DNA from: Kangiella koreensis DSM 16069
GTDB lineage: Bacteria > Pseudomonadota > Gammaproteobacteria > Enterobacterales > Kangiellaceae
Length of the DNA: 64,000 nt
Direction: 5' to 3'
NCBI RefSeq assembly: GCF_000024085.1
Contig: NC_013166.1
Location: 868,001 to 932,000 of the forward strand
A program made the translations under genes and the position numbers. Shown here in pieces: positions 1 through 64,000 of the stretch. Position 1 is the first letter of the stretch. Every line of letters begins with the position of its first letter. Below the pieces are notes generated by a model. It did not search any database, had not been told where the DNA came from, and worked only from the letters and a program-made list of their open reading frames with translations.

Positions 1-604
1 CGGTTTCCAGATCTAGAATACTCAGCAGCATTTTCTGGTGTCGACGCGGAATCATTGCACCAGCTTCATTAACTACTGTTCTTAACTCATCTTGACTGAG
101 ATGGTCCTCGCCTTCTTTGCCGGCATTGACGCCAAACAACTTCAATAAGCCATTGGCCAGAAAACTAATTAATTTAATGACCGGCGAAAAAATGGCGGAA
201 AGAGGTTTTAGAATTGGTGCTGCAAAGAAAGCAATACGCTCAGGATAAAGAGCTGCTAGCGTTTTTGGGGTTACTTCCGCGAAGATTAGAACGACAACCG
301 TTAACATTAAAGTCGCCGCAAATATACCGCCTTCACCCCAAAAGCGAATGGCGATGACTGTGGCAATTGCCGAAGCTAAAATATTAACAATGTTATTTCC
401 GAGCAATATAAGCCCGAGAAGTTTGTCCGGACGCTTGAGCATGTTGTAGACCCGTTTGGCACTGTGGTCTCCATTTTTTGCTCGGTGTTTCAATCGATAA
501 CGATTGAGCGACATCATTCCCGTTTCTGAGCTTGAAAAAAAAGCCGAGAGAAGTATCAGTAAGCCAAGAATGATAAACAGGGTGCTGGTCGACAGGGTTT
601 CCAA
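1..604 (-). CDS. HlyC/CorC-family (YfjD-like) membrane protein, 3' end cut by window
   Basis: About 201 N-terminal residues are present; the remainder, expected to hold the CBS pair and CorC_HlyC domain, lies beyond the left edge. The translation has an N-terminal membrane segment followed by SSSETGMMSLNRYRLKHRAK, then LLGNNIVNILAS and FAEVTPKTLAALYPERIAF, all hallmarks of the DUF21 transmembrane domain of the YfjD/CorC family (proposed Mg/Co efflux or metal-resistance proteins). A stop codon lies two codons upstream, so the start must be the TTG at 604, with a GAGG-like ribosome site. The start is 3 nt beyond the ypjD stop, so the two are probably co-transcribed and translationally coupled. 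Family assignment is firm, substrate is not. Confidence 0.88.
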   Translation of the reverse strand, partial: METLSTSTLFIILGLLILLSAFFSSSETGMMSLNRYRLKHRAKNGDHSAKRVYNMLKRPDKLLGLILLGNNIVNILASAIATVIAIRFWGEGGIFAATLMLTVVVLIFAEVTPKTLAALYPERIAFFAAPILKPLSAIFSPVIKLISFLANGLLKLFGVNAGKEGEDHLSQDELRTVVNEAGAMIPRRHQKMLLSILDLET

Positions 605-607
605 ACA

Positions 608-1399
608 CTAACCTCGCTGAAGAATGTAGTCTAGCACCAGCTTACTGCCAACGAATCCAATTGCCAGAATAATAAAGGCAATGATGCACAGCCGAGCAAA
701 GCGAATACCACTTAAACGGGATAACTTATACCCGAGGTAAAATGTACAGAAGCTGAACCAAGCCAAAGCAGAAAGAATGATTTTATGCAGTGACTGAGCT
801 TTTAATGCGCTATCCGGTTGCATAAAGCCGAGCACCAACGCAACACCCAAACTAATAATTCCCGAGAGTACCAAGGCCGATAGGAATTGCTCCATTTGCA
901 TCAAAGGTGGCAAAAGTGGGTGAATGGATGCTGGTTTACTGCGCAGTTTTTTGTGCAGGAACAAGACTAAAGCACTTTGAAAAGTTGCTACCAGAAGCAG
1001 GCTAAATCCAATGACCGAGAGCCAGATATGCCAAAAGGCTAATGTATTGCCTTTAAGCATTAAAATATTAGGCTTCTCTGGGAGAAGATTCAGTAATGAA
1101 ACCACTCCGGCAAATAGACAGGCGTAAAGCATTAGGTGGGGTGTTTGATGACTTAATCGATAAACCGCTACCAATAACACCATGATTAGTGAAATCAGCG
1201 ATAAGGTATTCAGTAGCGATAAATTTTGCCCGGCGCCAGTTTCTATCGCCAAATAAAGCGCGTACAGATGCAAAGCAATGGGTGCCAGCGGCAACCATTT
1301 TCCCCATTCTGGAACTTCTTTGGCCGGGTGGTTAAGGCGGAGAATAAAAAATACCGCCAATACAAGATAAGAAAGCCCGGTAATTATATCGATTAACAC
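608..1399 (-). CDS. ypjD: CcsA/YpjD-type cytochrome c assembly-like inner membrane protein
   Basis: 263 residues, almost entirely hydrophobic, about eight predicted membrane segments. Internal motifs such as LKGNTLAFWHIWLSVIGFSL and SLHKIILSALAWFSFCTFYL fit the CcmC/CcmF/CcsA superfamily, where conserved histidines between membrane helices bind haem. The gene lies divergent to ffh and just upstream of a corC-like gene, the standard gammaproteobacterial setting for ypjD. The start is GTG at 1399 with AAGG about six bases upstream. Family membership is known; a direct role in cytochrome c assembly is inferred and unproven for this branch. Confidence 0.87.
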   Translation of the reverse strand: MLIDIITGLSYLVLAVFFILRLNHPAKEVPEWGKWLPLAPIALHLYALYLAIETGAGQNLSLLNTLSLISLIMVLLVAVYRLSHQTPHLMLYACLFAGVVSLLNLLPEKPNILMLKGNTLAFWHIWLSVIGFSLLLVATFQSALVLFLHKKLRSKPASIHPLLPPLMQMEQFLSALVLSGIISLGVALVLGFMQPDSALKAQSLHKIILSALAWFSFCTFYLGYKLSRLSGIRFARLCIIAFIILAIGFVGSKLVLDYILQRG

Positions 1400-1510
1400 T
1401 GCCTTAAGGCCTTTAGTTTGTTAGAGTTTTCTTAATCCGCCATTTTAGAGCAAATTAACACTGAAACAAGCGCTATCTATGAGAAATACTACAACAAAGC
1501 CACTTGCTTT

Positions 1511-1521
1511 TCGTTATAATG
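1511..1521 (+). promoter_or_regulatory. Candidate -10 element for ffh (TCGTTATAATG)
   Basis: A perfect TATAAT at 1515-1520 preceded by TCGT lies about 43 bases before the ffh start. No convincing -35 hexamer is visible 17 bases upstream. The same 11 bases recur at 17874 and 49937, each time before a plus-strand gene. Confidence 0.55.
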
Positions 1522-1562
1522 CCCCTAATTTAATAAATGCCATTAATTTGAGATAAGCAACA

Positions 1563-2963
1563 ATGTTTGACAGTTTAAGTGATCGTCTCTCCGGTGCCCT
1601 GAAAACGCTAAAAGGAAAGGGCAAAATCAGTGAAGACAATATTAAGGATACGTTACGCGAAGTGCGCATGGCCTTGTTGGAGGCTGATGTTGCATTGCCC
1701 GTAGTAAAAGCTTTTATTGGTGATGTCAAAGAGCGTGCCATGGGTGCTGAGGTCGGTAAAGCTCTCGATCCCGGTCAGGCTTTCATCAAAATTGTTAATG
1801 ATGAGTTGGTCAAAGCGATGGGCGAGGCCAATGATGGCTTAAACCTAAGCGCTAAGCCACCAGTGGTAATTTTGATGGCAGGCTTGCAAGGTGCGGGTAA
1901 AACCACCAGTGCCGGTAAATTAGCTCATTTATTGCAGACTCGCGAAAAGAAATCGGTGATGGTTGCCAGTGCCGACGTTTATCGTCCAGCCGCAATCAAG
2001 CAGCTCGAAACGGTTGCTGGCGAAGTGGGCGCAACCTTCTTCCCAAGTTCAACCGACCAGAAGCCAATCGATATTGCCAATAACGCCATCAAAGAAGCGA
2101 AAAAGCAGTTTATTGATGTGGTCATAATCGATACGGCGGGTCGTTTGGCGATTGATGAAGCCATGATGGATGAAATCAAGGCGCTTCATGCTGCGATAGA
2201 GCCGACCGAAACTCTCTTTGTTGTTGACTCAATGACTGGTCAGGATGCCGCCAATACCGCGAAGGCGTTTAATGATGCCTTGCCGTTAACCGGTGTTATT
2301 CTGACCAAAGCCGATGGTGATGCGCGTGGCGGTGCGGCTCTGTCTATTCGTCATATCACGGGTAAACCAATTAAGTTTATTGGTATGGGCGAGAAAATCG
2401 ATCAGCTGGAGCCATTCCATCCAGAGCGTGTTGCCTCTCGAATTTTAGGAATGGGCGATGTCTTAAGCTTGATTGAAGAAGTCGAGCGTAAGGTTGATAA
2501 GAAAAAAGCCGAGAAAGTCGCCAAGAAAATTATGAAAGGCAAAGGCTTTGATCTCGGTGATTTCCGCGATCAGCTTTTACAAATGAATAATATGGGTGGC
2601 ATGGCAGGTTTAATGGATAAGCTGCCTGGCATGGGACAAATCCCCGAAGCGGCTAAGAAAAAAGCTCTTAATAACAAAATGACTGATCGCATGATCGCCA
2701 TGATCAATTCAATGACGCCAAAAGAGCGCGCTCGACCAGAGCTGATAAAAGGTTCTCGTAAAAAGCGTATCGCCAATGGTTCCGGCACTCAGATTCAAGA
2801 CGTCAATCGCCTGCTTAAGCAATTCAATCAGATGCAAAAAATGATGAAGAAGATGAAAGGACCAGGCGGCATGATGAAGATGATGCGCGGCATGAAAGGA
2901 ATGATGCCTCCGGGAGGAGGTGGGCCGGGCGGACCTGGGGGGATGCCTCCTTTCGGCCGATAA
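1563..2963 (+). CDS. ffh: Signal recognition particle GTPase Ffh
   Basis: 466 residues, normal for Ffh. It binds 4.5S RNA and signal sequences on nascent chains and delivers ribosomes to FtsY at the membrane. The N domain (about 1-90) precedes the NG GTPase: P-loop GLQGAGKTT at 108-116, DTAGR near 190, TKADGDARGG near 248. The C-terminal M domain is methionine-rich (MNNMGGMAGLMDKLPGM and a Met/Lys/Gly tail ending PGGMPPFGR) and holds the SGSGTQIQDVN-like RNA-binding segment (NGSGTQIQDVNRLLKQF). It is divergent from ypjD. ATG at 1563 follows GATAAGCAACA, a weak ribosome site; the N-terminal MFDSLSDRLS is canonical. Confidence 0.98.
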   Translation: MFDSLSDRLSGALKTLKGKGKISEDNIKDTLREVRMALLEADVALPVVKAFIGDVKERAMGAEVGKALDPGQAFIKIVNDELVKAMGEANDGLNLSAKPPVVILMAGLQGAGKTTSAGKLAHLLQTREKKSVMVASADVYRPAAIKQLETVAGEVGATFFPSSTDQKPIDIANNAIKEAKKQFIDVVIIDTAGRLAIDEAMMDEIKALHAAIEPTETLFVVDSMTGQDAANTAKAFNDALPLTGVILTKADGDARGGAALSIRHITGKPIKFIGMGEKIDQLEPFHPERVASRILGMGDVLSLIEEVERKVDKKKAEKVAKKIMKGKGFDLGDFRDQLLQMNNMGGMAGLMDKLPGMGQIPEAAKKKALNNKMTDRMIAMINSMTPKERARPELIKGSRKKRIANGSGTQIQDVNRLLKQFNQMQKMMKKMKGPGGMMKMMRGMKGMMPPGGGGPGGPGGMPPFGR

Positions 2964-3067
2964 AAGCTTCTAATAGCTTCGTTAAATATCCTTAACTTTT
3001 TGACTCGTTTACTTTTAGTAAACCACGGCAAAAAGTTAAGGTATTTGCCTTGCTCTAGAAGCTTTTA
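2961..3067. repeat. Nested inverted-repeat (hairpin) element 1 after ffh
   Basis: Starting on the last bases of ffh, three nested stems are visible: outer 2961-2972 with 3056-3067 (12 of 12), middle 2984-3002 with 3029-3046 (one bulged base), and apical GTTTACT-TTT-AGTAAAC at 3007-3023. The long stem could end ffh transcription, but no clean T-run follows it. It is contiguous with a second element of the same architecture. Confidence 0.75.
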
Positions 3068-3205
3068 AAGTTCTTGTAATGGCTAAAATCACTGATTACT
3101 TTGTTAAAAATCCTTTTCTCACTAGTTACTTACTGAAGTAAGCGCCTGGCTTGAAAAGGATTTTAGCCTCGTACTAAGTGATGTTCTCTCCCTAAAAGCT
3201 TTCTG
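3056..3205. repeat. Nested inverted-repeat (hairpin) element 2
   Basis: It shares the AAGCTTTT arm of element 1 at its left edge and pairs it with AAAAGCTT near 3194-3201. Inside are 3088-3099 with 3171-3182 (10 of 12 pair), 3107-3118 with 3153-3164 (12 of 12), and an apical CTTAC-TGAA-GTAAG hairpin at 3129-3142. The architecture is the same as element 1 but the stem sequences differ. It fills the interval to the convergent gene at 3223. Confidence 0.65.
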
Positions 3206-3222
3206 CCATTTTAGGTAAGCTT

Positions 3223-3921
3223 TTATTTTTCCTCTGAAATAATTACAGTACCTTTCTTTCTTTCCTCTTGGATGTATTCTTCCATAAGCTCGATACCAGC
3301 TTTCATTTTTTTGAGATTTTCGGGCTGAATTTTCGCTGCAAATTCAAGGCAGTCTTTACCGAAGCTGCTGACAATGTCTGGGATAGTATTAGCTCCCCAG
3401 ACGCTATTTATATTACATGTAACCTGAATTCTTTCGCAGGCGTTCACATTAACCTGAAGTCTGCTTCCGGTACATTTTGGGAATTCATCTTTGAGATAAG
3501 ATAGGAAATTCTCGGCTATGCCAAGGTTACTATATTGTCTGTATATATCGGAGGATGACTTTACAATCTGATCTTTTTGCTCAGGTGAGATAAGAGAATT
3601 GATATGATCAAAATGCTTTGAAAGCTCTTTATTTCCGTTCTCTTTGGCTACTCTGGCCCAGGCATATGCCTTTTGAAGGTCTTTTTCACCGGTCAGTCCG
3701 TTCAAATAGACGACCGATAATATATATTGTGCATACTTGTCGCCCGCCTTGGCTAACTTTGAGTATAGCTGTTGTGATTCTTGGTATTGTTCATTTTTGA
3801 ATAACTCATCTGCCTTTGCTATATCCGACTCATTAATCACGTAAAACTCTTGGTTACTTCCAAAAACTATCGAAGAGCAAGATAGTAGAACGATAGTAAG
3901 TAGTAATTTCTTGATATGCAT
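3223..3921 (-). CDS. Secreted Sel1/TPR-like hypothetical protein
   Basis: 232 residues. The N-terminus MHIKKLLLTIVLLSCSSIVFG is a signal peptide, probably cleaved after VFG, so the product is expected in the periplasm. Residues about 35-100 (KADELFKNEQYQESQQLYSK, then AGDKYAQYILSVVYLNG and DLQKAYAWARVA) look like one or two Sel1/TPR helical repeats, usually protein-binding scaffolds. The C-terminal half has four cysteines (KCTGS, NACERIQVTC, DCLEF) that may form disulfides, and a charged helical end. It is convergent with ffh across the two hairpin elements. No specific function can be named. Confidence 0.72.
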   Translation of the reverse strand: MHIKKLLLTIVLLSCSSIVFGSNQEFYVINESDIAKADELFKNEQYQESQQLYSKLAKAGDKYAQYILSVVYLNGLTGEKDLQKAYAWARVAKENGNKELSKHFDHINSLISPEQKDQIVKSSSDIYRQYSNLGIAENFLSYLKDEFPKCTGSRLQVNVNACERIQVTCNINSVWGANTIPDIVSSFGKDCLEFAAKIQPENLKKMKAGIELMEEYIQEERKKGTVIISEEK

Positions 3922-4000
3922 AATCCTTTTTTCCTTTGCTTATTAAGTGATTGTCGTTTTTAGGACGTTATTGAAATTAGAATGGTGACAACAATTAATA

Positions 4001-4036
4001 TTCATCTACTAGACAATATAATCATCAGTAGATGAA
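4001..4036. repeat. 10-bp inverted repeat in the 3922-4114 gap
   Basis: TTCATCTACT at 4001-4010 pairs with AGTAGATGAA at 4027-4036, extended by flanking A/T pairs, with a 16-base loop. It lies between two minus-strand genes and could be a transcript end for the gene starting at 4432, but there is no clear T-run. The rest of this gap is AT-rich and holds nothing else recognised. Confidence 0.5.
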
Positions 4037-4114
4037 AATATACTTTAGCTAGGAAATTAATTCAGGGCCAGGTATATAATTGGCTAACCCTGATTTATCG
4101 AGCTGTGTAACAGT

Positions 4115-4432
4115 TTAGAAATCGAACAACTCTCCGAGCAGGCTTTTTTTCTTTTTACGCTTGTAGTGATCGTTGTCACTATATCCATGATGTGCTCGGC
4201 TTTGCTCGCGATATTTAGATTCTTTATAGTGGTCATCACGATATCTTGGCTCTTGAGCGTGAGGTTGTGGGTTTGTAGCTTGAGGTGCTGCAGCTGGCGC
4301 TGAACGCTCAATAATTTTGTCCAACTCACCACGATCCAGCCAAACACCGCGGCACTTAGGACAGTAGTCAATTTCAATTCCTTCGCGCGAGGTCATTACT
4401 AAATCAGCACCATCACAGACAGGGCATTGCAT
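4115..4432 (-). CDS. TFIIB-type zinc-ribbon protein
   Basis: 105 residues. It begins MQCPVCDGADLV, then IDYCPKCRGVWLDRGELDKI, giving two CxxC knuckles and the GVWLDRGELDK signature of the bacterial zf-TFIIB family (PF13453-type). The middle is Ala/Pro/Gln-rich, the rest is Lys/Arg/His/Tyr-rich and probably disordered, and it ends in a short hydrophobic LLGELFDF motif. Relatives often end in a similar LxxLFDF tail. The function is unknown. The start ATG at 4432 has an AAGGAG site just upstream on the minus strand. Confidence 0.83.
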   Translation of the reverse strand: MQCPVCDGADLVMTSREGIEIDYCPKCRGVWLDRGELDKIIERSAPAAAPQATNPQPHAQEPRYRDDHYKESKYREQSRAHHGYSDNDHYKRKKKKSLLGELFDF

Positions 4433-4674
4433 AGGGGTAACTCCTTTAACTTGATGTTTAATATATGTCTTCTTGTTTATAGCAATATTTTGGATGTTTG
4501 AGTATCAATCAAGGATAAAGATTGGTCAGCAAATGTAACAACGCTTAGTGATAGAGCTGAATGGTGAATGGATAAGTGTGCGGACTATTTAGTGTGTTCG
4601 TAAATATAAATTGTAAGGTTTCACCGAATCAGGCGAATAAGGTAGTAAATATAAGGATTTTTTAGGTAAAATCG

Positions 4675-4704
4675 TTTCCAAATGCCGTGTATTTAATGTA
4701 AAAT
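4675..4704 (+). promoter_or_regulatory. Candidate promoter of the rpsP operon
   Basis: TTTCCA (4675-4680), an 18-base spacer and TAAAAT (4699-4704), followed by the GC-rich TCGCGC. A GC-rich discriminator after the -10 is typical of promoters under stringent control, which suits a ribosomal protein operon. A 7-bp hairpin (TTTTGAA/TTCAAAA, 4719-4736) lies in the predicted untranslated leader. The rest of the 4433-4674 gap shows no gene. Confidence 0.55.
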
Positions 4705-4795
4705 TCGCGCTCTTAAAATTTTGAAAGCCTTCAAAAGCCTCGATTTCTGGCGCTTTTGGGGCTGTTTTGTACTTAAAACAGAGGATTTGAACGAT

Positions 4796-5041
4796 ATGGT
4801 AACCATTCGTTTAGCTCGTGGTGGTTCTAAAAAACGCCCATTTTACCACGTTGTAGTTGCTGATGTTCGCGCTCGTCGCGACGGCCGTTTCATTGAGCGT
4901 GTAGGTTTCTTTAACCCGGTAGCTCGTGGTAATGAAGAGCGTTTACGCCTTGATAATGACCGTATTCAACACTGGATCGGTGAAGGCGCGCAAACATCTA
5001 CCCGCGTAGCGACTTTAATGAAACAAGCTGCTAAAGCTTAA
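4796..5041 (+). CDS. rpsP: 30S ribosomal protein S16
   Basis: 81 residues, the usual S16 length. It begins [20 protein letters not shown], diagnostic for S16, with [10 protein letters not shown] and [17 protein letters not shown] further on. It binds 16S rRNA early in assembly of the small-subunit body. An upstream in-frame codon at 4721 would add 25 untypical residues, so ATG 4796 after the GAGG at 4781-4784 is chosen. It is the first gene of rpsP-rimM-trmD-rplS. Confidence 0.97.
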
Positions 5042-5079
5042 TTAAATCGTTCTAACAAACTGATTTAATAGGGTTTTCT

Positions 5080-5601
5080 ATGTCACAAGCTTTTAAGCCG
5101 CTAATTGTCGGCAAATTAAACGGAGCTTCTGGCATAAAAGGGTGGGTAAAGGTTTTTTCCTATACTGACCCGAAGGAGAATATCCTGAATTATAGTCCCT
5201 GGTATTTGAAACTGGATGGCCAATGGCAACAGGTTTTAATTATCAATGGACGTGAGCAGGGAAAGACTGTGGTGGCTCAGCTTGAAGGTTGTAATGACCG
5301 TAATACAGCTGAGAGTTACCGTGGCGTTGAGATTGCAATTGATGAGTCTCAACTGCCTCAGCTTGAGGAAGGTGAATATTACTGGCGTGACCTGGTTGGG
5401 TTAACGGTGGTTAATGTTGCCGGAGACGAGATGGGAACAGTCGAGAAAATGATGGAAACGGGTGCTAATGACGTATTAGTGGTTAAAACTGCTTCGAAAG
5501 AAGAGTTGCTAATACCTTATGTTCCCGAGTATAGCGTGATCAAGGTTGATCTGGAGTCTAAGCAGATTACGGTTGACTGGGAGTTTGACGACCAGCCATG
5601 A
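5080..5601 (+). CDS. rimM: Ribosome maturation factor RimM
   Basis: 173 residues. The N-terminal RimM barrel domain ([21 protein letters not shown] split across residues about 10-30) and the PRC-barrel half with [13 protein letters not shown] and [11 protein letters not shown], then [16 protein letters not shown], are all canonical. RimM assists 30S head assembly and binds S19. It is 38 bases downstream of rpsP and 19 bases before trmD, so part of the same operon. ATG 5080 has a GGG-containing site upstream. Confidence 0.96.
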
Positions 5602-5620
5602 ATCACATGAGGTTCAGCGC

Positions 5621-6388
5621 ATGAACATTCATGTGATTTCTTTGTTTCCGACCATGTTTGATGGGGTTATGGAGCAAGGCGTAGTCGGCAGAGCGGTCAA
5701 GCAGGGCAAAGTACATTTTGCTGTGACTAATCCGCGAGACTTCACAACGGATAAACATAGAACCGTTGACGATAGACCTTACGGTGGTGGGCCAGGCATG
5801 TTAATGATGACTGAACCGCTAGCCGAAGCAATTCGTTATGCTGAGACTCGCATGAGTCTTGAGACACCATCAGAACCTGTTTACAAAGTGTATTTGTCCC
5901 CACAAGGACGCCGCCTGAACCATCAGGTGGTTAAAGAATTGGCCGGAAAGCCAAACCTGCTATTTGTAGCAGGGCGCTATGAAGGGATTGATGAGCGAGT
6001 GATTGAGTCAGAAATTGATGATGAAATCTCGCTAGGCGACTTTGTTCTTAGTGGTGGTGAGATTGCAGCTATGGCTGTAATCGATGCGGTGGTCAGAATG
6101 CAGCCGGGCGTGCTCGGACATGAAGACTCTGCAAGTGAAGACTCTTTTGCGGAAGGTTTATTGGATCATCCGCATTATACAAGGCCTGAGATTTTTGAGG
6201 GCCAGCAGGTCCCGCCCATATTGCTCAGTGGCGATCATGAGAACATTCGTCGCTGGAGGCTGAAGCAATCTCTGGGGAGAACCTGGTTGAGACGTAAGGA
6301 TTTGTTGGACGACATTCAACTGAATGATGAGCAACAAAAACTCTTACAGGAATTTATTGAAGAATACCAAGCAAGCGCTAACAAGTAG
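5621..6388 (+). CDS. trmD: tRNA (guanine-37-N1)-methyltransferase
   Basis: 255 residues. SAM-dependent SPOUT enzyme that makes m1G37 in tRNAs reading CNN codons and prevents +1 frameshifts. Motifs include [15 protein letters not shown] at the start, [26 protein letters not shown] and [13 protein letters not shown], which form the trefoil-knot SAM site. An in-frame upstream start (5546, inside rimM) is rejected because ATG 5621 gives the family N-terminus and has GAGGTT upstream. Lies between rimM and rplS as in most bacteria. Confidence 0.97.
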
Positions 6389-6442
6389 TCTTCGACCGAT
6401 TAATTTTGAACGAGCGAGAGCTCGAATGAGGAGCATACAGCC

Positions 6443-6799
6443 ATGAGTAACATTATCCAGCAATTAGAAGCTGAGCAAATGAACAAAGAGATCCCGACCT
6501 TTGGTGCCGGTGATACAGTTATTGTTCAAGTTAAAGTTAAAGAAGGTAACCGTGAGCGTTTACAGGCTTTTGAAGGCGTTGTTATCGCAAAGCGTAACCG
6601 CGGTCTTAACTCTGCATTCACAGTGCGTAAGATTTCTTCTGGTGTAGGCGTTGAGCGTACATTCCAATCTTACAGCCCAATGATTGACAGCATCGAAGTT
6701 AAGCGTCGTGGTGATGTTCGTAAAGCGAAAATCTACTACTTGCGTGAGCGTTCAGGTAAATCTGCACGTATTAAAGAAAAACTGGTTCTTAAAAAGTAA
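6443..6799 (+). CDS. rplS: 50S ribosomal protein L19
   Basis: 118 residues, normal for L19. Contains [51 protein letters not shown] and [17 protein letters not shown]. It sits at the 30S-50S interface. ATG 6443 is preceded by ATGAGGAGC. It is the last gene of the operon, ended by a strong terminator at 6815-6845. Confidence 0.97.
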
Positions 6800-6814
6800 G
6801 ATCAGTTCTTCGCT

Positions 6815-6845
6815 AAAAAAAGCAGTCCATTGGGCTGCTTTTTTT
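6815..6845 (+). terminator. Intrinsic terminator of the rpsP operon
   Basis: A-run 6815-6821, GCAG/CTGC stem with one T-G wobble and CC/GG, loop ATT, then seven T at 6839-6845. The A-run also pairs with the T-run, so it could act on both strands. Confidence 0.9.
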
Positions 6846-6903
6846 ATGCCTCAAACTTTTATTCTGGTAAAGTTGAAGTTTACCAAGTTTTAGTTGTGGC
6901 GAG

Positions 6904-7791
6904 ATGAGCGAATCGATTATTGAACAGTTCTGTGATCAGGTCTGGATGGAGCAGGGGTTATCCGATGCTACCTTGTCCAGCTATCGTAGTGATCTCAAAT
7001 TGTTCAATCAGTGGCTCCAAAAGCAAGGCAAGGATTTGCTTCGCAGTTCACCATTCGACATCCAGCAATATTTAGCCGAGCGATATACCAAGCAATACAG
7101 TAGCCGTTCTACGGCTCGTTTTTTATCATCTGCCCGTAAGTTTTACCGTTACTTAATACAGTCGAATCAGATCAAGGTCGACCCGACACAGCAAATCGAC
7201 AGCCCCAAAATTCAACCGCCAGTACCCAAGTCCCTAAGTGAAGACGAGGTGGATAGCTTGCTCAGTCAGCCTGATTTGGAGACGGCACTCGGTTTACGTG
7301 ACAAAGCCATGCTGGAGCTTTTATACAGTAGTGGCCTGCGTATTACTGAGCTGATTTCAGTAGAAGTCAACCAGATTGGTTTCCAGCAGGGTGTAATGCG
7401 AGTGATTGGTAAGGGCAACAAGGAGCGATTAGTTCCGATTGGCGAAGAAGCATTACAGGCAATATCGCTATATATCAGACATGGTCGAGCAGAGCTGGCA
7501 AACGAAAAAGTTTGCGACTGGTTGTTTTTGAGCACCAGAGGGCAGAGAATGACGCGCCAGACTTTCTGGCATCGAATTAAGCTTTATGCCAAAACTGCAG
7601 GAATCAGAAAGCATTTATCGCCGCATACCTTACGTCATGCTTTTGCCACACACCTACTGAATCATGGGGCTGATTTGCGTACACTGCAAATGTTGTTAGG
7701 GCACAGTGATTTGTCAACCACACAAATCTATACTCACGTCGCTAAGGAACGGCTCAAGCAGCTCCATAGCGAGCATCATCCACGAGGTTGA
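6904..7791 (+). CDS. xerD: Tyrosine recombinase XerD
   Basis: 295 residues. Site-specific recombinase acting with XerC at dif to resolve chromosome dimers at the FtsK-bearing septum. The N-terminal SAM-like DNA-binding domain (about 1-95) precedes the catalytic domain. Its residues are visible: Arg in YSSGLRITEL (near 145), Lys in GKGNKERLVPIG, His-x-x-Arg in SPHTLRHAFATH, His in LLGHSDLST, and Tyr in TTQIYTHV (near 276). Assigned XerD rather than XerC because the next gene is dsbC, the usual gammaproteobacterial neighbour. Confidence 0.95.
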   Translation: MSESIIEQFCDQVWMEQGLSDATLSSYRSDLKLFNQWLQKQGKDLLRSSPFDIQQYLAERYTKQYSSRSTARFLSSARKFYRYLIQSNQIKVDPTQQIDSPKIQPPVPKSLSEDEVDSLLSQPDLETALGLRDKAMLELLYSSGLRITELISVEVNQIGFQQGVMRVIGKGNKERLVPIGEEALQAISLYIRHGRAELANEKVCDWLFLSTRGQRMTRQTFWHRIKLYAKTAGIRKHLSPHTLRHAFATHLLNHGADLRTLQMLLGHSDLSTTQIYTHVAKERLKQLHSEHHPRG

Positions 7792-7947
7792 TGGTTATTA
7801 AAACCCATGTTTAGGGTGTAAATGTTTGTAAATCGGCTTAAAAGTTAGCTAGCGACTGGCTAGAATGGCATTCTTAACAGGTGTCTATATTTCTTAAGTT
7901 CACCTTTCCATAAATTCATTACGCATCTGAGTGGAGTCCCTATCAAG

Positions 7948-8706
7948 ATGAAAAATCTGTTAATTATATTGATGCTTAGCTTAACTATTCCTTTAGCCTC
8001 TGCAGCTACCAAGGCTCTGAGTGAAGAGGAAGTTAAAGTGATGTTAGAAGCGCGTTTCCCGGGTGCATCGATAGACCATGTTTCTCCCTCAGAGGTGGAC
8101 TCTCTGTATTCCTTCATGTTGCAAGGTGATCTTTATTATGTATCAAATGATGGGAAGTACCTGATCGATGGCAAAATGCTTGATATTTCAACAGAGCAAA
8201 TTCGAAATATCTCACAGGAACGAATTTCTCAGCTCGATCAAATGAAGTCACCGATGCGTAAACGTGAAATGGCTAAGCTGAAAGATGAAGATATGGTTAT
8301 TTTCAAAGCACCAAATGAAGAGCATGTCATTAGTGTTTTCACCGATATAGATTGTGGCTATTGCCAAAAAATGCATCGTGAGCGTGATGATTATTTAAGC
8401 CGGGGCATTACCATTCGCTATTTAGCATTCCCGCGCGCTGGATTAAAATCAAAATCAGCGGACAAACTACAAGGGATATGGTGCGCTAAAGATCAGCAGA
8501 CAGCCATGACTGAAGCCAAGCTAGAGCGAAAGTACCGTGAAGGTAGTTGTACGACACCATTTGCTGAGCATATGAGCTTAGTCAGAAAGTTTGGTATTCG
8601 AGGAACGCCTGGCATTATCCTCGAAAATGGCGACTTAGTGGGTGGTTACCTGCCAGCTGAAATCATGCGCCAGCGTTTGGATCAGCTTAAGAAAGACACC
8701 AAGTAA
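7948..8706 (+). CDS. dsbC: Periplasmic disulfide isomerase DsbC
   Basis: 252 residues with a signal peptide (MKNLLIILMLSLTIPLASA). An N-terminal dimerisation domain (about 25-80) and linker lead to a thioredoxin fold with active site CGYC near residues 136-139 in FTDIDCGYCQKMH. The cis-Pro loop is in GIRGTPGIILENG, and a structural cysteine pair (GIWCAKD, REGSCTT) is present. DsbC shuffles wrong disulfides and is kept reduced by DsbD. It is 156 bases downstream of xerD; the gap contains no gene. Terminator at 8728. Confidence 0.95.
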   Translation: MKNLLIILMLSLTIPLASAATKALSEEEVKVMLEARFPGASIDHVSPSEVDSLYSFMLQGDLYYVSNDGKYLIDGKMLDISTEQIRNISQERISQLDQMKSPMRKREMAKLKDEDMVIFKAPNEEHVISVFTDIDCGYCQKMHRERDDYLSRGITIRYLAFPRAGLKSKSADKLQGIWCAKDQQTAMTEAKLERKYREGSCTTPFAEHMSLVRKFGIRGTPGIILENGDLVGGYLPAEIMRQRLDQLKKDTK

Positions 8707-8727
8707 TAGTATTTTAGAATTCGAATG

Positions 8728-8760
8728 CCTGTTTTGTCACTTGATGAAGCAGGTTTTTTT
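8728..8760 (+). terminator. Intrinsic terminator after dsbC
   Basis: CCTGTTT (8728-8734) pairs with AAGCAGG (8747-8753, one G-T wobble), 12-base loop, followed by seven T at 8754-8760. Confidence 0.75.
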
Positions 8761-8779
8761 GTGCTTGCGGCAATTAAAA

Positions 8780-9148
8780 TCAAGGATAAAGCAGGGCTAA
8801 AACCTTGCGCCCGTCGCTGGCTAGAATAGTGAATGTTCGACAGGCCGCATCAGTTGCCATCACTTCCAGCGGAGTTCCCATCATTTGCGCTTGCTCCAAA
8901 AGATCCCAAGATGGAAACTGCTGATTTTTGCCGGTGCCTAAAATTACCACTTCATAATCGCTAATCTTTAGCTCTTCCAGTAACTCTTTATTAAGTTCGC
9001 TTGAATCCACCGGTAGTACATTCTCACGCAACACATCGAGCCCTACAACAATTGGGTCCTGATATGTCGCATCATTGATCATAATAGAGCCTGGGCTATA
9101 AGAGCGTATCTTGTAGCTCCCAGTGTTATTATCCAGCGAAAGATCCAT
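8780..9148 (-). CDS. Mth938-like (DUF498) domain protein
   Basis: 122 residues, a complete single-domain Mth938/DUF498 protein. Features are an N-terminal strand-rich part (YKIRSYSPGSIMINDATYQD), VVILGTGKNQQFP, and the terminal GTPLEVMATDAACRTFTIL segment. The family is widespread and structurally known, but its biochemical role in bacteria is not established. It is divergent from recJ, a frequent arrangement. ATG 9148 starts close to the recJ promoter region. Confidence 0.85.
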   Translation of the reverse strand: MDLSLDNNTGSYKIRSYSPGSIMINDATYQDPIVVGLDVLRENVLPVDSSELNKELLEELKISDYEVVILGTGKNQQFPSWDLLEQAQMMGTPLEVMATDAACRTFTILASDGRKVLALLYP

Positions 9149-9178
9149 GGGTGGTTTTCATCTATTGGAAGGAATCCC

Positions 9179-9184
9179 TATAAT
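9179..9184 (+). promoter_or_regulatory. Candidate -10 box for recJ
   Basis: A perfect TATAAT at 9179-9184 in the 91-base divergent gap. The best -35-like match, TTTTCA at 9155-9160, is poor, so only the -10 is proposed. Confidence 0.4.
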
Positions 9185-9239
9185 AGCAACTCATTGAACG
9201 CTGGATCAAAGTGTGAATTCGACAATTAACGATGACTCT

Positions 9240-10967
9240 ATGAAAAAAATAATTCGACAGCGGCAGCCACAAGAAAGCACTAGCCCTTTGACCACTAGTT
9301 CTGTCTTGAATCGAATCTATTCCAATCGCGGAATACAAGACGCTGCTGAGCTTGATTATAACCTGAGCCAACTCCTTCCTTATCATGATCTGAAGGGGAT
9401 TGATGTGGCTGTGGAGCTATTAGTCGAAGCTATTACTGAGCAAAGGCGCATATTGATTGTCGGGGATTTTGATGCTGATGGTGCAACCAGCAGTGCTTTG
9501 ACCAAACTGGTATTGACTGACTTCGGGGCAAAGTATGTGGAATTCCTGGTGCCGAACCGATTTGAGTTTGGTTATGGTCTATCGCCTGAGTTAGTTGAGG
9601 TCGCCAAGGAGTTAAATCCAGATTTGATTGTTACAGTAGATAATGGGATTTCCAGTATTGCTGGGGTGAAAGCGGCACAAGAGGCCGGCATTAAGGTACT
9701 TATTACAGATCATCACTTGGCAGGTGATGAATTGCCGCAAGCGGATGCCATTGTGAACCCCAATCAGCCGGGAGACACTTTTCCTAGCAAAAATATGGCC
9801 GGTGTAGGTGTTGTATTTTATGTCTTGCTGGCATTGCGTGCTCGTTTACGCGATATCAACTGGTTTACAACACAAGCTATCGAAGAACCGAATTTGGCGC
9901 ACAACCTTGACATAGTGGCGCTGGGAACTGTTGCTGACGTGGTGCCACTTGATAGCAATAATCGTTTGCTGGTGCATCATGGCTTGCGATTAATTCGAGC
10001 TGGTCGCTGCCGACCTGGTATCAGTGCTTTATTGCAATTAGCAAAACGACAACTGCACAAAGTGACAGCCACCGATTTAGGGTTTGCGGTAGGCCCTCGG
10101 CTTAATGCAGCCGGAAGATTAGATGATATGTCGATTGGCATTGAGTGTTTGTTGGCAGACGACAGCAAAACAGCAAAAGAGTTAGCGGATACGTTGCATA
10201 GCTTAAACAGCGACAGGCAGCAAGTTGAACAGGAGATGCAGGATGAAGCGCTCTCTAAGTTGGAAGAGGTTGACTGGCATGCTGGAGAGTTTGCACATTC
10301 GGTATGTTTATATGAGCCACATTGGCATCAAGGTGTTGTGGGGTTGTTAGCCTCGCGAATTAAAGAGAAAGTGAACAAACCTTGTATCGTTTTTGCCAAT
10401 GCTGATGAAACTAGCATTAAAGGTTCGGCCCGCTCGGTGAAGGAGGTTCACATACGTGATGCTTTAGCGCTGGTAGATAGTCGTCACCCCCAGTTAATAG
10501 AAAAGTTTGGCGGGCATGCTATGGCTGCAGGCTTATCATTGGCTCTGGATAAATTAGAACAGTTTCAGCAAGCTTTTGAGAAAGCGGTGACTGATGTGTT
10601 GGGAGGAAGAGCGATAGAGGATGTCATCGAGACCGATGGCGAGCTGATGCCACAAGAGCTGACCATCGAGACTGCCGTAGAGTTAACTCAGGCAGGTCCA
10701 TTCGGACAAGGATTTCCAGAGCCAGCATTTGATGGTGAGTTTGAAGTCTTGAATCATCGGATTGTTGGTGAGAACCATTTGAAATTGACCTTGCAAAAAT
10801 ACGGCCAGCAAGATCCAATCCAAGCGATTGCTTTTAGAATCGATGTGGAAGACTGGTTGTCACAGCCCGCACAAAAAATACGAGCTGTGTATAAGCCTGA
10901 CATTAATGATTATTATAATGTTCCCGAGTTGCAGCTCATGATTCAATATTTTGAGCGTTTAGCTTGA
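9240..10967 (+). CDS. recJ: Single-stranded-DNA 5'-3' exonuclease RecJ
   Basis: 575 residues from ATG 9240. DHH-family, Mn/Mg-dependent exonuclease used in RecF recombination, mismatch and base-excision repair. Motifs: DFDADGATSSAL (motif I), TVDNGISS, ITDHHLAGDELP (DHH), ALGTVADVVPL, GPRLNAAGRLDDM, and in DHHA1 GVVGLLASRIKEK with KFGGHAMAAGLSL. A GTG at 9213 would add nine residues; ATG 9240 gives the family-like MKKIIRQRQ start, but neither has a good ribosome site, so the start is uncertain. Confidence 0.94.
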   Translation: MKKIIRQRQPQESTSPLTTSSVLNRIYSNRGIQDAAELDYNLSQLLPYHDLKGIDVAVELLVEAITEQRRILIVGDFDADGATSSALTKLVLTDFGAKYVEFLVPNRFEFGYGLSPELVEVAKELNPDLIVTVDNGISSIAGVKAAQEAGIKVLITDHHLAGDELPQADAIVNPNQPGDTFPSKNMAGVGVVFYVLLALRARLRDINWFTTQAIEEPNLAHNLDIVALGTVADVVPLDSNNRLLVHHGLRLIRAGRCRPGISALLQLAKRQLHKVTATDLGFAVGPRLNAAGRLDDMSIGIECLLADDSKTAKELADTLHSLNSDRQQVEQEMQDEALSKLEEVDWHAGEFAHSVCLYEPHWHQGVVGLLASRIKEKVNKPCIVFANADETSIKGSARSVKEVHIRDALALVDSRHPQLIEKFGGHAMAAGLSLALDKLEQFQQAFEKAVTDVLGGRAIEDVIETDGELMPQELTIETAVELTQAGPFGQGFPEPAFDGEFEVLNHRIVGENHLKLTLQKYGQQDPIQAIAFRIDVEDWLSQPAQKIRAVYKPDINDYYNVPELQLMIQYFERLA

Positions 10968-11001
10968 GTCTGATATGCCGCTAAATAGAAGCTGACTTTT
11001 A

Positions 11002-11412
11002 TCAGGACTCTCGCTCAGGGATTGCTGCGTCGCAAGCTTCGGCATCTCCGGTCCAGTTAGACGCCACTACACGGCCTTCCTGGTTATAACCCACCTGCAC
11101 CCGACAGTGAACTTCTTTACGACCGCCAAACAGAGTAGTGCCAATGCTGCCAAAGAAGTTACCACCAAAGCCACCCACTCCGACCCGCATAGAGGGCTTA
11201 TTTTTGATATCTCTGGTATTCCATTCCGCATAAGTTAAATCATTAACTTGTTGCTCACCTGTTGGTAGTCCCCAGGTTTGAATAATCGTTTCAATATTTG
11301 CGCCTTGCCAGGCAGTTAGCTTGCTATCAACTTCTGCAGGTTGAACGGTACTACAGGCGGATAAACTTAACATGGCAAATCCTGCCAATACGAGTGAAGT
11401 TTGCTTATTCAT
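11002..11412 (-). CDS. Small lipoprotein, unknown function
   Basis: 136 residues. The signal peptide MNKQTSLVLAGFAMLSLSAC ends in lipobox LSAC, so the mature protein begins at Cys20, followed by Ser, compatible with outer-membrane sorting. The mature part has a helix (DSKLTAWQGANIETIIQTWG), a Gly/Phe-rich stretch (VGGFGGNFFGSIGTTLFGG) and two further cysteines (VHCRVQVGY, DAEACDAA). The WG..P and C-terminal pattern recall small SmpA/OmlA-like lipoproteins, but the match is not strong. Convergent with recJ, divergent from mscS. Confidence 0.8.
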   Translation of the reverse strand: MNKQTSLVLAGFAMLSLSACSTVQPAEVDSKLTAWQGANIETIIQTWGLPTGEQQVNDLTYAEWNTRDIKNKPSMRVGVGGFGGNFFGSIGTTLFGGRKEVHCRVQVGYNQEGRVVASNWTGDAEACDAAIPERES

Positions 11413-11600
11413 ATACTGTCCTTAATGGTTCGCAGTGTTGGTTAATTTTTGCACGTCACTAACAGTGATACTAGTAATAGTCTGAACTTTTGCTGAATTC
11501 GTGATACTTATGTAAAATTTTTACCTTAAGTTAGAATCTATTCATGGACTTCTATAGAATGTATCGCAGTCATTAATAATTTTGAAATCAAGAGGTTAAC

Positions 11601-12440
11601 ATGCAATTACCCGTGGACACAGAGCAGCTGACCAGTTTTGCTCAAAGCAGTTGGCAAGTGATGCTAGATTATGCACCTAAAGTGATATCAGCGCTGGTAG
11701 TGCTGGTCATTGGTTTGATCATTATTCGTATGATCGTCAATGCTGTTCGTAAAGGCTTTCAAAAGAAAAACTTCGATGTGACGTTGCAACGTTTCCTGGT
11801 TAGCTTGATAAGTATTTTGCTCAAAGCTGCGCTGGTCATCACTGTTATTGGTATGCTTGGCATACAAATGACGACCTTTGTAGCCATGTTAGGTGCAGCC
11901 GGTTTAGCGATTGGTTTGGCTCTGTCAGGAACCTTGCAGAACTTCGCCGGTGGTGTAATCCTTTTGATTTTACGTCCATACAGAGTGGGCGACTTTGTTG
12001 AAATGCAGGGGCACTCAGGAACAGTCAAAGAGATTCAGATTTTTAACACCATTTTGACTACTCCGGATAATAAAACCATTATTATCCCTAATTCACCAAT
12101 TTCTACAGGCTCTATGATTAACTACAGCACGCAGCCGAAACGCCGTGTTGATTTCACCATTGGCATTGGCTATGACGATGATATTGATACTGCGCGTAAT
12201 GTGATTCTTGCTGTTATTGATAAAGACGACCGCATTCATAAAGATCCCGAGCCATTTATAGCGGTATCTGCTCTAGCTGATAGCTCAGTTAATTTTGTAT
12301 TAAGAGTTTGGGCTGATAGTGGCGATTACTGGGGCGTATATTTTGAAAACTTGGAAGCTATCAAAAAGGCGTTAGATGCCAATAACATCAGTATTCCCTA
12401 TCCTCAGCGAGATGTGCACTTACATACTGTTGAAAAATAG
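11601..12440 (+). CDS. mscS: Small-conductance mechanosensitive channel MscS
   Basis: 279 residues, close to E. coli MscS (286). Opens on membrane tension to release solutes in hypo-osmotic shock. Three N-terminal membrane helices are visible: about 25-45, 60-85 and the pore-lining TM3 near 95-125 with its Ala/Gly pattern (AMLGAAGLAIGLALSGTLQN). Then come FAGGVILLILRPYRVGDFVE, the beta domain (IFNTILTTPDNKTIIIPN) and the C-terminal alpha/beta domain ending in IPYPQRDVH. Start ATG follows AAGAGG. Monocistronic with its own terminator. Confidence 0.95.
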   Translation: MQLPVDTEQLTSFAQSSWQVMLDYAPKVISALVVLVIGLIIIRMIVNAVRKGFQKKNFDVTLQRFLVSLISILLKAALVITVIGMLGIQMTTFVAMLGAAGLAIGLALSGTLQNFAGGVILLILRPYRVGDFVEMQGHSGTVKEIQIFNTILTTPDNKTIIIPNSPISTGSMINYSTQPKRRVDFTIGIGYDDDIDTARNVILAVIDKDDRIHKDPEPFIAVSALADSSVNFVLRVWADSGDYWGVYFENLEAIKKALDANNISIPYPQRDVHLHTVEK

Positions 12441-12457
12441 ACCATTTTTTGAATATC

Positions 12458-12482
12458 AAAGGCGTCTTAGGACGCCTTTTTT
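12458..12482 (+). terminator. Intrinsic terminator after mscS
   Basis: AAAGGCGTC (12458-12466), loop TTAG, GACGCCTTT (12471-12479) and a run of T to 12482. Confidence 0.9.
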
Positions 12483-12611
12483 AATGCGATGAAGGTAATC
12501 TCATGGAAAAGAGGGTGCCAATAACGGCTAGAAACTGTACAATTAGCGCCCAATTTTTATCGGGTAGAGTTGTCTTTCTCTGCCGAAGTTTGTGATACGA
12601 GTCAGGTGGTT

Positions 12612-13955
12612 ATGCAAGTACATTTAAGCGCGTTAGGGTGTCGATTGAATGAAGCGGAGCTTCAAAACTGGGCGAATTCTTTCCAGCGTTTGGGCTTGTC
12701 TTTGACCTCTGAGGTAGATGCTGCGGATTTGATTGTATTGAATACTTGCGCAGTAACTGCTGAGGCTGCCCGTAAATCTCGCCAAACAGTACGCCGTTTC
12801 CACCGCGCCAATCCACAAGCTCGTAAGGTTGTCACAGGTTGTTATGCTTCATTAGAACCTGAAGAAGTTGCTCAGATTATGGGTGTTGATCTGGTGGTTG
12901 TGAATGAAGACAAAGATGCCTTGGTAGAACAAGCTAAGCAACTTCTTGATATTCCTGCGATGCCAGAGTTTGCTACTGAGCCAGGCGAAAGTGCCTTATT
13001 TGCGCGTAATCGCGAGCGCGCCTTTATTAAAATTCAAGACGGCTGTCGCTATCGTTGCACCTACTGCATCGTGACAGTAGCGCGCGGTGAAGAGCGTAGT
13101 CGAACCATTCAAGATTTAGTAGATGAAGTGAATCAGTTGCACGCTGAAGGAGTGCAGGAAATTGTCCTAGCAGGTGTACACGTTGGTGGTTATGGCTCTG
13201 ATATAGACTCAAGTTTATATGAATTAGTGGAAACCATATTGCGTGACACCGATATGCCACGCATTCGCTTTGCTTCGGTTGAGCCATGGGATTTAGGGGA
13301 GAACTTTTTTGAGTTGTTCGCTAACCCTCGATTAATGCCACACATGCACCTTCCCATTCAAAGTGGAGCCGACACCGTCTTAAGACGTATGTCTCGCCGT
13401 TGCAAAACCTCCTCTTTTAGCGAGCTTGTGAACCAAGCAAAAACGCAGGTTGCAGGATTTAACGTGACTACCGATGTGATTGTCGGCTTCCCCGGCGAAA
13501 CTGACGAAGAGTTTGAGTTAACCATGCAGTATATCGAAGAGGTAGGCTTCGGGCATATTCACATTTTTACCTATTCCGACCGTGAAGGGACCAAAGCTGC
13601 CCGACTACCGGGAAAAATCACTAAGGAGATCAAGAAAGAACGTAGCCATCGACTGCATGAATTAGCGGCTAGACTAAAAGTTGCAGAGTTAGAGCGTCAG
13701 GTGGGTTTAATCGTTCCAGTGCTTTGGGAGAGCTCTAATCAATACACCGAAGAGGGCAATCAACGCTACTTTGGCTATACGCCTAACTATCATAAAATTG
13801 CCACAGAAATTCCTCCAGGTTTGAGTCCTGAAAGAACCATTCTTAATACAAAAATAGAAAGTGTTGATGCTGAACATGGCTATTTGAATGGGCTAATTAT
13901 TGATGAGATTCCTCGGCAGGAGTCGCCGGTTATTCAAGTTAGAACGATCGGGTAG
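12612..13955 (+). CDS. mtaB: tRNA t6A37 methylthiotransferase MtaB
   Basis: 447 residues from ATG 12612. Radical-SAM enzyme converting t6A to ms2t6A at tRNA position 37. The UPF0004 N-terminal domain with cluster cysteines (ALGCRLNEAE, LNTCAVTAEA, VVTGCYASLEP) is followed by the radical-SAM motif CRYRCTYC in IKIQDGCRYRCTYCIVTVAR, then DVIVGFPGETDEEF. A C-terminal TRAM-like segment is weak. The subfamily MtaB (YqeV type) rather than MiaB or RimO is suggested by QVHLSALGCRLNEAE and VLAGVHVGGYG. An upstream TTG (12570) would add 14 residues; AGGTGG before 12612 favours the ATG. Confidence 0.9.
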   Translation: MQVHLSALGCRLNEAELQNWANSFQRLGLSLTSEVDAADLIVLNTCAVTAEAARKSRQTVRRFHRANPQARKVVTGCYASLEPEEVAQIMGVDLVVVNEDKDALVEQAKQLLDIPAMPEFATEPGESALFARNRERAFIKIQDGCRYRCTYCIVTVARGEERSRTIQDLVDEVNQLHAEGVQEIVLAGVHVGGYGSDIDSSLYELVETILRDTDMPRIRFASVEPWDLGENFFELFANPRLMPHMHLPIQSGADTVLRRMSRRCKTSSFSELVNQAKTQVAGFNVTTDVIVGFPGETDEEFELTMQYIEEVGFGHIHIFTYSDREGTKAARLPGKITKEIKKERSHRLHELAARLKVAELERQVGLIVPVLWESSNQYTEEGNQRYFGYTPNYHKIATEIPPGLSPERTILNTKIESVDAEHGYLNGLIIDEIPRQESPVIQVRTIG

Positions 13956-13975
13956 ATTGTGTGGTTAATGGCATG

Positions 13976-14004
13976 AAAAAAGGGCTGGTTTCAGCCCTTT
14001 TTTT
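13976..14004. terminator. Bidirectional intrinsic terminator between mtaB and the hybrid kinase
   Basis: AAAAAAGGGCTG (13976-13987), loop GTTT, CAGCCCTTTTTT from 13992. A-run and T-run on opposite sides suit both converging genes. Confidence 0.9.
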
Positions 14005-14017
14005 GTATCTGTTATGC

Positions 14018-16870
14018 TTAATTATCTGCTGTTTCGGGTTCTTCGGGGTTCAAAAAACGCTCTGCTTCTTTATTGATGATTTCTAGTTCGGCCAGTAGTT
14101 CCCCGTGTAACTCTTCCAGTTTGTTGTATTGCTGTTTCTTCAGTCGGGTTTCATAAACATTGCTGAGGTGTTTGAGTTTTGGGGTTCCAACATAACAGCT
14201 TGCTCCGTGTAGTTTATGAACATGTTGCAAGAGTTGATCAAAGTCTTGGGATTGGTAAGCAGCATGGATATTGCGACCAGTTTCAAAGTTTGAATCTACC
14301 AACATTTTTAGCATATCGATTGCCAGCTGCTCATTGTTGTTGGCCAATTTTAAACTTAAACTCCAATCCAATGTTTGGTCCTGTTCTGCTTCGTCTAGCT
14401 TCCTTTCTTCCGGCTCGGTTGGAGTGAGGTCGGAAGCAGCTTGAGTCCATTTGAGCAACAAGTTAATTAAAGCCTGCTCGGAAACGGGTTTGGTCATGTA
14501 GTCATCCATTCCAGCTTCAAGTAGTTGCTCGCGTTCGCTGGCCATTGCATGTGCAGTTAAAGCTATGATTGGAGTATTCAGGTTTGTGCGATTGGCTCGG
14601 ATTGTGCGGGTGGCTTCAAGTCCGTCCATTTCCGGCATCTGAATATCCATTAAGATAGCGTCGTAAACTTTGTTTTTACTGAGTGATACTGCCTGCATAC
14701 CACTTTCAGCAGCATCAACTTTAATATTTAGATCCTGGAGCAGAGTAGTCACCAGGCGCAAATTCGCAGGGTTATCATCAACTGCTAATACATAAATATT
14801 TTTCAGTAAGCTGGCATCGCCAATTACAGTTGGAGCAGGCTCTTTACCAGAAGCAGCAAGTGGTGTTTTCAGTAGTTCAATCAATGAATTATACAATGCG
14901 CGATGGGTGACCGGTTTGGTCATGGCACGACTGACGCCAATCGAGTGCAGGTGTTCAAGGAAGTCAGCGTTTCCAGCCGTGCTAAAGGTAATGACCGGGC
15001 AAAGTAGCTGAGTTTGAGCCTTATTACAGATGTACTCAAGTTGTTGTTGGCGACGGCGGAAGCGCTGACCACCAATGACTATAAGCTCAATACTTTTGCC
15101 ACTTTGGCTGTATAGATCAATTTCTGTCATCAGGTCATCAATCTTATCGAAAGAGCGCACCAACATGCTCCAGTCTTCAAGAATTTGAGTGATCGACAAT
15201 CGGGTCGAAGGATGAGGGTCGAATACCAGCACTGATTTGTTGGCCAGGAATTCACCTGTCAGGCCATCTTCTGGAAGTGAGTCTGTACGCTCACATTGCA
15301 AAGTAAACCAGAAAGTTGAGCCATCGCCAGCAGTGCTGTTTACACCAATGTTACCACCCATCTTTTCAACCAGTGATTTAGAGATCACCAATCCCAGACC
15401 AGTGCCACCAAACTCGCGCTTAGTTGAACTGTCGGCCTGACTGAATGCTTTAAACAGGTTGCGCTGTTGTTCTTGAGTTAAGCCAATGCCAGAATCTTTA
15501 ACCTGAACTTTAAGTTTAAGCCCTTTTTGATTTTCTGACTCAACTTCGGCATACAGCTCAACACTTCCGGATTTAGTAAACTTAATGGCGTTATTAACGA
15601 GATTGGTAATGATCTGTTTGATTCGAATTGGGTCGCCCAGCAAAGCTTTGGGAACATCGGAGTAAATAAGCGAAACTAGCTCAATGCCTTTCTTATTGGC
15701 GTTGGGTCCTAACATCCTGAATATGTCATCAACACACTCACGAAGGTCAAAGGGGTAACGTTCAAAGGACATTTTACCGGCTTCAATTTTTGAGTAATCG
15801 AGAATGTCATCAATAATTGATAATAAGCTGGTGGCAGAGCGTTTAATATCAAACAGGAAGTCTTTTTGTTTATTGTTTAGTTCGGTTTTCAACAGCAGTT
15901 CAGTGAAGCCAATAACGCCATTCATTGGGGTGCGGATTTCATGGCTCATATTGGCCAAAAATTCAGTCTTGATACGACTGGCTTCTAGCGCCTGGCGACG
16001 TGCAATGTCCAGCTCGAGGTTATTTACTTCTAGGGTTTCTAAGGTTTCACGCAAATCTTCGGTTGCCTGGTCAACAGCCAATTGCATTTCTTCCTGATTG
16101 TGCTCCATATTCTCAGCCATCAGGTTGATACCTTCTTGCAGAGTTAATAGTTCAGCACTGGCTTCAGATTCAAGTCGAGTATCAAGGTGACCGTCTTTGA
16201 TACGGTTAATCCCTTCGACCATCTTTTCAATTGGAGTCGTGACACTCATCGACATTCTGCGGGCGAGGAAGCCACCAATTAAGAGTCCAATGATGGTAAT
16301 GAATAGGGTGGTTAAAATAGTGTTGTAACGACTAATGGCAGAGAACTCGTTGGTCATCATCACTGCAACATAACCTAACAGTTGGGCGTTGGCCTGGCTG
16401 TAATTCTGCCAGGACTCATAATTTTCTGGGAACTTGGAAATGATCGGGGCATAGAACAGTTTGCCATGTTCACTGTCAGAGGTGCGGGCAAATCGCATTA
16501 AGTTATTAGAAGAGCCGGATCTAGCAAGAGAGTAGGGATTGTCAAAACTCATTTCACTAAGCATTTCAGCGGAACCGACTGATGCTAGTACACGATTGTT
16601 TTGGTCATAAATGGCCACTGCCATTAAGTCTTTGTCATTATCGCGTGCTGCTTGCGCCATTTCAGCCAGATTCTTCTCATCCAGGGTGATCAGGCCGTAC
16701 TCACTGGCCAGGGCCAGGTGAGTAGCGATGGTCTTTCCGCGAGCGGATAGGGAATATTTACTGTCGTTGATGTGATTGCTTATGAAGAGAGTTCCTAACA
16801 ACAGGGCAACCAAAATAGTTGGCGTTAACGCCAACGTCATGATCCGTTTACTTATTCCCCACTCTTTCAT
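14018..16870 (-). CDS. barA: BarA/GacS-type hybrid histidine kinase
   Basis: 950 residues. Order: N-terminal membrane helix (about 10-30), periplasmic sensor region to about 185, second helix (TILTTLFITIIGLLIGGFLA), HAMP, HisKA with FLANMSHEIRTPMNGVIGF (phospho-His), HATPase (VNNAIKFT, DSGIGL, GTGLGLVIS), a degenerate receiver (VLVFDPHPSTRLSI), a true receiver (LAVDDNPANLRL, ILMDIQMPEMDG, phospho-Asp) and a C-terminal HPt (HVHKLHGASCYVG). This His-Asp-His relay is the BarA layout, which controls CsrA small RNAs through UvrY/GacA. Position next to rlmD-relA also fits barA. Start abuts the stop of the upstream gene with zero spacing. Confidence 0.92.
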   Translation of the reverse strand: MKEWGISKRIMTLALTPTILVALLLGTLFISNHINDSKYSLSARGKTIATHLALASEYGLITLDEKNLAEMAQAARDNDKDLMAVAIYDQNNRVLASVGSAEMLSEMSFDNPYSLARSGSSNNLMRFARTSDSEHGKLFYAPIISKFPENYESWQNYSQANAQLLGYVAVMMTNEFSAISRYNTILTTLFITIIGLLIGGFLARRMSMSVTTPIEKMVEGINRIKDGHLDTRLESEASAELLTLQEGINLMAENMEHNQEEMQLAVDQATEDLRETLETLEVNNLELDIARRQALEASRIKTEFLANMSHEIRTPMNGVIGFTELLLKTELNNKQKDFLFDIKRSATSLLSIIDDILDYSKIEAGKMSFERYPFDLRECVDDIFRMLGPNANKKGIELVSLIYSDVPKALLGDPIRIKQIITNLVNNAIKFTKSGSVELYAEVESENQKGLKLKVQVKDSGIGLTQEQQRNLFKAFSQADSSTKREFGGTGLGLVISKSLVEKMGGNIGVNSTAGDGSTFWFTLQCERTDSLPEDGLTGEFLANKSVLVFDPHPSTRLSITQILEDWSMLVRSFDKIDDLMTEIDLYSQSGKSIELIVIGGQRFRRRQQQLEYICNKAQTQLLCPVITFSTAGNADFLEHLHSIGVSRAMTKPVTHRALYNSLIELLKTPLAASGKEPAPTVIGDASLLKNIYVLAVDDNPANLRLVTTLLQDLNIKVDAAESGMQAVSLSKNKVYDAILMDIQMPEMDGLEATRTIRANRTNLNTPIIALTAHAMASEREQLLEAGMDDYMTKPVSEQALINLLLKWTQAASDLTPTEPEERKLDEAEQDQTLDWSLSLKLANNNEQLAIDMLKMLVDSNFETGRNIHAAYQSQDFDQLLQHVHKLHGASCYVGTPKLKHLSNVYETRLKKQQYNKLEELHGELLAELEIINKEAERFLNPEEPETADN

Positions 16871-17842
16871 CTATTGTTCCATCTCGTGATATACATTTTC
16901 TAATGTTTCGATCTGACCAATTAACTCACCTAAAGTCAATTCTGAAAAACCGAGTAACTTGGCAATCCGACGATTAGCATCTAACACGAACTTATCTGGA
17001 TATTGATATCGCTCTTTAACTTGATTCTTCTCGATCTGATAAATTAAATCAGCCGTTTGCTCGCCTATTGTATAGGGCTTGCTAAATAATGCCAGCATCG
17101 CGCCTTCCTGCAACATATTCTGCGAGTTTCCTATCACTATCAATCGGTGGCGAAAGCTATTGACCAGCAGGGATTTTCGCGAGCGACCAGGCGGATAAAT
17201 CCTATCAGTATCATGCAGCATAATACGGCAACAGCTGATCAATTGATTAATGGCATCCAGCGTTTTTAATTGCGGATTAACCACTAGTGGTTTGTAGGGT
17301 AAATTAAAGAAGCGAGATAATTGCTGGTAGCGTGTCTTCAGGTAGCTATTTTGGTCACTAAAAAAGGATGCCGTTTGTGCTTGATAAATGTTAAGGCTCT
17401 TAATTAAGGCAAAATAACGAACGAGTGGTTGTTCATGCGTTATGGCATAAAACCCATCATGCGGATTTTGGCGTAGTATTTCGATGCTATCCGCTGTATT
17501 CATCAGAGCAATAATCGGACGATCTGTTTGTACACTCATAACTCGGTCTAGGGCTTCCTGCCCAACAGTAATAATATAATCCGCCTCTGTATTACTTATG
17601 TAGCTCGCCCAATTAGGTTGCTTTTGCCAGAACAGCAGATTTTGCTTGAGTCCAATATCGTATTTATCAAGCAGGTTTTGCTTAAGGCTAAACAGTAGTT
17701 CTTGCTCTTGTGGGCTTGAGTAAGGGCCTAAAACATCCACTGAAATGACCTTGCGTGTAGGGTGTTCAGCCACAGCAAACGGCCCGAGCAATAGCAGGCC
17801 TATAATCAATGACACTGTGTAGAACCACGGCATGTCTTTCAA
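16871..17842 (-). CDS. Periplasmic ABC-type substrate-binding-like protein upstream of barA
   Basis: About 323 residues from TTG 17842 (GGAG eight bases upstream); the longer TTG at 17857 or ATG at 17833 are alternatives. A signal anchor (FYTVSLIIGLLLLGPFAVA) is followed by two alpha/beta lobes: VDVLGPYSSPQEQELLFSLK, ADYIITVGQEALDRVM, RPIIALMN, and ALFSKPYTIGEQTADLIYQI. The pattern resembles the PF04392 ABC_sub_bind family. There is no transporter nearby; the gene is directly fused in transcription to the kinase, so a ligand-sensing partner role is inferred. The end with RIAKLLGFSELTLGELIGQI resembles family C-termini. Confidence 0.7.
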   Translation of the reverse strand: MKDMPWFYTVSLIIGLLLLGPFAVAEHPTRKVISVDVLGPYSSPQEQELLFSLKQNLLDKYDIGLKQNLLFWQKQPNWASYISNTEADYIITVGQEALDRVMSVQTDRPIIALMNTADSIEILRQNPHDGFYAITHEQPLVRYFALIKSLNIYQAQTASFFSDQNSYLKTRYQQLSRFFNLPYKPLVVNPQLKTLDAINQLISCCRIMLHDTDRIYPPGRSRKSLLVNSFRHRLIVIGNSQNMLQEGAMLALFSKPYTIGEQTADLIYQIEKNQVKERYQYPDKFVLDANRRIAKLLGFSELTLGELIGQIETLENVYHEMEQ

Positions 17843-17873
17843 AGGTGATTTCTCCAAGCTTTTTCTGGCAAAG

Positions 17874-17884
17874 TCGTTATAATG
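17874..17884 (+). promoter_or_regulatory. Candidate -10 element (TCGTTATAATG) for the PolB-like exonuclease gene
   Basis: Perfect TATAAT at 17878-17883 in the same TCGT-context as at 1511 and 49937. It would give a leader of about 110 bases. No good -35 is visible. Confidence 0.5.
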
Positions 17885-17908
17885 TGGGGCTTTCGTTGCA
17901 TAATCTAC

Positions 17909-17982
17909 CTTGCCCTATGGATATAGGCAAGTAAAGGCCTTAGGCTCCTAATCCCGAGGTCAGAGAATGGCCAGACTAAGGC
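17909..17982 (+). other. Two hairpins in the leader of the exonuclease gene
   Basis: CTTGCC (17909-17914) pairs with GGCAAG (17926-17931), and GCCTTAG (17937-17943) pairs with CTAAGGC (17976-17982) around a 32-base loop. Both lie in the predicted untranslated leader. No known riboswitch is recognised. Confidence 0.4.
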
Positions 17983-18002
17983 TAAATAAATAGATAGGCA
18001 TT

Positions 18003-18770
18003 ATGAATATATTTGTATTTGATATTGAAACGATTCCCGACATTGAAACAGGTCGTTTACTCAATGAGTTTGAGGGCTTGTCCGATGAAGATGTGGTCAC
18101 TGCCATGGAGCATTTGCGCTATCAGCAAACCGGCAATACCTTCCAGCCTTTGTACTTGCAAAAAGTGGTTGCGATTTCAGCAGTATTTCGTCATGGCGAT
18201 AAGCTAACGGTCTGGTCTCTGGGCGACGAGCAGGCGGATGAGAAAGAAATCATTCAACGCTTTTTCGATGGAATTGACCGTTTCACGCCAACCATCGTTT
18301 CATGGAACGGCTCAGGCTTCGATCTACCGGTTTTGCACTATCGCGCCATGAAACATAATATCGCCGCGCCAAAATACTGGGATACTGGCGAAATGGACAG
18401 TCAGTTCAAGTGGAACAACTATATTAGCCGTTACCATAGCCGCCATCTGGATTTAATGGATGTGATTGCCAGCTATAATCCACGCGCCAACGCACCCCTC
18501 GATAAAATCGCCAGCATGCTGGGCTATCCCGGCAAAATGGGCATGAGCGGCGCCAAAGTGTGGGAAACCTTCCATCAGGGCAATCTCAAGGCGATCCGCG
18601 ATTACTGCGAAACTGATGTTCTCAATACTTATCTGGTGTATCTGCGCTTTGAAGTGATGCGCGGTAATTTAAGCCAGCAAGATCTGGAAGCAGAAGAGCA
18701 AAAGTTAAAAGAGTATTTAACCAGCGAAGACCAACCACACTTTAATGAATTCCTCGAAGCCTGGTCATAA
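18003..18770 (+). CDS. Predicted 3'-5' exonuclease, PolB-like (DNA_pol_B_exo2)
   Basis: 255 residues. The DEDD exonuclease motifs are visible: FVFDIETIPD (ExoI, Asp and Glu), IVSWNGSGFDLPVLHYRA (ExoII), and IRDYCETDVLNTYLVYLRF (ExoIII). The wider pattern (PLYLQKVVAISAV, HLDLMDVIASYN, KMGMSGAKVWE) is that of the PF10108 family, an exonuclease domain related to family-B polymerase proofreading but without a polymerase. Substrate in the cell is unknown. Sits between the barA pair and rlmD, 65 bases before rlmD, so possibly co-transcribed. Confidence 0.9.
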   Translation: MNIFVFDIETIPDIETGRLLNEFEGLSDEDVVTAMEHLRYQQTGNTFQPLYLQKVVAISAVFRHGDKLTVWSLGDEQADEKEIIQRFFDGIDRFTPTIVSWNGSGFDLPVLHYRAMKHNIAAPKYWDTGEMDSQFKWNNYISRYHSRHLDLMDVIASYNPRANAPLDKIASMLGYPGKMGMSGAKVWETFHQGNLKAIRDYCETDVLNTYLVYLRFEVMRGNLSQQDLEAEEQKLKEYLTSEDQPHFNEFLEAWS

Positions 18771-18835
18771 GCCAGGCTTTTATATTTACCTATGGTCAAC
18801 AGCACCGTATTTATCAATCTAATTGAGAGTTAATC

Positions 18836-20182
18836 ATGGCAAGAAGACGTCGTAGAAAGCCGTTACCGACCGAACCCGTCAATGCAACCATACATGCGTT
18901 CTCGCACGAAGGCCGCGGGATTTGTAGTGTAGAAGGCAAAACGGTTTTTGTAGACAATGCCCTTAAGGGCGAAGAAGTGTCTTTTCAATACACCGAAAAG
19001 CGGGGCAAATTTGACGAAGGCGTTGCCATTGAAATTTATAAAGCTTCAGAAGACCGCGTAACCCCACCTTGTGAACATGCTGATATCTGTGGCGGCTGCA
19101 GCCTGCAACACATGAGTAATTCGGCGCAAATAGCGCATAAGCAAAATGTATTGGTTGAGCAGTTAGATCATTTCGGTGGTCATTCCTACAAAACAGACGA
19201 TTATGAGCTGGTTGAACCGCTTCAGGCAGACGTACTTGGCTATCGTCGTAAAGCACGCTTAGGCGTTAAATTTGTACCCAAGAAAGGTGGTGCACTAGTG
19301 GGCTTTCGTGAAAAACGTAGCAGCTTCTTAGCCACTATCGATTCCTGTGTGGTGCTCGACCCGCGTGTGGGTCAATTAATCACGCCACTGAAAAATATGA
19401 TCAGTGAACTCGACAGCAATGACAAAACTGCACAGCTTGAAGTCGCCATGGGTGATGACCAGGTGGCATTGGTTGTTCGTCATCTGGTGCCATTAACCGA
19501 AAAAGATCAAAACCTCTGGATCGAATTCGGTAAAGAGCATGGCCTCTATATTTATCTGCAACCCAAAGGTCCAGATACGGTTCACCTATTGTATGGGCCA
19601 GACACTCGCGACTGGCTGTCCTATCGACTCGAAGACTATGATGTGGAAATGTTGTTCCACCCCATGGACTTCACTCAGGTTAACGACAGCATCAACTCGA
19701 AAATGGTTAAACGCGCTATCGAGTGGTTAGAGCCAAAAGCAGACGACCGAATTCTAGATTTGTTCTGTGGCCTGGGAAACTTCACCATCCCGTTAGCGAC
19801 TCAAGTGCAAAACGTGGTTGGCGTTGAAGGCAGCGAAGCCATGGTCAAAAGAGGGCAAATGAACGCCAAACACAACGGCCTCAGTAACGTAGAGTTCTAT
19901 GCCACCAACCTACAAGATGACTTCACCCAGGAAGAATGGGCGCAACAAGGCTTCAATAAAATCCTCATCGACCCACCAAGAAGTGGTGCATTAGATGTGG
20001 TGCAAAACATCACCCGCTTTAACCCAGAGCGAATCGTCTATGTATCCTGTAACCCAGCAACACTAGCGCGCGATGCCGGTGAGTTAAAAGAGAAGGGTTA
20101 TAAGTTGGTGAAGGCAGGGGTTATGGATATGTTTCCGCATACATCCCATACAGAATCCATCGCCCTATTTGAAAGGGGCTAA
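18836..20182 (+). CDS. rlmD: 23S rRNA (uracil-1939-C5)-methyltransferase RlmD
   Basis: 448 residues. An N-terminal TRAM domain is followed by a four-cysteine iron-sulfur motif (PPCEHADICGGCSLQHM, with the fourth Cys in TIDSCVVLDP), then the SAM domain (ILDLFCGLGNFTIPLA). Catalytic Cys is in IVYVSCNPATLARD and Asp in ILIDPPRSGA. It makes m5U1939 in 23S rRNA. ATG 18836 follows GAGAG. The neighbourhood barA-rlmD-relA-mazG is conserved across gammaproteobacteria. Confidence 0.96.
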   Translation: MARRRRRKPLPTEPVNATIHAFSHEGRGICSVEGKTVFVDNALKGEEVSFQYTEKRGKFDEGVAIEIYKASEDRVTPPCEHADICGGCSLQHMSNSAQIAHKQNVLVEQLDHFGGHSYKTDDYELVEPLQADVLGYRRKARLGVKFVPKKGGALVGFREKRSSFLATIDSCVVLDPRVGQLITPLKNMISELDSNDKTAQLEVAMGDDQVALVVRHLVPLTEKDQNLWIEFGKEHGLYIYLQPKGPDTVHLLYGPDTRDWLSYRLEDYDVEMLFHPMDFTQVNDSINSKMVKRAIEWLEPKADDRILDLFCGLGNFTIPLATQVQNVVGVEGSEAMVKRGQMNAKHNGLSNVEFYATNLQDDFTQEEWAQQGFNKILIDPPRSGALDVVQNITRFNPERIVYVSCNPATLARDAGELKEKGYKLVKAGVMDMFPHTSHTESIALFERG

Positions 20183-20284
20183 AATAACTTTATGCTTTGT
20201 TAGAGAGTTGCTCAAGATGCTCAATGACCTACTAGGTCACCTCCGCTCTTTCGCAACTCTTTGCCGCGAACTTAAGCATTTTAG
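20179..20284. repeat. Nested inverted-repeat (hairpin) element 3 after rlmD
   Basis: Architecture resembles the two elements after ffh: outer CTAAAAT (20179-20185) and ATGCTT (20192-20197) pair with AAGCATTTTAG (20274-20284), middle AGAGTTGC (20204-20211) pairs with GCAACTCT (20253-20260), apical TGACCTA-C-TAGGTCA at 20225-20239. It begins inside the rlmD stop codon. A terminator role is possible, but there is no long T-run. Confidence 0.6.
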
Positions 20285-20349
20285 TTCTTTCTTGCCTGTA
20301 AAGTTAATGGTAAATGTTCAGCTAAAACTTTTGTAATATCTCTATTATC

Positions 20350-20380
20350 TTGTCACCCCGTGGTTTAACCACGGGGTCCA
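20350..20380. repeat. REP-like palindrome, copy A
   Basis: A 10-bp perfect stem, CCCCGTGGTT/AACCACGGGG at 20356-20376 with a one-base centre, flanked by TTGTCA on the left and TCCA on the right. The flanks are shared with the palindrome at 53834-53863, suggesting one repeat family. Confidence 0.6.
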
Positions 20381-20431
20381 GTGACTTTAATCAAAAGTTG
20401 GGATTTATTCCTTATACTAATTTTAAAACAA

Positions 20432-21193
20432 CTACCAATATATTTTGTCGCAGTTTAGATAGTATTCATAGTTATCGAAGTCAAACTGGAATTCGTCGAT
20501 AAAAATCACTGAATTCTCGGGTGTAATTTTAAAACTATGGTTGCCAGGGTGTTCTGCTGATAAGCCAAGGCCTATTTTAATTTTATTTCTGGTCATTTTC
20601 TTGAGAAGTATTTCGTCATCAACAAACTCATCGCCTTTTTTCACTACATCTATATAAAAATCGCACTTATCCATTAGGTACATTGGCTCTATCTCTTCAA
20701 CGAATAACCCTATTGTATGGACCTTGTCCTGTACCTCGGCAGATAATTCGTTACATAACACATACATGTAAAAGTCAAAGCCAAATCTTAAACTAAATTT
20801 ATTATTGATTTCTAATCTACAAGACAGAAAGTGCCTCAAGTTCATTCTTATAATAGTTTCTATTTCGGATAGCCCAACAGACTTATCCTCATACACTTCA
20901 ACTTCCAAAAACTCATCCTCTCTAAGCCATGCATTATCACTTCGCGATAATGACCACTTTGTATAGCTATTATCAAGATCGACAACTCTTAGATGGTTAA
21001 TCGATAAAGATTTAAGAACTTCAAGAATAGATAGGACATATTTCTCTTCAATTACAAAAAAGTCTGACTTTGTGGCTTTGACTCCATTAAAAGCTTTTCC
21101 TATTTGCTCAGGCTCAGTCCATTCGTCAATCAGAAAATGACCGTGTTCATTTCTATTTATAGGGTTATATTTAGTAATTCTGTAATCACGCAT
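20432..21193 (-). CDS. Hypothetical protein, no recognised family
   Basis: 253 residues, no signal peptide or membrane segment, acidic overall. It begins MRDYRITKYNPINRNEHGHF and is rich in Asp, Glu, Asn, Ile and Tyr. Its DNA is clearly AT-richer than the neighbouring relA and rlmD genes. Such short AT-rich single genes between conserved housekeeping genes are often recent arrivals, and proteins that start this way sometimes act as immunity or accessory proteins, but nothing here proves that. I do not recognise the family. Confidence 0.65.
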   Translation of the reverse strand: MRDYRITKYNPINRNEHGHFLIDEWTEPEQIGKAFNGVKATKSDFFVIEEKYVLSILEVLKSLSINHLRVVDLDNSYTKWSLSRSDNAWLREDEFLEVEVYEDKSVGLSEIETIIRMNLRHFLSCRLEINNKFSLRFGFDFYMYVLCNELSAEVQDKVHTIGLFVEEIEPMYLMDKCDFYIDVVKKGDEFVDDEILLKKMTRNKIKIGLGLSAEHPGNHSFKITPENSVIFIDEFQFDFDNYEYYLNCDKIYW

Positions 21194-21254
21194 ATTGAGC
21201 TTGGCTTCCTAATATTTTTATGAGGTAAGAGTTTAGTTTATTTGTTTTTACCCT

Positions 21255-22028
21255 TCACCCCAATGTCGCATCTAGATACATCATCAGGCCAAAGCCAATC
21301 AGTAGTGCGAAAGTCGCACGGCTGGCGAATTCTCCGCGGTGGGTTTCGGGGATGATTTCGTTGCTGATGATGAATAGCATAGCTCCTGCAGCGAAGGCGA
21401 GTGAGAAGGGTAGGAAGATGCCTGAGAAGGTTGAGGCGAGGGTGCCAATAAAACCGCCGATGGGTTCGGCAAGTCCTGTGACAAAGGCGATGAAGAAGCT
21501 GGTGTGTTTCGTGTAGCCGACGGATAGGAGTGATAGGGCGACGGCGAGTCCTTCGGGGATATTTTGTATGCCGATCCCAATGGCGAGGTTGTAGCCATTG
21601 TTAATATCTTCGCCGGCGAACCCTACGCCAACGGCCATTCCTTCTGGAAAGTTGTGTAGTGTGATGGCGATGATAAACAACCAGATGCGGCTTAGTTTTT
21701 CAGTGTCGGGGCCTTCATGACCGGCCTGAAAGTGTTCATGGGGAACGTATTGGTGAATCAAGTATAGGGCTATTGCGCCACACATAATGGCGAAAACCAC
21801 CCAGGCGACCGCATAGTCTTTGCTGGAAAAATGGATTTCACCATAATTAATTGCAGGGATGATCAGTGAAAATATGGAGGCTGCCAGCATGATCCCTGCT
21901 GCAAAACTGAGCATGGAGTCTTCAACCTTCGGTGAGAGTGTCCGCACAAAGTAAACGCCTATAGCACCTACCGCGGTCATCATTCCCGCTATGAGGCTTG
22001 CTATGACTCCAGTTATGATTATATCCAT
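21255..22028 (-). CDS. ZIP-family metal transporter (ZupT-like)
   Basis: 257 residues, eight predicted membrane helices. TM4 and TM5 carry the ZIP metal-binding motifs: ITLHNFPEGMAVGVGFAGE and GIGIQNIPEGLAVALSL. The His-rich loop HQYVPHEHFQAGHEG after TM3 is typical. Imports zinc or other divalent cations across the inner membrane. The reading ends near 21255 and the start at 22028 has no good ribosome site visible. It is divergent from relA across a 209-base gap that must hold both promoters. Specific metal unknown. Confidence 0.9.
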   Translation of the reverse strand: MDIIITGVIASLIAGMMTAVGAIGVYFVRTLSPKVEDSMLSFAAGIMLAASIFSLIIPAINYGEIHFSSKDYAVAWVVFAIMCGAIALYLIHQYVPHEHFQAGHEGPDTEKLSRIWLFIIAITLHNFPEGMAVGVGFAGEDINNGYNLAIGIGIQNIPEGLAVALSLLSVGYTKHTSFFIAFVTGLAEPIGGFIGTLASTFSGIFLPFSLAFAAGAMLFIISNEIIPETHRGEFASRATFALLIGFGLMMYLDATLG

Positions 22029-22237
22029 TGTTTTGCCAGTTCTTATTTGTTGCCACTAAATTAACACAAGATTGGGCCTGGCTGAATTATTCCGGGAGCC
22101 AGTAAAAACCATCACACTTGCTTACACCCTGATGACTTTTTCTCCCTTCCAATAAAAACTAATACTGCTAATATAGCTCTTCACCATATTGTTCGTAACA
22201 TGAAGGTTTAAAAACAAGGACATAACTAGAATCTGCT

Positions 22238-24448
22238 ATGAAACGTAAAGATCACGATATATTTGAGCTGGTTGAGAGTTCTCAGTTTTCGTTTGAGCAA
22301 TGGCTTGAGTTGAATCAGCTGACCCTTGACGGTAAGCCGAAGTCTAAGATGGCTAAGGCGGTGACGATGGCTGAGCAGAATGTATCGGTGACTCCTGTTT
22401 TAAAGCTCAATACGTTAGCTGCTGGTCTTGAACTGGCTGAGGTGTTGACGCATTTCAATGCGGACCCAGATACTTTGACTGCGGCGATTTTATTGCCGTC
22501 TGTGATTGCCGGTTCAGTCAAAATTGAGACTATTAAGGATAAAGTAGGCTCCACCATTGCTGGTCTTGTGGAAGGTGCTGGCCAGATGGAGGCTATGCGT
22601 AGTTTGCAACAGGAAACCGGGGCTGAGAATGACCAGCAGCAGGTAGAAAGTCTGCGTAAGATGCTGCTTGGAATGGTCAATGATGCGCGAGTAGTATTGT
22701 TAAAGCTGGCTGACCGGGTCGTCTCTCTTCGTCATATCAAAGATACTAATCGTGAAACGCAGCTGACCTTTGCTCGGGAAACTAAAAACATTTTTGCACC
22801 ACTGGCCAATCGCTTGGGTATTGGTCAGCTTAAGTGGGAACTGGAGGATTTGTCTTTCCGTTATCTTGAGCCAGAAGCTTATTTATCGATAGCCAAAAAC
22901 TTAAAAGAAAAACGGGTTGATCGCGAACGCTATATTGATGATGTCACTCAGTTGCTTGAGGAAAAACTTAAAGAAGAGAATATCAAAGGCGAAGTCAGTG
23001 GTCGTGTAAAACATATTTACAGCATCTGGAAGAAAATGACTCGAAAGAAGGTTGGCTTTGAGGAAATTTATGATGTGCGTGCGGTAAGAATTCTGGTTGA
23101 GCGCGTGCAGGACTGTTATGGCGCTCTCGGTATTGTGCATGGCGAATGGCAGCATATTCCGAAAGAGTTTGATGATTATGTTGCAACTCCAAAAGAAAAT
23201 GGCTATCGCTCAATTCATACTGCGGTAGTTGGGCCTGAAGGTAAAATTTTAGAGATTCAGATTCGTACTTTCCAGATGCATGAGGAATCGGAAAAAGGCA
23301 TTGCTGCGCACTGGGCTTATAAAGAAGGCGCCAATTTAGCTAAAGTGGGTGTGGACGATAAGATTGCCTGGATGCGTCAACTGTTAGAGTGGCAAAGTGA
23401 ACTGGCGGACGTTAATGCCGATGAGTTGATGCATGAGTTCCAGAGTTCGGTGTCAGAAGATCGTGTGTTTGTATTTACGCCACAAGGAAAGGTGATCGAT
23501 TTACCGGCAGGCAGCACGCCCATCGATTTTGCTTATCGCATTCATAGTTCGATAGGTCATCGATGCGTTGGCGCTAAAATTAATGGACGAATCGTACCAT
23601 TAACCTATCAGGTGCAGACCGGCGAAGTGATTGACATCATGACGCAAAAAGAAGAGTCGCCCAGTCGCGACTGGTTGATCCCACACAATGGCTATATCAA
23701 TAGCAGTCGTACACGACATAAAATTCAGCAGTTTTTTAACAAGCTGGATCAAGAAGATAATGCCAATGCGGGCCGTCTACTTTTGGAAAAAGAATTAGCG
23801 CGTAATCACTTGGCCAATGTGCCGCATCAAGAGCTGGCTCAAAAATTGCATTTAGCCAGTGATGTGGAAATGTACACTAAGATCGGCACAGGCAATATGG
23901 GTATTACGCAGGCTATCAATCGTGCTAAAGAGTTGCTTGAAGCAAAGCAACCGCAACGTGACATCAAGCCGGTTCTGCGCAAGAAATCAAAGCGTAAATC
24001 TTTCAGTGATGTGTCGGTGTCAGGGGTTGGTGACTTGCTGACCAGTATTGCCAAATGCTGTAAACCGGTGCCGGGTGAAGACATTATTGGTTATGTCACT
24101 CAAGGCCGCGGCATTGTGATTCACCTGAAAGACTGTACTCACGCCAAGAAAGCGCTGCGTGACAAACCTGAGCGAATTATTCCGGTCCAGTGGGAGGCTG
24201 AATCAACCAATGCTTATGCGGTGGATTTAGTGATCACCGCCATGGACCGAAAAAGCTTGCTCAAAGATATCACAACAATTCTTGCCAATGAGAACGCTGG
24301 TGTAACTGACTTATCCACCAGCAAGCGTGGAGAGCAGGTTCAGATCAACATCGAAGTTGAGCTATCACAGCTTGAAGATTTGCAGCGTGTCATTACACTG
24401 CTCAAGCAACTGCCCAATATTTTCAAAGTCGAACGCCGACGTGGATAA
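22238..24448 (+). CDS. relA: (p)ppGpp synthetase RelA
   Basis: 736 residues. Ribosome-associated alarmone synthetase of the stringent response. The N-terminal hydrolase-like domain lacks the HD pair (FNADPDTLTAAILLPSVIAG where SpoT has HD), as in E. coli RelA, so it should be synthesis-only. The synthetase domain contains RVKHIYSIWKKMTRKKVGF and PKENGYRSIHTAVVGPEGK. TGS (VFVFTPQGKVIDLPAGSTP), helical, zinc-finger-like (IAKCCKPVPGEDIIGYVTQG) and ACT (VDLVITAMDRKSLLKDI) regions follow. Nine bases separate it from mazG. Confidence 0.97.
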   Translation: MKRKDHDIFELVESSQFSFEQWLELNQLTLDGKPKSKMAKAVTMAEQNVSVTPVLKLNTLAAGLELAEVLTHFNADPDTLTAAILLPSVIAGSVKIETIKDKVGSTIAGLVEGAGQMEAMRSLQQETGAENDQQQVESLRKMLLGMVNDARVVLLKLADRVVSLRHIKDTNRETQLTFARETKNIFAPLANRLGIGQLKWELEDLSFRYLEPEAYLSIAKNLKEKRVDRERYIDDVTQLLEEKLKEENIKGEVSGRVKHIYSIWKKMTRKKVGFEEIYDVRAVRILVERVQDCYGALGIVHGEWQHIPKEFDDYVATPKENGYRSIHTAVVGPEGKILEIQIRTFQMHEESEKGIAAHWAYKEGANLAKVGVDDKIAWMRQLLEWQSELADVNADELMHEFQSSVSEDRVFVFTPQGKVIDLPAGSTPIDFAYRIHSSIGHRCVGAKINGRIVPLTYQVQTGEVIDIMTQKEESPSRDWLIPHNGYINSSRTRHKIQQFFNKLDQEDNANAGRLLLEKELARNHLANVPHQELAQKLHLASDVEMYTKIGTGNMGITQAINRAKELLEAKQPQRDIKPVLRKKSKRKSFSDVSVSGVGDLLTSIAKCCKPVPGEDIIGYVTQGRGIVIHLKDCTHAKKALRDKPERIIPVQWEAESTNAYAVDLVITAMDRKSLLKDITTILANENAGVTDLSTSKRGEQVQINIEVELSQLEDLQRVITLLKQLPNIFKVERRRG

Positions 24449-24457
24449 GCTATAACT

Positions 24458-25258
24458 ATGAGTGATCCCCAAGTTTTAACTTCATTACCGCAGACCCACC
24501 GTTTAATGACCATTATGCAGGCTCTGCGTGATCCGATCTCAGGCTGCCCCTGGGATCGCAAGCAAACTTATGAAACCATTGTTCCCTACACGCTTGAAGA
24601 AGCCTACGAAGTAGCAGATGCCATTGAACGTGGTGACTTTGAGGAGCTTCATGGTGAATTGGGCGACTTGCTGTTTCAGGTCATCTTTTATGCCCAGATT
24701 GGACAAGAAGAGGGGCGCTTTGATTTTGAGTCGATTGCTGAAAAAGTGTCTAACAAGCTTGTTAGTCGTCACCCACACGTTTTTGGTGATAAAGACTTCT
24801 CAACCGATGAAGAATTAAAAAAGCACTGGGAACAACAGAAGCATCGTGAGCGCCAGGGAAAAGATGAGTCCAATACCAGTTTACTGGATGATCTCCCCAA
24901 ACACTTTCCGGCTTTGTCACTGGCCCAGAAAATGCAAAAGCGTGTTGGTCGGCATGGTTTCGACTGGCCTGAAGTTAGTGGAGTGATTGAAAAAGTCGAA
25001 GAAGAAATAGCGGAACTCAAGCAAGCTATCGCCAATAATGACCAACAAAACATCGAAGAAGAGATTGGTGACCTGTTATTTTCCTGCGTGAACCTATCGC
25101 GCCACCTTAAAGTCGATGCCGAAGCCGCGCTACGCAAAAGCTCGCGTAAATTTGAAGGGCGCTTTAGAAAGCTCGAAGACTATTTGGCTAAGCAGGATTT
25201 AACTGTGGATAGCGCCACTCTGGAACAGCTGGACGAGGGGTGGCGACAGATAAAGTGA
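24458..25258 (+). CDS. mazG: Nucleoside triphosphate pyrophosphohydrolase MazG
   Basis: 266 residues with two MazG repeats. Repeat 1 carries CPWDRKQTYETIVPYTLEEA and ELGDLLFQVIFYAQIGQEEG; repeat 2 has KVEEEIAELKQAI and EEIGDLLFSCVNLSRHL, the EExxE and ExxD metal sites. Hydrolyses NTPs to NMP and PPi, and in E. coli moderates (p)ppGpp levels, which fits its place nine bases after relA. Starts ATG 24458 after GGATAAGC. Confidence 0.95.
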   Translation: MSDPQVLTSLPQTHRLMTIMQALRDPISGCPWDRKQTYETIVPYTLEEAYEVADAIERGDFEELHGELGDLLFQVIFYAQIGQEEGRFDFESIAEKVSNKLVSRHPHVFGDKDFSTDEELKKHWEQQKHRERQGKDESNTSLLDDLPKHFPALSLAQKMQKRVGRHGFDWPEVSGVIEKVEEEIAELKQAIANNDQQNIEEEIGDLLFSCVNLSRHLKVDAEAALRKSSRKFEGRFRKLEDYLAKQDLTVDSATLEQLDEGWRQIK

Positions 25259-25366
25259 GCTTCACCACACTTGATCATTCAGCTGTTTTTCTATGTATCC
25301 ATTATTGATAGCTTAATAAATGCTTGCTAATATCACTGGGATTTTAATAAACCAAAAGGAAGAAAA

Positions 25367-25708
25367 ATGGATATAAGACAACTAAGTAGTAGTTTGTACT
25401 CAGCTAAAGGCTGGATGAAGTTGACAGCAGTATTGTTGTTCGTTCAGGGGGTTTTTACAGCATTGAGTATTATTGGCATAGTCGTGGCTTGGCTGCCTAT
25501 TTGGATGGGGGTTCTTTTATTCCAGGCTGCTGGCGCAATTGAAAGAGCTTATAACTCAGAAGATGAAATGGCATTGGCAGAGTCTTTAGGAAAGCTTAAG
25601 ACTTACTTCATTATTATGGGTGTTCTTTCTTTGATTGCTGTTATATTTGTTGTGCTTGCATTTATGCTTGGATTCTTGGGTGCCATTACAAGCAATATGG
25701 CATTCTAA
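25367..25708 (+). CDS. Small membrane protein (DUF5362-like)
   Basis: 113 residues. Two long hydrophobic blocks (about 17-60 and 85-112) flank a polar segment with AIERAYNSEDEMALAESLGK. The overall shape, with a GWMKLTAVLLFVQGVFTALS first helix, recalls the DUF5362 family of inner membrane proteins. No function is known. ATG 25367 is preceded by AAGGAAGAAAA. It has its own terminator. Confidence 0.75.
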   Translation: MDIRQLSSSLYSAKGWMKLTAVLLFVQGVFTALSIIGIVVAWLPIWMGVLLFQAAGAIERAYNSEDEMALAESLGKLKTYFIIMGVLSLIAVIFVVLAFMLGFLGAITSNMAF

Positions 25709-25728
25709 TAACTAGCTTGGCAATATCG

Positions 25729-25762
25729 AGCCTCGACCAGTGTTACTGCTCGGGGCTTTTTT
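25729..25762 (+). terminator. Intrinsic terminator after the DUF5362-like gene
   Basis: AGCCTCG (25729-25735) pairs with CGGGGCT (25751-25757, one wobble), inner CAGT/ACTG, T-run to 25762. Confidence 0.8.
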
Positions 25763-25821
25763 AATATTACCTACTAAAGCCTGTGATACTCTATTTATTG
25801 CCCTTAGCGTTAAATCCATTT

Positions 25822-26265
25822 TTATTTCTTTGCTAATACCCTATCCAGATGATTGGCAAAATTCATACGATCAGTTTGACCGAGCGGAGGAGGTCCTCCG
25901 GTGTGAATGCCACTTGAGCGCATAGTGTCCATAAAGTCGCGCATATTCAGTCGCCCTCGTATATTTTCCTTTGTGAATAGCTCGCCGCGAGGACTTAACG
26001 CCTGGCAGCCTTTGTCGATGACTTCCGCTGCTAATGGAATATCCGACGTGATGACCAGATCGCCTGCTTCAGCACGTTGCACAATTTCATCATCAGCCAC
26101 ATCAAAACCGGAACTGACTTGAATCGCCTTAAGATAAGGCGAGGGTGGCGTGCGAATAAACTGGTTGGCAACCAGTGTTAAGGGTGTCTTGGTGCGCTCT
26201 GCTGCGCGAAACAGGATGTCTTTGATGACTACAGGGCAGGCATCTGCATCAACCCAGATTTTCAT
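25822..26265 (-). CDS. yaiI: YaiI/YqxD family (UPF0178) protein
   Basis: 147 residues. [18 protein letters not shown], then [32 protein letters not shown] and [20 protein letters not shown] are the full UPF0178 signature. The fold is PIN-like (conserved Asp residues in WVDADACP and TSDIPLA), but activity is not established. Its start is only weakly marked by a ribosome site. Convergent with the membrane-protein gene at 25367. Confidence 0.92.
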
Positions 26266-26508
26266 TTGGTGTCTCGATAATCACTATAAAAGATGCTTCA
26301 TTTTATATCAGTTCCCCGAAGATTACTGCAGAAGTCTACGTTTCACTTTTTTATTGGTACCAGTTATTTTACAAAAACTCCTCGCCAATGCTCCGACCTT
26401 TTTGATATACTGCCTTCCCGTCTTGAGACCCTTTCTTCTCATCGACATTTGGCCGAGCTCCTTGGCCGATTTTAAGTGTGTCAGAATTCGAAAAGCTACG
26501 ATATATAA

Positions 26509-26527
26509 GGCCTTCAGGCCGATTTTT
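26509..26527 (+). other. Small hairpin with T-run in the pyrG leader
   Basis: GGCCT-TC-AGGCC at 26509-26520 followed by GATTTTT. It lies in the 346-base gap between yaiI and pyrG (26266-26611), which otherwise holds only AT-rich sequence and no supported gene. With two bases in the loop and a short T-run it may be a weak pause or attenuator site. Confidence 0.3.
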
Positions 26528-26569
26528 GCATTGGCAAAATTTATATATTGTTGTTTATGGTGTTTTTGA

Positions 26570-28249
<1,680 letters not shown>

Positions 28250-28291
28250 TCAAATAGTTACTAAGGTAAGACTAGTTATTAAGGTGAGAGT

Positions 28292-29152
28292 ATGAAACTA
28301 CTGGATTGGGAAGTTGGTCTGGATAAACCGTTTTTCTTGATTTGTGGCCCCTGTGTTATTGAAAGCGAACAATTGGCGATTGATACTGCGGGCTTCATGA
28401 AGGAAATGACTGACAGACTGGGTATTCCCTATATTTACAAGTCGTCGTTTGATAAGGCGAACCGCTCTTCCAGTAAAAGTTTCCGTGGGCCTGGTTTGGA
28501 AGAAGGTTTGCGCATTCTGCAAAAAGTTAAAGATCAGGTGGGTGTTCCGGTCTTAACCGATGTCCACGAAGACACTCCGATGCAAGAAGTGGCAGATGTG
28601 GTTGATGTGATGCAAACACCAGCGTTTCTGTGCCGCCAGACTAACTTTATTCGTAAAGTGTGTGAGCCAGGAATTCCAGTTAACATCAAAAAAGGTCAGT
28701 TCTTGTCGCCATGGGATATGAAAAACGTGGTTGATAAGGCGCGCGAAACCGGTAATCAGAACATTATGGTCTGCGAGCGCGGTGTTTCCTTTGGTTACAA
28801 TAATTTAGTATCGGATATGCGGTCGCTATCGATTATGCGCGAAACGGGTTGTCCCATCGTTTATGACGCGACCCATTCTGCGCAGCTGCCGGGTGGCCAA
28901 GGTTCAACATCAGGTGGTTTGCGTGATGTGATTCCAGTATTGGCGCGAGCAGCAATTGCCGCTGGTGTTTCCGGTGTATTCATGGAATCACACCCGAATC
29001 CTGAAGTGGCTAAGTGCGATGGTCCTAACTCTTTCCCTATGTACCGCATCGAAGAAATGCTGCGTGTCATGAAGGAACTGGATGATGTGGTCAAAAAGGC
29101 CGGCTACATTGAGGACTCGATCCACGAGTTTGGTAAGGGCGACTTGCTCTAA
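28292..29152 (+). CDS. kdsA: 3-deoxy-D-manno-octulosonate 8-phosphate synthase
   Basis: 286 residues. Condenses arabinose 5-phosphate with PEP to KDO-8-phosphate, first committed step to the lipid A inner core. Motifs: [69 protein letters not shown] [22 protein letters not shown]. Cys in [10 protein letters not shown] and the lack of metal-dependent variants suggest the metal-independent class, but this is not tested. The pyrG-kdsA-eno-ftsB-ispD order matches many gammaproteobacteria. Strong terminator follows. Confidence 0.97.
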
Positions 29153-29158
29153 GTTTTT

Positions 29159-29187
29159 AACACTCCTGTTCTCAGGAGTGTTTTTTT
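29159..29187 (+). terminator. Intrinsic terminator after kdsA
   Basis: AACACTCCTG (29159-29168), loop TTCT, CAGGAGTGTT (29173-29182), T-run to 29187. Confidence 0.92.
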
Positions 29188-29258
29188 ATGTCTTTTCTAT
29201 TTTTTTAGATATTAGTTTGGATGCTTATTCAAACCGGGTTTTGGTTGAAACAATTTAA

Positions 29259-30545
<1,287 letters not shown>

Positions 30546-30560
30546 TCATTAGAGTCAACT

Positions 30561-30597
30561 GGGGCAAACAGCATATTGCTTTATTTGCCCCTTGTTT
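30561..30597 (+). terminator. Hairpin between eno and ftsB, probable terminator or partial terminator
   Basis: GGGGCAAA (30561-30568) pairs with TTTGCCCC (30584-30591), inner AGCA/TGCT, followed by TTGTTTT. It ends only 19 bases before ftsB, so partial read-through may feed ftsB-ispD. Confidence 0.65.
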
Positions 30598-30615
30598 TCT
30601 GGCATTGTTACGATT

Positions 30616-30939
30616 ATGAAATGGGTTGCCCTAACATTACTGGTCATTTTAACCAGTCTTCAGTACCGAATGTGGTTCGGGCAAACTTCTTTTCGTGAAA
30701 TAAAGCAACAAGAAGCCAGAGCCGAATTAGTCAAATCCGAAAATGCTGAACTGGCGCTACGCAATCAAAAAATCCTCGCTGAAATTCATGACCTAAGAGA
30801 AGGCACCGACGCCATTGAAGAGCGTGCGCGATATCAATTAGGCATGATCAAAGAAGGCGAAACTTTCTTTCGCATTCTCGATTCGAGAGAGGGTTCTAGA
30901 CAAGAGACTCGTCAAGGCTCTCCTCAAGAACAGCGTTAA
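30616..30939 (+). CDS. ftsB: Cell division protein FtsB
   Basis: 107 residues from ATG 30616. One N-terminal membrane helix (about 1-20), then a coiled coil (about 28-70, SFREIKQQEARAELVKSENA and LRNQKILAEIHDLREG), ending in the family's DAIEERARYQLGMIKEGETF. It bridges FtsL and FtsQ in the divisome. The C-terminal 17 residues (from SREGSRQETRQ) are a Gln/Arg/Ser-rich extension not usual in FtsB. ispD follows after 32 bases, as in E. coli. Confidence 0.92.
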   Translation: MKWVALTLLVILTSLQYRMWFGQTSFREIKQQEARAELVKSENAELALRNQKILAEIHDLREGTDAIEERARYQLGMIKEGETFFRILDSREGSRQETRQGSPQEQR

Positions 30940-30971
30940 GATAATCGTCAAGATTCTCCTAAGTAAATAAT

Positions 30972-31670
30972 ATGACTGAAAATAAAACGAAGATTTGGGC
31001 ACTGATTCCAGCCGCAGGAATTGGCAGTCGCATGAAATCAGAACTACCAAAGCAGTATCTTGAAATCGACGGTAAAACCATTCTAGAGCATAGCCTATCC
31101 AGGTTTCTCGAACATCCTTCTATCGATAAAGTTGTTGTTGCCTTACATGCCAATGACAATTATTGGGTAAAACTTAAAATCGCCAACCACCCTAAAATCA
31201 TTACCATTGAAGGTGGTGCGACTCGAGCAGAGTCAGTACTTAATGGTTTAAAAGCGATTCAGCAGCAACACGGACAAGATGATTGGGTGATGGTGCACGA
31301 TGCAGCCAGGCCCTGCCTTGATAACGCTAGCATTGATGCGTTAATACAAGCCGGTAAAGATTCAGCGCACGGCGCCATTCTCGCCTACCCATCGGTCGAT
31401 ACTGTCAAACTGGCAAACGCCAATCAAACGATAGATAAAACAATCAACCGTGAACAGATCTGGCTGGCCCAAACTCCACAATACTTCCCAGTCAATGCTT
31501 TGGCAGAGGCCATTGAAGCAGGTTTTAAGCAAGGTATAACCATAACCGATGAAGCTTCCGCTATTGAAGCACAAGGTATGCACCCAGCTTTAGTCATAGG
31601 AACTCGCAAAAATATTAAAGTCACCGAGCCGGAAGACATGATGTTAGCATCGGTTTGGCTGGTAACTTAA
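30972..31670 (+). CDS. ispD: 2-C-methyl-D-erythritol 4-phosphate cytidylyltransferase
   Basis: 232 residues. MEP pathway, joins MEP and CTP to CDP-ME. Motifs: LIPAAGIGSRMKSELPKQYL (CTP-binding loop), HDAARPCLDNASIDALI, and QTPQYFPVNALAEAIEAG, ITDEASAIEAQG, IKVTEPEDMMLA. Its pathway partner ispF normally follows directly, but here begins nearly 8 kb downstream, after the his operon. Confidence 0.96.
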   Translation: MTENKTKIWALIPAAGIGSRMKSELPKQYLEIDGKTILEHSLSRFLEHPSIDKVVVALHANDNYWVKLKIANHPKIITIEGGATRAESVLNGLKAIQQQHGQDDWVMVHDAARPCLDNASIDALIQAGKDSAHGAILAYPSVDTVKLANANQTIDKTINREQIWLAQTPQYFPVNALAEAIEAGFKQGITITDEASAIEAQGMHPALVIGTRKNIKVTEPEDMMLASVWLVT

Positions 31671-31675
31671 AACTT

Positions 31676-31703
31676 GTAGGGGCAATTCATGAATTGCCCG
31701 TAC
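31676..31703. repeat. Palindrome after ispD
   Basis: GGGCAATTCA/TGAATTGCCC forms a perfect 20-base palindrome at 31680-31699 inside GTAG...GTAC. It begins six bases after the ispD stop and resembles widely scattered intergenic palindromes. The 31704-31939 interval that follows shows no gene. Confidence 0.6.
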
Positions 31704-31939
31704 GAAAGATATGCTATCGGATGGAGATATGCTTATCCGAACTACGGTGCTGATTTTAAGTTCACGTTTAAGCAAAGATCATCCTCTGTAGAATAGGTGT
31801 CAAAGTCTATCCCACAAGAAATGCAGGCTTGCTCCAATAACCCCCCTTAGATTGAGCTGAGTAGTAGCCAAGACATAGCAATTCAAATCTTGGATGATTT
31901 GAATAGTAAAATTCGGGCCAGGGATGGAACGTATTTTAC

Positions 31940-32070
31940 GGTGCGTTAAGTGGCTTGGCGGAGACGAAGGAAGTTGAGCAAAGCGAGACCTCAATCTCGG
32001 GGCGCGTTTCTTTTTGCCTCCTTTTTCTTACGCGAATAAGAAAAAGGAGGTCGCTGAGAAGCGAAACACT
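31940..32070 (+). repeat. Dispersed intergenic repeat, copy 1
   Basis: It starts GGTGCGTTAAGT, has CCTCAATCTCGGGG in the middle (31989-32002), and a 14-bp perfect hairpin CCTCCTTTTTCTTA / TAAGAAAAAGGAGG (32017-32030, 32037-32050), ending in a GCGAAACACT segment. The same order of blocks is found on the opposite strand at 53885-54016. Lies upstream of the his promoter. Confidence 0.7.
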
Positions 32071-32140
32071 CAATAAACCCTATAGTTTGTAACCCCCTGC
32101 AAATAACCATCAGTTCCACTATTAAATAGTAATGACGCTG

Positions 32141-32169
32141 TTGACTCTAATCACTGAATAGGTTTTAAT
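32141..32169 (+). promoter_or_regulatory. his operon promoter
   Basis: TTGACT (32141-32146), exactly 17 bases of spacer, TTTAAT (32164-32169): a near-consensus sigma-70 promoter. Transcription should begin near 32176, right at the ATG of leader peptide 1. An 11-base direct repeat, AGTAATGACGC, occurs at 32128-32138 and 32185-32195, flanking the promoter, with unknown meaning. Confidence 0.75.
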
Positions 32170-32176
32170 CAGCCTC

Positions 32177-32251
32177 ATGAATACAGTAATGACGCAAATT
32201 CACCACCATCACCACCATTCAGACCGATTGGCGGTGTTGCTTTATGTGTGA
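32177..32251 (+). CDS. hisL: His-operon leader peptide 1 (six consecutive His)
   Basis: 24 residues: MNTVMTQI, six histidines, SDRLAVLLYV, stop TGA. The internal ATG at 32189 would give MTQI-H6-SD, very like E. coli HisL (MTRVQFK-H7-PD). No ribosome site precedes either ATG; the promoter position implies a leaderless message from 32177 or a short leader to 32189. His codons at 32201-32218 are both CAC and CAT, so a shortage of charged tRNA-His stalls the ribosome here. A terminator follows 22 bases after the stop. Confidence 0.88.
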   Translation: MNTVMTQIHHHHHHSDRLAVLLYV

Positions 32252-32273
32252 AATTTACTGTTAAGAATTTCTA

Positions 32274-32303
32274 AAAGCCCCGCCAACCAGCGGGGCTTTT
32301 TTT
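32274..32303 (+). terminator. Attenuator terminator 1 of the his operon
   Basis: AAAGCCCCGC (32274-32283), loop CAACCA, GCGGGGCTTT (32290-32299) and seven T (32297-32303). Bases 32280-32286 (CCGCCAA) can pair instead with 32228-32234 (TTGGCGG), and 32230-32236 (GGCGGTG) can pair with the His codons 32210-32216 (CACCACC, one mismatch). These three exclusive pairings are the pause, antiterminator and terminator states of an attenuator. Confidence 0.9.
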
Positions 32304-32355
32304 ATGCCTACAATTTTTGAAACTGATAAATAAACTGATTAACTGAGATAAAAAG

Positions 32356-32442
32356 ATGTTTTTAAACAAGAGCTTACATCATCACCATCATCATACACTG
32401 CGCGAGCGACGGTGGTGGTGCTTATGTTTAAGGCTTTTTTAA
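32356..32442 (+). CDS. His-operon leader peptide 2 (six consecutive His)
   Basis: 28 residues: MFLNKSL, six histidines, TLRERRWWCLCLRLF, stop TAA. The His codons lie at 32377-32394. ATG 32356 has only a weak GAGATAAAAAG site. The message at 32380-32389 can pair with 32411-32420 over ten bases (two G-U), and this pairing explains the odd WWC codons. It is unrelated in sequence to leader peptide 1 apart from the His run, so it is either a second origin or an old, diverged duplication. A second terminator follows. Confidence 0.85.
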   Translation: MFLNKSLHHHHHHTLRERRWWCLCLRLF

Positions 32443-32476
32443 GATTCAGTTAAACAGCTAAGACACCCAGGTTTAG

Positions 32477-32512
32477 AAACCCCGTTGCTCCGAAAGGTCA
32501 ACGGGGTTTTTT
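32477..32512 (+). terminator. Attenuator terminator 2 of the his operon
   Basis: AAACCCCGTTG (32477-32487), 11-base loop, CAACGGGGTTT (32499-32509), T-run to 32512. A possible antiterminator is CGACGG (32407-32412) with CCGTTG (32482-32487), one wobble. The preceding GGTTT-AG-AAACC (32470-32481) overlaps its left arm. hisG begins 61 bases later. Confidence 0.85.
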
Positions 32513-32573
32513 ATTGGCTTTAATAAATGATGATTTTGAAACTTTAAAATTTTTAAACTTTAGGAGAAATGAC

Positions 32574-33422
32574 ATGGCTTTAAAAATGGTAATCCCAAAA
32601 GGGAAGTTGTATGACAAGGTTGCTGAGTTGCTTTCGGATATTGGTTTGACATTGGTTGGTGACAGTCGTAATTATCGCCCTCAGTTATTTGGCTGTGATA
32701 TCGAAGTTAAGTTGCTGAAAAGTCAGAATATTCCAGAAATGGTGGCGCTAGGGCAACACGATATTGGTTTTGCGGGGATGGATTGGGTTCTGGAGCAGGA
32801 GGCTGATGTTGAGGTGCTTGAAGATTTAGGTTTTAACCCGGTCAGACTAGTGTCCTGTATTCCTGAGGAGTGGGATTGGAACGAGGTGCAGCAACGTAAA
32901 ATCATTGTCGCTTCGGAGTATAAGAAAATCTCCGCTAAATATCTGGATAAATTAGGCGTCAAATACCAACTGCTTCGTGCCTATGGTGCGACTGAAGTTT
33001 TCCCGCCTGAAGATGCTGACATGGTCATCGACAATACCAGCACCGGTTCGACTATTCGCGCCAATCGATTGAAGATTGTAGATACGGTAATGGAGAGTTC
33101 AACACAGCTTATCGCTAATAAGGACATTATGAATGATCCCGCAAAGCGTCAACAGATTGACGACCTTTTGCTTTTGATGCGCGGTGTCCTTAATGGTCGT
33201 AAGCGTGTGTTACTGGAAATGAACTGTTCAGAAGAAAGCATCGATAGAGTTGTCGATTTGTTGCCTGCAATGCGAGCTCCAACCGTCAGCCAACTGTATA
33301 ACGCCGATGGATTTGCTATTAAAGCAGCGATTGAACGCAAGCTGATTAAAGACTTATTACCAAAACTCATTACTGCGGGGGCGACCGATATCCTGGAAAC
33401 GCCAATCCGCAAAGTGCTTTAA
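32574..33422 (+). CDS. hisG: ATP phosphoribosyltransferase HisG
   Basis: 282 residues from ATG 32574, which follows AGGAG; the longer TTG at 32514 lies in the terminator and is rejected. First step of histidine synthesis: ATP and PRPP to PR-ATP. This is the long form with its own regulatory C-terminal ACT-like domain (about 200-282, SEESIDRVVDLLPAMRAPT), so no HisZ is needed. Motifs: MVIPKGKLYDKVAELL, LGQHDIGFAGMDWVLE, MVIDNTSTGSTIRANRLKIV (PRPP loop). Confidence 0.95.
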   Translation: MALKMVIPKGKLYDKVAELLSDIGLTLVGDSRNYRPQLFGCDIEVKLLKSQNIPEMVALGQHDIGFAGMDWVLEQEADVEVLEDLGFNPVRLVSCIPEEWDWNEVQQRKIIVASEYKKISAKYLDKLGVKYQLLRAYGATEVFPPEDADMVIDNTSTGSTIRANRLKIVDTVMESSTQLIANKDIMNDPAKRQQIDDLLLLMRGVLNGRKRVLLEMNCSEESIDRVVDLLPAMRAPTVSQLYNADGFAIKAAIERKLIKDLLPKLITAGATDILETPIRKVL

Positions 33423-33446
33423 CTCGCCGATTAAAGGATGAGAGTG

Positions 33447-35129
33447 ATGAATATGAAAGAAATCAAAACTGAGCCATTAAAGCTCGATTTTAATGAGCGG
33501 GCGGATCGTTTTCCGTCCTGGCTTGATATGAGTAAGCTATCACCACAAAACTATTGGCGTTACCCGGATCAGACTGAACTGAAGTTAGAGATGAGCAATC
33601 AGCTTGGTCTTCAGCCTGAGCAGGTTATGGTCTCGAACGGCGGTGATGAAGCGATTGAGCTGATGTTTAAAGTCGCTTGCCTGGAGCAGAAAGAACTTAT
33701 TATTCCTATGCCGGCATTCAGTCAATATCTATCAGGAATTAAGATTTGGAATAGTAAAGCACAATTAATTCCGGCTCAGGAAAACCAGTCAATTGATCTC
33801 GAAGCGAGCCTTAACGCTTTAACTGACAAATCAATCCTGGTTTTGACCAGTCCGAATAACCCAACCGGTGAAACACTTTCGTTGGATGTCATTAGAGATG
33901 TTTGTAAAAGGGCAAAGAAGAAAGGAGCAGAGGTTTTTCTCGATCAGGCCTATATTGAGTTTACAGGACAGGCTGAAGAGTCGCTTTCTTTGCTTGAAGA
34001 ATTCGATAACCTGATTGTGCTGCGCACCTTGTCCAAAGCTTACGGGCTTGCAGGCATTCGTTGTGGCTATCTGTTAGGTAATCAATCTTTCATTAAGCGA
34101 TTTACTGATCGCAAGATGCCATTCAATGTTCCTCAGCCAACATTGGAAATTGCACGTCAGGCATTCTCATCAGAAGCTCAAAATGATGTGGCTGACTTTT
34201 GCCAGCAGATTGCTAATAACCGCGACCAGTTAGTGCAATTTTTACGCCAAAGAGGTTTGAATGTATTAGACAGCGAAGCAAATTTCATTCTGATTGTGGA
34301 TGCTCCGGAACGTCTGCAATTAATAAAAGCAGCCTGTGAACTGAATAATATTCAGATCAAAACCGATTTGGTTGGACTTGATTTACAGGACCAATCGGCT
34401 ATTCGTATTGCCATTCCTTATGACTTTGAACCTTTACGACAAGCATTATTTTTAGCTCTTAAACCTGAACTGATATGCTTTGATATGGATGGTGTCCTGA
34501 TTGATACCAGTAAGAGTTATGACGCTGCTATCAAGCAAACTGTAGAGTTCTTTATTGGCACACAACCACAACAACAAGCAATCGACACATTACGTTCACG
34601 TGGCGGATTTAATAATGACTGGGTGCTGACTTATGAGTTGATCAAGCAAAACATGGATGACTCTTTGCCAGATTATGAGCAGATAGTTGAACAGTTTCAG
34701 ACTTTGTATTTAGGCAGCGATAATGATGAAGGCCTGAATCAGCTTGAAGAAGCAATTCTCACTTCTGAATTATGCACACAGATTTTTGTACAGAACAGCA
34801 AGCAATTTAAAACCGCGATAGTAACAGGGCGCCCGCGTGCTGAAGCGCAAATTGGCTTAGACCTGTTAGGGATTCGCAATACGTATTTGGTTAGTGATTG
34901 TGATGTTATTGAGTCTAAGCCTGCGCCAGAAGGGATCAATCAATGTAAAGCTTATTATGGCGCTACCTATTGTTGGATGCTCGGTGATACACCGGATGAT
35001 ATTCAGGCGGCTAAAGCAGCTGGCGCATTGGCTATTGGCGTTAGTAGCAAAGAAAACGAACAAAATTTATATCAAGCTGGTGCCGATCTGGTAGTGGCGT
35101 CGGTAAATGATTTAGAGAGGTTATTATGA
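33447..35129 (+). CDS. hisC: Bifunctional HisC aminotransferase-HAD phosphatase fusion
   Basis: About 560 residues. Residues about 1-340 are a class I/II PLP aminotransferase of HisC type: LDFNERADRFP, SNGGDEAIELMFKVAC, SPNNPTGETLS, PLP-Lys in TLSKAYGLAGIRCGYL, and the C-terminal RIAIPYDFE. Residues about 345-560 are a complete HAD hydrolase: ICFDMDGVLIDTS (motif I), IVTGRPRAEAQ (II), SKPAPEGI (III), MLGDTPDDIQAAKAAG (IV). HisC makes histidinol phosphate; the HAD half probably removes its phosphate, since the hisB here lacks that domain. Start: ATG 33447 has AAAGGA eight bases upstream; 33438 and 33453 are alternatives. Overlaps hisB by 4. Confidence 0.9.
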   Translation: MNMKEIKTEPLKLDFNERADRFPSWLDMSKLSPQNYWRYPDQTELKLEMSNQLGLQPEQVMVSNGGDEAIELMFKVACLEQKELIIPMPAFSQYLSGIKIWNSKAQLIPAQENQSIDLEASLNALTDKSILVLTSPNNPTGETLSLDVIRDVCKRAKKKGAEVFLDQAYIEFTGQAEESLSLLEEFDNLIVLRTLSKAYGLAGIRCGYLLGNQSFIKRFTDRKMPFNVPQPTLEIARQAFSSEAQNDVADFCQQIANNRDQLVQFLRQRGLNVLDSEANFILIVDAPERLQLIKAACELNNIQIKTDLVGLDLQDQSAIRIAIPYDFEPLRQALFLALKPELICFDMDGVLIDTSKSYDAAIKQTVEFFIGTQPQQQAIDTLRSRGGFNNDWVLTYELIKQNMDDSLPDYEQIVEQFQTLYLGSDNDEGLNQLEEAILTSELCTQIFVQNSKQFKTAIVTGRPRAEAQIGLDLLGIRNTYLVSDCDVIESKPAPEGINQCKAYYGATYCWMLGDTPDDIQAAKAAGALAIGVSSKENEQNLYQAGADLVVASVNDLERLL

Positions 35130-35722
35130 GTCAAATAAAGAACCAAAGCTCGATAGTTTCCATTGTCCGCCAGACTAAAGAGACGGCCATTCGCCTGGAT
35201 CTTAATATCTATGGTCAGCAGAAACTCAAGATCAATACTGGACTGCCATTCTTTGATCACATGCTCATTCAGTTAGCATTACATGCCGGTTGGGATCTGA
35301 ATCTGGAAGCCAATGGTGATTTAGAAGTTGATGATCACCACTTAATCGAAGATGTGGCGATTTGCTTAGGGCAGGCTCTGCAGCAAGCATGGCGCGAACA
35401 AGAGTCGATCACCCGCTATGGACAACGACTGTTACCGATGGACGCCAGTTTGATCATGGTGGCGGTGGATGTGTGTGGACGTGGTTATGGCATCACGGAT
35501 TTGCCTTTTACTCGTGAAATGATTGGCAATATTGCTACCGAAATGTGGAAACATTTTTTCTACACTTTTGCGATTAACGCACAAATTAGTCTGCACATTA
35601 AAGTGGAATATTTTGATAACAATCACCACTTAATTGAAGCCAGTTTCAAAGGGCTTGCTTTTGCGTTACGTGAAGCTTTGATTGCCAAAGAAGGTGCGAA
35701 CAGTTCCAAGGGCAGTTTATGA
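35126..35722 (+). CDS. hisB: Imidazoleglycerol-phosphate dehydratase (HisB, dehydratase domain only)
   Basis: 198 residues. Mn-dependent dehydration of IGP. Contains the duplicated metal-binding motifs: FFDHMLIQLALHAGWD with DDHHLIEDVAICLGQAL, and KHFFYTFAINAQISLHI with DNNHHLIEASFKGLAFALREA. Typical enterobacterial HisB is about 355 residues with an N-terminal histidinol-phosphatase; here that domain is absent. ATG overlaps the hisC stop (ATGA), so translation is coupled. Confidence 0.95.
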   Translation: MSQIKNQSSIVSIVRQTKETAIRLDLNIYGQQKLKINTGLPFFDHMLIQLALHAGWDLNLEANGDLEVDDHHLIEDVAICLGQALQQAWREQESITRYGQRLLPMDASLIMVAVDVCGRGYGITDLPFTREMIGNIATEMWKHFFYTFAINAQISLHIKVEYFDNNHHLIEASFKGLAFALREALIAKEGANSSKGSL

Positions 35723-36327
35723 GTGATTCAGTGATTAAAGAAGCCTCTAAAACAGTGGGTGTGATAAATACTGGAGCGGGCAACTTATATAGCTTAAATG
35801 GCTGCTTACGTCGTATGGGTTTTTATCCAGTCACTATCAATCAACCAAGCGATCTGGAGCGCTACGACATTTCGGCTTTGGTGATTCCTGGTCAGGGGCG
35901 ATTTGGAACTGTGATGACTAACCTGAAAGCCTGCGCTCTAGATGAGGTGATTACGAACTGGTATCGCGATAACAAAAAACTGGTCGGCATCTGTGTCGGC
36001 TTGCAGATTATGTTTGAAGAGTCAGAAGAGGATCCTGGTATGGCTGGACTCGGGTTATTGCAGGGTAAAGTGACTAAGTTACAAAGCCCGAAACAACCAA
36101 TGGTTGGTTGGGCTGATGTTCAATCGAGTGAAGATTGGCTCAACAATCAGACACTTTATTTCGTCAATAGCTATGGTGTTAGTGACAGTGATAAGTCGAT
36201 TGCCACGGTAACTTATGGGCAAACGTTTGTTGCTGCTGTTGCCAGTAATAACATGATTGCATTTCAATGCCACCCTGAAAAATCCGGTGCAGCTGGTGAA
36301 GAGGTATTAAAGCAATGTCTGAGTTAA
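35719..36327 (+). CDS. hisH: Imidazole glycerol phosphate synthase, glutaminase subunit HisH
   Basis: 202 residues. Supplies ammonia to HisF. Class I amidotransferase: NTGAGNLYSLNGCLRRMGF, oxyanion region VIPGQGRFGTV, nucleophile Cys in LVGICVGLQIMFEES, His/Glu in AFQCHPEKSGAAG. Two sites differ from the common form (usual PGVGAF is PGQGRFG), showing a divergent branch. It overlaps hisB by 4 and hisF by up to 13 bases. Confidence 0.93.
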   Translation: MSDSVIKEASKTVGVINTGAGNLYSLNGCLRRMGFYPVTINQPSDLERYDISALVIPGQGRFGTVMTNLKACALDEVITNWYRDNKKLVGICVGLQIMFEESEEDPGMAGLGLLQGKVTKLQSPKQPMVGWADVQSSEDWLNNQTLYFVNSYGVSDSDKSIATVTYGQTFVAAVASNNMIAFQCHPEKSGAAGEEVLKQCLS

Positions 36328-37151
36328 TGAACAGCCCTCAATTAACCAAAAAAATGGAGCAGGGCCTTAAGTCGCGAGTAATTGTTTGTCTTGATGTGGC
36401 ACACGGACGGGTGGTTAAAGGAGTTAATTTTAAAGGTCTGCAAGATATGGGCGATCCGGTTGAACTGGCTATCCGATATCAGGAGCAGGGCGCGGATGAG
36501 ATTATTTTCCTCGATATTAAAGCAACTCTTGAACAGCGTGCTAATGCTTTAGAAGTTGTAACTCGAGTGGCAGAAAATCTATCGATTCCTTTTACGGTCG
36601 GCGGCGGACTGAATACTTACGCTGATGTGGCGCAGTTCTTGAATGCCGGTGCTGACAAAGTAGCGCTCAATAGTGCTGCAGTTAAGCACCCGGACTTGGT
36701 TGATGAAATTGCTAAAGGATTTGGTTCGCAATGTGTAGTGGTGGCGGTCGACTTAAATCAAGAGCAGGATCAGAAGACTCAAGGTTCAAGTGAGTATGAG
36801 GTCTATATCAATGGTGGTCATACCCTAACCGATCTGAATGCCATGCAATGGCTTACAGAAATAGAACAGCGTGGCGCGGGAGAAATTCTATTAACGGCTA
36901 TGCACCGTGACGGAACTGGATTTGGTTTTGATAATGAACTGATGAGCCAGGTTAGTAAGAAGCTCGGTATTCAGGTTATTGCATCGGGCGGGGCCTCAAA
37001 GCCAGCACATTTTACTGACACATTTTTGGCTGGCAGCGATGCTGCATTAGCTGCGGGGATGTTCCATCGCGGTGAGTTCACTGTTGGTCAGGTTAAACAA
37101 GAATTGCTCAATAACGGCGTTGCCGTTCGTATTGAAAAGCTAAAATATTGA
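36315..37151 (+). CDS. hisF: Imidazole glycerol phosphate synthase, cyclase subunit HisF
   Basis: 278 residues from ATG 36315 (GAGG about ten bases before). ATG 36327, overlapping the hisH stop as TAATG, is the other option and would shorten it by four. TIM barrel: [20 protein letters not shown] (Asp of CLD), [61 protein letters not shown] (second Asp), [29 protein letters not shown]. Makes IGP and AICAR with HisH. About 20 residues longer than E. coli HisF, mostly at the N-terminus and in the 150-165 loop. Confidence 0.94.
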
Positions 37152-37163
37152 AGGATAAAAGTT

Positions 37164-38402
37164 ATGTTGATTCCAAGTATTGATTTGTTAGATGGCAAAG
37201 CTGTGCAGTTACAGCAGGGGGATGCCAGCCGGAAAATTGTTGAGAAAGATAATCTGTTTGAACTGCTGGAAGAGTTTTCTTTGTTTGGTGAAGTGGCAAT
37301 TATTGATCTGAATGCAGCTCTAGGTAAAGGCGATAATAAAGCGTTAATTAAGCAGCTGATTAAGAAGTTTTCCTGTCGTGTAGGTGGTGGAATCCGTAAC
37401 TATGAAACTGCTCGCGAATATCTGTCCAGCGGTGCTAAAAAAATTATTTTGGGCACAAGCTGTCGCGAAGACTTTGTCAAAAAGCTCCCTCGTTCTCAAT
37501 TGATATTCGCGATTGATGCTAAAGGAGATGATTGGGTCACGCACGGTTGGCAGTCTTCTTCTGACAATAAAGTGGCCGCCATGATTGATGAACTGCAGGA
37601 CAACTGCTCAGAGTTTCTTTATACCCAGGTGGAGAAAGAAGGCATGATGCAGGGCATTGATCGTGAGCGTATTGAGCAGGTCATCAAACAATCAAAGATT
37701 CAAGTTACCGTTGCTGGTGGGATCACTGATCTGGATGACATCAAATTCATCAACAAACTGGGTGCGAACAGCCAGTTAGGCATGTCAATTTACACGGGTA
37801 AGCTAAAACTGGATGAGGCTGTGATGGCCTGTCTTGATTTTGATAAGGCGCCATTGATTCCAACCATTGTCCAGGACGTGGATACCGGCAGTGTGCTGAT
37901 GCTGGCTTACTCAACACCAGAGTCATTACAGGCTGCCATGACGCAGAAGAAAGGAATTTATTTCAGCCGTTCGCGCAACGAGTTGTGGGAGAAAGGTTTA
38001 ACCAGCGGCAATCAACAGCAGTTGATTAATATTGACTATGATTGTGATGGTGACACTTTGGTATTTAAAGTGAAGCAGAAGGGCAATGCCTGCCACTTTG
38101 ATCGTTACAGCTGCTTTGCTGGCCAATCGGCCAATTTTGATCTGGATGTTTTGGATCGCGTTTTTGAGCAGCGAATGCAAAGTCAGGAAGTGACAAGTTT
38201 TAGTCAGAAACTTTTGGCTAGCGATGATTTGCAGCAGGAAAAATTACGCGAAGAGTGCGAAGAGTTAATTGAAGCGGATGATCAAGATGAGGTGCGTTGG
38301 GAAGCGGCTGATTTGATCTTCTTTGCCTTGGCACGAGCAAAGTCGAAGGGTGTGGCAGCCAGTGATATCATCAACGAATTAGGAGCGCGAAATGGCGGAT
38401 AA
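37164..38402 (+). CDS. HisA-HisI-HisE trifunctional fusion
   Basis: 412 residues. Residues about 1-230 are a divergent HisA barrel (IPSIDLLDGKAVQLQQGDAS, VAIIDLNAALGKGDN, CRVGGGIRNYETAREYLSSG, FAIDAKGDDWVTHGW, VTVAGGITDLDDI). About 235-340 is HisI cyclohydrolase (LMLAYSTPESLQAAM, YFSRSRNELWEKGLTSGN, DCDGDTLVFKVKQKGNACHF). About 345-412 is HisE pyrophosphatase (KLREECEELIEADDQDEVRW). HisIE fusions are common, but a HisA in front is unusual. HisE and HisI do steps 2 and 3, HisA step 4. The HisA part departs from the usual signature, so isomerase activity is inferred. Overlaps hisD by 11. Confidence 0.85.
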   Translation: MLIPSIDLLDGKAVQLQQGDASRKIVEKDNLFELLEEFSLFGEVAIIDLNAALGKGDNKALIKQLIKKFSCRVGGGIRNYETAREYLSSGAKKIILGTSCREDFVKKLPRSQLIFAIDAKGDDWVTHGWQSSSDNKVAAMIDELQDNCSEFLYTQVEKEGMMQGIDRERIEQVIKQSKIQVTVAGGITDLDDIKFINKLGANSQLGMSIYTGKLKLDEAVMACLDFDKAPLIPTIVQDVDTGSVLMLAYSTPESLQAAMTQKKGIYFSRSRNELWEKGLTSGNQQQLINIDYDCDGDTLVFKVKQKGNACHFDRYSCFAGQSANFDLDVLDRVFEQRMQSQEVTSFSQKLLASDDLQQEKLREECEELIEADDQDEVRWEAADLIFFALARAKSKGVAASDIINELGARNGG

Positions 38403-39609
38403 ATCTTACATAGAGTGCGCTTCTAACTGGAAGCGTCCTAATCTCACACAATCGCCTGAATTATTTCAACAGGTAGCTAAGCTATTAAAGGAAATTGAGA
38501 CTGGTGGTGATCTAGCCATTGATAACCTCAGCAAGCGATTCGATGGCTTTCAACCGCGTAAAATCGAGTTGCGGCCTTATCGTGACTATGAGCTAGAGCC
38601 GCAATTATTAAACTCGATTGAACAGGCTGCTCAACGTATTGAAGCTTTTTGTCAGTTACAGAAAGGTTCTTTGCAACCGCAGCAGATTGAAGAAGCAAGC
38701 GGCGTGTTTGGCTTTCAGTATAGCCCGATAGAAGCGATTGGCGCCTATATTCCAGGTGGACGCTTTCCACTGATTTCAACCGCACTAATGACCTTGATTC
38801 CAGCGCGCGTTGCAGGTTGTCAGCGTCGAGTCGCTTGTTCCCCATCGGTACACCCAGCAATTTTAGCGGCAGCTTCGTTGGCGGGAGCGACAGAGTTCTG
38901 GCAAATTGGTGGTGCTCAGGCCGTCGCAGCAATGGCCTATGGTTATCAGACCATGTTGCCGGTACAGATGGTGGTGGGGCCGGGCAATCAATATGTGAAC
39001 GTGGCAAAGCAATTATTGCAAAGCCGTATCAAAATTGATGTGGCTGCGGGACCAAGCGAGCTGCTCATTCTTGCTGATTCTAATGCTAACCAGGAATGGC
39101 TCATTGCAGACATGGCAGCGCAGGCTGAGCATGATCCGCAAGCGCAAAGTGTATTGGTTAGTGACGATATAGCTTTTCTGCAATCCATTGGGCAGCAGCT
39201 TACTGCTAATGATGAGCTCAATAATTTACTCAAAGGCGAGCAGATAGTTTTGTTGCAAGCGAATGATTGTGAGGCCATGATCCGGTTCAGCAATCGCTAT
39301 GCGCCAGAACACCTGTTGCTGGCTGATGAGCGAATAGCGTCGCAAAGCCTGAAGCATTATGGCTCGCTCTTTATTGGACAGAATAGCGCAGTAGCTTTCG
39401 GGGATTATTGTGCCGGTCCAAACCACACATTACCTACTATGGGTAGCGCGAATCGTTCCAGCGGCTTATGCGTGCAAAGCTTTATGAATATCCAGTCCTA
39501 TCAGCAGATTAACGATCAAGGTCGTATCCAATTGGCGGAGATTGGCCGACCGCTGGCTGAAGCTGAGCAATTGGTTTGGCATGAACGCAGTATGCAGGTA
39601 AGATCCTAA
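38392..39609 (+). CDS. hisD: Histidinol dehydrogenase HisD
   Basis: 405 residues. Zn- and NAD-dependent, two oxidations from histidinol to histidine. Motifs: IEAIGAYIPGGRFPLISTAL, GGAQAVAAMAYGYQTM, VVGPGNQYVNVAKQLL, IDVAAGPSELLILADS, AAQAEHDPQAQSVLV, YAPEHLLLADE, FCAGPNHTLPT-like DYCAGPNHTLPTMGSA. Placed last in the operon rather than second as in enterobacteria. It is shorter than E. coli HisD (434). Forty bases of gap before ispF, with no clear terminator. Confidence 0.95.
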   Translation: MADKSYIECASNWKRPNLTQSPELFQQVAKLLKEIETGGDLAIDNLSKRFDGFQPRKIELRPYRDYELEPQLLNSIEQAAQRIEAFCQLQKGSLQPQQIEEASGVFGFQYSPIEAIGAYIPGGRFPLISTALMTLIPARVAGCQRRVACSPSVHPAILAAASLAGATEFWQIGGAQAVAAMAYGYQTMLPVQMVVGPGNQYVNVAKQLLQSRIKIDVAAGPSELLILADSNANQEWLIADMAAQAEHDPQAQSVLVSDDIAFLQSIGQQLTANDELNNLLKGEQIVLLQANDCEAMIRFSNRYAPEHLLLADERIASQSLKHYGSLFIGQNSAVAFGDYCAGPNHTLPTMGSANRSSGLCVQSFMNIQSYQQINDQGRIQLAEIGRPLAEAEQLVWHERSMQVRS

Positions 39610-39648
39610 CAACGAGTCTTTTCTTTAAGCGCGATTGTTGGGATGGTT

Positions 39649-40137
39649 ATGTTTCGAATTGGTCATGGTTATGACGTTCATAAATTTGGTGGCGATAGCC
39701 CATTAATTTTGGGCGGTGTTGAATTTCCGGGTGAGCAGGGTTTGCTTGCTCATTCGGATGGCGATGTGGTGTTGCATGCTATCTGTGATGCGCTGTTAGG
39801 AGCTATTGCTAAAGGTGACATTGGTCATCACTTTCCCGATACCGATGAGACATTCGCTGGCGCCGATAGTCGTGGTTTGCTAGTGGCTGTGATGCAACAA
39901 GTTGAGGAAGAAGGTTATGAGCTTGGCAACCTTGATGTCACCATTGTGGCACAGGCCCCCAAAATGGCCGCTAAGATTCCTGACATGCGTAAGGTCATTG
40001 CGGATATTTGCAAGGTTGAGTTAAACCAGGTGAATGTTAAAGCCACCACTACCGAGCAACTGGGTTTCATCGGGCGCAAAGAAGGCATCGCTGTGCACTC
40101 GGTCTGTTTGCTGCAATCTTACAAGAGCGTAGCCTAA
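39649..40137 (+). CDS. ispF: 2-C-methyl-D-erythritol 2,4-cyclodiphosphate synthase
   Basis: 162 residues from ATG 39649. Makes MEcPP in isoprenoid synthesis. Motifs: [12 protein letters not shown] (Asp, His metal ligands), [55 protein letters not shown] 39643 two codons upstream is equally possible; the shorter start gives the usual MFRIGHG. Normally adjacent to ispD, here displaced by the his operon. It runs into truD with a one-base gap. Confidence 0.96.
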
Positions 40138-40138
40138 G

Positions 40139-41194
40139 GTGGAGATCCAAGTTCAGGATTGGCCAAGAGCCTTTGGCGCACCATTAGCCACAGCTACTTT
40201 TCGCCAGCAATTAAGTGACTTCTGCGTTGATGAAGATTTACGTTTCGAAGCTTCTGGTGAAGGTGCGCATCATTTGCTACTCATCGAAAAGCGGAATATC
40301 AATACTGACATTGTGTGTCATAAATTGCAGCGCTTCGCTGAAGTGAATCCAACCGATGTTGGTTATGCGGGAAAGAAAGATCGCTTTGCCATCGCCAAGC
40401 AATGGTTTAGCGTGCAGTTGCCATTGCTTAAAGAAATTGACTGGTCAGAATTTAATGATGATGAAGTAACGGTTCTGAAAGCGACACGCCATGATAAGAA
40501 ATTACGTATTGGTGCAGTTAAGCAAAATCATTTCAAGATTAGGTTACGCGACCTGACTTTTTCAGCAGGGTTTGACAAAGATACTCTCGAACAACGACTG
40601 GCACAGATTCAGGAGCACGGTTTCCCCAATTACTTTGGTGAACAACGATTTGGTCATAATGGCGACAATTTAACTCGCGGCGCTGACTTGTTGCTGGTTA
40701 ATAAACGTCTCAAAAACCGTAATTTACAGGGAATGCTATTTTCTGCTGTGCGCTCCTTTTTCTTTAATCAGGTTTTGGCTAAGCGTATTGAAGCAGGGAA
40801 CTTCACAGAACTGCTGGATGGGGACTATGTGCAGCTTGATGGCTCCGAAAGTGGTTTCACAGTTCAGGAGATGGCGCAGGAGTTGCCACGCTTTGCAGCC
40901 AATGATATTCATCCTACCGCACCCATGCCAGGGCGCGGCCGCTCGCAGCTGTTAGCTGAAGCCGCTGAGTTTGAAACAACAGTTCTTGAGCCTTATCATG
41001 AGCTGATTGCTGCTTTGGAGCGCAAAGGCCTCAATGGCGAACGACGTGCCATTCGCGTATTCCCGCAAAATGTCATCTTGCAATGGCACAATGACAATAC
41101 TCTGGAGCTGGCTTTCAGTCTGCCTAAAGGAGCCTTTGCCACCAGCTTGTTACGTGAATTGTTCGAGCTTAAAACAAACCATAAACCACAATAA
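40139..41194 (+). CDS. truD: tRNA pseudouridine-13 synthase TruD
   Basis: 351 residues from GTG 40139, one base after the ispF stop. Catalyses U13 to pseudouridine in tRNA-Glu. Catalytic Asp is in VGYAGKKDRFAIAKQWFSV, with FPNYFGEQRFGHNGDNL and a TRUD insertion domain. AHHLLLIEKRNINT near residue 45 is typical. It precedes surE by 22 bases. The start is weakly marked by AAGG overlapping the ispF stop. Confidence 0.95.
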   Translation: MEIQVQDWPRAFGAPLATATFRQQLSDFCVDEDLRFEASGEGAHHLLLIEKRNINTDIVCHKLQRFAEVNPTDVGYAGKKDRFAIAKQWFSVQLPLLKEIDWSEFNDDEVTVLKATRHDKKLRIGAVKQNHFKIRLRDLTFSAGFDKDTLEQRLAQIQEHGFPNYFGEQRFGHNGDNLTRGADLLLVNKRLKNRNLQGMLFSAVRSFFFNQVLAKRIEAGNFTELLDGDYVQLDGSESGFTVQEMAQELPRFAANDIHPTAPMPGRGRSQLLAEAAEFETTVLEPYHELIAALERKGLNGERRAIRVFPQNVILQWHNDNTLELAFSLPKGAFATSLLRELFELKTNHKPQ

Positions 41195-41216
41195 AGAAAC
41201 GTAAGAAAATGATCCT

Positions 41217-41987
41217 ATGAAAATATTGTTAAGTAATGACGACGGCTTTTTTGCGCCAGGAATTAACGCCTTATATGACCATTTGCAACGCATTGCGCAG
41301 GTGACGGTGGTTGCACCTGACCGCAATCGAAGCGGTGCCAGCAATTCATTAACTTTGGAACATCCGATTCGCGCCTGGCAAACGGAGCGCGGATTTTTTG
41401 CCGTCACTGGTACGCCAACCGACTGTGTTCACCTAGGTACCCACCATTTAATGGGCGCTGCGCCTGATATGGTGGTGGCTGGCATTAATACTGGGGCTAA
41501 CCTGGGTGATGACACGCTCTATTCCGGTACGGTTGCTGCTGCGATGGAAGGGCGTGCACTGGGTTATACCGCAGTGGCGGTGTCTTTAGTCGGGCACAAT
41601 TGCCAGCATTATGATACAGCAGCTCGTGTCGCAACTGAGATTATCGAAGGGCTGCTTGAACACCCTTTGGGCAAAGATCGGGTCTTGAATATCAATGTTC
41701 CTGATCTTCCTTATGAAGAATTAAAGGGAATTAAGTTAACGCGCTTGGGAAATCGCCACCGTGCTGATACTATTATTCCCGATACAGATCCAAAAGGGCG
41801 CCAGGTTTATTGGTTGGGGCCTTTACCGAGCGGGCAAGATATTGGGGAAGGAACGGACTTTCATGCGGTTGAGCAGGGTTACGTTTCAATAACGCCAGTC
41901 AACGTGGATCTGACTGCGTATAACAGCTTTGATGAAGTGGAAGATTTTTTGGAGGCCTTTGATTCTCCTTTTACCACTAACAAATAA
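41217..41987 (+). CDS. surE: 5'/3'-nucleotidase SurE
   Basis: 256 residues. Metal-dependent phosphatase of nucleoside monophosphates and short polyphosphates, linked to stationary-phase survival. The signature [19 protein letters not shown] at the N-terminus, [39 protein letters not shown] and [19 protein letters not shown] are all canonical. Conserved order truD-surE-pcm-nlpD. Confidence 0.96.
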
Positions 41988-42015
41988 TCAACTAAAAGCT
42001 GGCGCAGTACTATAA

Positions 42016-42064
42016 CAACTTTAGCTGAAACAACTTTAGCTATAACTACTTTAGTAATAACAAC
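42016..42064 (+). repeat. 15-base degenerate tandem repeat between surE and pcm
   Basis: Three units of period 15 (CAACTTTAGCTGAAA, CAACTTTAGCTATAA, CTACTTTAGTAATAA) and the start of a fourth. It fills most of the 99-base gap. It has no stem potential of note; probably slippage. Confidence 0.6.
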
Positions 42065-42086
42065 AATACAGAACAGACAGACAACT

Positions 42087-42755
42087 ATGAACGCAACTCA
42101 TTTTTCTGGTATTGGCATGACTTCAGCGAGAACGCGTGGCCGTTTGGTTCAGCGCTTGATTGCCGAAGGTATTACCAATCAGCAGGTTTTGAAAGCAGTA
42201 GAAGACACGCCCCGTCATGTGTTTATTGATGAGGGTTTATCCCACCGCGCCTATGAAGACACTGCTTTGCCTATTGGCATGGGGCAGACCATCTCGCAAC
42301 CTTATATTGTCGCCCGTATGACTCAGGCTTTGCTTGAATCAGGCTCGATGAATAAGGTACTAGAGATTGGAACAGGTTGCGGTTATCAAACAGCCATTTT
42401 GTCCAAGCTCTGCAAAACGGTATTTACTGTCGAGCGTATTCGAGCTTTGCACATGCAAGCTCGTAAGACGTTAGGGCAGCTGAATATTCATAATGTTCAA
42501 TATCTCTTCGCGGATGGCTTTAATGGCTGGCAACAGAACGCGCCATTTGATGCGATTATCGTCACCGCTGCTCCGCCTTCAATTCCTGAAAAACTGATGG
42601 CGCAACTAGCTAATGGCGGGCGTATGGTTATCCCCGTTGGGCAAACCGAAACAGCTCAAGAGTTGATTCTGGTGGAGCGCCAGGGTGATGAGTTCAAAAA
42701 AACCGTTATTGAGAAAGTAAAATTCGTACCTTTAGTTAGTGGCGTTGCGCGATGA
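42087..42755 (+). CDS. pcm: Protein-L-isoaspartate O-methyltransferase
   Basis: 222 residues. Repairs isoaspartyl damage with SAM. Motifs: SHRAYEDTALPIGMGQTISQ, VLEIGTGCGYQTAIL (SAM loop), FTVERIRALH, DAIIVTAAPPSIPEKLM, GRMVIPVGQTE. The ATG follows a poorly matched ribosome site. Overlaps the next gene by ATGA, so the two are coupled. Confidence 0.95.
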   Translation: MNATHFSGIGMTSARTRGRLVQRLIAEGITNQQVLKAVEDTPRHVFIDEGLSHRAYEDTALPIGMGQTISQPYIVARMTQALLESGSMNKVLEIGTGCGYQTAILSKLCKTVFTVERIRALHMQARKTLGQLNIHNVQYLFADGFNGWQQNAPFDAIIVTAAPPSIPEKLMAQLANGGRMVIPVGQTETAQELILVERQGDEFKKTVIEKVKFVPLVSGVAR

Positions 42756-43336
42756 ATATTTTTACCAAGATGTACGACGCTTGCATGCGTTGGGCTCGTC
42801 ATAAGTACGCGGTTTATATTTTAGGCTTTATCAGTTTCATCGAATCCATCTTTTTCCCCATTCCAACTGCCGCCATGTTGGCACCAATGGCATTATCGAC
42901 TCCGCACCGAGCTTTGAGATTAGCTGGCCTTGCGACAGTGACCTCTGTTTTAGGCGGTATCGTCGGTTATCTGGTCGGCGCTTTTGCCTTCGAATCCTGG
43001 GTGTTGCCAGCGATTGAACAGTTTGGCTACTTAGAGACCTACGAAAGAGCGGTGGTCTGGTTTGCTGATTTTGGCGTCTGGGTAGTACTGATTGCGGGCT
43101 TCTCTCCTGTTCCCTATAAAATATTCACATTAACCGCCGGCGCGCTGAGCATGGCCTTTTTGCCATTTGTGTTAGCCTCAATCGTAGCTCGTGCCGCACA
43201 ATTTTATCTAATTGGCGGATTAGTGAAGTGGGGCGGGGAACCAATGCGGCATAAGTTGCGTCAATATGTAGACTGGATTGGCTGGGGCTTCTTAATCCTT
43301 GCGGTCACCGCTTATATTATTTATAAATACGTGTAA
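42752..43336 (+). CDS. yqaA: YqaA-family (VTT/DedA-like) membrane protein
   Basis: 194 residues. ATG overlaps the pcm stop by four bases. Membrane segments about 20-45, 55-85, 105-130 and 170-192. The VTT pattern is present in FIESIFFPIPTAAMLAPMAL and AGFSPVPYKIFTLTAGALSM, where Pro-rich re-entrant loops are typical of DedA-like lipid transporters. Family YqaA is small and its substrate is not established. The pcm-yqaA-nlpD order occurs in several gammaproteobacteria. Confidence 0.9.
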   Translation: MNIFTKMYDACMRWARHKYAVYILGFISFIESIFFPIPTAAMLAPMALSTPHRALRLAGLATVTSVLGGIVGYLVGAFAFESWVLPAIEQFGYLETYERAVVWFADFGVWVVLIAGFSPVPYKIFTLTAGALSMAFLPFVLASIVARAAQFYLIGGLVKWGGEPMRHKLRQYVDWIGWGFLILAVTAYIIYKYV

Positions 43337-43385
43337 GCTAGCAAAATCAATAACTCATTGTAAAACAAGGATTTTTAACTAAGGC

Positions 43386-44390
43386 ATGCGACAGGAAACT
43401 AAAGACATACTCAAGCGCTCGGCCATCCGCTCACTCTGGATCGTCGCTATCGTGCTAGTGGTCTTTTGGCTGCAGGGCTGCGGTAACGAGCGGTTAGCTC
43501 CTGTCGAAGAACGCGAAGCTAACAACTATAAAGCACAGTTGCACAGCTTCTACCCGCCTTCCGAAGTCGATAACAGCCAGCAGTTCTATCATGTGCGTCC
43601 TGGAGACACTCTATACTCCATCGCATTCCGTTATGGGCTTGACTACAACATTCTTGCCCAAGCCAATGATATCGACAGTAATTACACCATTCATGCCGGA
43701 CAGCGTATCAATTTACAGAGAGCTCGAGATATTACTCCGGCAGACGAATATGAAGTTGCAGGTACTGAACCCCCTGGTGCGCAGCAATCCACTGATGCTT
43801 CTCGTCGTACCCCTGTCAGCGTTGCCAGAAGACCTGTGACTGAAGTTCCCAGAACGCCGGCCGCTAATCAAACCCAGCCAGGCACTCAAGCAAACACTCA
43901 GCCAGCGCAACCAGTGACGCGGCAAGAACCTAAAAAAGAACCCAAGAAGGAACCGACAGGCACTTCAAATACTACCGGTGGTAGCAAGGAGCCAATCGCC
44001 TACACACCTAATTCACCGGTCAAATACTGGATGTGGCCAACTATGGGCCAAATTCTTCAAGGCTTCTCTGGCGCCAGCAAAAGCTCCAAAGGGATTGATA
44101 TTGCCGGAAACTTAGGCGACCCGGTGCGAGCCTCCGCCGCCGGAAGAGTAGTGTATGCTGGCCGTGGCCTGCGAGGTTATGGAAACCTGGTCATCATTAA
44201 ACACAACAACGACTTCATCAGCGCTTACGCACACAATCGCATTTTGTTGGTCAAGGAAAACGAAATCATCAAAGCTGGCCAGAAAATTGCCGAAGTCGGC
44301 AACACCGACAGTGATGTTCCCAAACTGCACTTTGAAATCCGTTTCAAAGGCAAACCCGTCGATCCCATGCGTTATTTACCGAAGCGGTAG
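43386..44390 (+). CDS. nlpD: NlpD-like amidase activator lipoprotein
   Basis: 334 residues. Signal peptide with lipobox LQGC (Cys near 32). LysM (YHVRPGDTLYSIAFRYGLDY) binds peptidoglycan at about 60-105. A long Pro/Thr/Gln linker (about 120-205) leads to a LytM domain from about 215 (GIDIAGNLGDPVRASAAGRV, VIIKHNNDFISAYAHN, LHFEIRFKGKPVDPMRYLP). As in E. coli NlpD, the first metal-binding His of active M23 peptidases is replaced (KGIDIAG), so it should activate AmiC rather than cut. rpoS, expected next, is absent. Confidence 0.94.
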   Translation: MRQETKDILKRSAIRSLWIVAIVLVVFWLQGCGNERLAPVEEREANNYKAQLHSFYPPSEVDNSQQFYHVRPGDTLYSIAFRYGLDYNILAQANDIDSNYTIHAGQRINLQRARDITPADEYEVAGTEPPGAQQSTDASRRTPVSVARRPVTEVPRTPAANQTQPGTQANTQPAQPVTRQEPKKEPKKEPTGTSNTTGGSKEPIAYTPNSPVKYWMWPTMGQILQGFSGASKSSKGIDIAGNLGDPVRASAAGRVVYAGRGLRGYGNLVIIKHNNDFISAYAHNRILLVKENEIIKAGQKIAEVGNTDSDVPKLHFEIRFKGKPVDPMRYLPKR

Positions 44391-44392
44391 TT

Positions 44393-44707
44393 GTGACTTT
44401 GAAATATGCTCAGTGCCCAAGCTGTAATGAAGAGTTTACTCTGTTAGGCTTCTTGTGGGGATTATTTTGGGGCGAATTAAGCTGTTCAAATTGCAAGTCA
44501 ATATATGCCTTAAAGGGAAAAGTGTTTACTTATTTCATGCTGATTGCTGAGTTTCTTATTTTGCCAATGGGACTTATAGCCATATTCCTTTTTGACCACT
44601 CTTATGTCTGGATTTATTTAGTATTTTTATTTTTATTCATTAGTATCGTTATCAATTATGTGGCTTTCAAAACTGAGAAATATGAGGCGTTTAAGAAGGA
44701 TTCCTGA
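44393..44707 (+). CDS. Small zinc-ribbon membrane protein, unknown
   Basis: 104 residues from GTG 44393, two bases after the nlpD stop. N-terminal CPSCNEEF and CSNCKSIY make a two-CxxC zinc knuckle, followed by two membrane helices (about 45-65 and 70-92) and a Lys-rich end (TEKYEAFKKDS). The DNA is AT-richer than nlpD. It occupies the place where rpoS is found in most relatives, with no similarity to sigma factors. No family recognised. Confidence 0.65.
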   Translation: MTLKYAQCPSCNEEFTLLGFLWGLFWGELSCSNCKSIYALKGKVFTYFMLIAEFLILPMGLIAIFLFDHSYVWIYLVFLFLFISIVINYVAFKTEKYEAFKKDS

Positions 44708-44719
44708 CAAATCGTAGGG

Positions 44720-44733
44720 TGCGTCGAGACGCA
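44720..44733. repeat. Short palindrome TGCGTC-GA-GACGCA
   Basis: A 6-bp perfect stem with a two-base loop inside GTAGGG...; it resembles a common dispersed intergenic palindrome with the core GGTGCGTCGAGACGCA. It lies between two convergent genes and could fold in either transcript. Confidence 0.45.
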
Positions 44734-44757
44734 GATCCTGCCCTAGGTGTACCGCTT

Positions 44758-45021
44758 TTATTTAATCACCTTAATCGCTAGCGCATGAATATCAGTTTCC
44801 ATCATATCGCCTAGTGCATCATAAACAGCTCGATGCTGTTGCAGCATACGTTTTCCTTCTAAGGCTTCACTTTGAATAATAACGGTAAAGTGGCCTTTGC
44901 CATCTCTGGCTCCGGCGTGGCCGATGTGTTTGTGGCTGTCGTCGATGATTTCCAATTGCGTCGGTTTGAGCGCGTCTTGAATCAGTTGTTGCATGCGTTC
45001 AAGGCGTTGTGAGTTATTCAT
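44758..45021 (-). CDS. bolA: BolA family protein
   Basis: 87 residues from ATG 45021, preceded by GGAG; an upstream TTG adds four. Fold and motifs are BolA: PTQLEIIDDSHKHIGHAGAR, HFTVIIQSEALEGKRMLQQH and DALGDMMETDIHALAIKVI. BolA proteins pair with monothiol glutaredoxins in iron-sulfur handling and affect morphology. Its His in SHKH and absent Cys suit the BolA-H type. Last of yciB-yciI-bolA. Confidence 0.92.
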   Translation of the reverse strand: MNNSQRLERMQQLIQDALKPTQLEIIDDSHKHIGHAGARDGKGHFTVIIQSEALEGKRMLQQHRAVYDALGDMMETDIHALAIKVIK

Positions 45022-45047
45022 TATATTCTCCAAAATTCTTTAATGAC

Positions 45048-45347
45048 TTAAGGCAAGACCTTCTTATAAGGTTTTACGATAACCGATTGGTAAACGCCCG
45101 CTTCGATATATGGATCGGTATCTGCCCATGCCTGGGCGTCTTTCAGTGAATCAAACTCGGCGACTATCATGCTACCGGTGAAGCCTGCTTCACCCGGATC
45201 TTCTGCGTCGATGGCAGGGCAGGGACCGGCCAGTATCAGGCGGCCTTGCTCTTTTAATGCTTGAAGTCTTTGGACATGTGCTGGACGTGCTTGAGAACGT
45301 AGCGCTAATGAGTTTTCAACGTCTTGAGAAAAGATGACATAAAGCAT
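45048..45347 (-). CDS. yciI: YciI-family protein
   Basis: 99 residues. [41 protein letters not shown], then [20 protein letters not shown] and [20 protein letters not shown] are a full YciI (ferredoxin-like dimer) sequence with the expected His and Asp residues. Function in vivo unknown, though related proteins are dehydrochlorinase-like. Three bases separate its start from the yciB stop. Confidence 0.92.
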
Positions 45348-45350
45348 GAT

Positions 45351-45938
45351 TTATTCCTGCGAGTCTTTTTTGTCGGGCCCATTCTTTTGTGGGTCGTCTA
45401 GGTTAACGTGTTCTTTCAACATAATGATGCTGATGATGAACAGCAGCATGGTTGACGCAAAGAGGCCGATAATTTTAAACCAGAACCAGACGTCGGTGCT
45501 AAAGGTATAAGCGACATAGAGATTCAAAAAGCCGAAGCCTGTTAAATACAGAATCCATAACCAGTTGATTTTAGCCAGTAGACTGTGTGGTGCGGTATCC
45601 TTCAGCACCTGATTGGCTTTGAGTAAATCTTGAATAATGTACTTTTTGCTGAAGATTTGGCGGAATAAGATAACCAATGAGCCGGCCCAAAGAATTATGC
45701 TGGTTTTCCACTTGATGAAGTTTTCGTCGTCGAAATAATAAGCCGAAACTACTAACAGAACACCAAGAACAAAGTAGGCGATGTGGCTTTTTTTAATCGG
45801 TTGCTTGGTCAATACGCTGGTCAAAATTTGCACCAAGGAGCCCGCGCTCCATACTGCCGCTGCAAGAATCAGGTTCTTGGTGATCAGGTATACCGCGATA
45901 AATGCGACTATCGGGTAGTTTTCTTTCAAAAAGGTCAT
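45351..45938 (-). CDS. yciB: Inner membrane-spanning protein YciB (septation protein A)
   Basis: 195 residues from ATG 45938 with GGAG upstream; the longer reading to 46058 overlaps the start of the divergent gene and is rejected. Five or six membrane segments, with NYPIVAFIAVYLITKNLILA, IILWAGSLVILFRQIFSKK and LAKINWLWILYLTGFGFLNL, as in YciB/IspZ. It has been linked to cell-envelope and intracellular-septation phenotypes. First of yciB-yciI-bolA. Confidence 0.92.
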   Translation of the reverse strand: MTFLKENYPIVAFIAVYLITKNLILAAAVWSAGSLVQILTSVLTKQPIKKSHIAYFVLGVLLVVSAYYFDDENFIKWKTSIILWAGSLVILFRQIFSKKYIIQDLLKANQVLKDTAPHSLLAKINWLWILYLTGFGFLNLYVAYTFSTDVWFWFKIIGLFASTMLLFIISIIMLKEHVNLDDPQKNGPDKKDSQE

Positions 45939-46038
45939 ATTAGACTCCAAAAAAGTGCCCGCCAAGTTTACCTGAATGCAAAAGATAGGCAAACTGGTAA
46001 CCGTTTTCATTTGATACCTACAACCAAGCAGGATTAAC

Positions 46039-46869
46039 GTGCTTAGAGATTTACACAATCATACTCATGCATCGGACGGTAGCCTGTCGCCACTGGAACT
46101 GGTTTCGTTGGCGGTAGAGCGTGGCGTGGACGAGCTGGCCATTACCGATCACGACTCTGTGGCTGGCGTTCTATCATTGCGCGAACAAACACATGATTTC
46201 GACATCAAGATCATTGAAGGTGTCGAGATTTCAGCAGGCTGGGGCAAGCATACCTTGCATATTGTCGGTCTAAACATTGATCCTGAGCATTCAGGCTTAT
46301 CTTCTTTTTTAAAACTCCAGCAGCAAAAACGTCACACTCGAGCGTTAGAAATGGCGCATAAGATGCAAAAAGCCGGTTTAGAAGGAGCTGTTGCTGATGT
46401 AGAACTTATGTTGCAAGAGCAAAATATGGTCTGTCGCACTCATCTGGCGCAATATTTGCTTGATAAAGGCGTGGTCAACAATTTTGCCAATGCGTTTAAA
46501 AAGTATCTGGCTAAAGGTGGCAAGGCTTTTGTCAAAGACGATTGGTTTGAGCTGGAGGACGCTACAGCGATTATTAAGCAAGCTGGTGGTGTTCCAGTCT
46601 TAGCGCATCCCACACGCTACAAGATGGGCTCTAATCAACTGCATGAGCTGATACAGGCCTTTCAGCGGATGGGCGGTGAAGCGATTGAGGTGTGTTATCC
46701 TAATATACACCCAGGCAAGAAAAACCTATTGGCAAACTGGGTGCAAAAGTATAACCTGCTTGGCTCACAGGGCTCAGATTTCCATTCTCCGGATAAACCA
46801 TGGGCCCTGCTCGGAAAGTTTCCACCTCTGCCTGATAATGTCACTCCGGTATGGACAGCCTGGCAGTAA
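46039..46869 (+). CDS. rnm: PHP-domain RNase AM (YciV/TrpH)
   Basis: 276 residues from GTG 46039 (AGGA six bases upstream). PHP metal-site motifs: RDLHNHTHASDGSLSPLELV, DELAITDHDSVAGV, IIEGVEISAGWG, VPVLAHPTRYKMG, GSQGSDFHSPDKPW. In E. coli, Rnm is a 5'-3' exoribonuclease/phosphoesterase that trims short RNAs and rRNA 5' ends. Divergent to yciB and followed after 23 bases by yciO. Confidence 0.93.
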   Translation: MLRDLHNHTHASDGSLSPLELVSLAVERGVDELAITDHDSVAGVLSLREQTHDFDIKIIEGVEISAGWGKHTLHIVGLNIDPEHSGLSSFLKLQQQKRHTRALEMAHKMQKAGLEGAVADVELMLQEQNMVCRTHLAQYLLDKGVVNNFANAFKKYLAKGGKAFVKDDWFELEDATAIIKQAGGVPVLAHPTRYKMGSNQLHELIQAFQRMGGEAIEVCYPNIHPGKKNLLANWVQKYNLLGSQGSDFHSPDKPWALLGKFPPLPDNVTPVWTAWQ

Positions 46870-46892
46870 CTCGAAAAATTAAAAGATAACTT

Positions 46893-47516
46893 ATGACTCA
46901 ACTGATTGAAATACATCCCGAAAATCCACAGCCACGATTGGTCAGCCAGATCGTTGCCATTATTCGTAATGGTGGTGTTGTCGTTTATCCAACAGACTCC
47001 GGCTATGCGCTTGGTTGTCATATTGGTGATAAAAAAGCACTGGATCGTATTCGTCAGATACGTGATCTGGAAAAGGATCATAACTTTACATTAGTCTGTC
47101 GTGATTTATCCGAACTGGCCTTTTATGCACGTGTCGATAACACCGCATTTCGCCTGATTAAAAACAACACGCCGGGCCCCTATACCTTCATCTTACGCGC
47201 AACTGCTGAAGTGCCCAATCGGCTCAAGCATCCGAAAAAGAAAACCATTGGTATTCGCGTTCCGGATAACGCAATTTCACAAGCGATTTTAGAAGCGCTT
47301 GGCGAACCGATGATGAACACCAGTTTGATCTTGCCTGGTCAAGACGAAGGCGAAGTTTTGGCACCATACGAAATTTTTGATGAACTGAATGGCCGTGTTG
47401 ATGCGGTAATTGACGGTGGCTATTGTGGCCATCAGGAAACTACCGTTGTTGACATGACTAGCGGTTATCCAGAAATTATTCGTTACGGTGCTGGTGATGC
47501 GACTGTTTTTGAGTAA
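46893..47516 (+). CDS. yciO: YciO-type threonylcarbamoyl-AMP synthase family protein
   Basis: 207 residues. SUA5/YrdC/YciO fold: VSQIVAIIRNGGVVVYPTDS, GYALGCHIGDKKALDRI, FTLVCRDLSELAFYA, PGPYTFILRATAEVPNRLKH, IGIRVPDNAISQAI and VDAVIDGGYCGHQETTVVDM. The lysine-rich KHPKKKTIGIRVP motif fits YciO rather than TsaC. Some YciO proteins show weak t6A-intermediate activity; the role here is inferred. Start ATG after AAGATAAC. Confidence 0.92.
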   Translation: MTQLIEIHPENPQPRLVSQIVAIIRNGGVVVYPTDSGYALGCHIGDKKALDRIRQIRDLEKDHNFTLVCRDLSELAFYARVDNTAFRLIKNNTPGPYTFILRATAEVPNRLKHPKKKTIGIRVPDNAISQAILEALGEPMMNTSLILPGQDEGEVLAPYEIFDELNGRVDAVIDGGYCGHQETTVVDMTSGYPEIIRYGAGDATVFE

Positions 47517-47540
47517 ATTGTTTTAGTAGGGTTTCAATAA

Positions 47541-47915
47541 CTACTTAGCACTTTCATCTGGCTGGAAAATACCAAAGGTATTATTTTCAGTATCAACAAA
47601 ATAACCTTGCCAACAGATGCCCGGAACTGCGAATTTTGGCAGCGCTACCTGACCACCTTCGGCTTTGATTACTTCCGCTACCTTATCAAAATCACTGACT
47701 TCAAAAGAGCACACGAAGGCATTGGTTCCACACTCTAGCGGAGGAAGCGGGGCGGGGCTTTGCATCAATCCTCCGCTAAGGTTGCTTCCTTCAATCCGCC
47801 AATAGTCGATAGGCAGCATATCCATTTTGGTAAATTTCCATCCTAAAGCTTTCTCATAAAAAGAAATCGCTCTGATTGGCTCGGTGGCTTGAATTTCGAA
47901 ATAGATATTACTCAT
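47541..47915 (-). CDS. VOC-family glyoxalase-like protein (last gene of detox operon)
   Basis: 124 residues. SNIYFEIQATEPIRAISFYE, ALGWKFTKMDMLPIDYWRIE, GLMQSPAPLPPLECG, and CWQGYFVDTENNTFGIFQPD are vicinal-oxygen-chelate (VOC) dimer units. The class includes glyoxalase, dioxygenase and antibiotic resistance enzymes; the metal ligands are not clear. Start is three bases after the stop of the next VOC gene, so it belongs to its operon. Confidence 0.88.
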   Translation of the reverse strand: MSNIYFEIQATEPIRAISFYEKALGWKFTKMDMLPIDYWRIEGSNLSGGLMQSPAPLPPLECGTNAFVCSFEVSDFDKVAEVIKAEGGQVALPKFAVPGICWQGYFVDTENNTFGIFQPDESAK

Positions 47916-47918
47916 GTC

Positions 47919-48395
47919 TTAGCACTTCTCGGTAAATTCATTCTTCATAAATTTATCGATCTCATCTTCGCTAACGTCCCTTATATGGTGAGCGATTGAC
48001 CAATGATGTCCGAATGGATCGATGAGCGCACCGTAGCGATCACCCCAGAAGGTATCTTCGGGCTCCATTCTAGCTTTGGCACCCGCATCAATAGCCTTTT
48101 TAAAAGCCACATCACAGTCTTCAACTTGACGATGGATGGTTACACAGCTTCCTCCTAGAGACTGAGGAGACAATGACTTACCATCTGGGTTGAACTCAGG
48201 AAAGTCATCGACCAGAAAGATAAAACCGCCATCTAGCTTCAAACATGCATGCATGACTTTTTTGCCATCTGGCGATGGAATTTTTTGTATTTCTTCTGCA
48301 TTGAATGCTTTTTTATAGAACTCAATGGCTTCATTGCAAGGGCTGCATACAAGGTGTGCGATGGGTGCTTTGGGTTGATTATTGTTGTCACTCAT
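47919..48395 (-). CDS. VOC-family protein, PhnB-like
   Basis: 158 residues. The opening PKAPIAHLVCSPCNEAIEFY, KAFNAEEIQKIPSPDGKKVM, HACLKLDGGFIFLVDDFPEF and GDRYGALIDPFGHHWSIAHH match the PhnB/3-demethylubiquinone-like VOC clade. Its bound metal and substrate are unknown. Fourth gene of the marR-led operon, 31 bases after the DUF1428 gene. Confidence 0.88.
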   Translation of the reverse strand: MSDNNNQPKAPIAHLVCSPCNEAIEFYKKAFNAEEIQKIPSPDGKKVMHACLKLDGGFIFLVDDFPEFNPDGKSLSPQSLGGSCVTIHRQVEDCDVAFKKAIDAGAKARMEPEDTFWGDRYGALIDPFGHHWSIAHHIRDVSEDEIDKFMKNEFTEKC

Positions 48396-48426
48396 AATTT
48401 ACTCCTTTAATTAAAATCAATAGACC

Positions 48427-48786
48427 CTAAAGTTCGACGATAGGTTTGAATCCGCCCCAAAACATTCTCATCCCATCAAAGGGCATATTCTCAGGCTTCA
48501 TATCGGCAAGACGTGGATCCTTCATAACTTTTTCATTGATTTCGTCACGAGCTTCGCGCGATTCATAAAGGATGTAAGAGAAAATAACGGTCTCGTTATC
48601 TTTAAGGTGGACACTTTGCGGGAAAGAAGTCACTTTGCCCGGTTGCACATCATCTGCAACAGCCTCGATGACCTTTAAGGCGCCATACTCTTTCCAGACG
48701 CTACCGGCCATTTTGGCCATTTCAATGTATTCATCAAGCTTGTCTTTTGGTACCGGTAGAACATATCCATCAATATAAAATGACAT
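48427..48786 (-). CDS. DUF1428 family protein
   Basis: 119 residues from ATG 48786 (AAGGAG upstream); the longer reading to 48927 overlaps gst and is rejected. MSFYIDGYVLPVPKDKLDEY, WKEYGALKVIEAVADDVQPG, FSYILYESREARDEINEKVM and MPFDGMRMFWGGFKPIVE match DUF1428 (YbaA-like ferredoxin fold). Function unknown. Relatives often lie beside GST and VOC genes. Confidence 0.93.
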   Translation of the reverse strand: MSFYIDGYVLPVPKDKLDEYIEMAKMAGSVWKEYGALKVIEAVADDVQPGKVTSFPQSVHLKDNETVIFSYILYESREARDEINEKVMKDPRLADMKPENMPFDGMRMFWGGFKPIVEL

Positions 48787-48796
48787 AATAAACTCC

Positions 48797-49414
48797 TTAT
48801 TTATCTCTGGTGGGGAAGGGGGAGCGCCAGGCGGGAAGTTGCATAAGGTTGTTGTGCCAGCGCTGAATTTCAGGGAAATCATCAATTGGGATCTTTGCCT
48901 GCTCGGAATAGGGCAGCATGACGGCAAGAGAAAAGTCTGCTAGTGACAGGCTGTTGCCGACGACAAAATCTTTTCCGGCAAGGTGTGTGTTTAAAAGCTC
49001 GGCATGTTGCTTAAACTGTGGCTCAGCTTCGGCTAGCGCATCAGGATTAGGCTTGCCGATATTAAATTGTGGCTTAATGATATTTTCGTAATAGTAGACG
49101 CCTGCGCCAGGTAAGAAGCAGTCAAAGTCCCAGCTTATCCATCGTAATACTTCTACCTGTCTTTCATCATTGGGCCACAAGTCTGATTTGGCCTCACGTG
49201 CCAGGTGACACATGATGGCAACCGATTCCCAAAGATAGCCGTTACCGGTATCAAGCACAGGGACTTTGCCATTGGGATTCTTTGCCAGAAACTCTGGCTG
49301 CTTATGTTCAAGTTCGCCAAGGTTAACCCGAACAAATTCAACTGGGGATTTTAAATACTGTGCAACCGCACAGGTTTTGTAGCAATTTGCAGTTTCCGCA
49401 TAATAAAGCTTCAT
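48797..49414 (-). CDS. Glutathione S-transferase family protein
   Basis: 205 residues. The N-terminal thioredoxin fold has KLYYAETANCYKTCAVAQYL, EFLAKNPNGKVPVLDTGNGY and LWESVAIMCHLA (glutathione-binding Pro and Glu-Ser); the helical C-terminal domain ends with VVGNSLSLADFSLAVMLPYS and RWHNNLMQLPAWRSPFP. Start ATG 49414 overlaps the marR stop region by two bases. Substrate unknown. Confidence 0.92.
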   Translation of the reverse strand: MKLYYAETANCYKTCAVAQYLKSPVEFVRVNLGELEHKQPEFLAKNPNGKVPVLDTGNGYLWESVAIMCHLAREAKSDLWPNDERQVEVLRWISWDFDCFLPGAGVYYYENIIKPQFNIGKPNPDALAEAEPQFKQHAELLNTHLAGKDFVVGNSLSLADFSLAVMLPYSEQAKIPIDDFPEIQRWHNNLMQLPAWRSPFPTRDK

Positions 49415-49416
49415 TG

Positions 49417-49818
49417 TTACTCCTTATCGTTGTGTTTCGTCTCCATGTCTTTCTTAAGTTGATGCTGTACTTCCTGCCAGGCTGGAAATGCTTCTTTGAG
49501 TTTTTGAGAACCTGATGCAGTCAATCTCCATGCTTTAACCCGCTTATCTTCAGTTGGTGAAGGTTCAATCCAACCGTGTTTTGCCATCACAGCTGCTCCA
49601 CGGGTCATGGTGGTTCGCTCAAGAACTAAAAAATCAGCCAGTTCTGTGGTCGATGTTGGCCCCTTTAACTTTAGGACAGCCAATACCGAAAACTGAGTGG
49701 CACGGAGACCGTGAGGTCTCAGCTTTTCTTCATAAAGCCTTGTGATGGCTCTGGCTTTACGCCGAGCCTCAAGACAGTAGCAGTCTTTTGCTTCAATAAA
49801 TTCAGGTATCATCGTCAT
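49417..49818 (-). CDS. MarR-family transcriptional regulator
   Basis: About 133 residues from ATG 49818 (49812 and 49911 are alternatives). It begins MTMIPEFIEAKDCYCLEARR, followed by AITRLYEEKLRPHGLRATQFS, and the winged helix with STTELADFLVLERTTMTRGA and IEPSPTEDKRVKAWRLTASG. The N-terminal CYC pair near residue 12 lies where some MarR proteins sense oxidants, so redox control is possible. Operator-like palindrome at 49825. First gene of marR-gst-DUF1428-VOC-VOC. Confidence 0.9.
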   Translation of the reverse strand: MTMIPEFIEAKDCYCLEARRKARAITRLYEEKLRPHGLRATQFSVLAVLKLKGPTSTTELADFLVLERTTMTRGAAVMAKHGWIEPSPTEDKRVKAWRLTASGSQKLKEAFPAWQEVQHQLKKDMETKHNDKE

Positions 49819-49824
49819 AATTAA

Positions 49825-49836
49825 GTGTATATGCAC
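49825..49836. promoter_or_regulatory. Operator-like palindrome near the marR start
   Basis: GTGTATATGCAC (GTGyATATrCAC) lies seven bases before the marR start. It matches the general shape of MarR self-operators (TTG/GTGnnATATnnCAC). No biochemical proof. Overlap with the promoter is likely. Confidence 0.45.
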
Positions 49837-49936
49837 GTATTTGCCTATGTCAAGATTTATGCCAGTTTTTGCTGAAGAGTTCACGCAAGTTTGGATGACT
49901 GCACGGGACATAGAAAGATAGCGTTTTTAAATGTTG

Positions 49937-49947
49937 TCGTTATAATG
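49937..49947 (+). promoter_or_regulatory. Candidate -10 element (TCGTTATAATG) for trpS
   Basis: Perfect TATAAT (49941-49946), 49 bases before the trpS TTG. It repeats the 11 bases seen at 1511 and 17874. No clear -35. Confidence 0.5.
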
Positions 49948-49994
49948 GGCAGTCATATTTTTTACTATTTCGACATAATTATAAGGGTATTTCT

Positions 49995-51212
49995 TTGAGT
50001 TCTATTACTGTTGGCCAGAAGCGCGTTTTATCTGGAATGCGTCCTACCGGCCCTTTGCATTTGGGACATTACCACGGGGTTTTAAAAAATTGGGCACAAA
50101 TGCAGCATGAGTATGAGTGCTTTTTTATGGTTGCCGATTGGCACGCTCTAACCACCAATTATGATGATACTGCGCGCATAGAAGAATATGTGTGGGATAC
50201 GGTGTTGGATTGGTTGGCAGCAGGCATCAGCCCCACAGCAGCGACCATTTTTGTGCAATCTAAAGTTCCGGAACATGCTGAGTTACACTTATTATTGTCA
50301 ATGGTGACGCCTTTGGGTTGGCTGGAACGTGTGCCGACCTACAAAGAGCAGCAAGAAAAGCTACAAAACAAAGACTTATCTACTTATGGCTTCCTCGGCT
50401 ATCCATTGCTTCAGGCCGCTGATATTCTGGTCTACCGCGCTGGTAATGTGCCGGTCGGTGCTGATCAGGTGCCGCATGTTGAAATGACCCGTGAAGCGGC
50501 TCGTCGCTTTAATCATTTCTATGGTAAAGAGCCTGGGTTTGAAGAAAAAGTAACTGAAGCCATCAAGAAGATGGGTAAGAAAAACGCTAAGTTATACAAT
50601 AGCTTGCGCAAAAAGTTCCAAGAAGAGGGCGAGCAGTCGGCCTTGGAAACGGCTCAGGCTTTAGTCGAATCGCAAGCTAACATCTCGATTAATGACCGAG
50701 AGCGTTTATACGGTTATTTGGATGGTGAAGGTAAGATTATTTTGCCAGAACCACAGGCGCTATTAACGCCTGTGTCCAAAATGCCAGGTCTGGATGGTCA
50801 AAAAATGTCGAAGTCTTATGGCAATGCCATTGCGATGCGCGAACCTCGCGAATCAGTGGAAAAGAAAATTAAGACTATGCCGACTGATCCAGCGCGTGTA
50901 CGTCGTACTGACCCAGGTACTCCAGAAAAATGTCCGGTATGGGAATTCCACAAGATTTACTCTTCAGACGAAGTTAAAGATTGGGTGCAAAAAGGGTGTA
51001 CAACAGCCGGAATTGGTTGTATTGATTGTAAAGGCCCAGTGATTGATTCTGTCTGTGCCGAGCAACAGATTTTTGTTGAACGCGCCAAGGAATACCAGGA
51101 AAGTCCTGAAATCGTACGTAATATTGTGTCTGAAGGTTCTGAGCGTGCGCGTGATGTGGCCCGAGAAACGATGGATGATGTGCGCCAGGCGATGGGTTTG
51201 TCCTATAAATAG
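49995..51212 (+). CDS. trpS: Tryptophanyl-tRNA synthetase
   Basis: 405 residues, longer than E. coli TrpS (334). Class I motifs: GMRPTGPLHLGHYHG (HIGH-like GPLHLGHY), YPLLQAADILVYRAGNVPVG, ADQVPHVEMTREAA, and GQKMSKSYGNA (KMSKS). Extra residues lie in the loop after EPGFEEKV and in the CIDCKGPVIDSVC region, where two cysteines sit. TTG start 49995 has AAGGG upstream; no ATG lies before the HIGH region. Followed after 31 bases by scpA. Confidence 0.95.
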   Translation: MSSITVGQKRVLSGMRPTGPLHLGHYHGVLKNWAQMQHEYECFFMVADWHALTTNYDDTARIEEYVWDTVLDWLAAGISPTAATIFVQSKVPEHAELHLLLSMVTPLGWLERVPTYKEQQEKLQNKDLSTYGFLGYPLLQAADILVYRAGNVPVGADQVPHVEMTREAARRFNHFYGKEPGFEEKVTEAIKKMGKKNAKLYNSLRKKFQEEGEQSALETAQALVESQANISINDRERLYGYLDGEGKIILPEPQALLTPVSKMPGLDGQKMSKSYGNAIAMREPRESVEKKIKTMPTDPARVRRTDPGTPEKCPVWEFHKIYSSDEVKDWVQKGCTTAGIGCIDCKGPVIDSVCAEQQIFVERAKEYQESPEIVRNIVSEGSERARDVARETMDDVRQAMGLSYK

Positions 51213-51243
51213 TCTAACTAATTTGAGTACTTGAGAAATTGAT

Positions 51244-52161
51244 ATGAGCGAACCAACCAGCGAACAGCTTTCGGATGCCAAAGAGCATTCAGCAGAAGCA
51301 GGGCATCTTCAGGAAGAAATGCCTTTTGCGCTGATTGATGGTGAGCAAATGGCGGACTTTCCCAAGGATCTTTATATTCCGCCCGATGCACTCGAAGTAT
51401 TTTTAGAAGCTTTCGAAGGCCCGCTTGATTTATTGCTTTATCTTATTAAGCGCCAGAACGTCGATATTCTTAATATTCCCATTGCTCATATTACCGAGCA
51501 GTATATGGAATATGTTGAGTTGATGAAGGTTCTGCATCTTGAGCTGGCAGCTGAATATCTGGTGATGGCTGCTATGCTGGCTGAAATCAAAAGTCGAGTT
51601 CTTTTGCCTCGCCCAAAAGATGCGGAGGAGGATGAAGACGATCCTAGAGCCGATTTAATTCGTCGTTTACAAGAGTATGAGCAGTTTAAGCAAGCCGCTG
51701 AAGATATTGACGAGTTACCACGGATGGGACGTGATAACTATGCGGTCAGTGCTAAAAAGCCAGAATTAAATATTGTCAGACCTGATCCCGATGTGGACAT
51801 GAAAGAGCTTTTATTAGCTTTGCGTGATGTTTTGCGCCGTGCTGAGATGTTTACCAGTCACCATATTCAGTTTGAAGCCCTTTCGGTCAGAGAAAAAATG
51901 GGCTTTGTACTTGAGCGCTTATCGGCGCAGAGTTTCTGTGATTTCTCTCAGCTCTTTAATGTCGAAGAAGGGCGAATGGGTGTGGTGGTGACTTTCCTGG
52001 CGATTATGGAGCTGGCGAAAGAATCTCTATTAGAAATTATTCAAACCGAAGGTTACGGCCCCATTCACGTCAGAGCCAAAATCAGCTCTGGAGTAGAAGG
52101 GGAGGATGATTCGGTATCTGTTGAGGACAAGTTGGCTGATATTGAGCCAACGGTCGATTAA
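51244..52161 (+). CDS. scpA: Segregation and condensation protein A
   Basis: 305 residues. Kleisin linking SMC with ScpB. The N-terminal core (EVFLEAFEGPLDLLLYLIKR, VDILNIPIAHITEQYMEYVE, LAAEYLVMAAMLAEIKSRVL) is preceded by a 45-residue acidic extension. The C-terminal winged helix (GRMGVVVTFLAIMELAKESL, LEIIQTEGYGPI) is complete. Starts after a weak site. Precedes scpB. Confidence 0.95.
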   Translation: MSEPTSEQLSDAKEHSAEAGHLQEEMPFALIDGEQMADFPKDLYIPPDALEVFLEAFEGPLDLLLYLIKRQNVDILNIPIAHITEQYMEYVELMKVLHLELAAEYLVMAAMLAEIKSRVLLPRPKDAEEDEDDPRADLIRRLQEYEQFKQAAEDIDELPRMGRDNYAVSAKKPELNIVRPDPDVDMKELLLALRDVLRRAEMFTSHHIQFEALSVREKMGFVLERLSAQSFCDFSQLFNVEEGRMGVVVTFLAIMELAKESLLEIIQTEGYGPIHVRAKISSGVEGEDDSVSVEDKLADIEPTVD

Positions 52162-52182
52162 TTGGATTGATTGGCAGTGAGT

Positions 52183-53121
52183 ATGAATCAAGAAAAAATC
52201 GTTCGCATTATTGAGGCTTCACTTTTAGCTGCCGGTAGTACCTTGTCAAAAGATAGGATACTGGAGCTATTTGCTGAGGATGAAAATATTAAGCCAGAGC
52301 AAATTAAAACGGCTCTGGAACAATTAAAGCAGGAAGCGGAAGGCCGTGGTATTGAGCTGGTCGAAGTAGCCAGTGGTTTCCGTTATCAGGCACGCCAGGA
52401 CTATGCTGAGTGGATTGCTCGTCTTTGGGAAGAGCGTCCAGCTCGCTATTCGCGTGCGCTCCTGGAAACCTTGTCATTGATAGCTTACCGCCAGCCTACT
52501 ACACGAAGTGATATTGAGCAGGTTCGAGGTGTCAGTGTCAGTTCATCAATTGTTAAAACCCTGCTGGAGCGTGAGTGGATTCGGGTTGTTGGGCATCGTG
52601 ATGTACCTGGAAAACCAGCGCTTTACGCTACCACTAAAGGTTTCCTGGATTACTTTAATCTGAAAAGTCTGGATGAGTTGCCTTCATTATCTGAGTTGCA
52701 AGATTTGGATAACTTGAACCCTGAGTTCAAGTTTGATGGCGATGATGAATCGGAGAAGGCATCTGAACATGCAAACGCAACAGAAGGGCTTGATGATAGC
52801 TCGTCTGAATCGGATATTGACGAACCAGATGCAAGCGCCCCAGAGAGTGCAGAGCCAGAAACTGTTGGGCATGAGACTATCGATCCAGAGACTATTGATC
52901 CTGATTCTGGCGAAGAAGGTTACGAAGGTATTGAGCAGGCTGATGAATCACTTGATTATGATAAACACCCAGAAGGGATTGAGACGCTAGAAGAGGATCA
53001 AACAGACTTTGACGGTACTGAACTGGATAGCACTGAGTTCGAAGACAATCATAATGATGACTTTGAAGATGAGAGCTCTGACACAGACTCGGAACAAAAA
53101 GCAAGTTATCCGATCCATTAA
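52183..53121 (+). CDS. scpB: Segregation and condensation protein B with long acidic tail
   Basis: About 312 residues from ATG 52183; TTG 52171 and GTG 52177 are alternatives with no better ribosome site. Two winged-helix domains (VRIIEASLLAAGSTLSKDRI, EERPARYSRALLETLSLIAY, TRSDIEQVRGVSVSSSIVKT) with GKPALYATTKGFLDYFNL. From about residue 180 there is a roughly 130-residue Asp/Glu/Ser-rich tail with near-repeats (ETIDPETIDPDSGEE), not part of typical ScpB (about 200 aa). It probably interacts electrostatically; the role is unknown. Confidence 0.92.
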   Translation: MNQEKIVRIIEASLLAAGSTLSKDRILELFAEDENIKPEQIKTALEQLKQEAEGRGIELVEVASGFRYQARQDYAEWIARLWEERPARYSRALLETLSLIAYRQPTTRSDIEQVRGVSVSSSIVKTLLEREWIRVVGHRDVPGKPALYATTKGFLDYFNLKSLDELPSLSELQDLDNLNPEFKFDGDDESEKASEHANATEGLDDSSSESDIDEPDASAPESAEPETVGHETIDPETIDPDSGEEGYEGIEQADESLDYDKHPEGIETLEEDQTDFDGTELDSTEFEDNHNDDFEDESSDTDSEQKASYPIH

Positions 53122-53123
53122 TT

Positions 53124-53153
53124 AACCTAATTGATAATTGGATCTAGGTTTTT
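53124..53153 (+). terminator. Weak hairpin with T-run after scpB
   Basis: AACCTA (53124-53129) pairs with TAGGTT (53145-53150), followed by TTT. Short stem; possible terminator of trpS-scpAB. Confidence 0.4.
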
Positions 53154-53238
53154 AATATTCCATAAAATTATAATAACCCCTGTTTTACAATCATTTTCAT
53201 GAATGTAAGTGATGTTGTGAGTTAAGTCGGGGGAAGCA

Positions 53239-53808
53239 TTGAATATTATAAACAGATTGCGCACTTTGGTTGACCATCGCCAGATTAGCGGCCTAGGTCA
53301 TAGTGACGACTCTAATAGTCAGCAAGTATTAAAGCAGAGTGCTGACGGCAGTTTAACCGTTGAGCGTCGCACCAAACGCCGTCGCAGTGCCGCTCCCGGC
53401 AGTAAAATTCTGGTCATCGATGATTCCAAAACCATTCAAGTTGCTCTTCGTAAAATGCTTTTGCAAAACCATTATGACGTTCATCCTGCATTGGATGCCG
53501 AGAAAGGTTTAGAAGCTGCCTTTCGTGAAAAGCCCGACCTTATCTTTCTTGACATCGTTCTACCCGGCATGAATGGTTTTGCAGCACTACGCCAATTGCG
53601 TAAAGATCCGCGAACTCGTGATATCCCTGTAATAATGATCAGTGGAAACGTTCAGGCCACTGAAACATATTATGCAGAGCGTATCGGAGCTGATGATTTC
53701 ATGCGGAAGCCATTTAATCGATTTGAAGTATTTAGACGAATAGACCGATTATTGGATGAAGACTGCGTGTTCAGACGCACAGGATTTAGAGCTAAAGCCG
53801 CTGTTTAA
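53239..53808 (+). CDS. CheY/PilG-like response regulator with N-terminal extension
   Basis: 189 residues from TTG 53239, with GGGGGAAG upstream. Residues about 1-50 are basic and low-complexity (TVERRTKRRRSAAPG); the receiver follows (SKILVIDDSKTIQVALRKML; phospho-Asp in LIFLDIVLPGMNGF; Thr/Ser in VIMISGN; Lys in DFMRKPFNRFEVFRRIDRLL). No output domain is present. It resembles PilG/TypA-type single receivers used in twitching motility or chemotaxis-like signalling, but neighbours give no clue. Confidence 0.8.
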   Translation: MNIINRLRTLVDHRQISGLGHSDDSNSQQVLKQSADGSLTVERRTKRRRSAAPGSKILVIDDSKTIQVALRKMLLQNHYDVHPALDAEKGLEAAFREKPDLIFLDIVLPGMNGFAALRQLRKDPRTRDIPVIMISGNVQATETYYAERIGADDFMRKPFNRFEVFRRIDRLLDEDCVFRRTGFRAKAAV

Positions 53809-53833
53809 GTTTATAATTATTTTGATTTTCAAA

Positions 53834-53863
53834 TTGTCATTCCCGCGAAGGCGGGAATCCATG
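53834..53863. repeat. REP-like palindrome, copy B
   Basis: ATTCCCGC-GAAG-GCGGGAAT (8-bp stem, 53839-53858) flanked by TTGTC and CCATG. Copies of this consensus are common intergenic elements in many proteobacteria. The flanks match copy A at 20350. Confidence 0.65.
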
Positions 53864-53884
53864 TTATTTTAACGCATTCCTAAT

Positions 53885-54016
53885 GCTCAAAGTTTCGCCA
53901 CTTGGCGAGTTACTTTTCTTGCGTGGTCAAGAAAAGTAACCAAAAGAAGACCACCCCGATATTGAGGCCACACTTCGTGTGACTTCCTGCGCCACTCCCA
54001 AAATACTTAACGCACC
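53885..54016 (-). repeat. Dispersed intergenic repeat, copy 2 (inverted)
   Basis: Read on the minus strand it gives GGTGCGTTAAGT, then CCTCAATATCGGGG, then a 13-bp perfect hairpin (GTTACTTTTCTTG / CAAGAAAAGTAAC at 53909-53921 and 53928-53940), then TGGCGAAACTTT. Block order and spacing match copy 1 at 31940. Extra small hairpins: CGCCA-CT-TGGCG (53896-53907), CACAC-TTC-GTGTG (53969-53981). The rest of the 53809-54253 gap shows no gene. Confidence 0.7.
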
Positions 54017-54253
54017 AGAATTTACATCACATCCTTGTGCTGAAAATTCTTATCAAAATCATCCACGATTTTGATTGCTATATTTTGTACGTGTCTTAGC
54101 TCAATATAAAGGGGTAATTGGTGCTAAACGTCAGGCTTCTTAAGTTTATGGTTAGGCCATAACCACCTTTTAAGAACAATTGTTTCCTGATATTCCTCGA
54201 CTGATCCCTTTCTAGACCTTAAAATGCGGCTATATTCTTGAAGTGGTAACATC

Positions 54254-55057
54254 ATGTCTGAAAAATTACAGAAAATTCTTGCTAATGCCGGTCTTGGTTC
54301 TCGTCGTGAAATCGAGAAATGGATTGAGGGCGGGCGTGTCAGTGTTAATGGCTCGATTGCTAAGCTCGGTGAGAGGGCGACTGATAAAGACACTATTCGT
54401 GTGGATGGCCGTATTATTAGCATCATATCTGCAGAAGAAACCTATACTCGTGTCCTAGCCTACAACAAGCCTTTGGGTGAGGTTTCGACTAAGAAAGACC
54501 CGGAAGGAAGGGCGACTGTATTTGATAATTTACCGAACACGAGTTTCGGTCGTTGGATCAGTATTGGTCGTTTGGATATTAACACTACCGGGCTTTTGCT
54601 GTTCACCAATAATGGTGAACTTGCACATCGCTTGATGCATCCATCTTATCAGGTCGAGCGCAAATATGCGGTGCGTGTGCATGGCGAAGTAACTCCTGAA
54701 ATGATTAGCAATCTGACAAAGGGTGTCCTGATCGAAGGTGATACGTGCCAATTTACTTATGTACAGGATAAAGGTGGAGAAGGTGCGAATCATTGGTATG
54801 AAGTTGGTTTAGCCGAAGGCAAAAATCGTGAGGTTCGTAAGTTGTGGGAATCTCAAGGTGTTGAAGTATCACGTTTGATGCGCGTCCAATATGGCCCAAT
54901 TAGTTTACCGACACGTTTGAGTCGTGGTCGATGGGTTGATTTGGAAGAACAAGAAATCAATGATTTGGCTAAATTAGTTGAACTGGAAGTCACTCCTCGC
55001 CGTGCTCGTCCCGAAGTTCAAAAACGTCAGAAAAAAAACATCTGGAAGAAGCGTTAA
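54254..55057 (+). CDS. rluB: 23S rRNA pseudouridine-2605 synthase RluB
   Basis: 267 residues. The N-terminal S4 domain ([20 protein letters not shown]) is followed by the RsuA-family catalytic domain: [20 protein letters not shown], catalytic Asp in [40 protein letters not shown]. Basic tail ([11 protein letters not shown]). Typically adjacent to scpAB; here separated by the response regulator and repeats. ATG 54254 has a poor site, AAGTGGTAACATC. Confidence 0.95.
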
Positions 55058-55203
55058 TTTATTCCCTTCATAGTATCATCGGTTGGACTTGTATCAGAAC
55101 GAGTTCAACCGCCATCAAATTGTCATAGAGTCCCCTAGTTTTAATATCTGTTAAAGGCTATTATTGAGTGGTTACAGCTTATTTAAACCACTCAAGGAAA
55201 GCT

Positions 55204-57339
55204 ATGGGATCCGCTGCTGATAAATCATCTACTGTTACCGTAGACGATAAGCCACTAAAGTCGGCTTTGTCGATGGATGATTTAAATAAAATAAATTTAA
55301 ACCATCCCGAATATTATCTTAATCGCGAATTGAGCCTACTGGCTTTTAATTGGCGGGTTTTGCAGCAAGCGCTAGATCAATCGATCCCATTGCTTGAGCG
55401 TATGCGTTTTATATTTATCTGCAGTAACAATCTTGATGAATTTTTTGAAGTGCGGGTTGCTGGATTGCGTCATAGTTTGGCTCGTGGCGAGTCTCGTTAT
55501 GGCCTCAATGGACTCTCGACGGAAGAAGTACTGCGTCAGGTAAACGAGCAGGCTCACAAGCTGGTGGAAGAGCAGTACCGAATTTTTAATCAAGAATTAT
55601 TACCACGACTTGCTGAAGAAGATATTCATTTCTTATCGCCCAAGCATTGGGATGACGAGCAATACAAATGGCTTAAGAAATATTTTAAGCAACAAGTTAC
55701 CCCGGTTATCAGTCCGATTAGCCTTGATCTGACACATCCTTTTCCTCGGTTGGTTAATAAAAGTTTGCATTTTTTACTACATCTTCATGGCAATGATGCA
55801 TTTGGTCGCGACCTTGAATTTGCTGTATTGCACATGCCGCGTTCATTACCTCGAATTATTGAACTGCCTGAAAAGATAGGTGGTAGTGATGGGCATAACT
55901 TTGTGTACTTGTCCGCGATCATTTCTGAATTTGCAGAAGACTTATTTCCGGGCATGGAAATTAGCGGCTGTTATCAGTTTCGATTAACTCGCGATAGCGA
56001 CTTGTTGCTAGAGGAGAAGGGCATAGAAGATTTAGCCAGCGCGCTCAAGCGTGAATTGCAGTCGCGTAATTTTGGCGCTGCGGTACGTTTGGAAGTGGGG
56101 GAGTCCTGCCCAAACAAGATCGTCAACTTTCTGTTGCAAAAATGTAATTTAACTCCCGATGATTTATATCGTGTTAACGGGCCGGTTAATCTAAATCGAT
56201 TAATTTCACTCCCCGATCTGGTGGAACGACCTGATTTAAAGTTCAACGGATTTACACCGAAAGTGCCGGATGATATTCAGCGTCGTGGTGTTTTTGACGT
56301 GGTATCAGAACGCGATGTACTTCTGCATCATCCTTATCAAAGTTTTCAACCCGTAATCGATTTTGTGCGCCAGGCAGCCAGTGATCCAGAAGTTTTGGCT
56401 ATCAAGCAAACCCTTTATCGAACAGGCAGCCAGTCAGCGATTGTTGAGGCTTTAATAGAAGCCGCCCAATCAGGTAAAGAAGTGACTGCAGTAGTTGAGC
56501 TCCGCGCTCGCTTTGATGAGGCTTCCAATATTGAGTTGGCCCAGAAGTTGCAAGAAGCCGGAGTATTGGTGGTTTATGGTGTTGTAGGGTATAAAACTCA
56601 CGCCAAAATGACGTTGATTGTGAAGCGAGATAAGAAGCACCTAACTCGTTTTGTTCATCTTGGTACAGGCAACTATCATGCAGGCAATGCACGGCTTTAT
56701 ACAGATTACAGTTTGTTAACCAGTGATCCTGAAATCTGTGAAGATGTACATAAAGTGTTTCAACAGTTAACGGGCATGGGCAAGGTATATCAACTTCATA
56801 AATTATGGCATGCGCCTTTTACATTACACGACAATATAATGAAGTCGATTCAGGCCGAAACTGAGCATGCTCTGGCATGGAAAAAAGCGGCAATTATCAT
56901 TAAAGTAAATTCATTAACTGACCAGTCATTAATCGAAGCACTTTATAGAGCATCAATTGCTGGTGTTAAAATTAAATTGATTGTACGAGGTGTTTGCTGT
57001 TTAAGGCCTGGTATTGAGGGTGTATCAGACAATATAGAAGTTATTTCTATCATTGGTCGTTTTCTTGAGCACTCTCGGGTTTATTATTTCTATGGCGATG
57101 GTGCTGAGCATGTATATGCTGCCTCTGCAGACTGGATGGAGCGTAATCTCTATTATCGTGTTGAAACTTGCTTCCCGATTTTGGCTTCACCAGCAAAGCA
57201 ACAAATGATCAAAGAATTAAAGCTGATGACATCAGAAAAAATTCAGAGTTGGCACTTGCACGCTGATGGCGATTATTACTTTAATCATGTTAAGAATAGC
57301 AAGAAACTACACGATCTGTTATTGGCCAAATTGTCTTGA
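55204..57339 (+). CDS. ppk: Polyphosphate kinase 1
   Basis: 711 residues from ATG 55204 (AAGGAAAGCT upstream); a GTG at 55168 would add 12 residues without a site. Makes polyphosphate from ATP at the inner membrane. PPK1 domains: N (NRELSLLAFNWRVLQQALDQ), head, C1 (DEASNIELAQKLQEAGVLVV), autophosphorylated His in VGYKTHAKMTLIVKRD, and FVHLGTGNYHAGNARLYTDY, C2 (IEVISIIGRFLEHSRVYYF). One Pho-box-like half-site (TTGTCAT) at 55120 is too weak to claim. Converges with ppx, seven bases apart. Confidence 0.96.
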   Translation: MGSAADKSSTVTVDDKPLKSALSMDDLNKINLNHPEYYLNRELSLLAFNWRVLQQALDQSIPLLERMRFIFICSNNLDEFFEVRVAGLRHSLARGESRYGLNGLSTEEVLRQVNEQAHKLVEEQYRIFNQELLPRLAEEDIHFLSPKHWDDEQYKWLKKYFKQQVTPVISPISLDLTHPFPRLVNKSLHFLLHLHGNDAFGRDLEFAVLHMPRSLPRIIELPEKIGGSDGHNFVYLSAIISEFAEDLFPGMEISGCYQFRLTRDSDLLLEEKGIEDLASALKRELQSRNFGAAVRLEVGESCPNKIVNFLLQKCNLTPDDLYRVNGPVNLNRLISLPDLVERPDLKFNGFTPKVPDDIQRRGVFDVVSERDVLLHHPYQSFQPVIDFVRQAASDPEVLAIKQTLYRTGSQSAIVEALIEAAQSGKEVTAVVELRARFDEASNIELAQKLQEAGVLVVYGVVGYKTHAKMTLIVKRDKKHLTRFVHLGTGNYHAGNARLYTDYSLLTSDPEICEDVHKVFQQLTGMGKVYQLHKLWHAPFTLHDNIMKSIQAETEHALAWKKAAIIIKVNSLTDQSLIEALYRASIAGVKIKLIVRGVCCLRPGIEGVSDNIEVISIIGRFLEHSRVYYFYGDGAEHVYAASADWMERNLYYRVETCFPILASPAKQQMIKELKLMTSEKIQSWHLHADGDYYFNHVKNSKKLHDLLLAKLS

Positions 57340-57346
57340 AAGCTGA

Positions 57347-58903
57347 TTATTTAGTGCCTTCTACAATCCAATCCAATTGAATCTTGTGATATTCAAGATA
57401 GGCTTTTTCTTTGTTTAGCTCAGCTAATAGTAACTGATGTTTGTAGGCCCATCGCTGTGGTATTCGGATGGTTAATTGATTGTGGTTAGAAGCTTCAAAA
57501 GTTAAGCCAGAGATATCATCTTGATCGCGCTTTATATTGAGCAAGATTGCGATGCGTAAAATTTGTGTAATTGCGAGCAGGGCATGGGCTGGATCATACT
57601 TATTATCAAATTGTTCTGGGTAGAGTTTCTTGCGTTGGTTCGCGATGATGGCAGCCAAGGACTCCTTTGTTTGCTGGCTGAAACCAGGCATGTCGCCATA
57701 CTGTACAATATAAGCACTATGCAGACGCAATTTCGAGAAGCTAATTGATAAGCCTATCTCATGCAATAAGCAGGCCCAGTCTAAATAGTTTTTATAAATA
57801 GGATGGTTAATTTTCCAGGTGTCAGCAACCTGCTCGAAAATATGCTGAGCAGCACTTTTGACTTGGATGGCATAATCCTGATCTACATTAAAGCGACTCA
57901 TAAGTGATAGCGCAGTATGATGTCGGTTATCATTGCCTTTTAACTCTTCAGCGAGCTCAATTAAAATTCCTTCACGCAATGAGCCATTGGCCACATACAT
58001 CTTGTCGATGTTGAGCTCTTGAAACAGAGCAATCAGTATCGCCAGTCCCACCGCAAAAGTATTTTGACGGCTGAGCGATAAGCCACTAAAAGTAATTTTT
58101 TCCAGATGACCCATCTGGATCAATTGATCTTTAAGAAGTTGTAAATGACTTGGTCGAATGAAGCCTTCGTCAAAGCCTAGCTCAACTAATACTTTATAGA
58201 CTGCTTCGATACTTCCAGAAGAGCCGAGACAGTGTTGCCAACTTGAAAAGAGGTAGCGCTTTTCGATACGTGATATTTCGGCAGCTGCGGTTAGAATCGC
58301 ATTCTCGAAATATTTGTCGTTAATGTCACCATTGGGAAAATAACGTTGATAGGTGACACAACCGATCGATAAACTATCCAGGTTTATCGGCTCAAATTTA
58401 TCACCTAATATAATTTCGGTACTACCACCACCGATGTCTACTACCAAGGCAGTTTCAATATCGGGATGGTTATGTGACACCCCTTCATAAATTAATCGGG
58501 CTTCCTCTTTGCCGGGTAAAATCTCGATGGGGTTATTTAGTATGATTTCTGCGGGCTCAACAAATTCTTTAGCATTTTTAGCTTCGCGCAAAGTGTAGGT
58601 CGCGACAACTTTGGTGTATTTAGCAGGGATATTTTTGATTCGCTCCTGAAACAGTTTCAGGCAGTTCAAACCGCGCTCAATGGCATCTTGCGAAAGAATA
58701 TCATTGTCATCAAGACCACTGGCAAGCTGAACTTTTTCTTTAAGGCGACCAATAACACGGAATGAATGGCCATCGTATTCTGCGATGGCCAAGTGGAAGC
58801 TGTTTGAGCCTAAATCGATTGCAGCATATTGAATTGGCTGTGCCTGCTCTGCCGCTTCAAACTGCTCCTTGATAGCATCCTCTGTTAATCCCGTGAAATT
58901 CAA
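57347..58903 (-). CDS. ppx: Exopolyphosphatase (Ppx/GppA family)
   Basis: 518 residues. Actin-like ATPase fold: AIDLGSNSFHLAIAEYDGHS, VVATYTLREAKNAKEF, ILPGKEEARLIYEGVSHNHP, ALVVDIGGGSTEIILGDKFE (Gly-rich loop), LGSSGSIEAVYKVLVELGFD, VANGSLREGILIELAEEL, followed by the HD-like C-terminal domain (DWACLLHEIGLSISFSKLRL, HSAYIVQYGDMPGFS). Degrades polyphosphate or pppGpp. Length and position beside ppk favour Ppx over GppA. It converges on ppk rather than following it as in E. coli. Confidence 0.93.
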   Translation of the reverse strand: MNFTGLTEDAIKEQFEAAEQAQPIQYAAIDLGSNSFHLAIAEYDGHSFRVIGRLKEKVQLASGLDDNDILSQDAIERGLNCLKLFQERIKNIPAKYTKVVATYTLREAKNAKEFVEPAEIILNNPIEILPGKEEARLIYEGVSHNHPDIETALVVDIGGGSTEIILGDKFEPINLDSLSIGCVTYQRYFPNGDINDKYFENAILTAAAEISRIEKRYLFSSWQHCLGSSGSIEAVYKVLVELGFDEGFIRPSHLQLLKDQLIQMGHLEKITFSGLSLSRQNTFAVGLAILIALFQELNIDKMYVANGSLREGILIELAEELKGNDNRHHTALSLMSRFNVDQDYAIQVKSAAQHIFEQVADTWKINHPIYKNYLDWACLLHEIGLSISFSKLRLHSAYIVQYGDMPGFSQQTKESLAAIIANQRKKLYPEQFDNKYDPAHALLAITQILRIAILLNIKRDQDDISGLTFEASNHNQLTIRIPQRWAYKHQLLLAELNKEKAYLEYHKIQLDWIVEGTK

Positions 58904-58922
58904 ATTAATGGTTCCTTGTGAA

Positions 58923-59672
58923 TTACTTTATAAAATCTCTGGCATTGATTGCCTGACCAGTTTTGGGGCATGCCTCGCGATCCATTAGCCACAAATAAGC
59001 TGGCATCAGATCCGCTGGAGTGGGTAGTGTGTTTGGGTCTTCTCCAGGATAGGCATTGGCCCGCATTTTTGTGCGGGTTGCTCCAGGGTTGATACTGTTC
59101 ACGCGAATGTTGGCACTTTCCAATTCATCCGCCAACACTTGCATCAAGCCTTCAGTTGCGAATTTAGATACTGCATAAGCTCCCCAATAGGCGCGACCTT
59201 GACGGCCTACTCCGGAAGAGGTGAATAGAATGGATGCATCGTCGGATTTGCGTAGCAATGGCATGCAGTATTTGGTTAATAAGAATTCTGCATTAACATT
59301 AATCTGCATGACTCGAAACCAGGTTTCTTCGTCAAAATGTTCAATCGGAGAAAGTAAGCCGAGATCACCTGCGTTATGCACTAAAGCATCAAGACGGCCG
59401 AATTCTTTTTCGATAACGTCAGCAACTTGCTGATATTGCTGTGGATCATTATTTTGTAGATTGACGGGCAGGAAAGCAGGTTGTGGGTAGCCAGCTGCTT
59501 CAATTTCATCGTAAACCTTCTCCAGCTTGCGCGTGTCGCGGGATAGGAGAATCACCGTTGCACCATGTTTGGCATAGGTCATGGCAATTTCTTTGCCAAT
59601 GCCAGAAGTTGAGCCAGTGACTAAAATCACTTTATTCTTTAATAAATCGGGTGTGGCTTGATAATCTTGCAT
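58923..59672 (-). CDS. yciK: SDR-family oxidoreductase YciK
   Basis: 249 residues. NAD(P) motif VILVTGSTSGIGKEIAMTYA, DALVHNAGDLGLLSPIEHFD, catalytic Ser in ILFTSSGVGRQGRAY and Tyr-x-x-x-Lys in YWGAYAVSKFATEGLMQVLA, VRVNSINPGATRTKMRA-like NIRVNSINPGATRTKMRANA, LMPAYLWLMDREACPKTGQA. Matches YciK of enterobacteria; substrate unknown. Minus strand, 19 bases before ppx start, so possibly one operon. ATG 59672. Confidence 0.92.
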   Translation of the reverse strand: MQDYQATPDLLKNKVILVTGSTSGIGKEIAMTYAKHGATVILLSRDTRKLEKVYDEIEAAGYPQPAFLPVNLQNNDPQQYQQVADVIEKEFGRLDALVHNAGDLGLLSPIEHFDEETWFRVMQINVNAEFLLTKYCMPLLRKSDDASILFTSSGVGRQGRAYWGAYAVSKFATEGLMQVLADELESANIRVNSINPGATRTKMRANAYPGEDPNTLPTPADLMPAYLWLMDREACPKTGQAINARDFIK

Positions 59673-59777
59673 GGAAGCTTCTTACAATAGATTGGTTCAA
59701 GGAATTCAGGTATTCTACCTTACTTGAAGATTAACGAATAGTCCGCAGTGACTGGCGAAAATAAGGCTTAACGCATT

Positions 59778-60470
59778 ATGGCAAAACGAATCGCTTTAGT
59801 TGAAGACGAACCCATTTTACAGCAGAACTACAGCATGGCTTTGAAAAAAGCTGGGTATGAAGTCATGATTTATGGCACAAAAAAAGAGGCTACAACTGCG
59901 TTCAGCACGCGCCTGCCAGATTTAGTCTTGCTGGATATTGGGTTGGGAGATGATTCTGAGGCTGGTTTTGAAGTTTGTCGTAACTTGCGACAACTGTCGT
60001 CACAGCTGCCGATCATTTTTCTGACTGCGCTAGACAGTGACTTCGATATTATTTCTGGTTTGCGCCTGGGAGCTGACGATTATTTAACCAAAGACATCAG
60101 TATGCCGCATTTACTGGCGAGAATTTCTGCTTTGTTTCGCCGTTTAGACAGTATTAATTCTCCTGGATCGGGCAACAGTGTACAAACGGTTGGTGACCTG
60201 GAAATTGATAATGAGCGCTTGGCGCTGACCTGGAAAGGAGCGCCGGTTGATCTAACAGTGAGTGAGTTCTGGATTGTTAATGCTTTGGCCCAAAAACCGG
60301 GACACGTTAAAAATCGTGACCAATTGATGCAAGCGGTTAAGGCTGTAGTCGACGACAGTACAATCACTTCACACATAAAGCGCATTCGCCAGAAATTCCA
60401 ACGCATTGATCATGAGTTCGATTCCATCGAGACCGTTTATGGTATGGGGTATCGCTGGAATCATCGCTAA
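59778..60470 (+). CDS. Response regulator, proteobacterial dedicated sortase type (PdsR-like)
   Basis: 230 residues. Receiver (AKRIALVEDEPILQQNYSMA; phospho-Asp in LVLLDIGLGDDSEAGF; Lys in GADDYLTKDISMPHLLARIS) with a winged-helix C-terminal DNA-binding domain (VDLTVSEFWIVNALAQKPGH, DDSTITSHIKRIRQKFQRID, IETVYGMGYRWN). The DISMPHLLARISALFRR stretch is what I recall of the regulator in proteobacterial sortase clusters (TIGR03787-type). The stop overlaps the kinase start as TAATG. Confidence 0.85.
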   Translation: MAKRIALVEDEPILQQNYSMALKKAGYEVMIYGTKKEATTAFSTRLPDLVLLDIGLGDDSEAGFEVCRNLRQLSSQLPIIFLTALDSDFDIISGLRLGADDYLTKDISMPHLLARISALFRRLDSINSPGSGNSVQTVGDLEIDNERLALTWKGAPVDLTVSEFWIVNALAQKPGHVKNRDQLMQAVKAVVDDSTITSHIKRIRQKFQRIDHEFDSIETVYGMGYRWNHR

Positions 60471-62482
60471 TGAATTCATTGTCTTTAACAAGCCGCCTGC
60501 TGCTGCTGAGTCTGTTATTTGTTTTGATTCCGCTTATCAGCTGGTTGTTATTGGCAAAATTTGAGAAAGATATCGAGCGAAATGCTTTGGACCAGAGCAA
60601 AGAGCAGGCTCAAATTCTTGGTGGCTTTGTCAATCAGCTATTGCAAACTGATAGAACACTGAAGCAACAATTCCTCAATACTACTCAGCAAAAGCAATTC
60701 CCAATCGCACTCAAGGAAACAGCACTGTTGATCGATGGTTTTTCCGATGAGTGGTATCCCTACCAATCAGCCACTACCAGAATTCGTAATTTTGGCCAAG
60801 ATGCCAAGTTGACGGTGATAGAAGATAAAGACTTTGTATACGGATTGTTTGAGGTAGAAGATAACTCTATCGTTTATCGAAAACGCCTCGATCTCACTGA
60901 CTTATCCGATAAAATCACTTTAGTGCTTGGTTCCTACCAAATGCAATTTATGCCTATGGCTCCCGGTAAAGTACCGGCGCTGCGACAAACCGCTGACGGC
61001 TATCGGGAGGTCACGCCAATATATGCAGTATGGCAAGAGCGCACCGAAGGTTACCAGCTGGAATTTCGGGTGCCACAGAGCCTGGTGGGCAAGACCATTT
61101 CCGCTGAAATTACCGATATAGATCGTGCGCAAAGCGGAGTGGCTTTGCAGGGGATCTATTCTTTTACTGATTTTGAATCGCTAAGCTTGCACAGTAGGCT
61201 GCAAAGCGGTGTGTTAAGCTTGCTTGAGCCTGAGTTATATCGACTGACTTTGACCAATAATCAAGGTGAAGTTTTATATCAATTTGGACAATTGCATACC
61301 AATATTCGAGCTAATTGGCGCAATCGAATCTGGTCCTCGGCAATCGAAGAAGGTACCAGCGATAGCTTACTGGGGAAAAAGAGCATATCGAGTATTAACC
61401 TGGATTTGGCGCTGACTGGACGTACTCAGAGCGAATTAGTTAACGAGCCCCAACTATCTGCCTTCTCGCGTGTTTATAAGCCGCTTTATAGTAACCAGCA
61501 AGTCGTTGGCGCTATGATCCTTGAGTCTTCGCCTGTTAATGAAAAACTACTGCTACGCGACTTTTGGTTACGTTTTTTGCTGTTATTGGGACTTATCTGG
61601 GGCATATTCATCTGGTGGGTGGTGAAGCAAAGCCGTCGCTATAGTCAGCGCATTATGGAGCTTAGGGATTTAACTGAGGGGTCAATCAGCGAAGAAGGAC
61701 AGATACGTTATGTGATTGATATGGATGAAGAGTATGATGATGAGGTTTCCGATCTGACTAATAGTTTTTCGCTTTTGACTAACCGTCTCAAGCAATATCA
61801 CGACTATCAGGAGAAGTTGGCTTCCCGACTAAATCATGAGTTGAGAACACCGATCGCCATCATTCGAAGCTCACTAGACAATATTAATCGTGAAAGTTTA
61901 TCGGCGGATGAGTTGCAGCTGATTGACAATGCACAGTCTGGGGCGGTGCGAATGAGTCAGACCATTAGCCGATTGAGTGAAGCCAATAGGCTCGAACAGG
62001 CCATTCGAAGTGCTGACAAGGAGCCTTTTGACATGATTCCTGTTTTGCAAGACTTGATTGTAGCTTATAGAACCAATTGGGCGGACCATGCATTCGAATT
62101 AATTCTTGGTGTGGAGGAGGCGCGGGTTCTCGGTTCCAAAGATCTGTTTGTCCAGATGCTGGATAAGTTGATTTCAAATGCGGTAGACTTTGATGATAAG
62201 TCAAAACCTATAAAGATTTCGCTGCGGCGTAAAGATCGACAGCTGGTGTTAAGTGTTAGCAATGCTGGCCCTAATATTGCTAAGAAAAACCTGCATGATG
62301 TGTTCAGTTTGATGCATTCAAGCCGCAAGCACAGTAATCAGCATTTAGGTTTAGGGTTATATGTTGCAAGACTGATAGCCAGTTTTCATGGCGCTAAGGT
62401 GAATGCTGAAAATGAGGTTGAAGTATCGGGAGTCTCCATCAATATTGTCTGGAGAAATAAACATTTTACCGCATCTCCTTAA
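60470..62482 (+). CDS. Sensor histidine kinase, proteobacterial dedicated sortase type (PdsS-like)
   Basis: 670 residues. Two membrane segments (about 8-28 and 360-382) enclose a large periplasmic domain. It contains ETALLIDGFSDEWYPYQSAT and LEFRVPQSLVGKTISAEITD, resembling the carbohydrate-binding-like domain of the sortase-linked kinases. HAMP-like linker, HisKA with LASRLNHELRTPIAIIRSSL (phospho-His), HATPase (LDKLISNAVDFDD, NAGPNIAKKN, LGLGLYVARLIASFHGA). Partner of the regulator at 59778. No sortase or PdsO gene lies within this window. Confidence 0.85.
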   Translation: MNSLSLTSRLLLLSLLFVLIPLISWLLLAKFEKDIERNALDQSKEQAQILGGFVNQLLQTDRTLKQQFLNTTQQKQFPIALKETALLIDGFSDEWYPYQSATTRIRNFGQDAKLTVIEDKDFVYGLFEVEDNSIVYRKRLDLTDLSDKITLVLGSYQMQFMPMAPGKVPALRQTADGYREVTPIYAVWQERTEGYQLEFRVPQSLVGKTISAEITDIDRAQSGVALQGIYSFTDFESLSLHSRLQSGVLSLLEPELYRLTLTNNQGEVLYQFGQLHTNIRANWRNRIWSSAIEEGTSDSLLGKKSISSINLDLALTGRTQSELVNEPQLSAFSRVYKPLYSNQQVVGAMILESSPVNEKLLLRDFWLRFLLLLGLIWGIFIWWVVKQSRRYSQRIMELRDLTEGSISEEGQIRYVIDMDEEYDDEVSDLTNSFSLLTNRLKQYHDYQEKLASRLNHELRTPIAIIRSSLDNINRESLSADELQLIDNAQSGAVRMSQTISRLSEANRLEQAIRSADKEPFDMIPVLQDLIVAYRTNWADHAFELILGVEEARVLGSKDLFVQMLDKLISNAVDFDDKSKPIKISLRRKDRQLVLSVSNAGPNIAKKNLHDVFSLMHSSRKHSNQHLGLGLYVARLIASFHGAKVNAENEVEVSGVSINIVWRNKHFTASP

Positions 62483-62509
62483 GGTATTATGATGGGGATG
62501 AGGGTAGGT

Positions 62510-64000
62510 TATGGAATTTGAATCTATTAAGGCCAATCATTTAACGTCAATTCAACAACTTGCAGTGAGTATCGCCAAAGCCGATGACTTACAAGGCATG
62601 CTTGATCGTATTGTGGAGCATATATTCTCACAACTTGAGAGTTTTGATTGCGCACTATTTTTATATGAAGCTAGCCACCAGGACCTTATTTGCTATTCCT
62701 ACCGTAAGCAAGGGATCAGTGAAAAAGAATCTTTCAAACTCAAACCCGTCAAACTTGGTTCAGGCATTATCGGCTATACAGCTAAAAATCGACAGACCAT
62801 GCGCGTTGATGATACTGATCAAAGTAAAGTATTCGTTCAGGATTTACAAAAAAATTATTCCGAGCTGTGCGTTCCTATTGTGTTGAATGATGAGTTGATT
62901 GGGGTGATCGATATGGAGCACCCCGATAAGGCCTTTTTTACCAAGCAGGATGCGCGTTATGTCGAAACTATTGCTTCAATGGTTGCTTACCTTATTAAAC
63001 AATACCAATCCAGCGAAAAGCTGAACCTAACCATTGAAAAATTAAAGTTCGATGAGAAAAAACTGCGCGATAAAGAAATTTTTTATCGAAATCTTATGGA
63101 ACAAGCCAGTGATAGTATTTTCATCCATGATCAGGCGGGACGTTTCTTGGATGTGAATCAGCAGGCAGTTCTTAGTTTAGGTTACTCGCGTGAACAACTT
63201 TTGCAGATGCGAGTGAAAGACATCGATATAAACAGTGGGCAAAACATCACCAGCGGTACTGAGTTCTATAAAAGTTTACGGCCAGGTGAGCCGATCATTG
63301 TTGAGTGCAAACATCAACGAAAAGATGGCAGCGTTTTTCCTGTAGAGGTCAAAGTAGGACTGTTAAGCGATGATAATATTATTGCAGTAGCGCGTGATGT
63401 TTCAAAGCGCCAGAAAGTAATGGATGAGCTCGATACATCAAAGAGATTCATGCAGGATATTATCAATACCTCTCCGGATGTGATTTATGTGTTTGATTTT
63501 GAAAAAGGTTTGATCATCGATGGGGCGGATCGCTTTGCACGCTACCTTGGATATGGCGGTGATGAGTTTGAAAGTTGGGATTCAGTATTAAAAATCATCC
63601 ACCCAGACGACTCTGATATTCTAAAAGAACGTGGTGCTAAAATTATGAACTCTAACTCTGATGAAGTCATCAAGTCAGAGGGGCGTTTTAAGAACGCCAA
63701 GGGTGAATGGGTTTGGTTAAAGAATCATTGCAAAATAGTAAAGAGAACCAGTCAGGGTGAGCCTTTAATTGAAGTTGGGACTATCAGCGATATCACGCAT
63801 CGTAAAGTGATGGAGCGGGAACTCATTAACAAAGAAGAGTATTATCGGGCTCTGGTTGAAAATGCATTTGATGGCATAGTTCTTTACGATGAGAAGGGCC
63901 GCGTCCAATTCCTGTCTAAAAGTGTTGAAAAACTATTAGGCTATAAGGCTGAAGATGTAACCAATAAAACCGGTATAGACTTTATTTTCCCTAGCGATTT
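62510..64000 (+). CDS. GAF-PAS multi-sensor signalling protein, 3' end cut by window
   Basis: 497 residues are visible from ATG 62510 (GAGGGTAGG upstream). GAF about 15-165 (FDCALFLYEASHQDLICYSY, GSGIIGYTAKNRQTMRVDD, SELCVPIVLNDELIGVIDME), PAS about 195-305 (YRNLMEQASDSIFIHDQAGR, VECKHQRKDGSVFPVEVKV), PAS about 320-435 (INTSPDVIYVFDFEKGLIID, EGRFKNAKGEWVWLKNHCKI), PAS from about 445 (YYRALVENAFDGIVLYDEKG). Kinase or GGDEF output is off the edge. It starts 28 bases after the sensor kinase, possibly same operon. Confidence 0.88.

Follow-up and report, generated by a model that had tools for sequence, protein, structure and literature searches.

Two putative histidine attenuators placed in series upstream of hisG in the genus Kangiella

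The locus analysed here lies in a window of 64 kb (the whole stretch of DNA examined) from the Kangiella koreensis genome, which consists of one contig of 2,852,073 bases. All coordinates are positions in the window, and all features of the his leader region are on the forward strand. A gene read as ispD is followed by a promoter, unit 1, unit 2 and then hisG (32574 to 33422), the first gene of the operon, whose product matches the Pfam families HisG and HisG_C. Five proteins of the operon were tested by Pfam and are histidine biosynthesis enzymes, so that both candidate attenuator units precede histidine biosynthesis genes. The operon lies, within 30972 to 40137, between genes which, read by eye, we take to be ispD and ispF; by eye again, the flanks looked different in some relatives.

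Two short frames with six His codons each had been predicted at 32201-32218 and 32377-32394, and both were found at these positions. Leader ORF 1 (32177 to 32251, 24 aa, peptide MNTVMTQIHHHHHHSDRLAVLLYV) runs from an ATG at 32177 to a TGA stop ending at 32251. A small correction is that it has a second candidate start, the in-frame ATG at 32189. Leader ORF 2 (32356 to 32442, 28 aa) encodes MFLNKSLHHHHHHTLRERRWWCLCLRLF and is preceded by a weak Shine-Dalgarno pairing of -2.7 kcal/mol. When ORFs with an upstream start codon and at least 5 His in 7 codons were searched on the two strands of the whole window, ORF 1 and ORF 2 were the only ones retrieved, and the same rule applied to the + strand of 20 mononucleotide shuffles gave none. 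The original prediction of a hairpin with a T run after each leader was also borne out, with stem limits corrected to 32273-32300 for terminator 1 (32273 to 32303 with its T run) and to about 32476-32509 for terminator 2 (32476 to 32512 with its T run). Their folding energies are -18.2 kcal/mol (z -4.9) and -21.9 kcal/mol (z -4.5) respectively, and none of 200 shuffles was as stable in either case. Folds of the whole units gave z values of -4.5 for unit 1 and -4.3 for unit 2. A generic motif scan lists neither terminator. Among 19 Kangiella genomes, one pair of the unit 2 terminator is C-G in 11, A-T in 6 and G-C in 1, and the two positions do not pair in the remaining one.

Each unit also contains a predicted antiterminator arm placed shortly after the His run. 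The arm of unit 1 (32227 to 32234) is separated from the His run by 8 nt and pairs with 32280-32286, and that of unit 2 (32404 to 32412) is separated from it by 9 nt and pairs with 32482-32490. Both pairings use the 5′ arm of the terminator, which makes antiterminator and terminator mutually exclusive. Duplex energies are -16.1 kcal/mol (p 0.004) for unit 1 and -23.2 kcal/mol (p 0.002) for unit 2. Folds that begin behind the His run and take in the terminator 5′ arm gave the unit 1 antiterminator for 32219-32286 (z -2.2, 3 of 200 shuffles as stable) and that of unit 2 for 32395-32490 (z -2.3, 5 of 200). Over the genus, pairing beat dinucleotide-shuffled arms at p≤0.05 in 17/19 first and 16/19 second units, and the stricter level of p≤0.01 was reached in 11/19 and 12/19; the units with p>0.05 were unit 1 of genomes L022 and L034, and unit 2 of L025, L028 and L030. 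Pairing in unit 1 is kept despite changed letters in L024, L025 and L028, where it reads GCGGGG/CCCCGC (p 0.028, 0.036 and 0.014), and in L034 the GGGGCT/AGCCCC pairing has a p of 0.10 taken alone. One pair of the unit 2 antiterminator is G-T in 16, A-T in 2 and G-C in 1 of the 19 Kangiella. True covariation is thin, because the unit 2 columns are mostly invariant and the outer two pairs there fail or have gaps in 7 and 3 of 19 rows, while in unit 1 many rows do not keep the outer pairs.

A hairpin engaging the His codons (the 1:2 hairpin) is predicted in both units but does not stand out from shuffles in the window, with 8 of 200 shuffles equally stable for unit 1 and 53 of 200 for unit 2. 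Across Kangiella, the 1:2 duplex energies range from -4.9 to -17.1 kcal/mol, with weak values for unit 2 of L030 (-4.9) and unit 1 of L034 (-5.9); K. koreensis and its four nearest relatives have values of -13.1 to -17.1 kcal/mol. In these same five genomes ORF 2 extends 8-12 codons past the R-R-W at the antiterminator arm, so that a ribosome on the stop codon probably would not mask the arm, and a longer ORF 2 tail goes with a stronger 1:2 duplex (rho -0.69, n=19 phylogenetically non-independent genomes). In K. koreensis, ORF 2 stops 30 nt beyond the antiterminator arm, so that a ribosome at its stop codon is unlikely to mask the arm, and the histidine-replete state should then depend on re-formation of the 1:2 hairpin.

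The best-scoring predicted sigma-70 promoter upstream of both units is TTGACT-17-TTTAAT, at 32141-32169. Its score, computed with approximate weights, is 11.4; when the 70 nt 5′ of ORF 1 were shuffled, 4 of 200 sequences scored as high. The earlier proposal was one near-consensus promoter before both units, and no candidate between the units beats shuffles. The generic motif scan, which requires an A at position 2 of the -10 box, omits this promoter. A promoter 5′ of unit 1 beats shuffles in 15/19 Kangiella genomes (0 to 4 of 200 as high), the exceptions being L022, L027, L028 and L030 (20 to 98 of 200). For the stretch between the units the count is 0/19, with 38 to 175 of 200 shuffles scoring as high. 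The gap between terminator 1 and the ATG of leader 2 is 21 to 66 nt over the genus, and 21-25 nt in six genomes. From these sequence features we infer that units 1 and 2 share a single transcript.

We then asked how widely the pair is found. The family survey comprised 40 genomes, 36 of them with hisG: 19 of 20 Kangiella (the missing one is 55% complete) and 17 of 20 from other genera of the Kangiellaceae. The DNA upstream of hisG was read for all 36, a unit being counted when a short ORF had 4 or more His within 7 codons and its own terminator behind it. Two units were present in 18/19 Kangiella and one in 1/19. This nineteenth genome, L030, has a second unit with three His, MSYLFSVHHHQILGKRRWDRL, and with a three-His rule all 19 have two units. 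Lack of conservation of leader 2 among close relatives had been named as one finding that would refute the pair. The proposal stood this test, since the second unit is kept in 19/19 Kangiella, with three His in one, and the pair is also present in the most divergent Kangiella sampled (hisG 71% identical). The other Kangiellaceae had one unit in 15/17, none in 2/17 and two in 0/17, or exactly one in 17/17 when three His were permitted. Of 394 genomes in a sample of the order, 80 were taken from families other than Kangiellaceae, with one genome for each genus, and hisG was present in 72 of the 80. For 70 of these 72, the 800 nt upstream of hisG were read, yielding one unit in 61, none in 9 and two in 0, or 63, 7 and none respectively with three His permitted. 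The view that his operons elsewhere have a single leader thus fits both the 17 other Kangiellaceae and the 70 other genera. Within this sample the tandem pair marks the genus Kangiella, and the best reading of its distribution is that the double attenuator was fixed on the Kangiella stem.

How the pair arose was approached by comparing the units. Local similarity between unit 1 and unit 2 exceeded the best of 100 shuffles in 11/19 genomes, but shared His codons and T runs could produce this as well as a direct duplication. A profile built on 18 single units scored unit 1 (median 36.9 bits) above unit 2 (23.3 bits), a slight hint that unit 1 may be ancestral in type and unit 2 a newcomer.

Both units score under the gathering cut-off of the Rfam His_leader model RF00514 (28.1 and 30.8 bits, versus 49), and this model gave no match anywhere in the K. 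koreensis genome at E≤0.1. At E≤0.001 it matched 7 of 369 genomes of the class, 3 of them within the order. A re-run on 43 genomes with at least two matches, plus our own, produced no adjacent same-strand pair. Second matches were either opposite-strand copies of the same hairpin or far away, the nearest one on the same strand being 865 nt off (genome G310, 25.7 bits). This is a weak negative, as the re-run used stricter filters and failed to recover the tandem units of four Kangiella genomes that were among those searched, and the survey was therefore based on direct reading of the sequence 5′ of hisG. Two genomes have distant pairs of above-cut-off matches, G212 at C1:1567128 and C1:1624498, 57 kb apart, and G310 on different contigs, C19 and C41. 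These perhaps correspond to a second His-controlled operon rather than to a tandem.

Our main reading is that the leader region carries two complete ribosome-mediated histidine transcription attenuators, in series on one transcript before hisG, to which we give a probability of about 0.8. Each of the two units has its own sensor and its own expression platform, and both leaders carry His runs, so that the locus is of the same-signal type and not of the mgtCBR type, where two different signals are read. With the parts of a classical attenuator present in both units, the simplest mechanism is two decisions in series. When charged tRNA-His is plentiful, the ribosome would clear the His codons of leader 1, the antiterminator arm of unit 1 would be masked or would return to pairing with the His-codon arm, terminator 1 would form and RNA polymerase would stop near 32303. 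Polymerases escaping this terminator would face an identical decision at leader 2 and terminator 2, near 32512. Under shortage of charged tRNA-His, ribosomes would stall on both His runs, both antiterminators would form and polymerase would reach hisG. Translation, stalling and termination at both units are predicted here from the DNA. Under this mechanism expression would be the product of two read-through probabilities, so that the basal leak would be multiplied down and the logarithmic sensitivities would add, with a sharper response as the presumed benefit of such a double lock. The maintenance of the pair across the genus suggests that it probably lowers expression of the his genes under ample histidine and sharpens their response to histidine shortage.

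Other readings of the locus have to be weighed against this one. Interruptions of the first His run in several Kangiella species (HHDHHH, HHNHHH and HHSNHH, for example), together with the three His only of unit 2 in L030, could mean that a single unit regulates, the other being a relic or a fixed terminator that merely lowers expression. We consider this unlikely: the His cluster, an arm capable of antitermination and the terminator are kept in both units in the 19 genomes, most divergent one included, and a fixed terminator needs neither His codons nor a conserved antiterminator. Nor do we see much to recommend a second promoter serving unit 2, by which the two attenuators would gate different transcripts. 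The window does have a weak TTGAAA-16-TTAACT between the units (score 7.7), but 44 of 200 shuffles equal this score, the inter-unit stretch stands out in none of the 19 genomes, where 38 to 175 of 200 shuffles are as high, and the gap is down to 21-25 nt in six of them. An inter-unit promoter was rejected on these counts, and the reading is very improbable.

The codons that follow the second His run raise the question of whether leader 2 senses another amino acid, namely Trp, Arg or Cys, as it reads RRWWCLC at this place in K. koreensis. However, the conserved R-E-R-R of the K. koreensis leader is essentially the antiterminator arm read as codons, with W coming directly next, and the tail beyond R-R-W differs among genomes (WCLCLRLF, DELYMAK, DE or none). 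What the leaders have in common is their His codons. The idea that leader 2 senses Trp or Cys was rejected for these reasons, and we hold sensing of another amino acid to be extremely improbable. Finally, a short RNA and a peptide ending at terminator 1 might act in trans, in the manner of rnTrpL and peTrpL of S. meliloti, a precedent described in passages of PMC7298713. If transcription starts at 32177, termination in unit 1 would yield a small leaderless mRNA of ~127 nt. Peptide 1 varies between species outside its His run, which speaks against such a function, and we give it little credence; it would in any case be compatible with attenuation and not exclusive of it.

The two attenuators in series may differ in how their leaders are translated. 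Leader 1 has an in-frame ATG 6-8 nt past the -10 box of the best-scoring promoter in 19/19 Kangiella (7 nt in K. koreensis); in the window and in L014, L015 and L016, the ATG with that spacing is the upstream one of two. Transcription usually starts about 7 nt past the -10 box, so that leader 1 should begin at or beside its AUG. Leader 2, placed downstream of terminator 1, must initiate internally. Leader 1 is thus predicted to be leaderless, and leader 2 not. An ATG 5-11 nt after the -10 box was found in 12/15 single-unit Kangiellaceae with an ORF (excluding one Kangiella row that appeared twice) and in 2/63 cases in other families, where the distance was at most 12 nt, negative values included, in 9/63. 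Shine-Dalgarno pairing had a median of 0.1 for the first leaders of Kangiella versus -3.0 for other families, and that of leader 2 is weak (-0.7 to -5.4 kcal/mol, 18 genomes scored). Three points speak against a leaderless leader 1: the promoter weights are approximate, four of the 19 promoters are not above shuffles, and 5/19 first leaders are preceded by Shine-Dalgarno-like pairing (-3.1 or -3.2 kcal/mol), located in the would-be promoter stretch.

If leaderless, leader 1 would make this an amino-acid attenuator of the Gammaproteobacteria that depends on leaderless initiation; we know of no other, which does not prove that none exists. A gate differing from its neighbour in start mode could let the his operon read charged tRNA-His and the translation-initiation state together, as a coincidence detector. 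This proposal is tentative and we regard it as rather doubtful. If true, 70S versus 30S initiation, for instance, would be sensed via the difference between the gates, which is more than a steeper switch. In other bacteria, passages of the papers concerned describe the trpL leader peptide of S. meliloti as leaderless (PMC7298713) and discuss the ilvBNC attenuator of C. glutamicum in terms of leaderless initiation (PMC11857589).

Compared to known systems, the units resemble the E. coli and Salmonella his attenuator (RF00514) in their His-codon leader, their alternative antiterminator and terminator hairpins and their position before hisG. They differ from it by being two in series, both under the cut-off of the model, with the first predicted to be leaderless. 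Double locks of other kinds are already known. The Salmonella mgtCBR region also has two leader ORFs in one leader, but they respond to different signals (ATP and proline) with additive effects, and its hairpins do not resemble intrinsic terminators according to the authors (PMC3641672). The mefA/msrD genes are governed by two ribosome-mediated attenuators, termed a double-lock system by their authors, but these are macrolide-induced resistance genes, and the second attenuator controls msrD alone (PMC10314930). Two leader peptides precede the single gene ermB, where the attenuation is translational and induced by erythromycin (PMC8274638). In the pseudo-cooperative tandem riboswitches (PMC9481103) and tandem T-boxes (PMC9413887), too, two complete units for the same signal, each with its own expression platform, give a steeper response; in these, however, the RNA binds the ligand or the tRNA directly, with no leader peptide or ribosome. 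The rimP leader of several Gammaproteobacteria has tandem terminators, with a second terminator and a potential antiterminator upstream of the first, but the gene is rimP and an amino-acid leader peptide is not described in the passages concerned (PMC2965389). Serial leader-peptide attenuators for the same amino acid were absent from the literature matches listed, which are mostly restricted to papers outside subscription, so that their absence is unproven.

What is new here would therefore be the doubling of a sensor for the same amino acid, the fact that a whole genus has it, and the two ways in which translation is predicted to start. With serial units for one amino acid kept throughout a genus and a single unit in its sister genera, the system amounts to a natural experiment. 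The Kangiella pair allows a direct test of whether stacked ribosome-mediated attenuators cut the leak, steepen the response, or both, an argument on leak and steepness that has been made for tandem riboswitches (passages of PMC9481103). A model of single attenuators explains the sensitivity of his leaders (PMC1183508), and its passages concerned with this point do not treat two attenuators in series.

Some observations on the operon and its surroundings were made along the way. Among the named relatives of this HisG, 10 loci carry the label Kangiella, one is labelled Kangiellaceae bacterium and one Pleionea. A HisG of this type (at least 59% identity) was found only in Kangiellaceae (65-99%) and in four of the 80 sampled genomes from other families of the order; other HisG matches in that sample are 25-32% identical, and a search at E≤1e-60 over 369 genomes of the class returned our own genome only. 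This HisG type is possibly an old transfer. Two genes of the operon are fused, one encoding an aminotransferase joined to a HAD-type hydrolase (33447 to 35126, HisC and a probable histidinol-phosphatase), the other HisA joined to HisIE (37164 to 38399). HisB is the dehydratase alone, and hisD comes last. A TwoAYGGAY RNA motif is present at 31860-31966 on the + strand (47.1 bits, for an Rfam cut-off of 43). The genome has 14 such matches at E≤0.01, 12 of them above cut-off, including another in the window at about 53980-54111 on the - strand. It looks like a dispersed element with no part in the his switch. An inverted repeat with 14 bp per arm (CCTCCTTTTTCTTA ... TAAGAAAAAGGAGG) was seen by eye at 32017-32050, between ispD and the his promoter, and related letters were also seen by eye upstream in L015.
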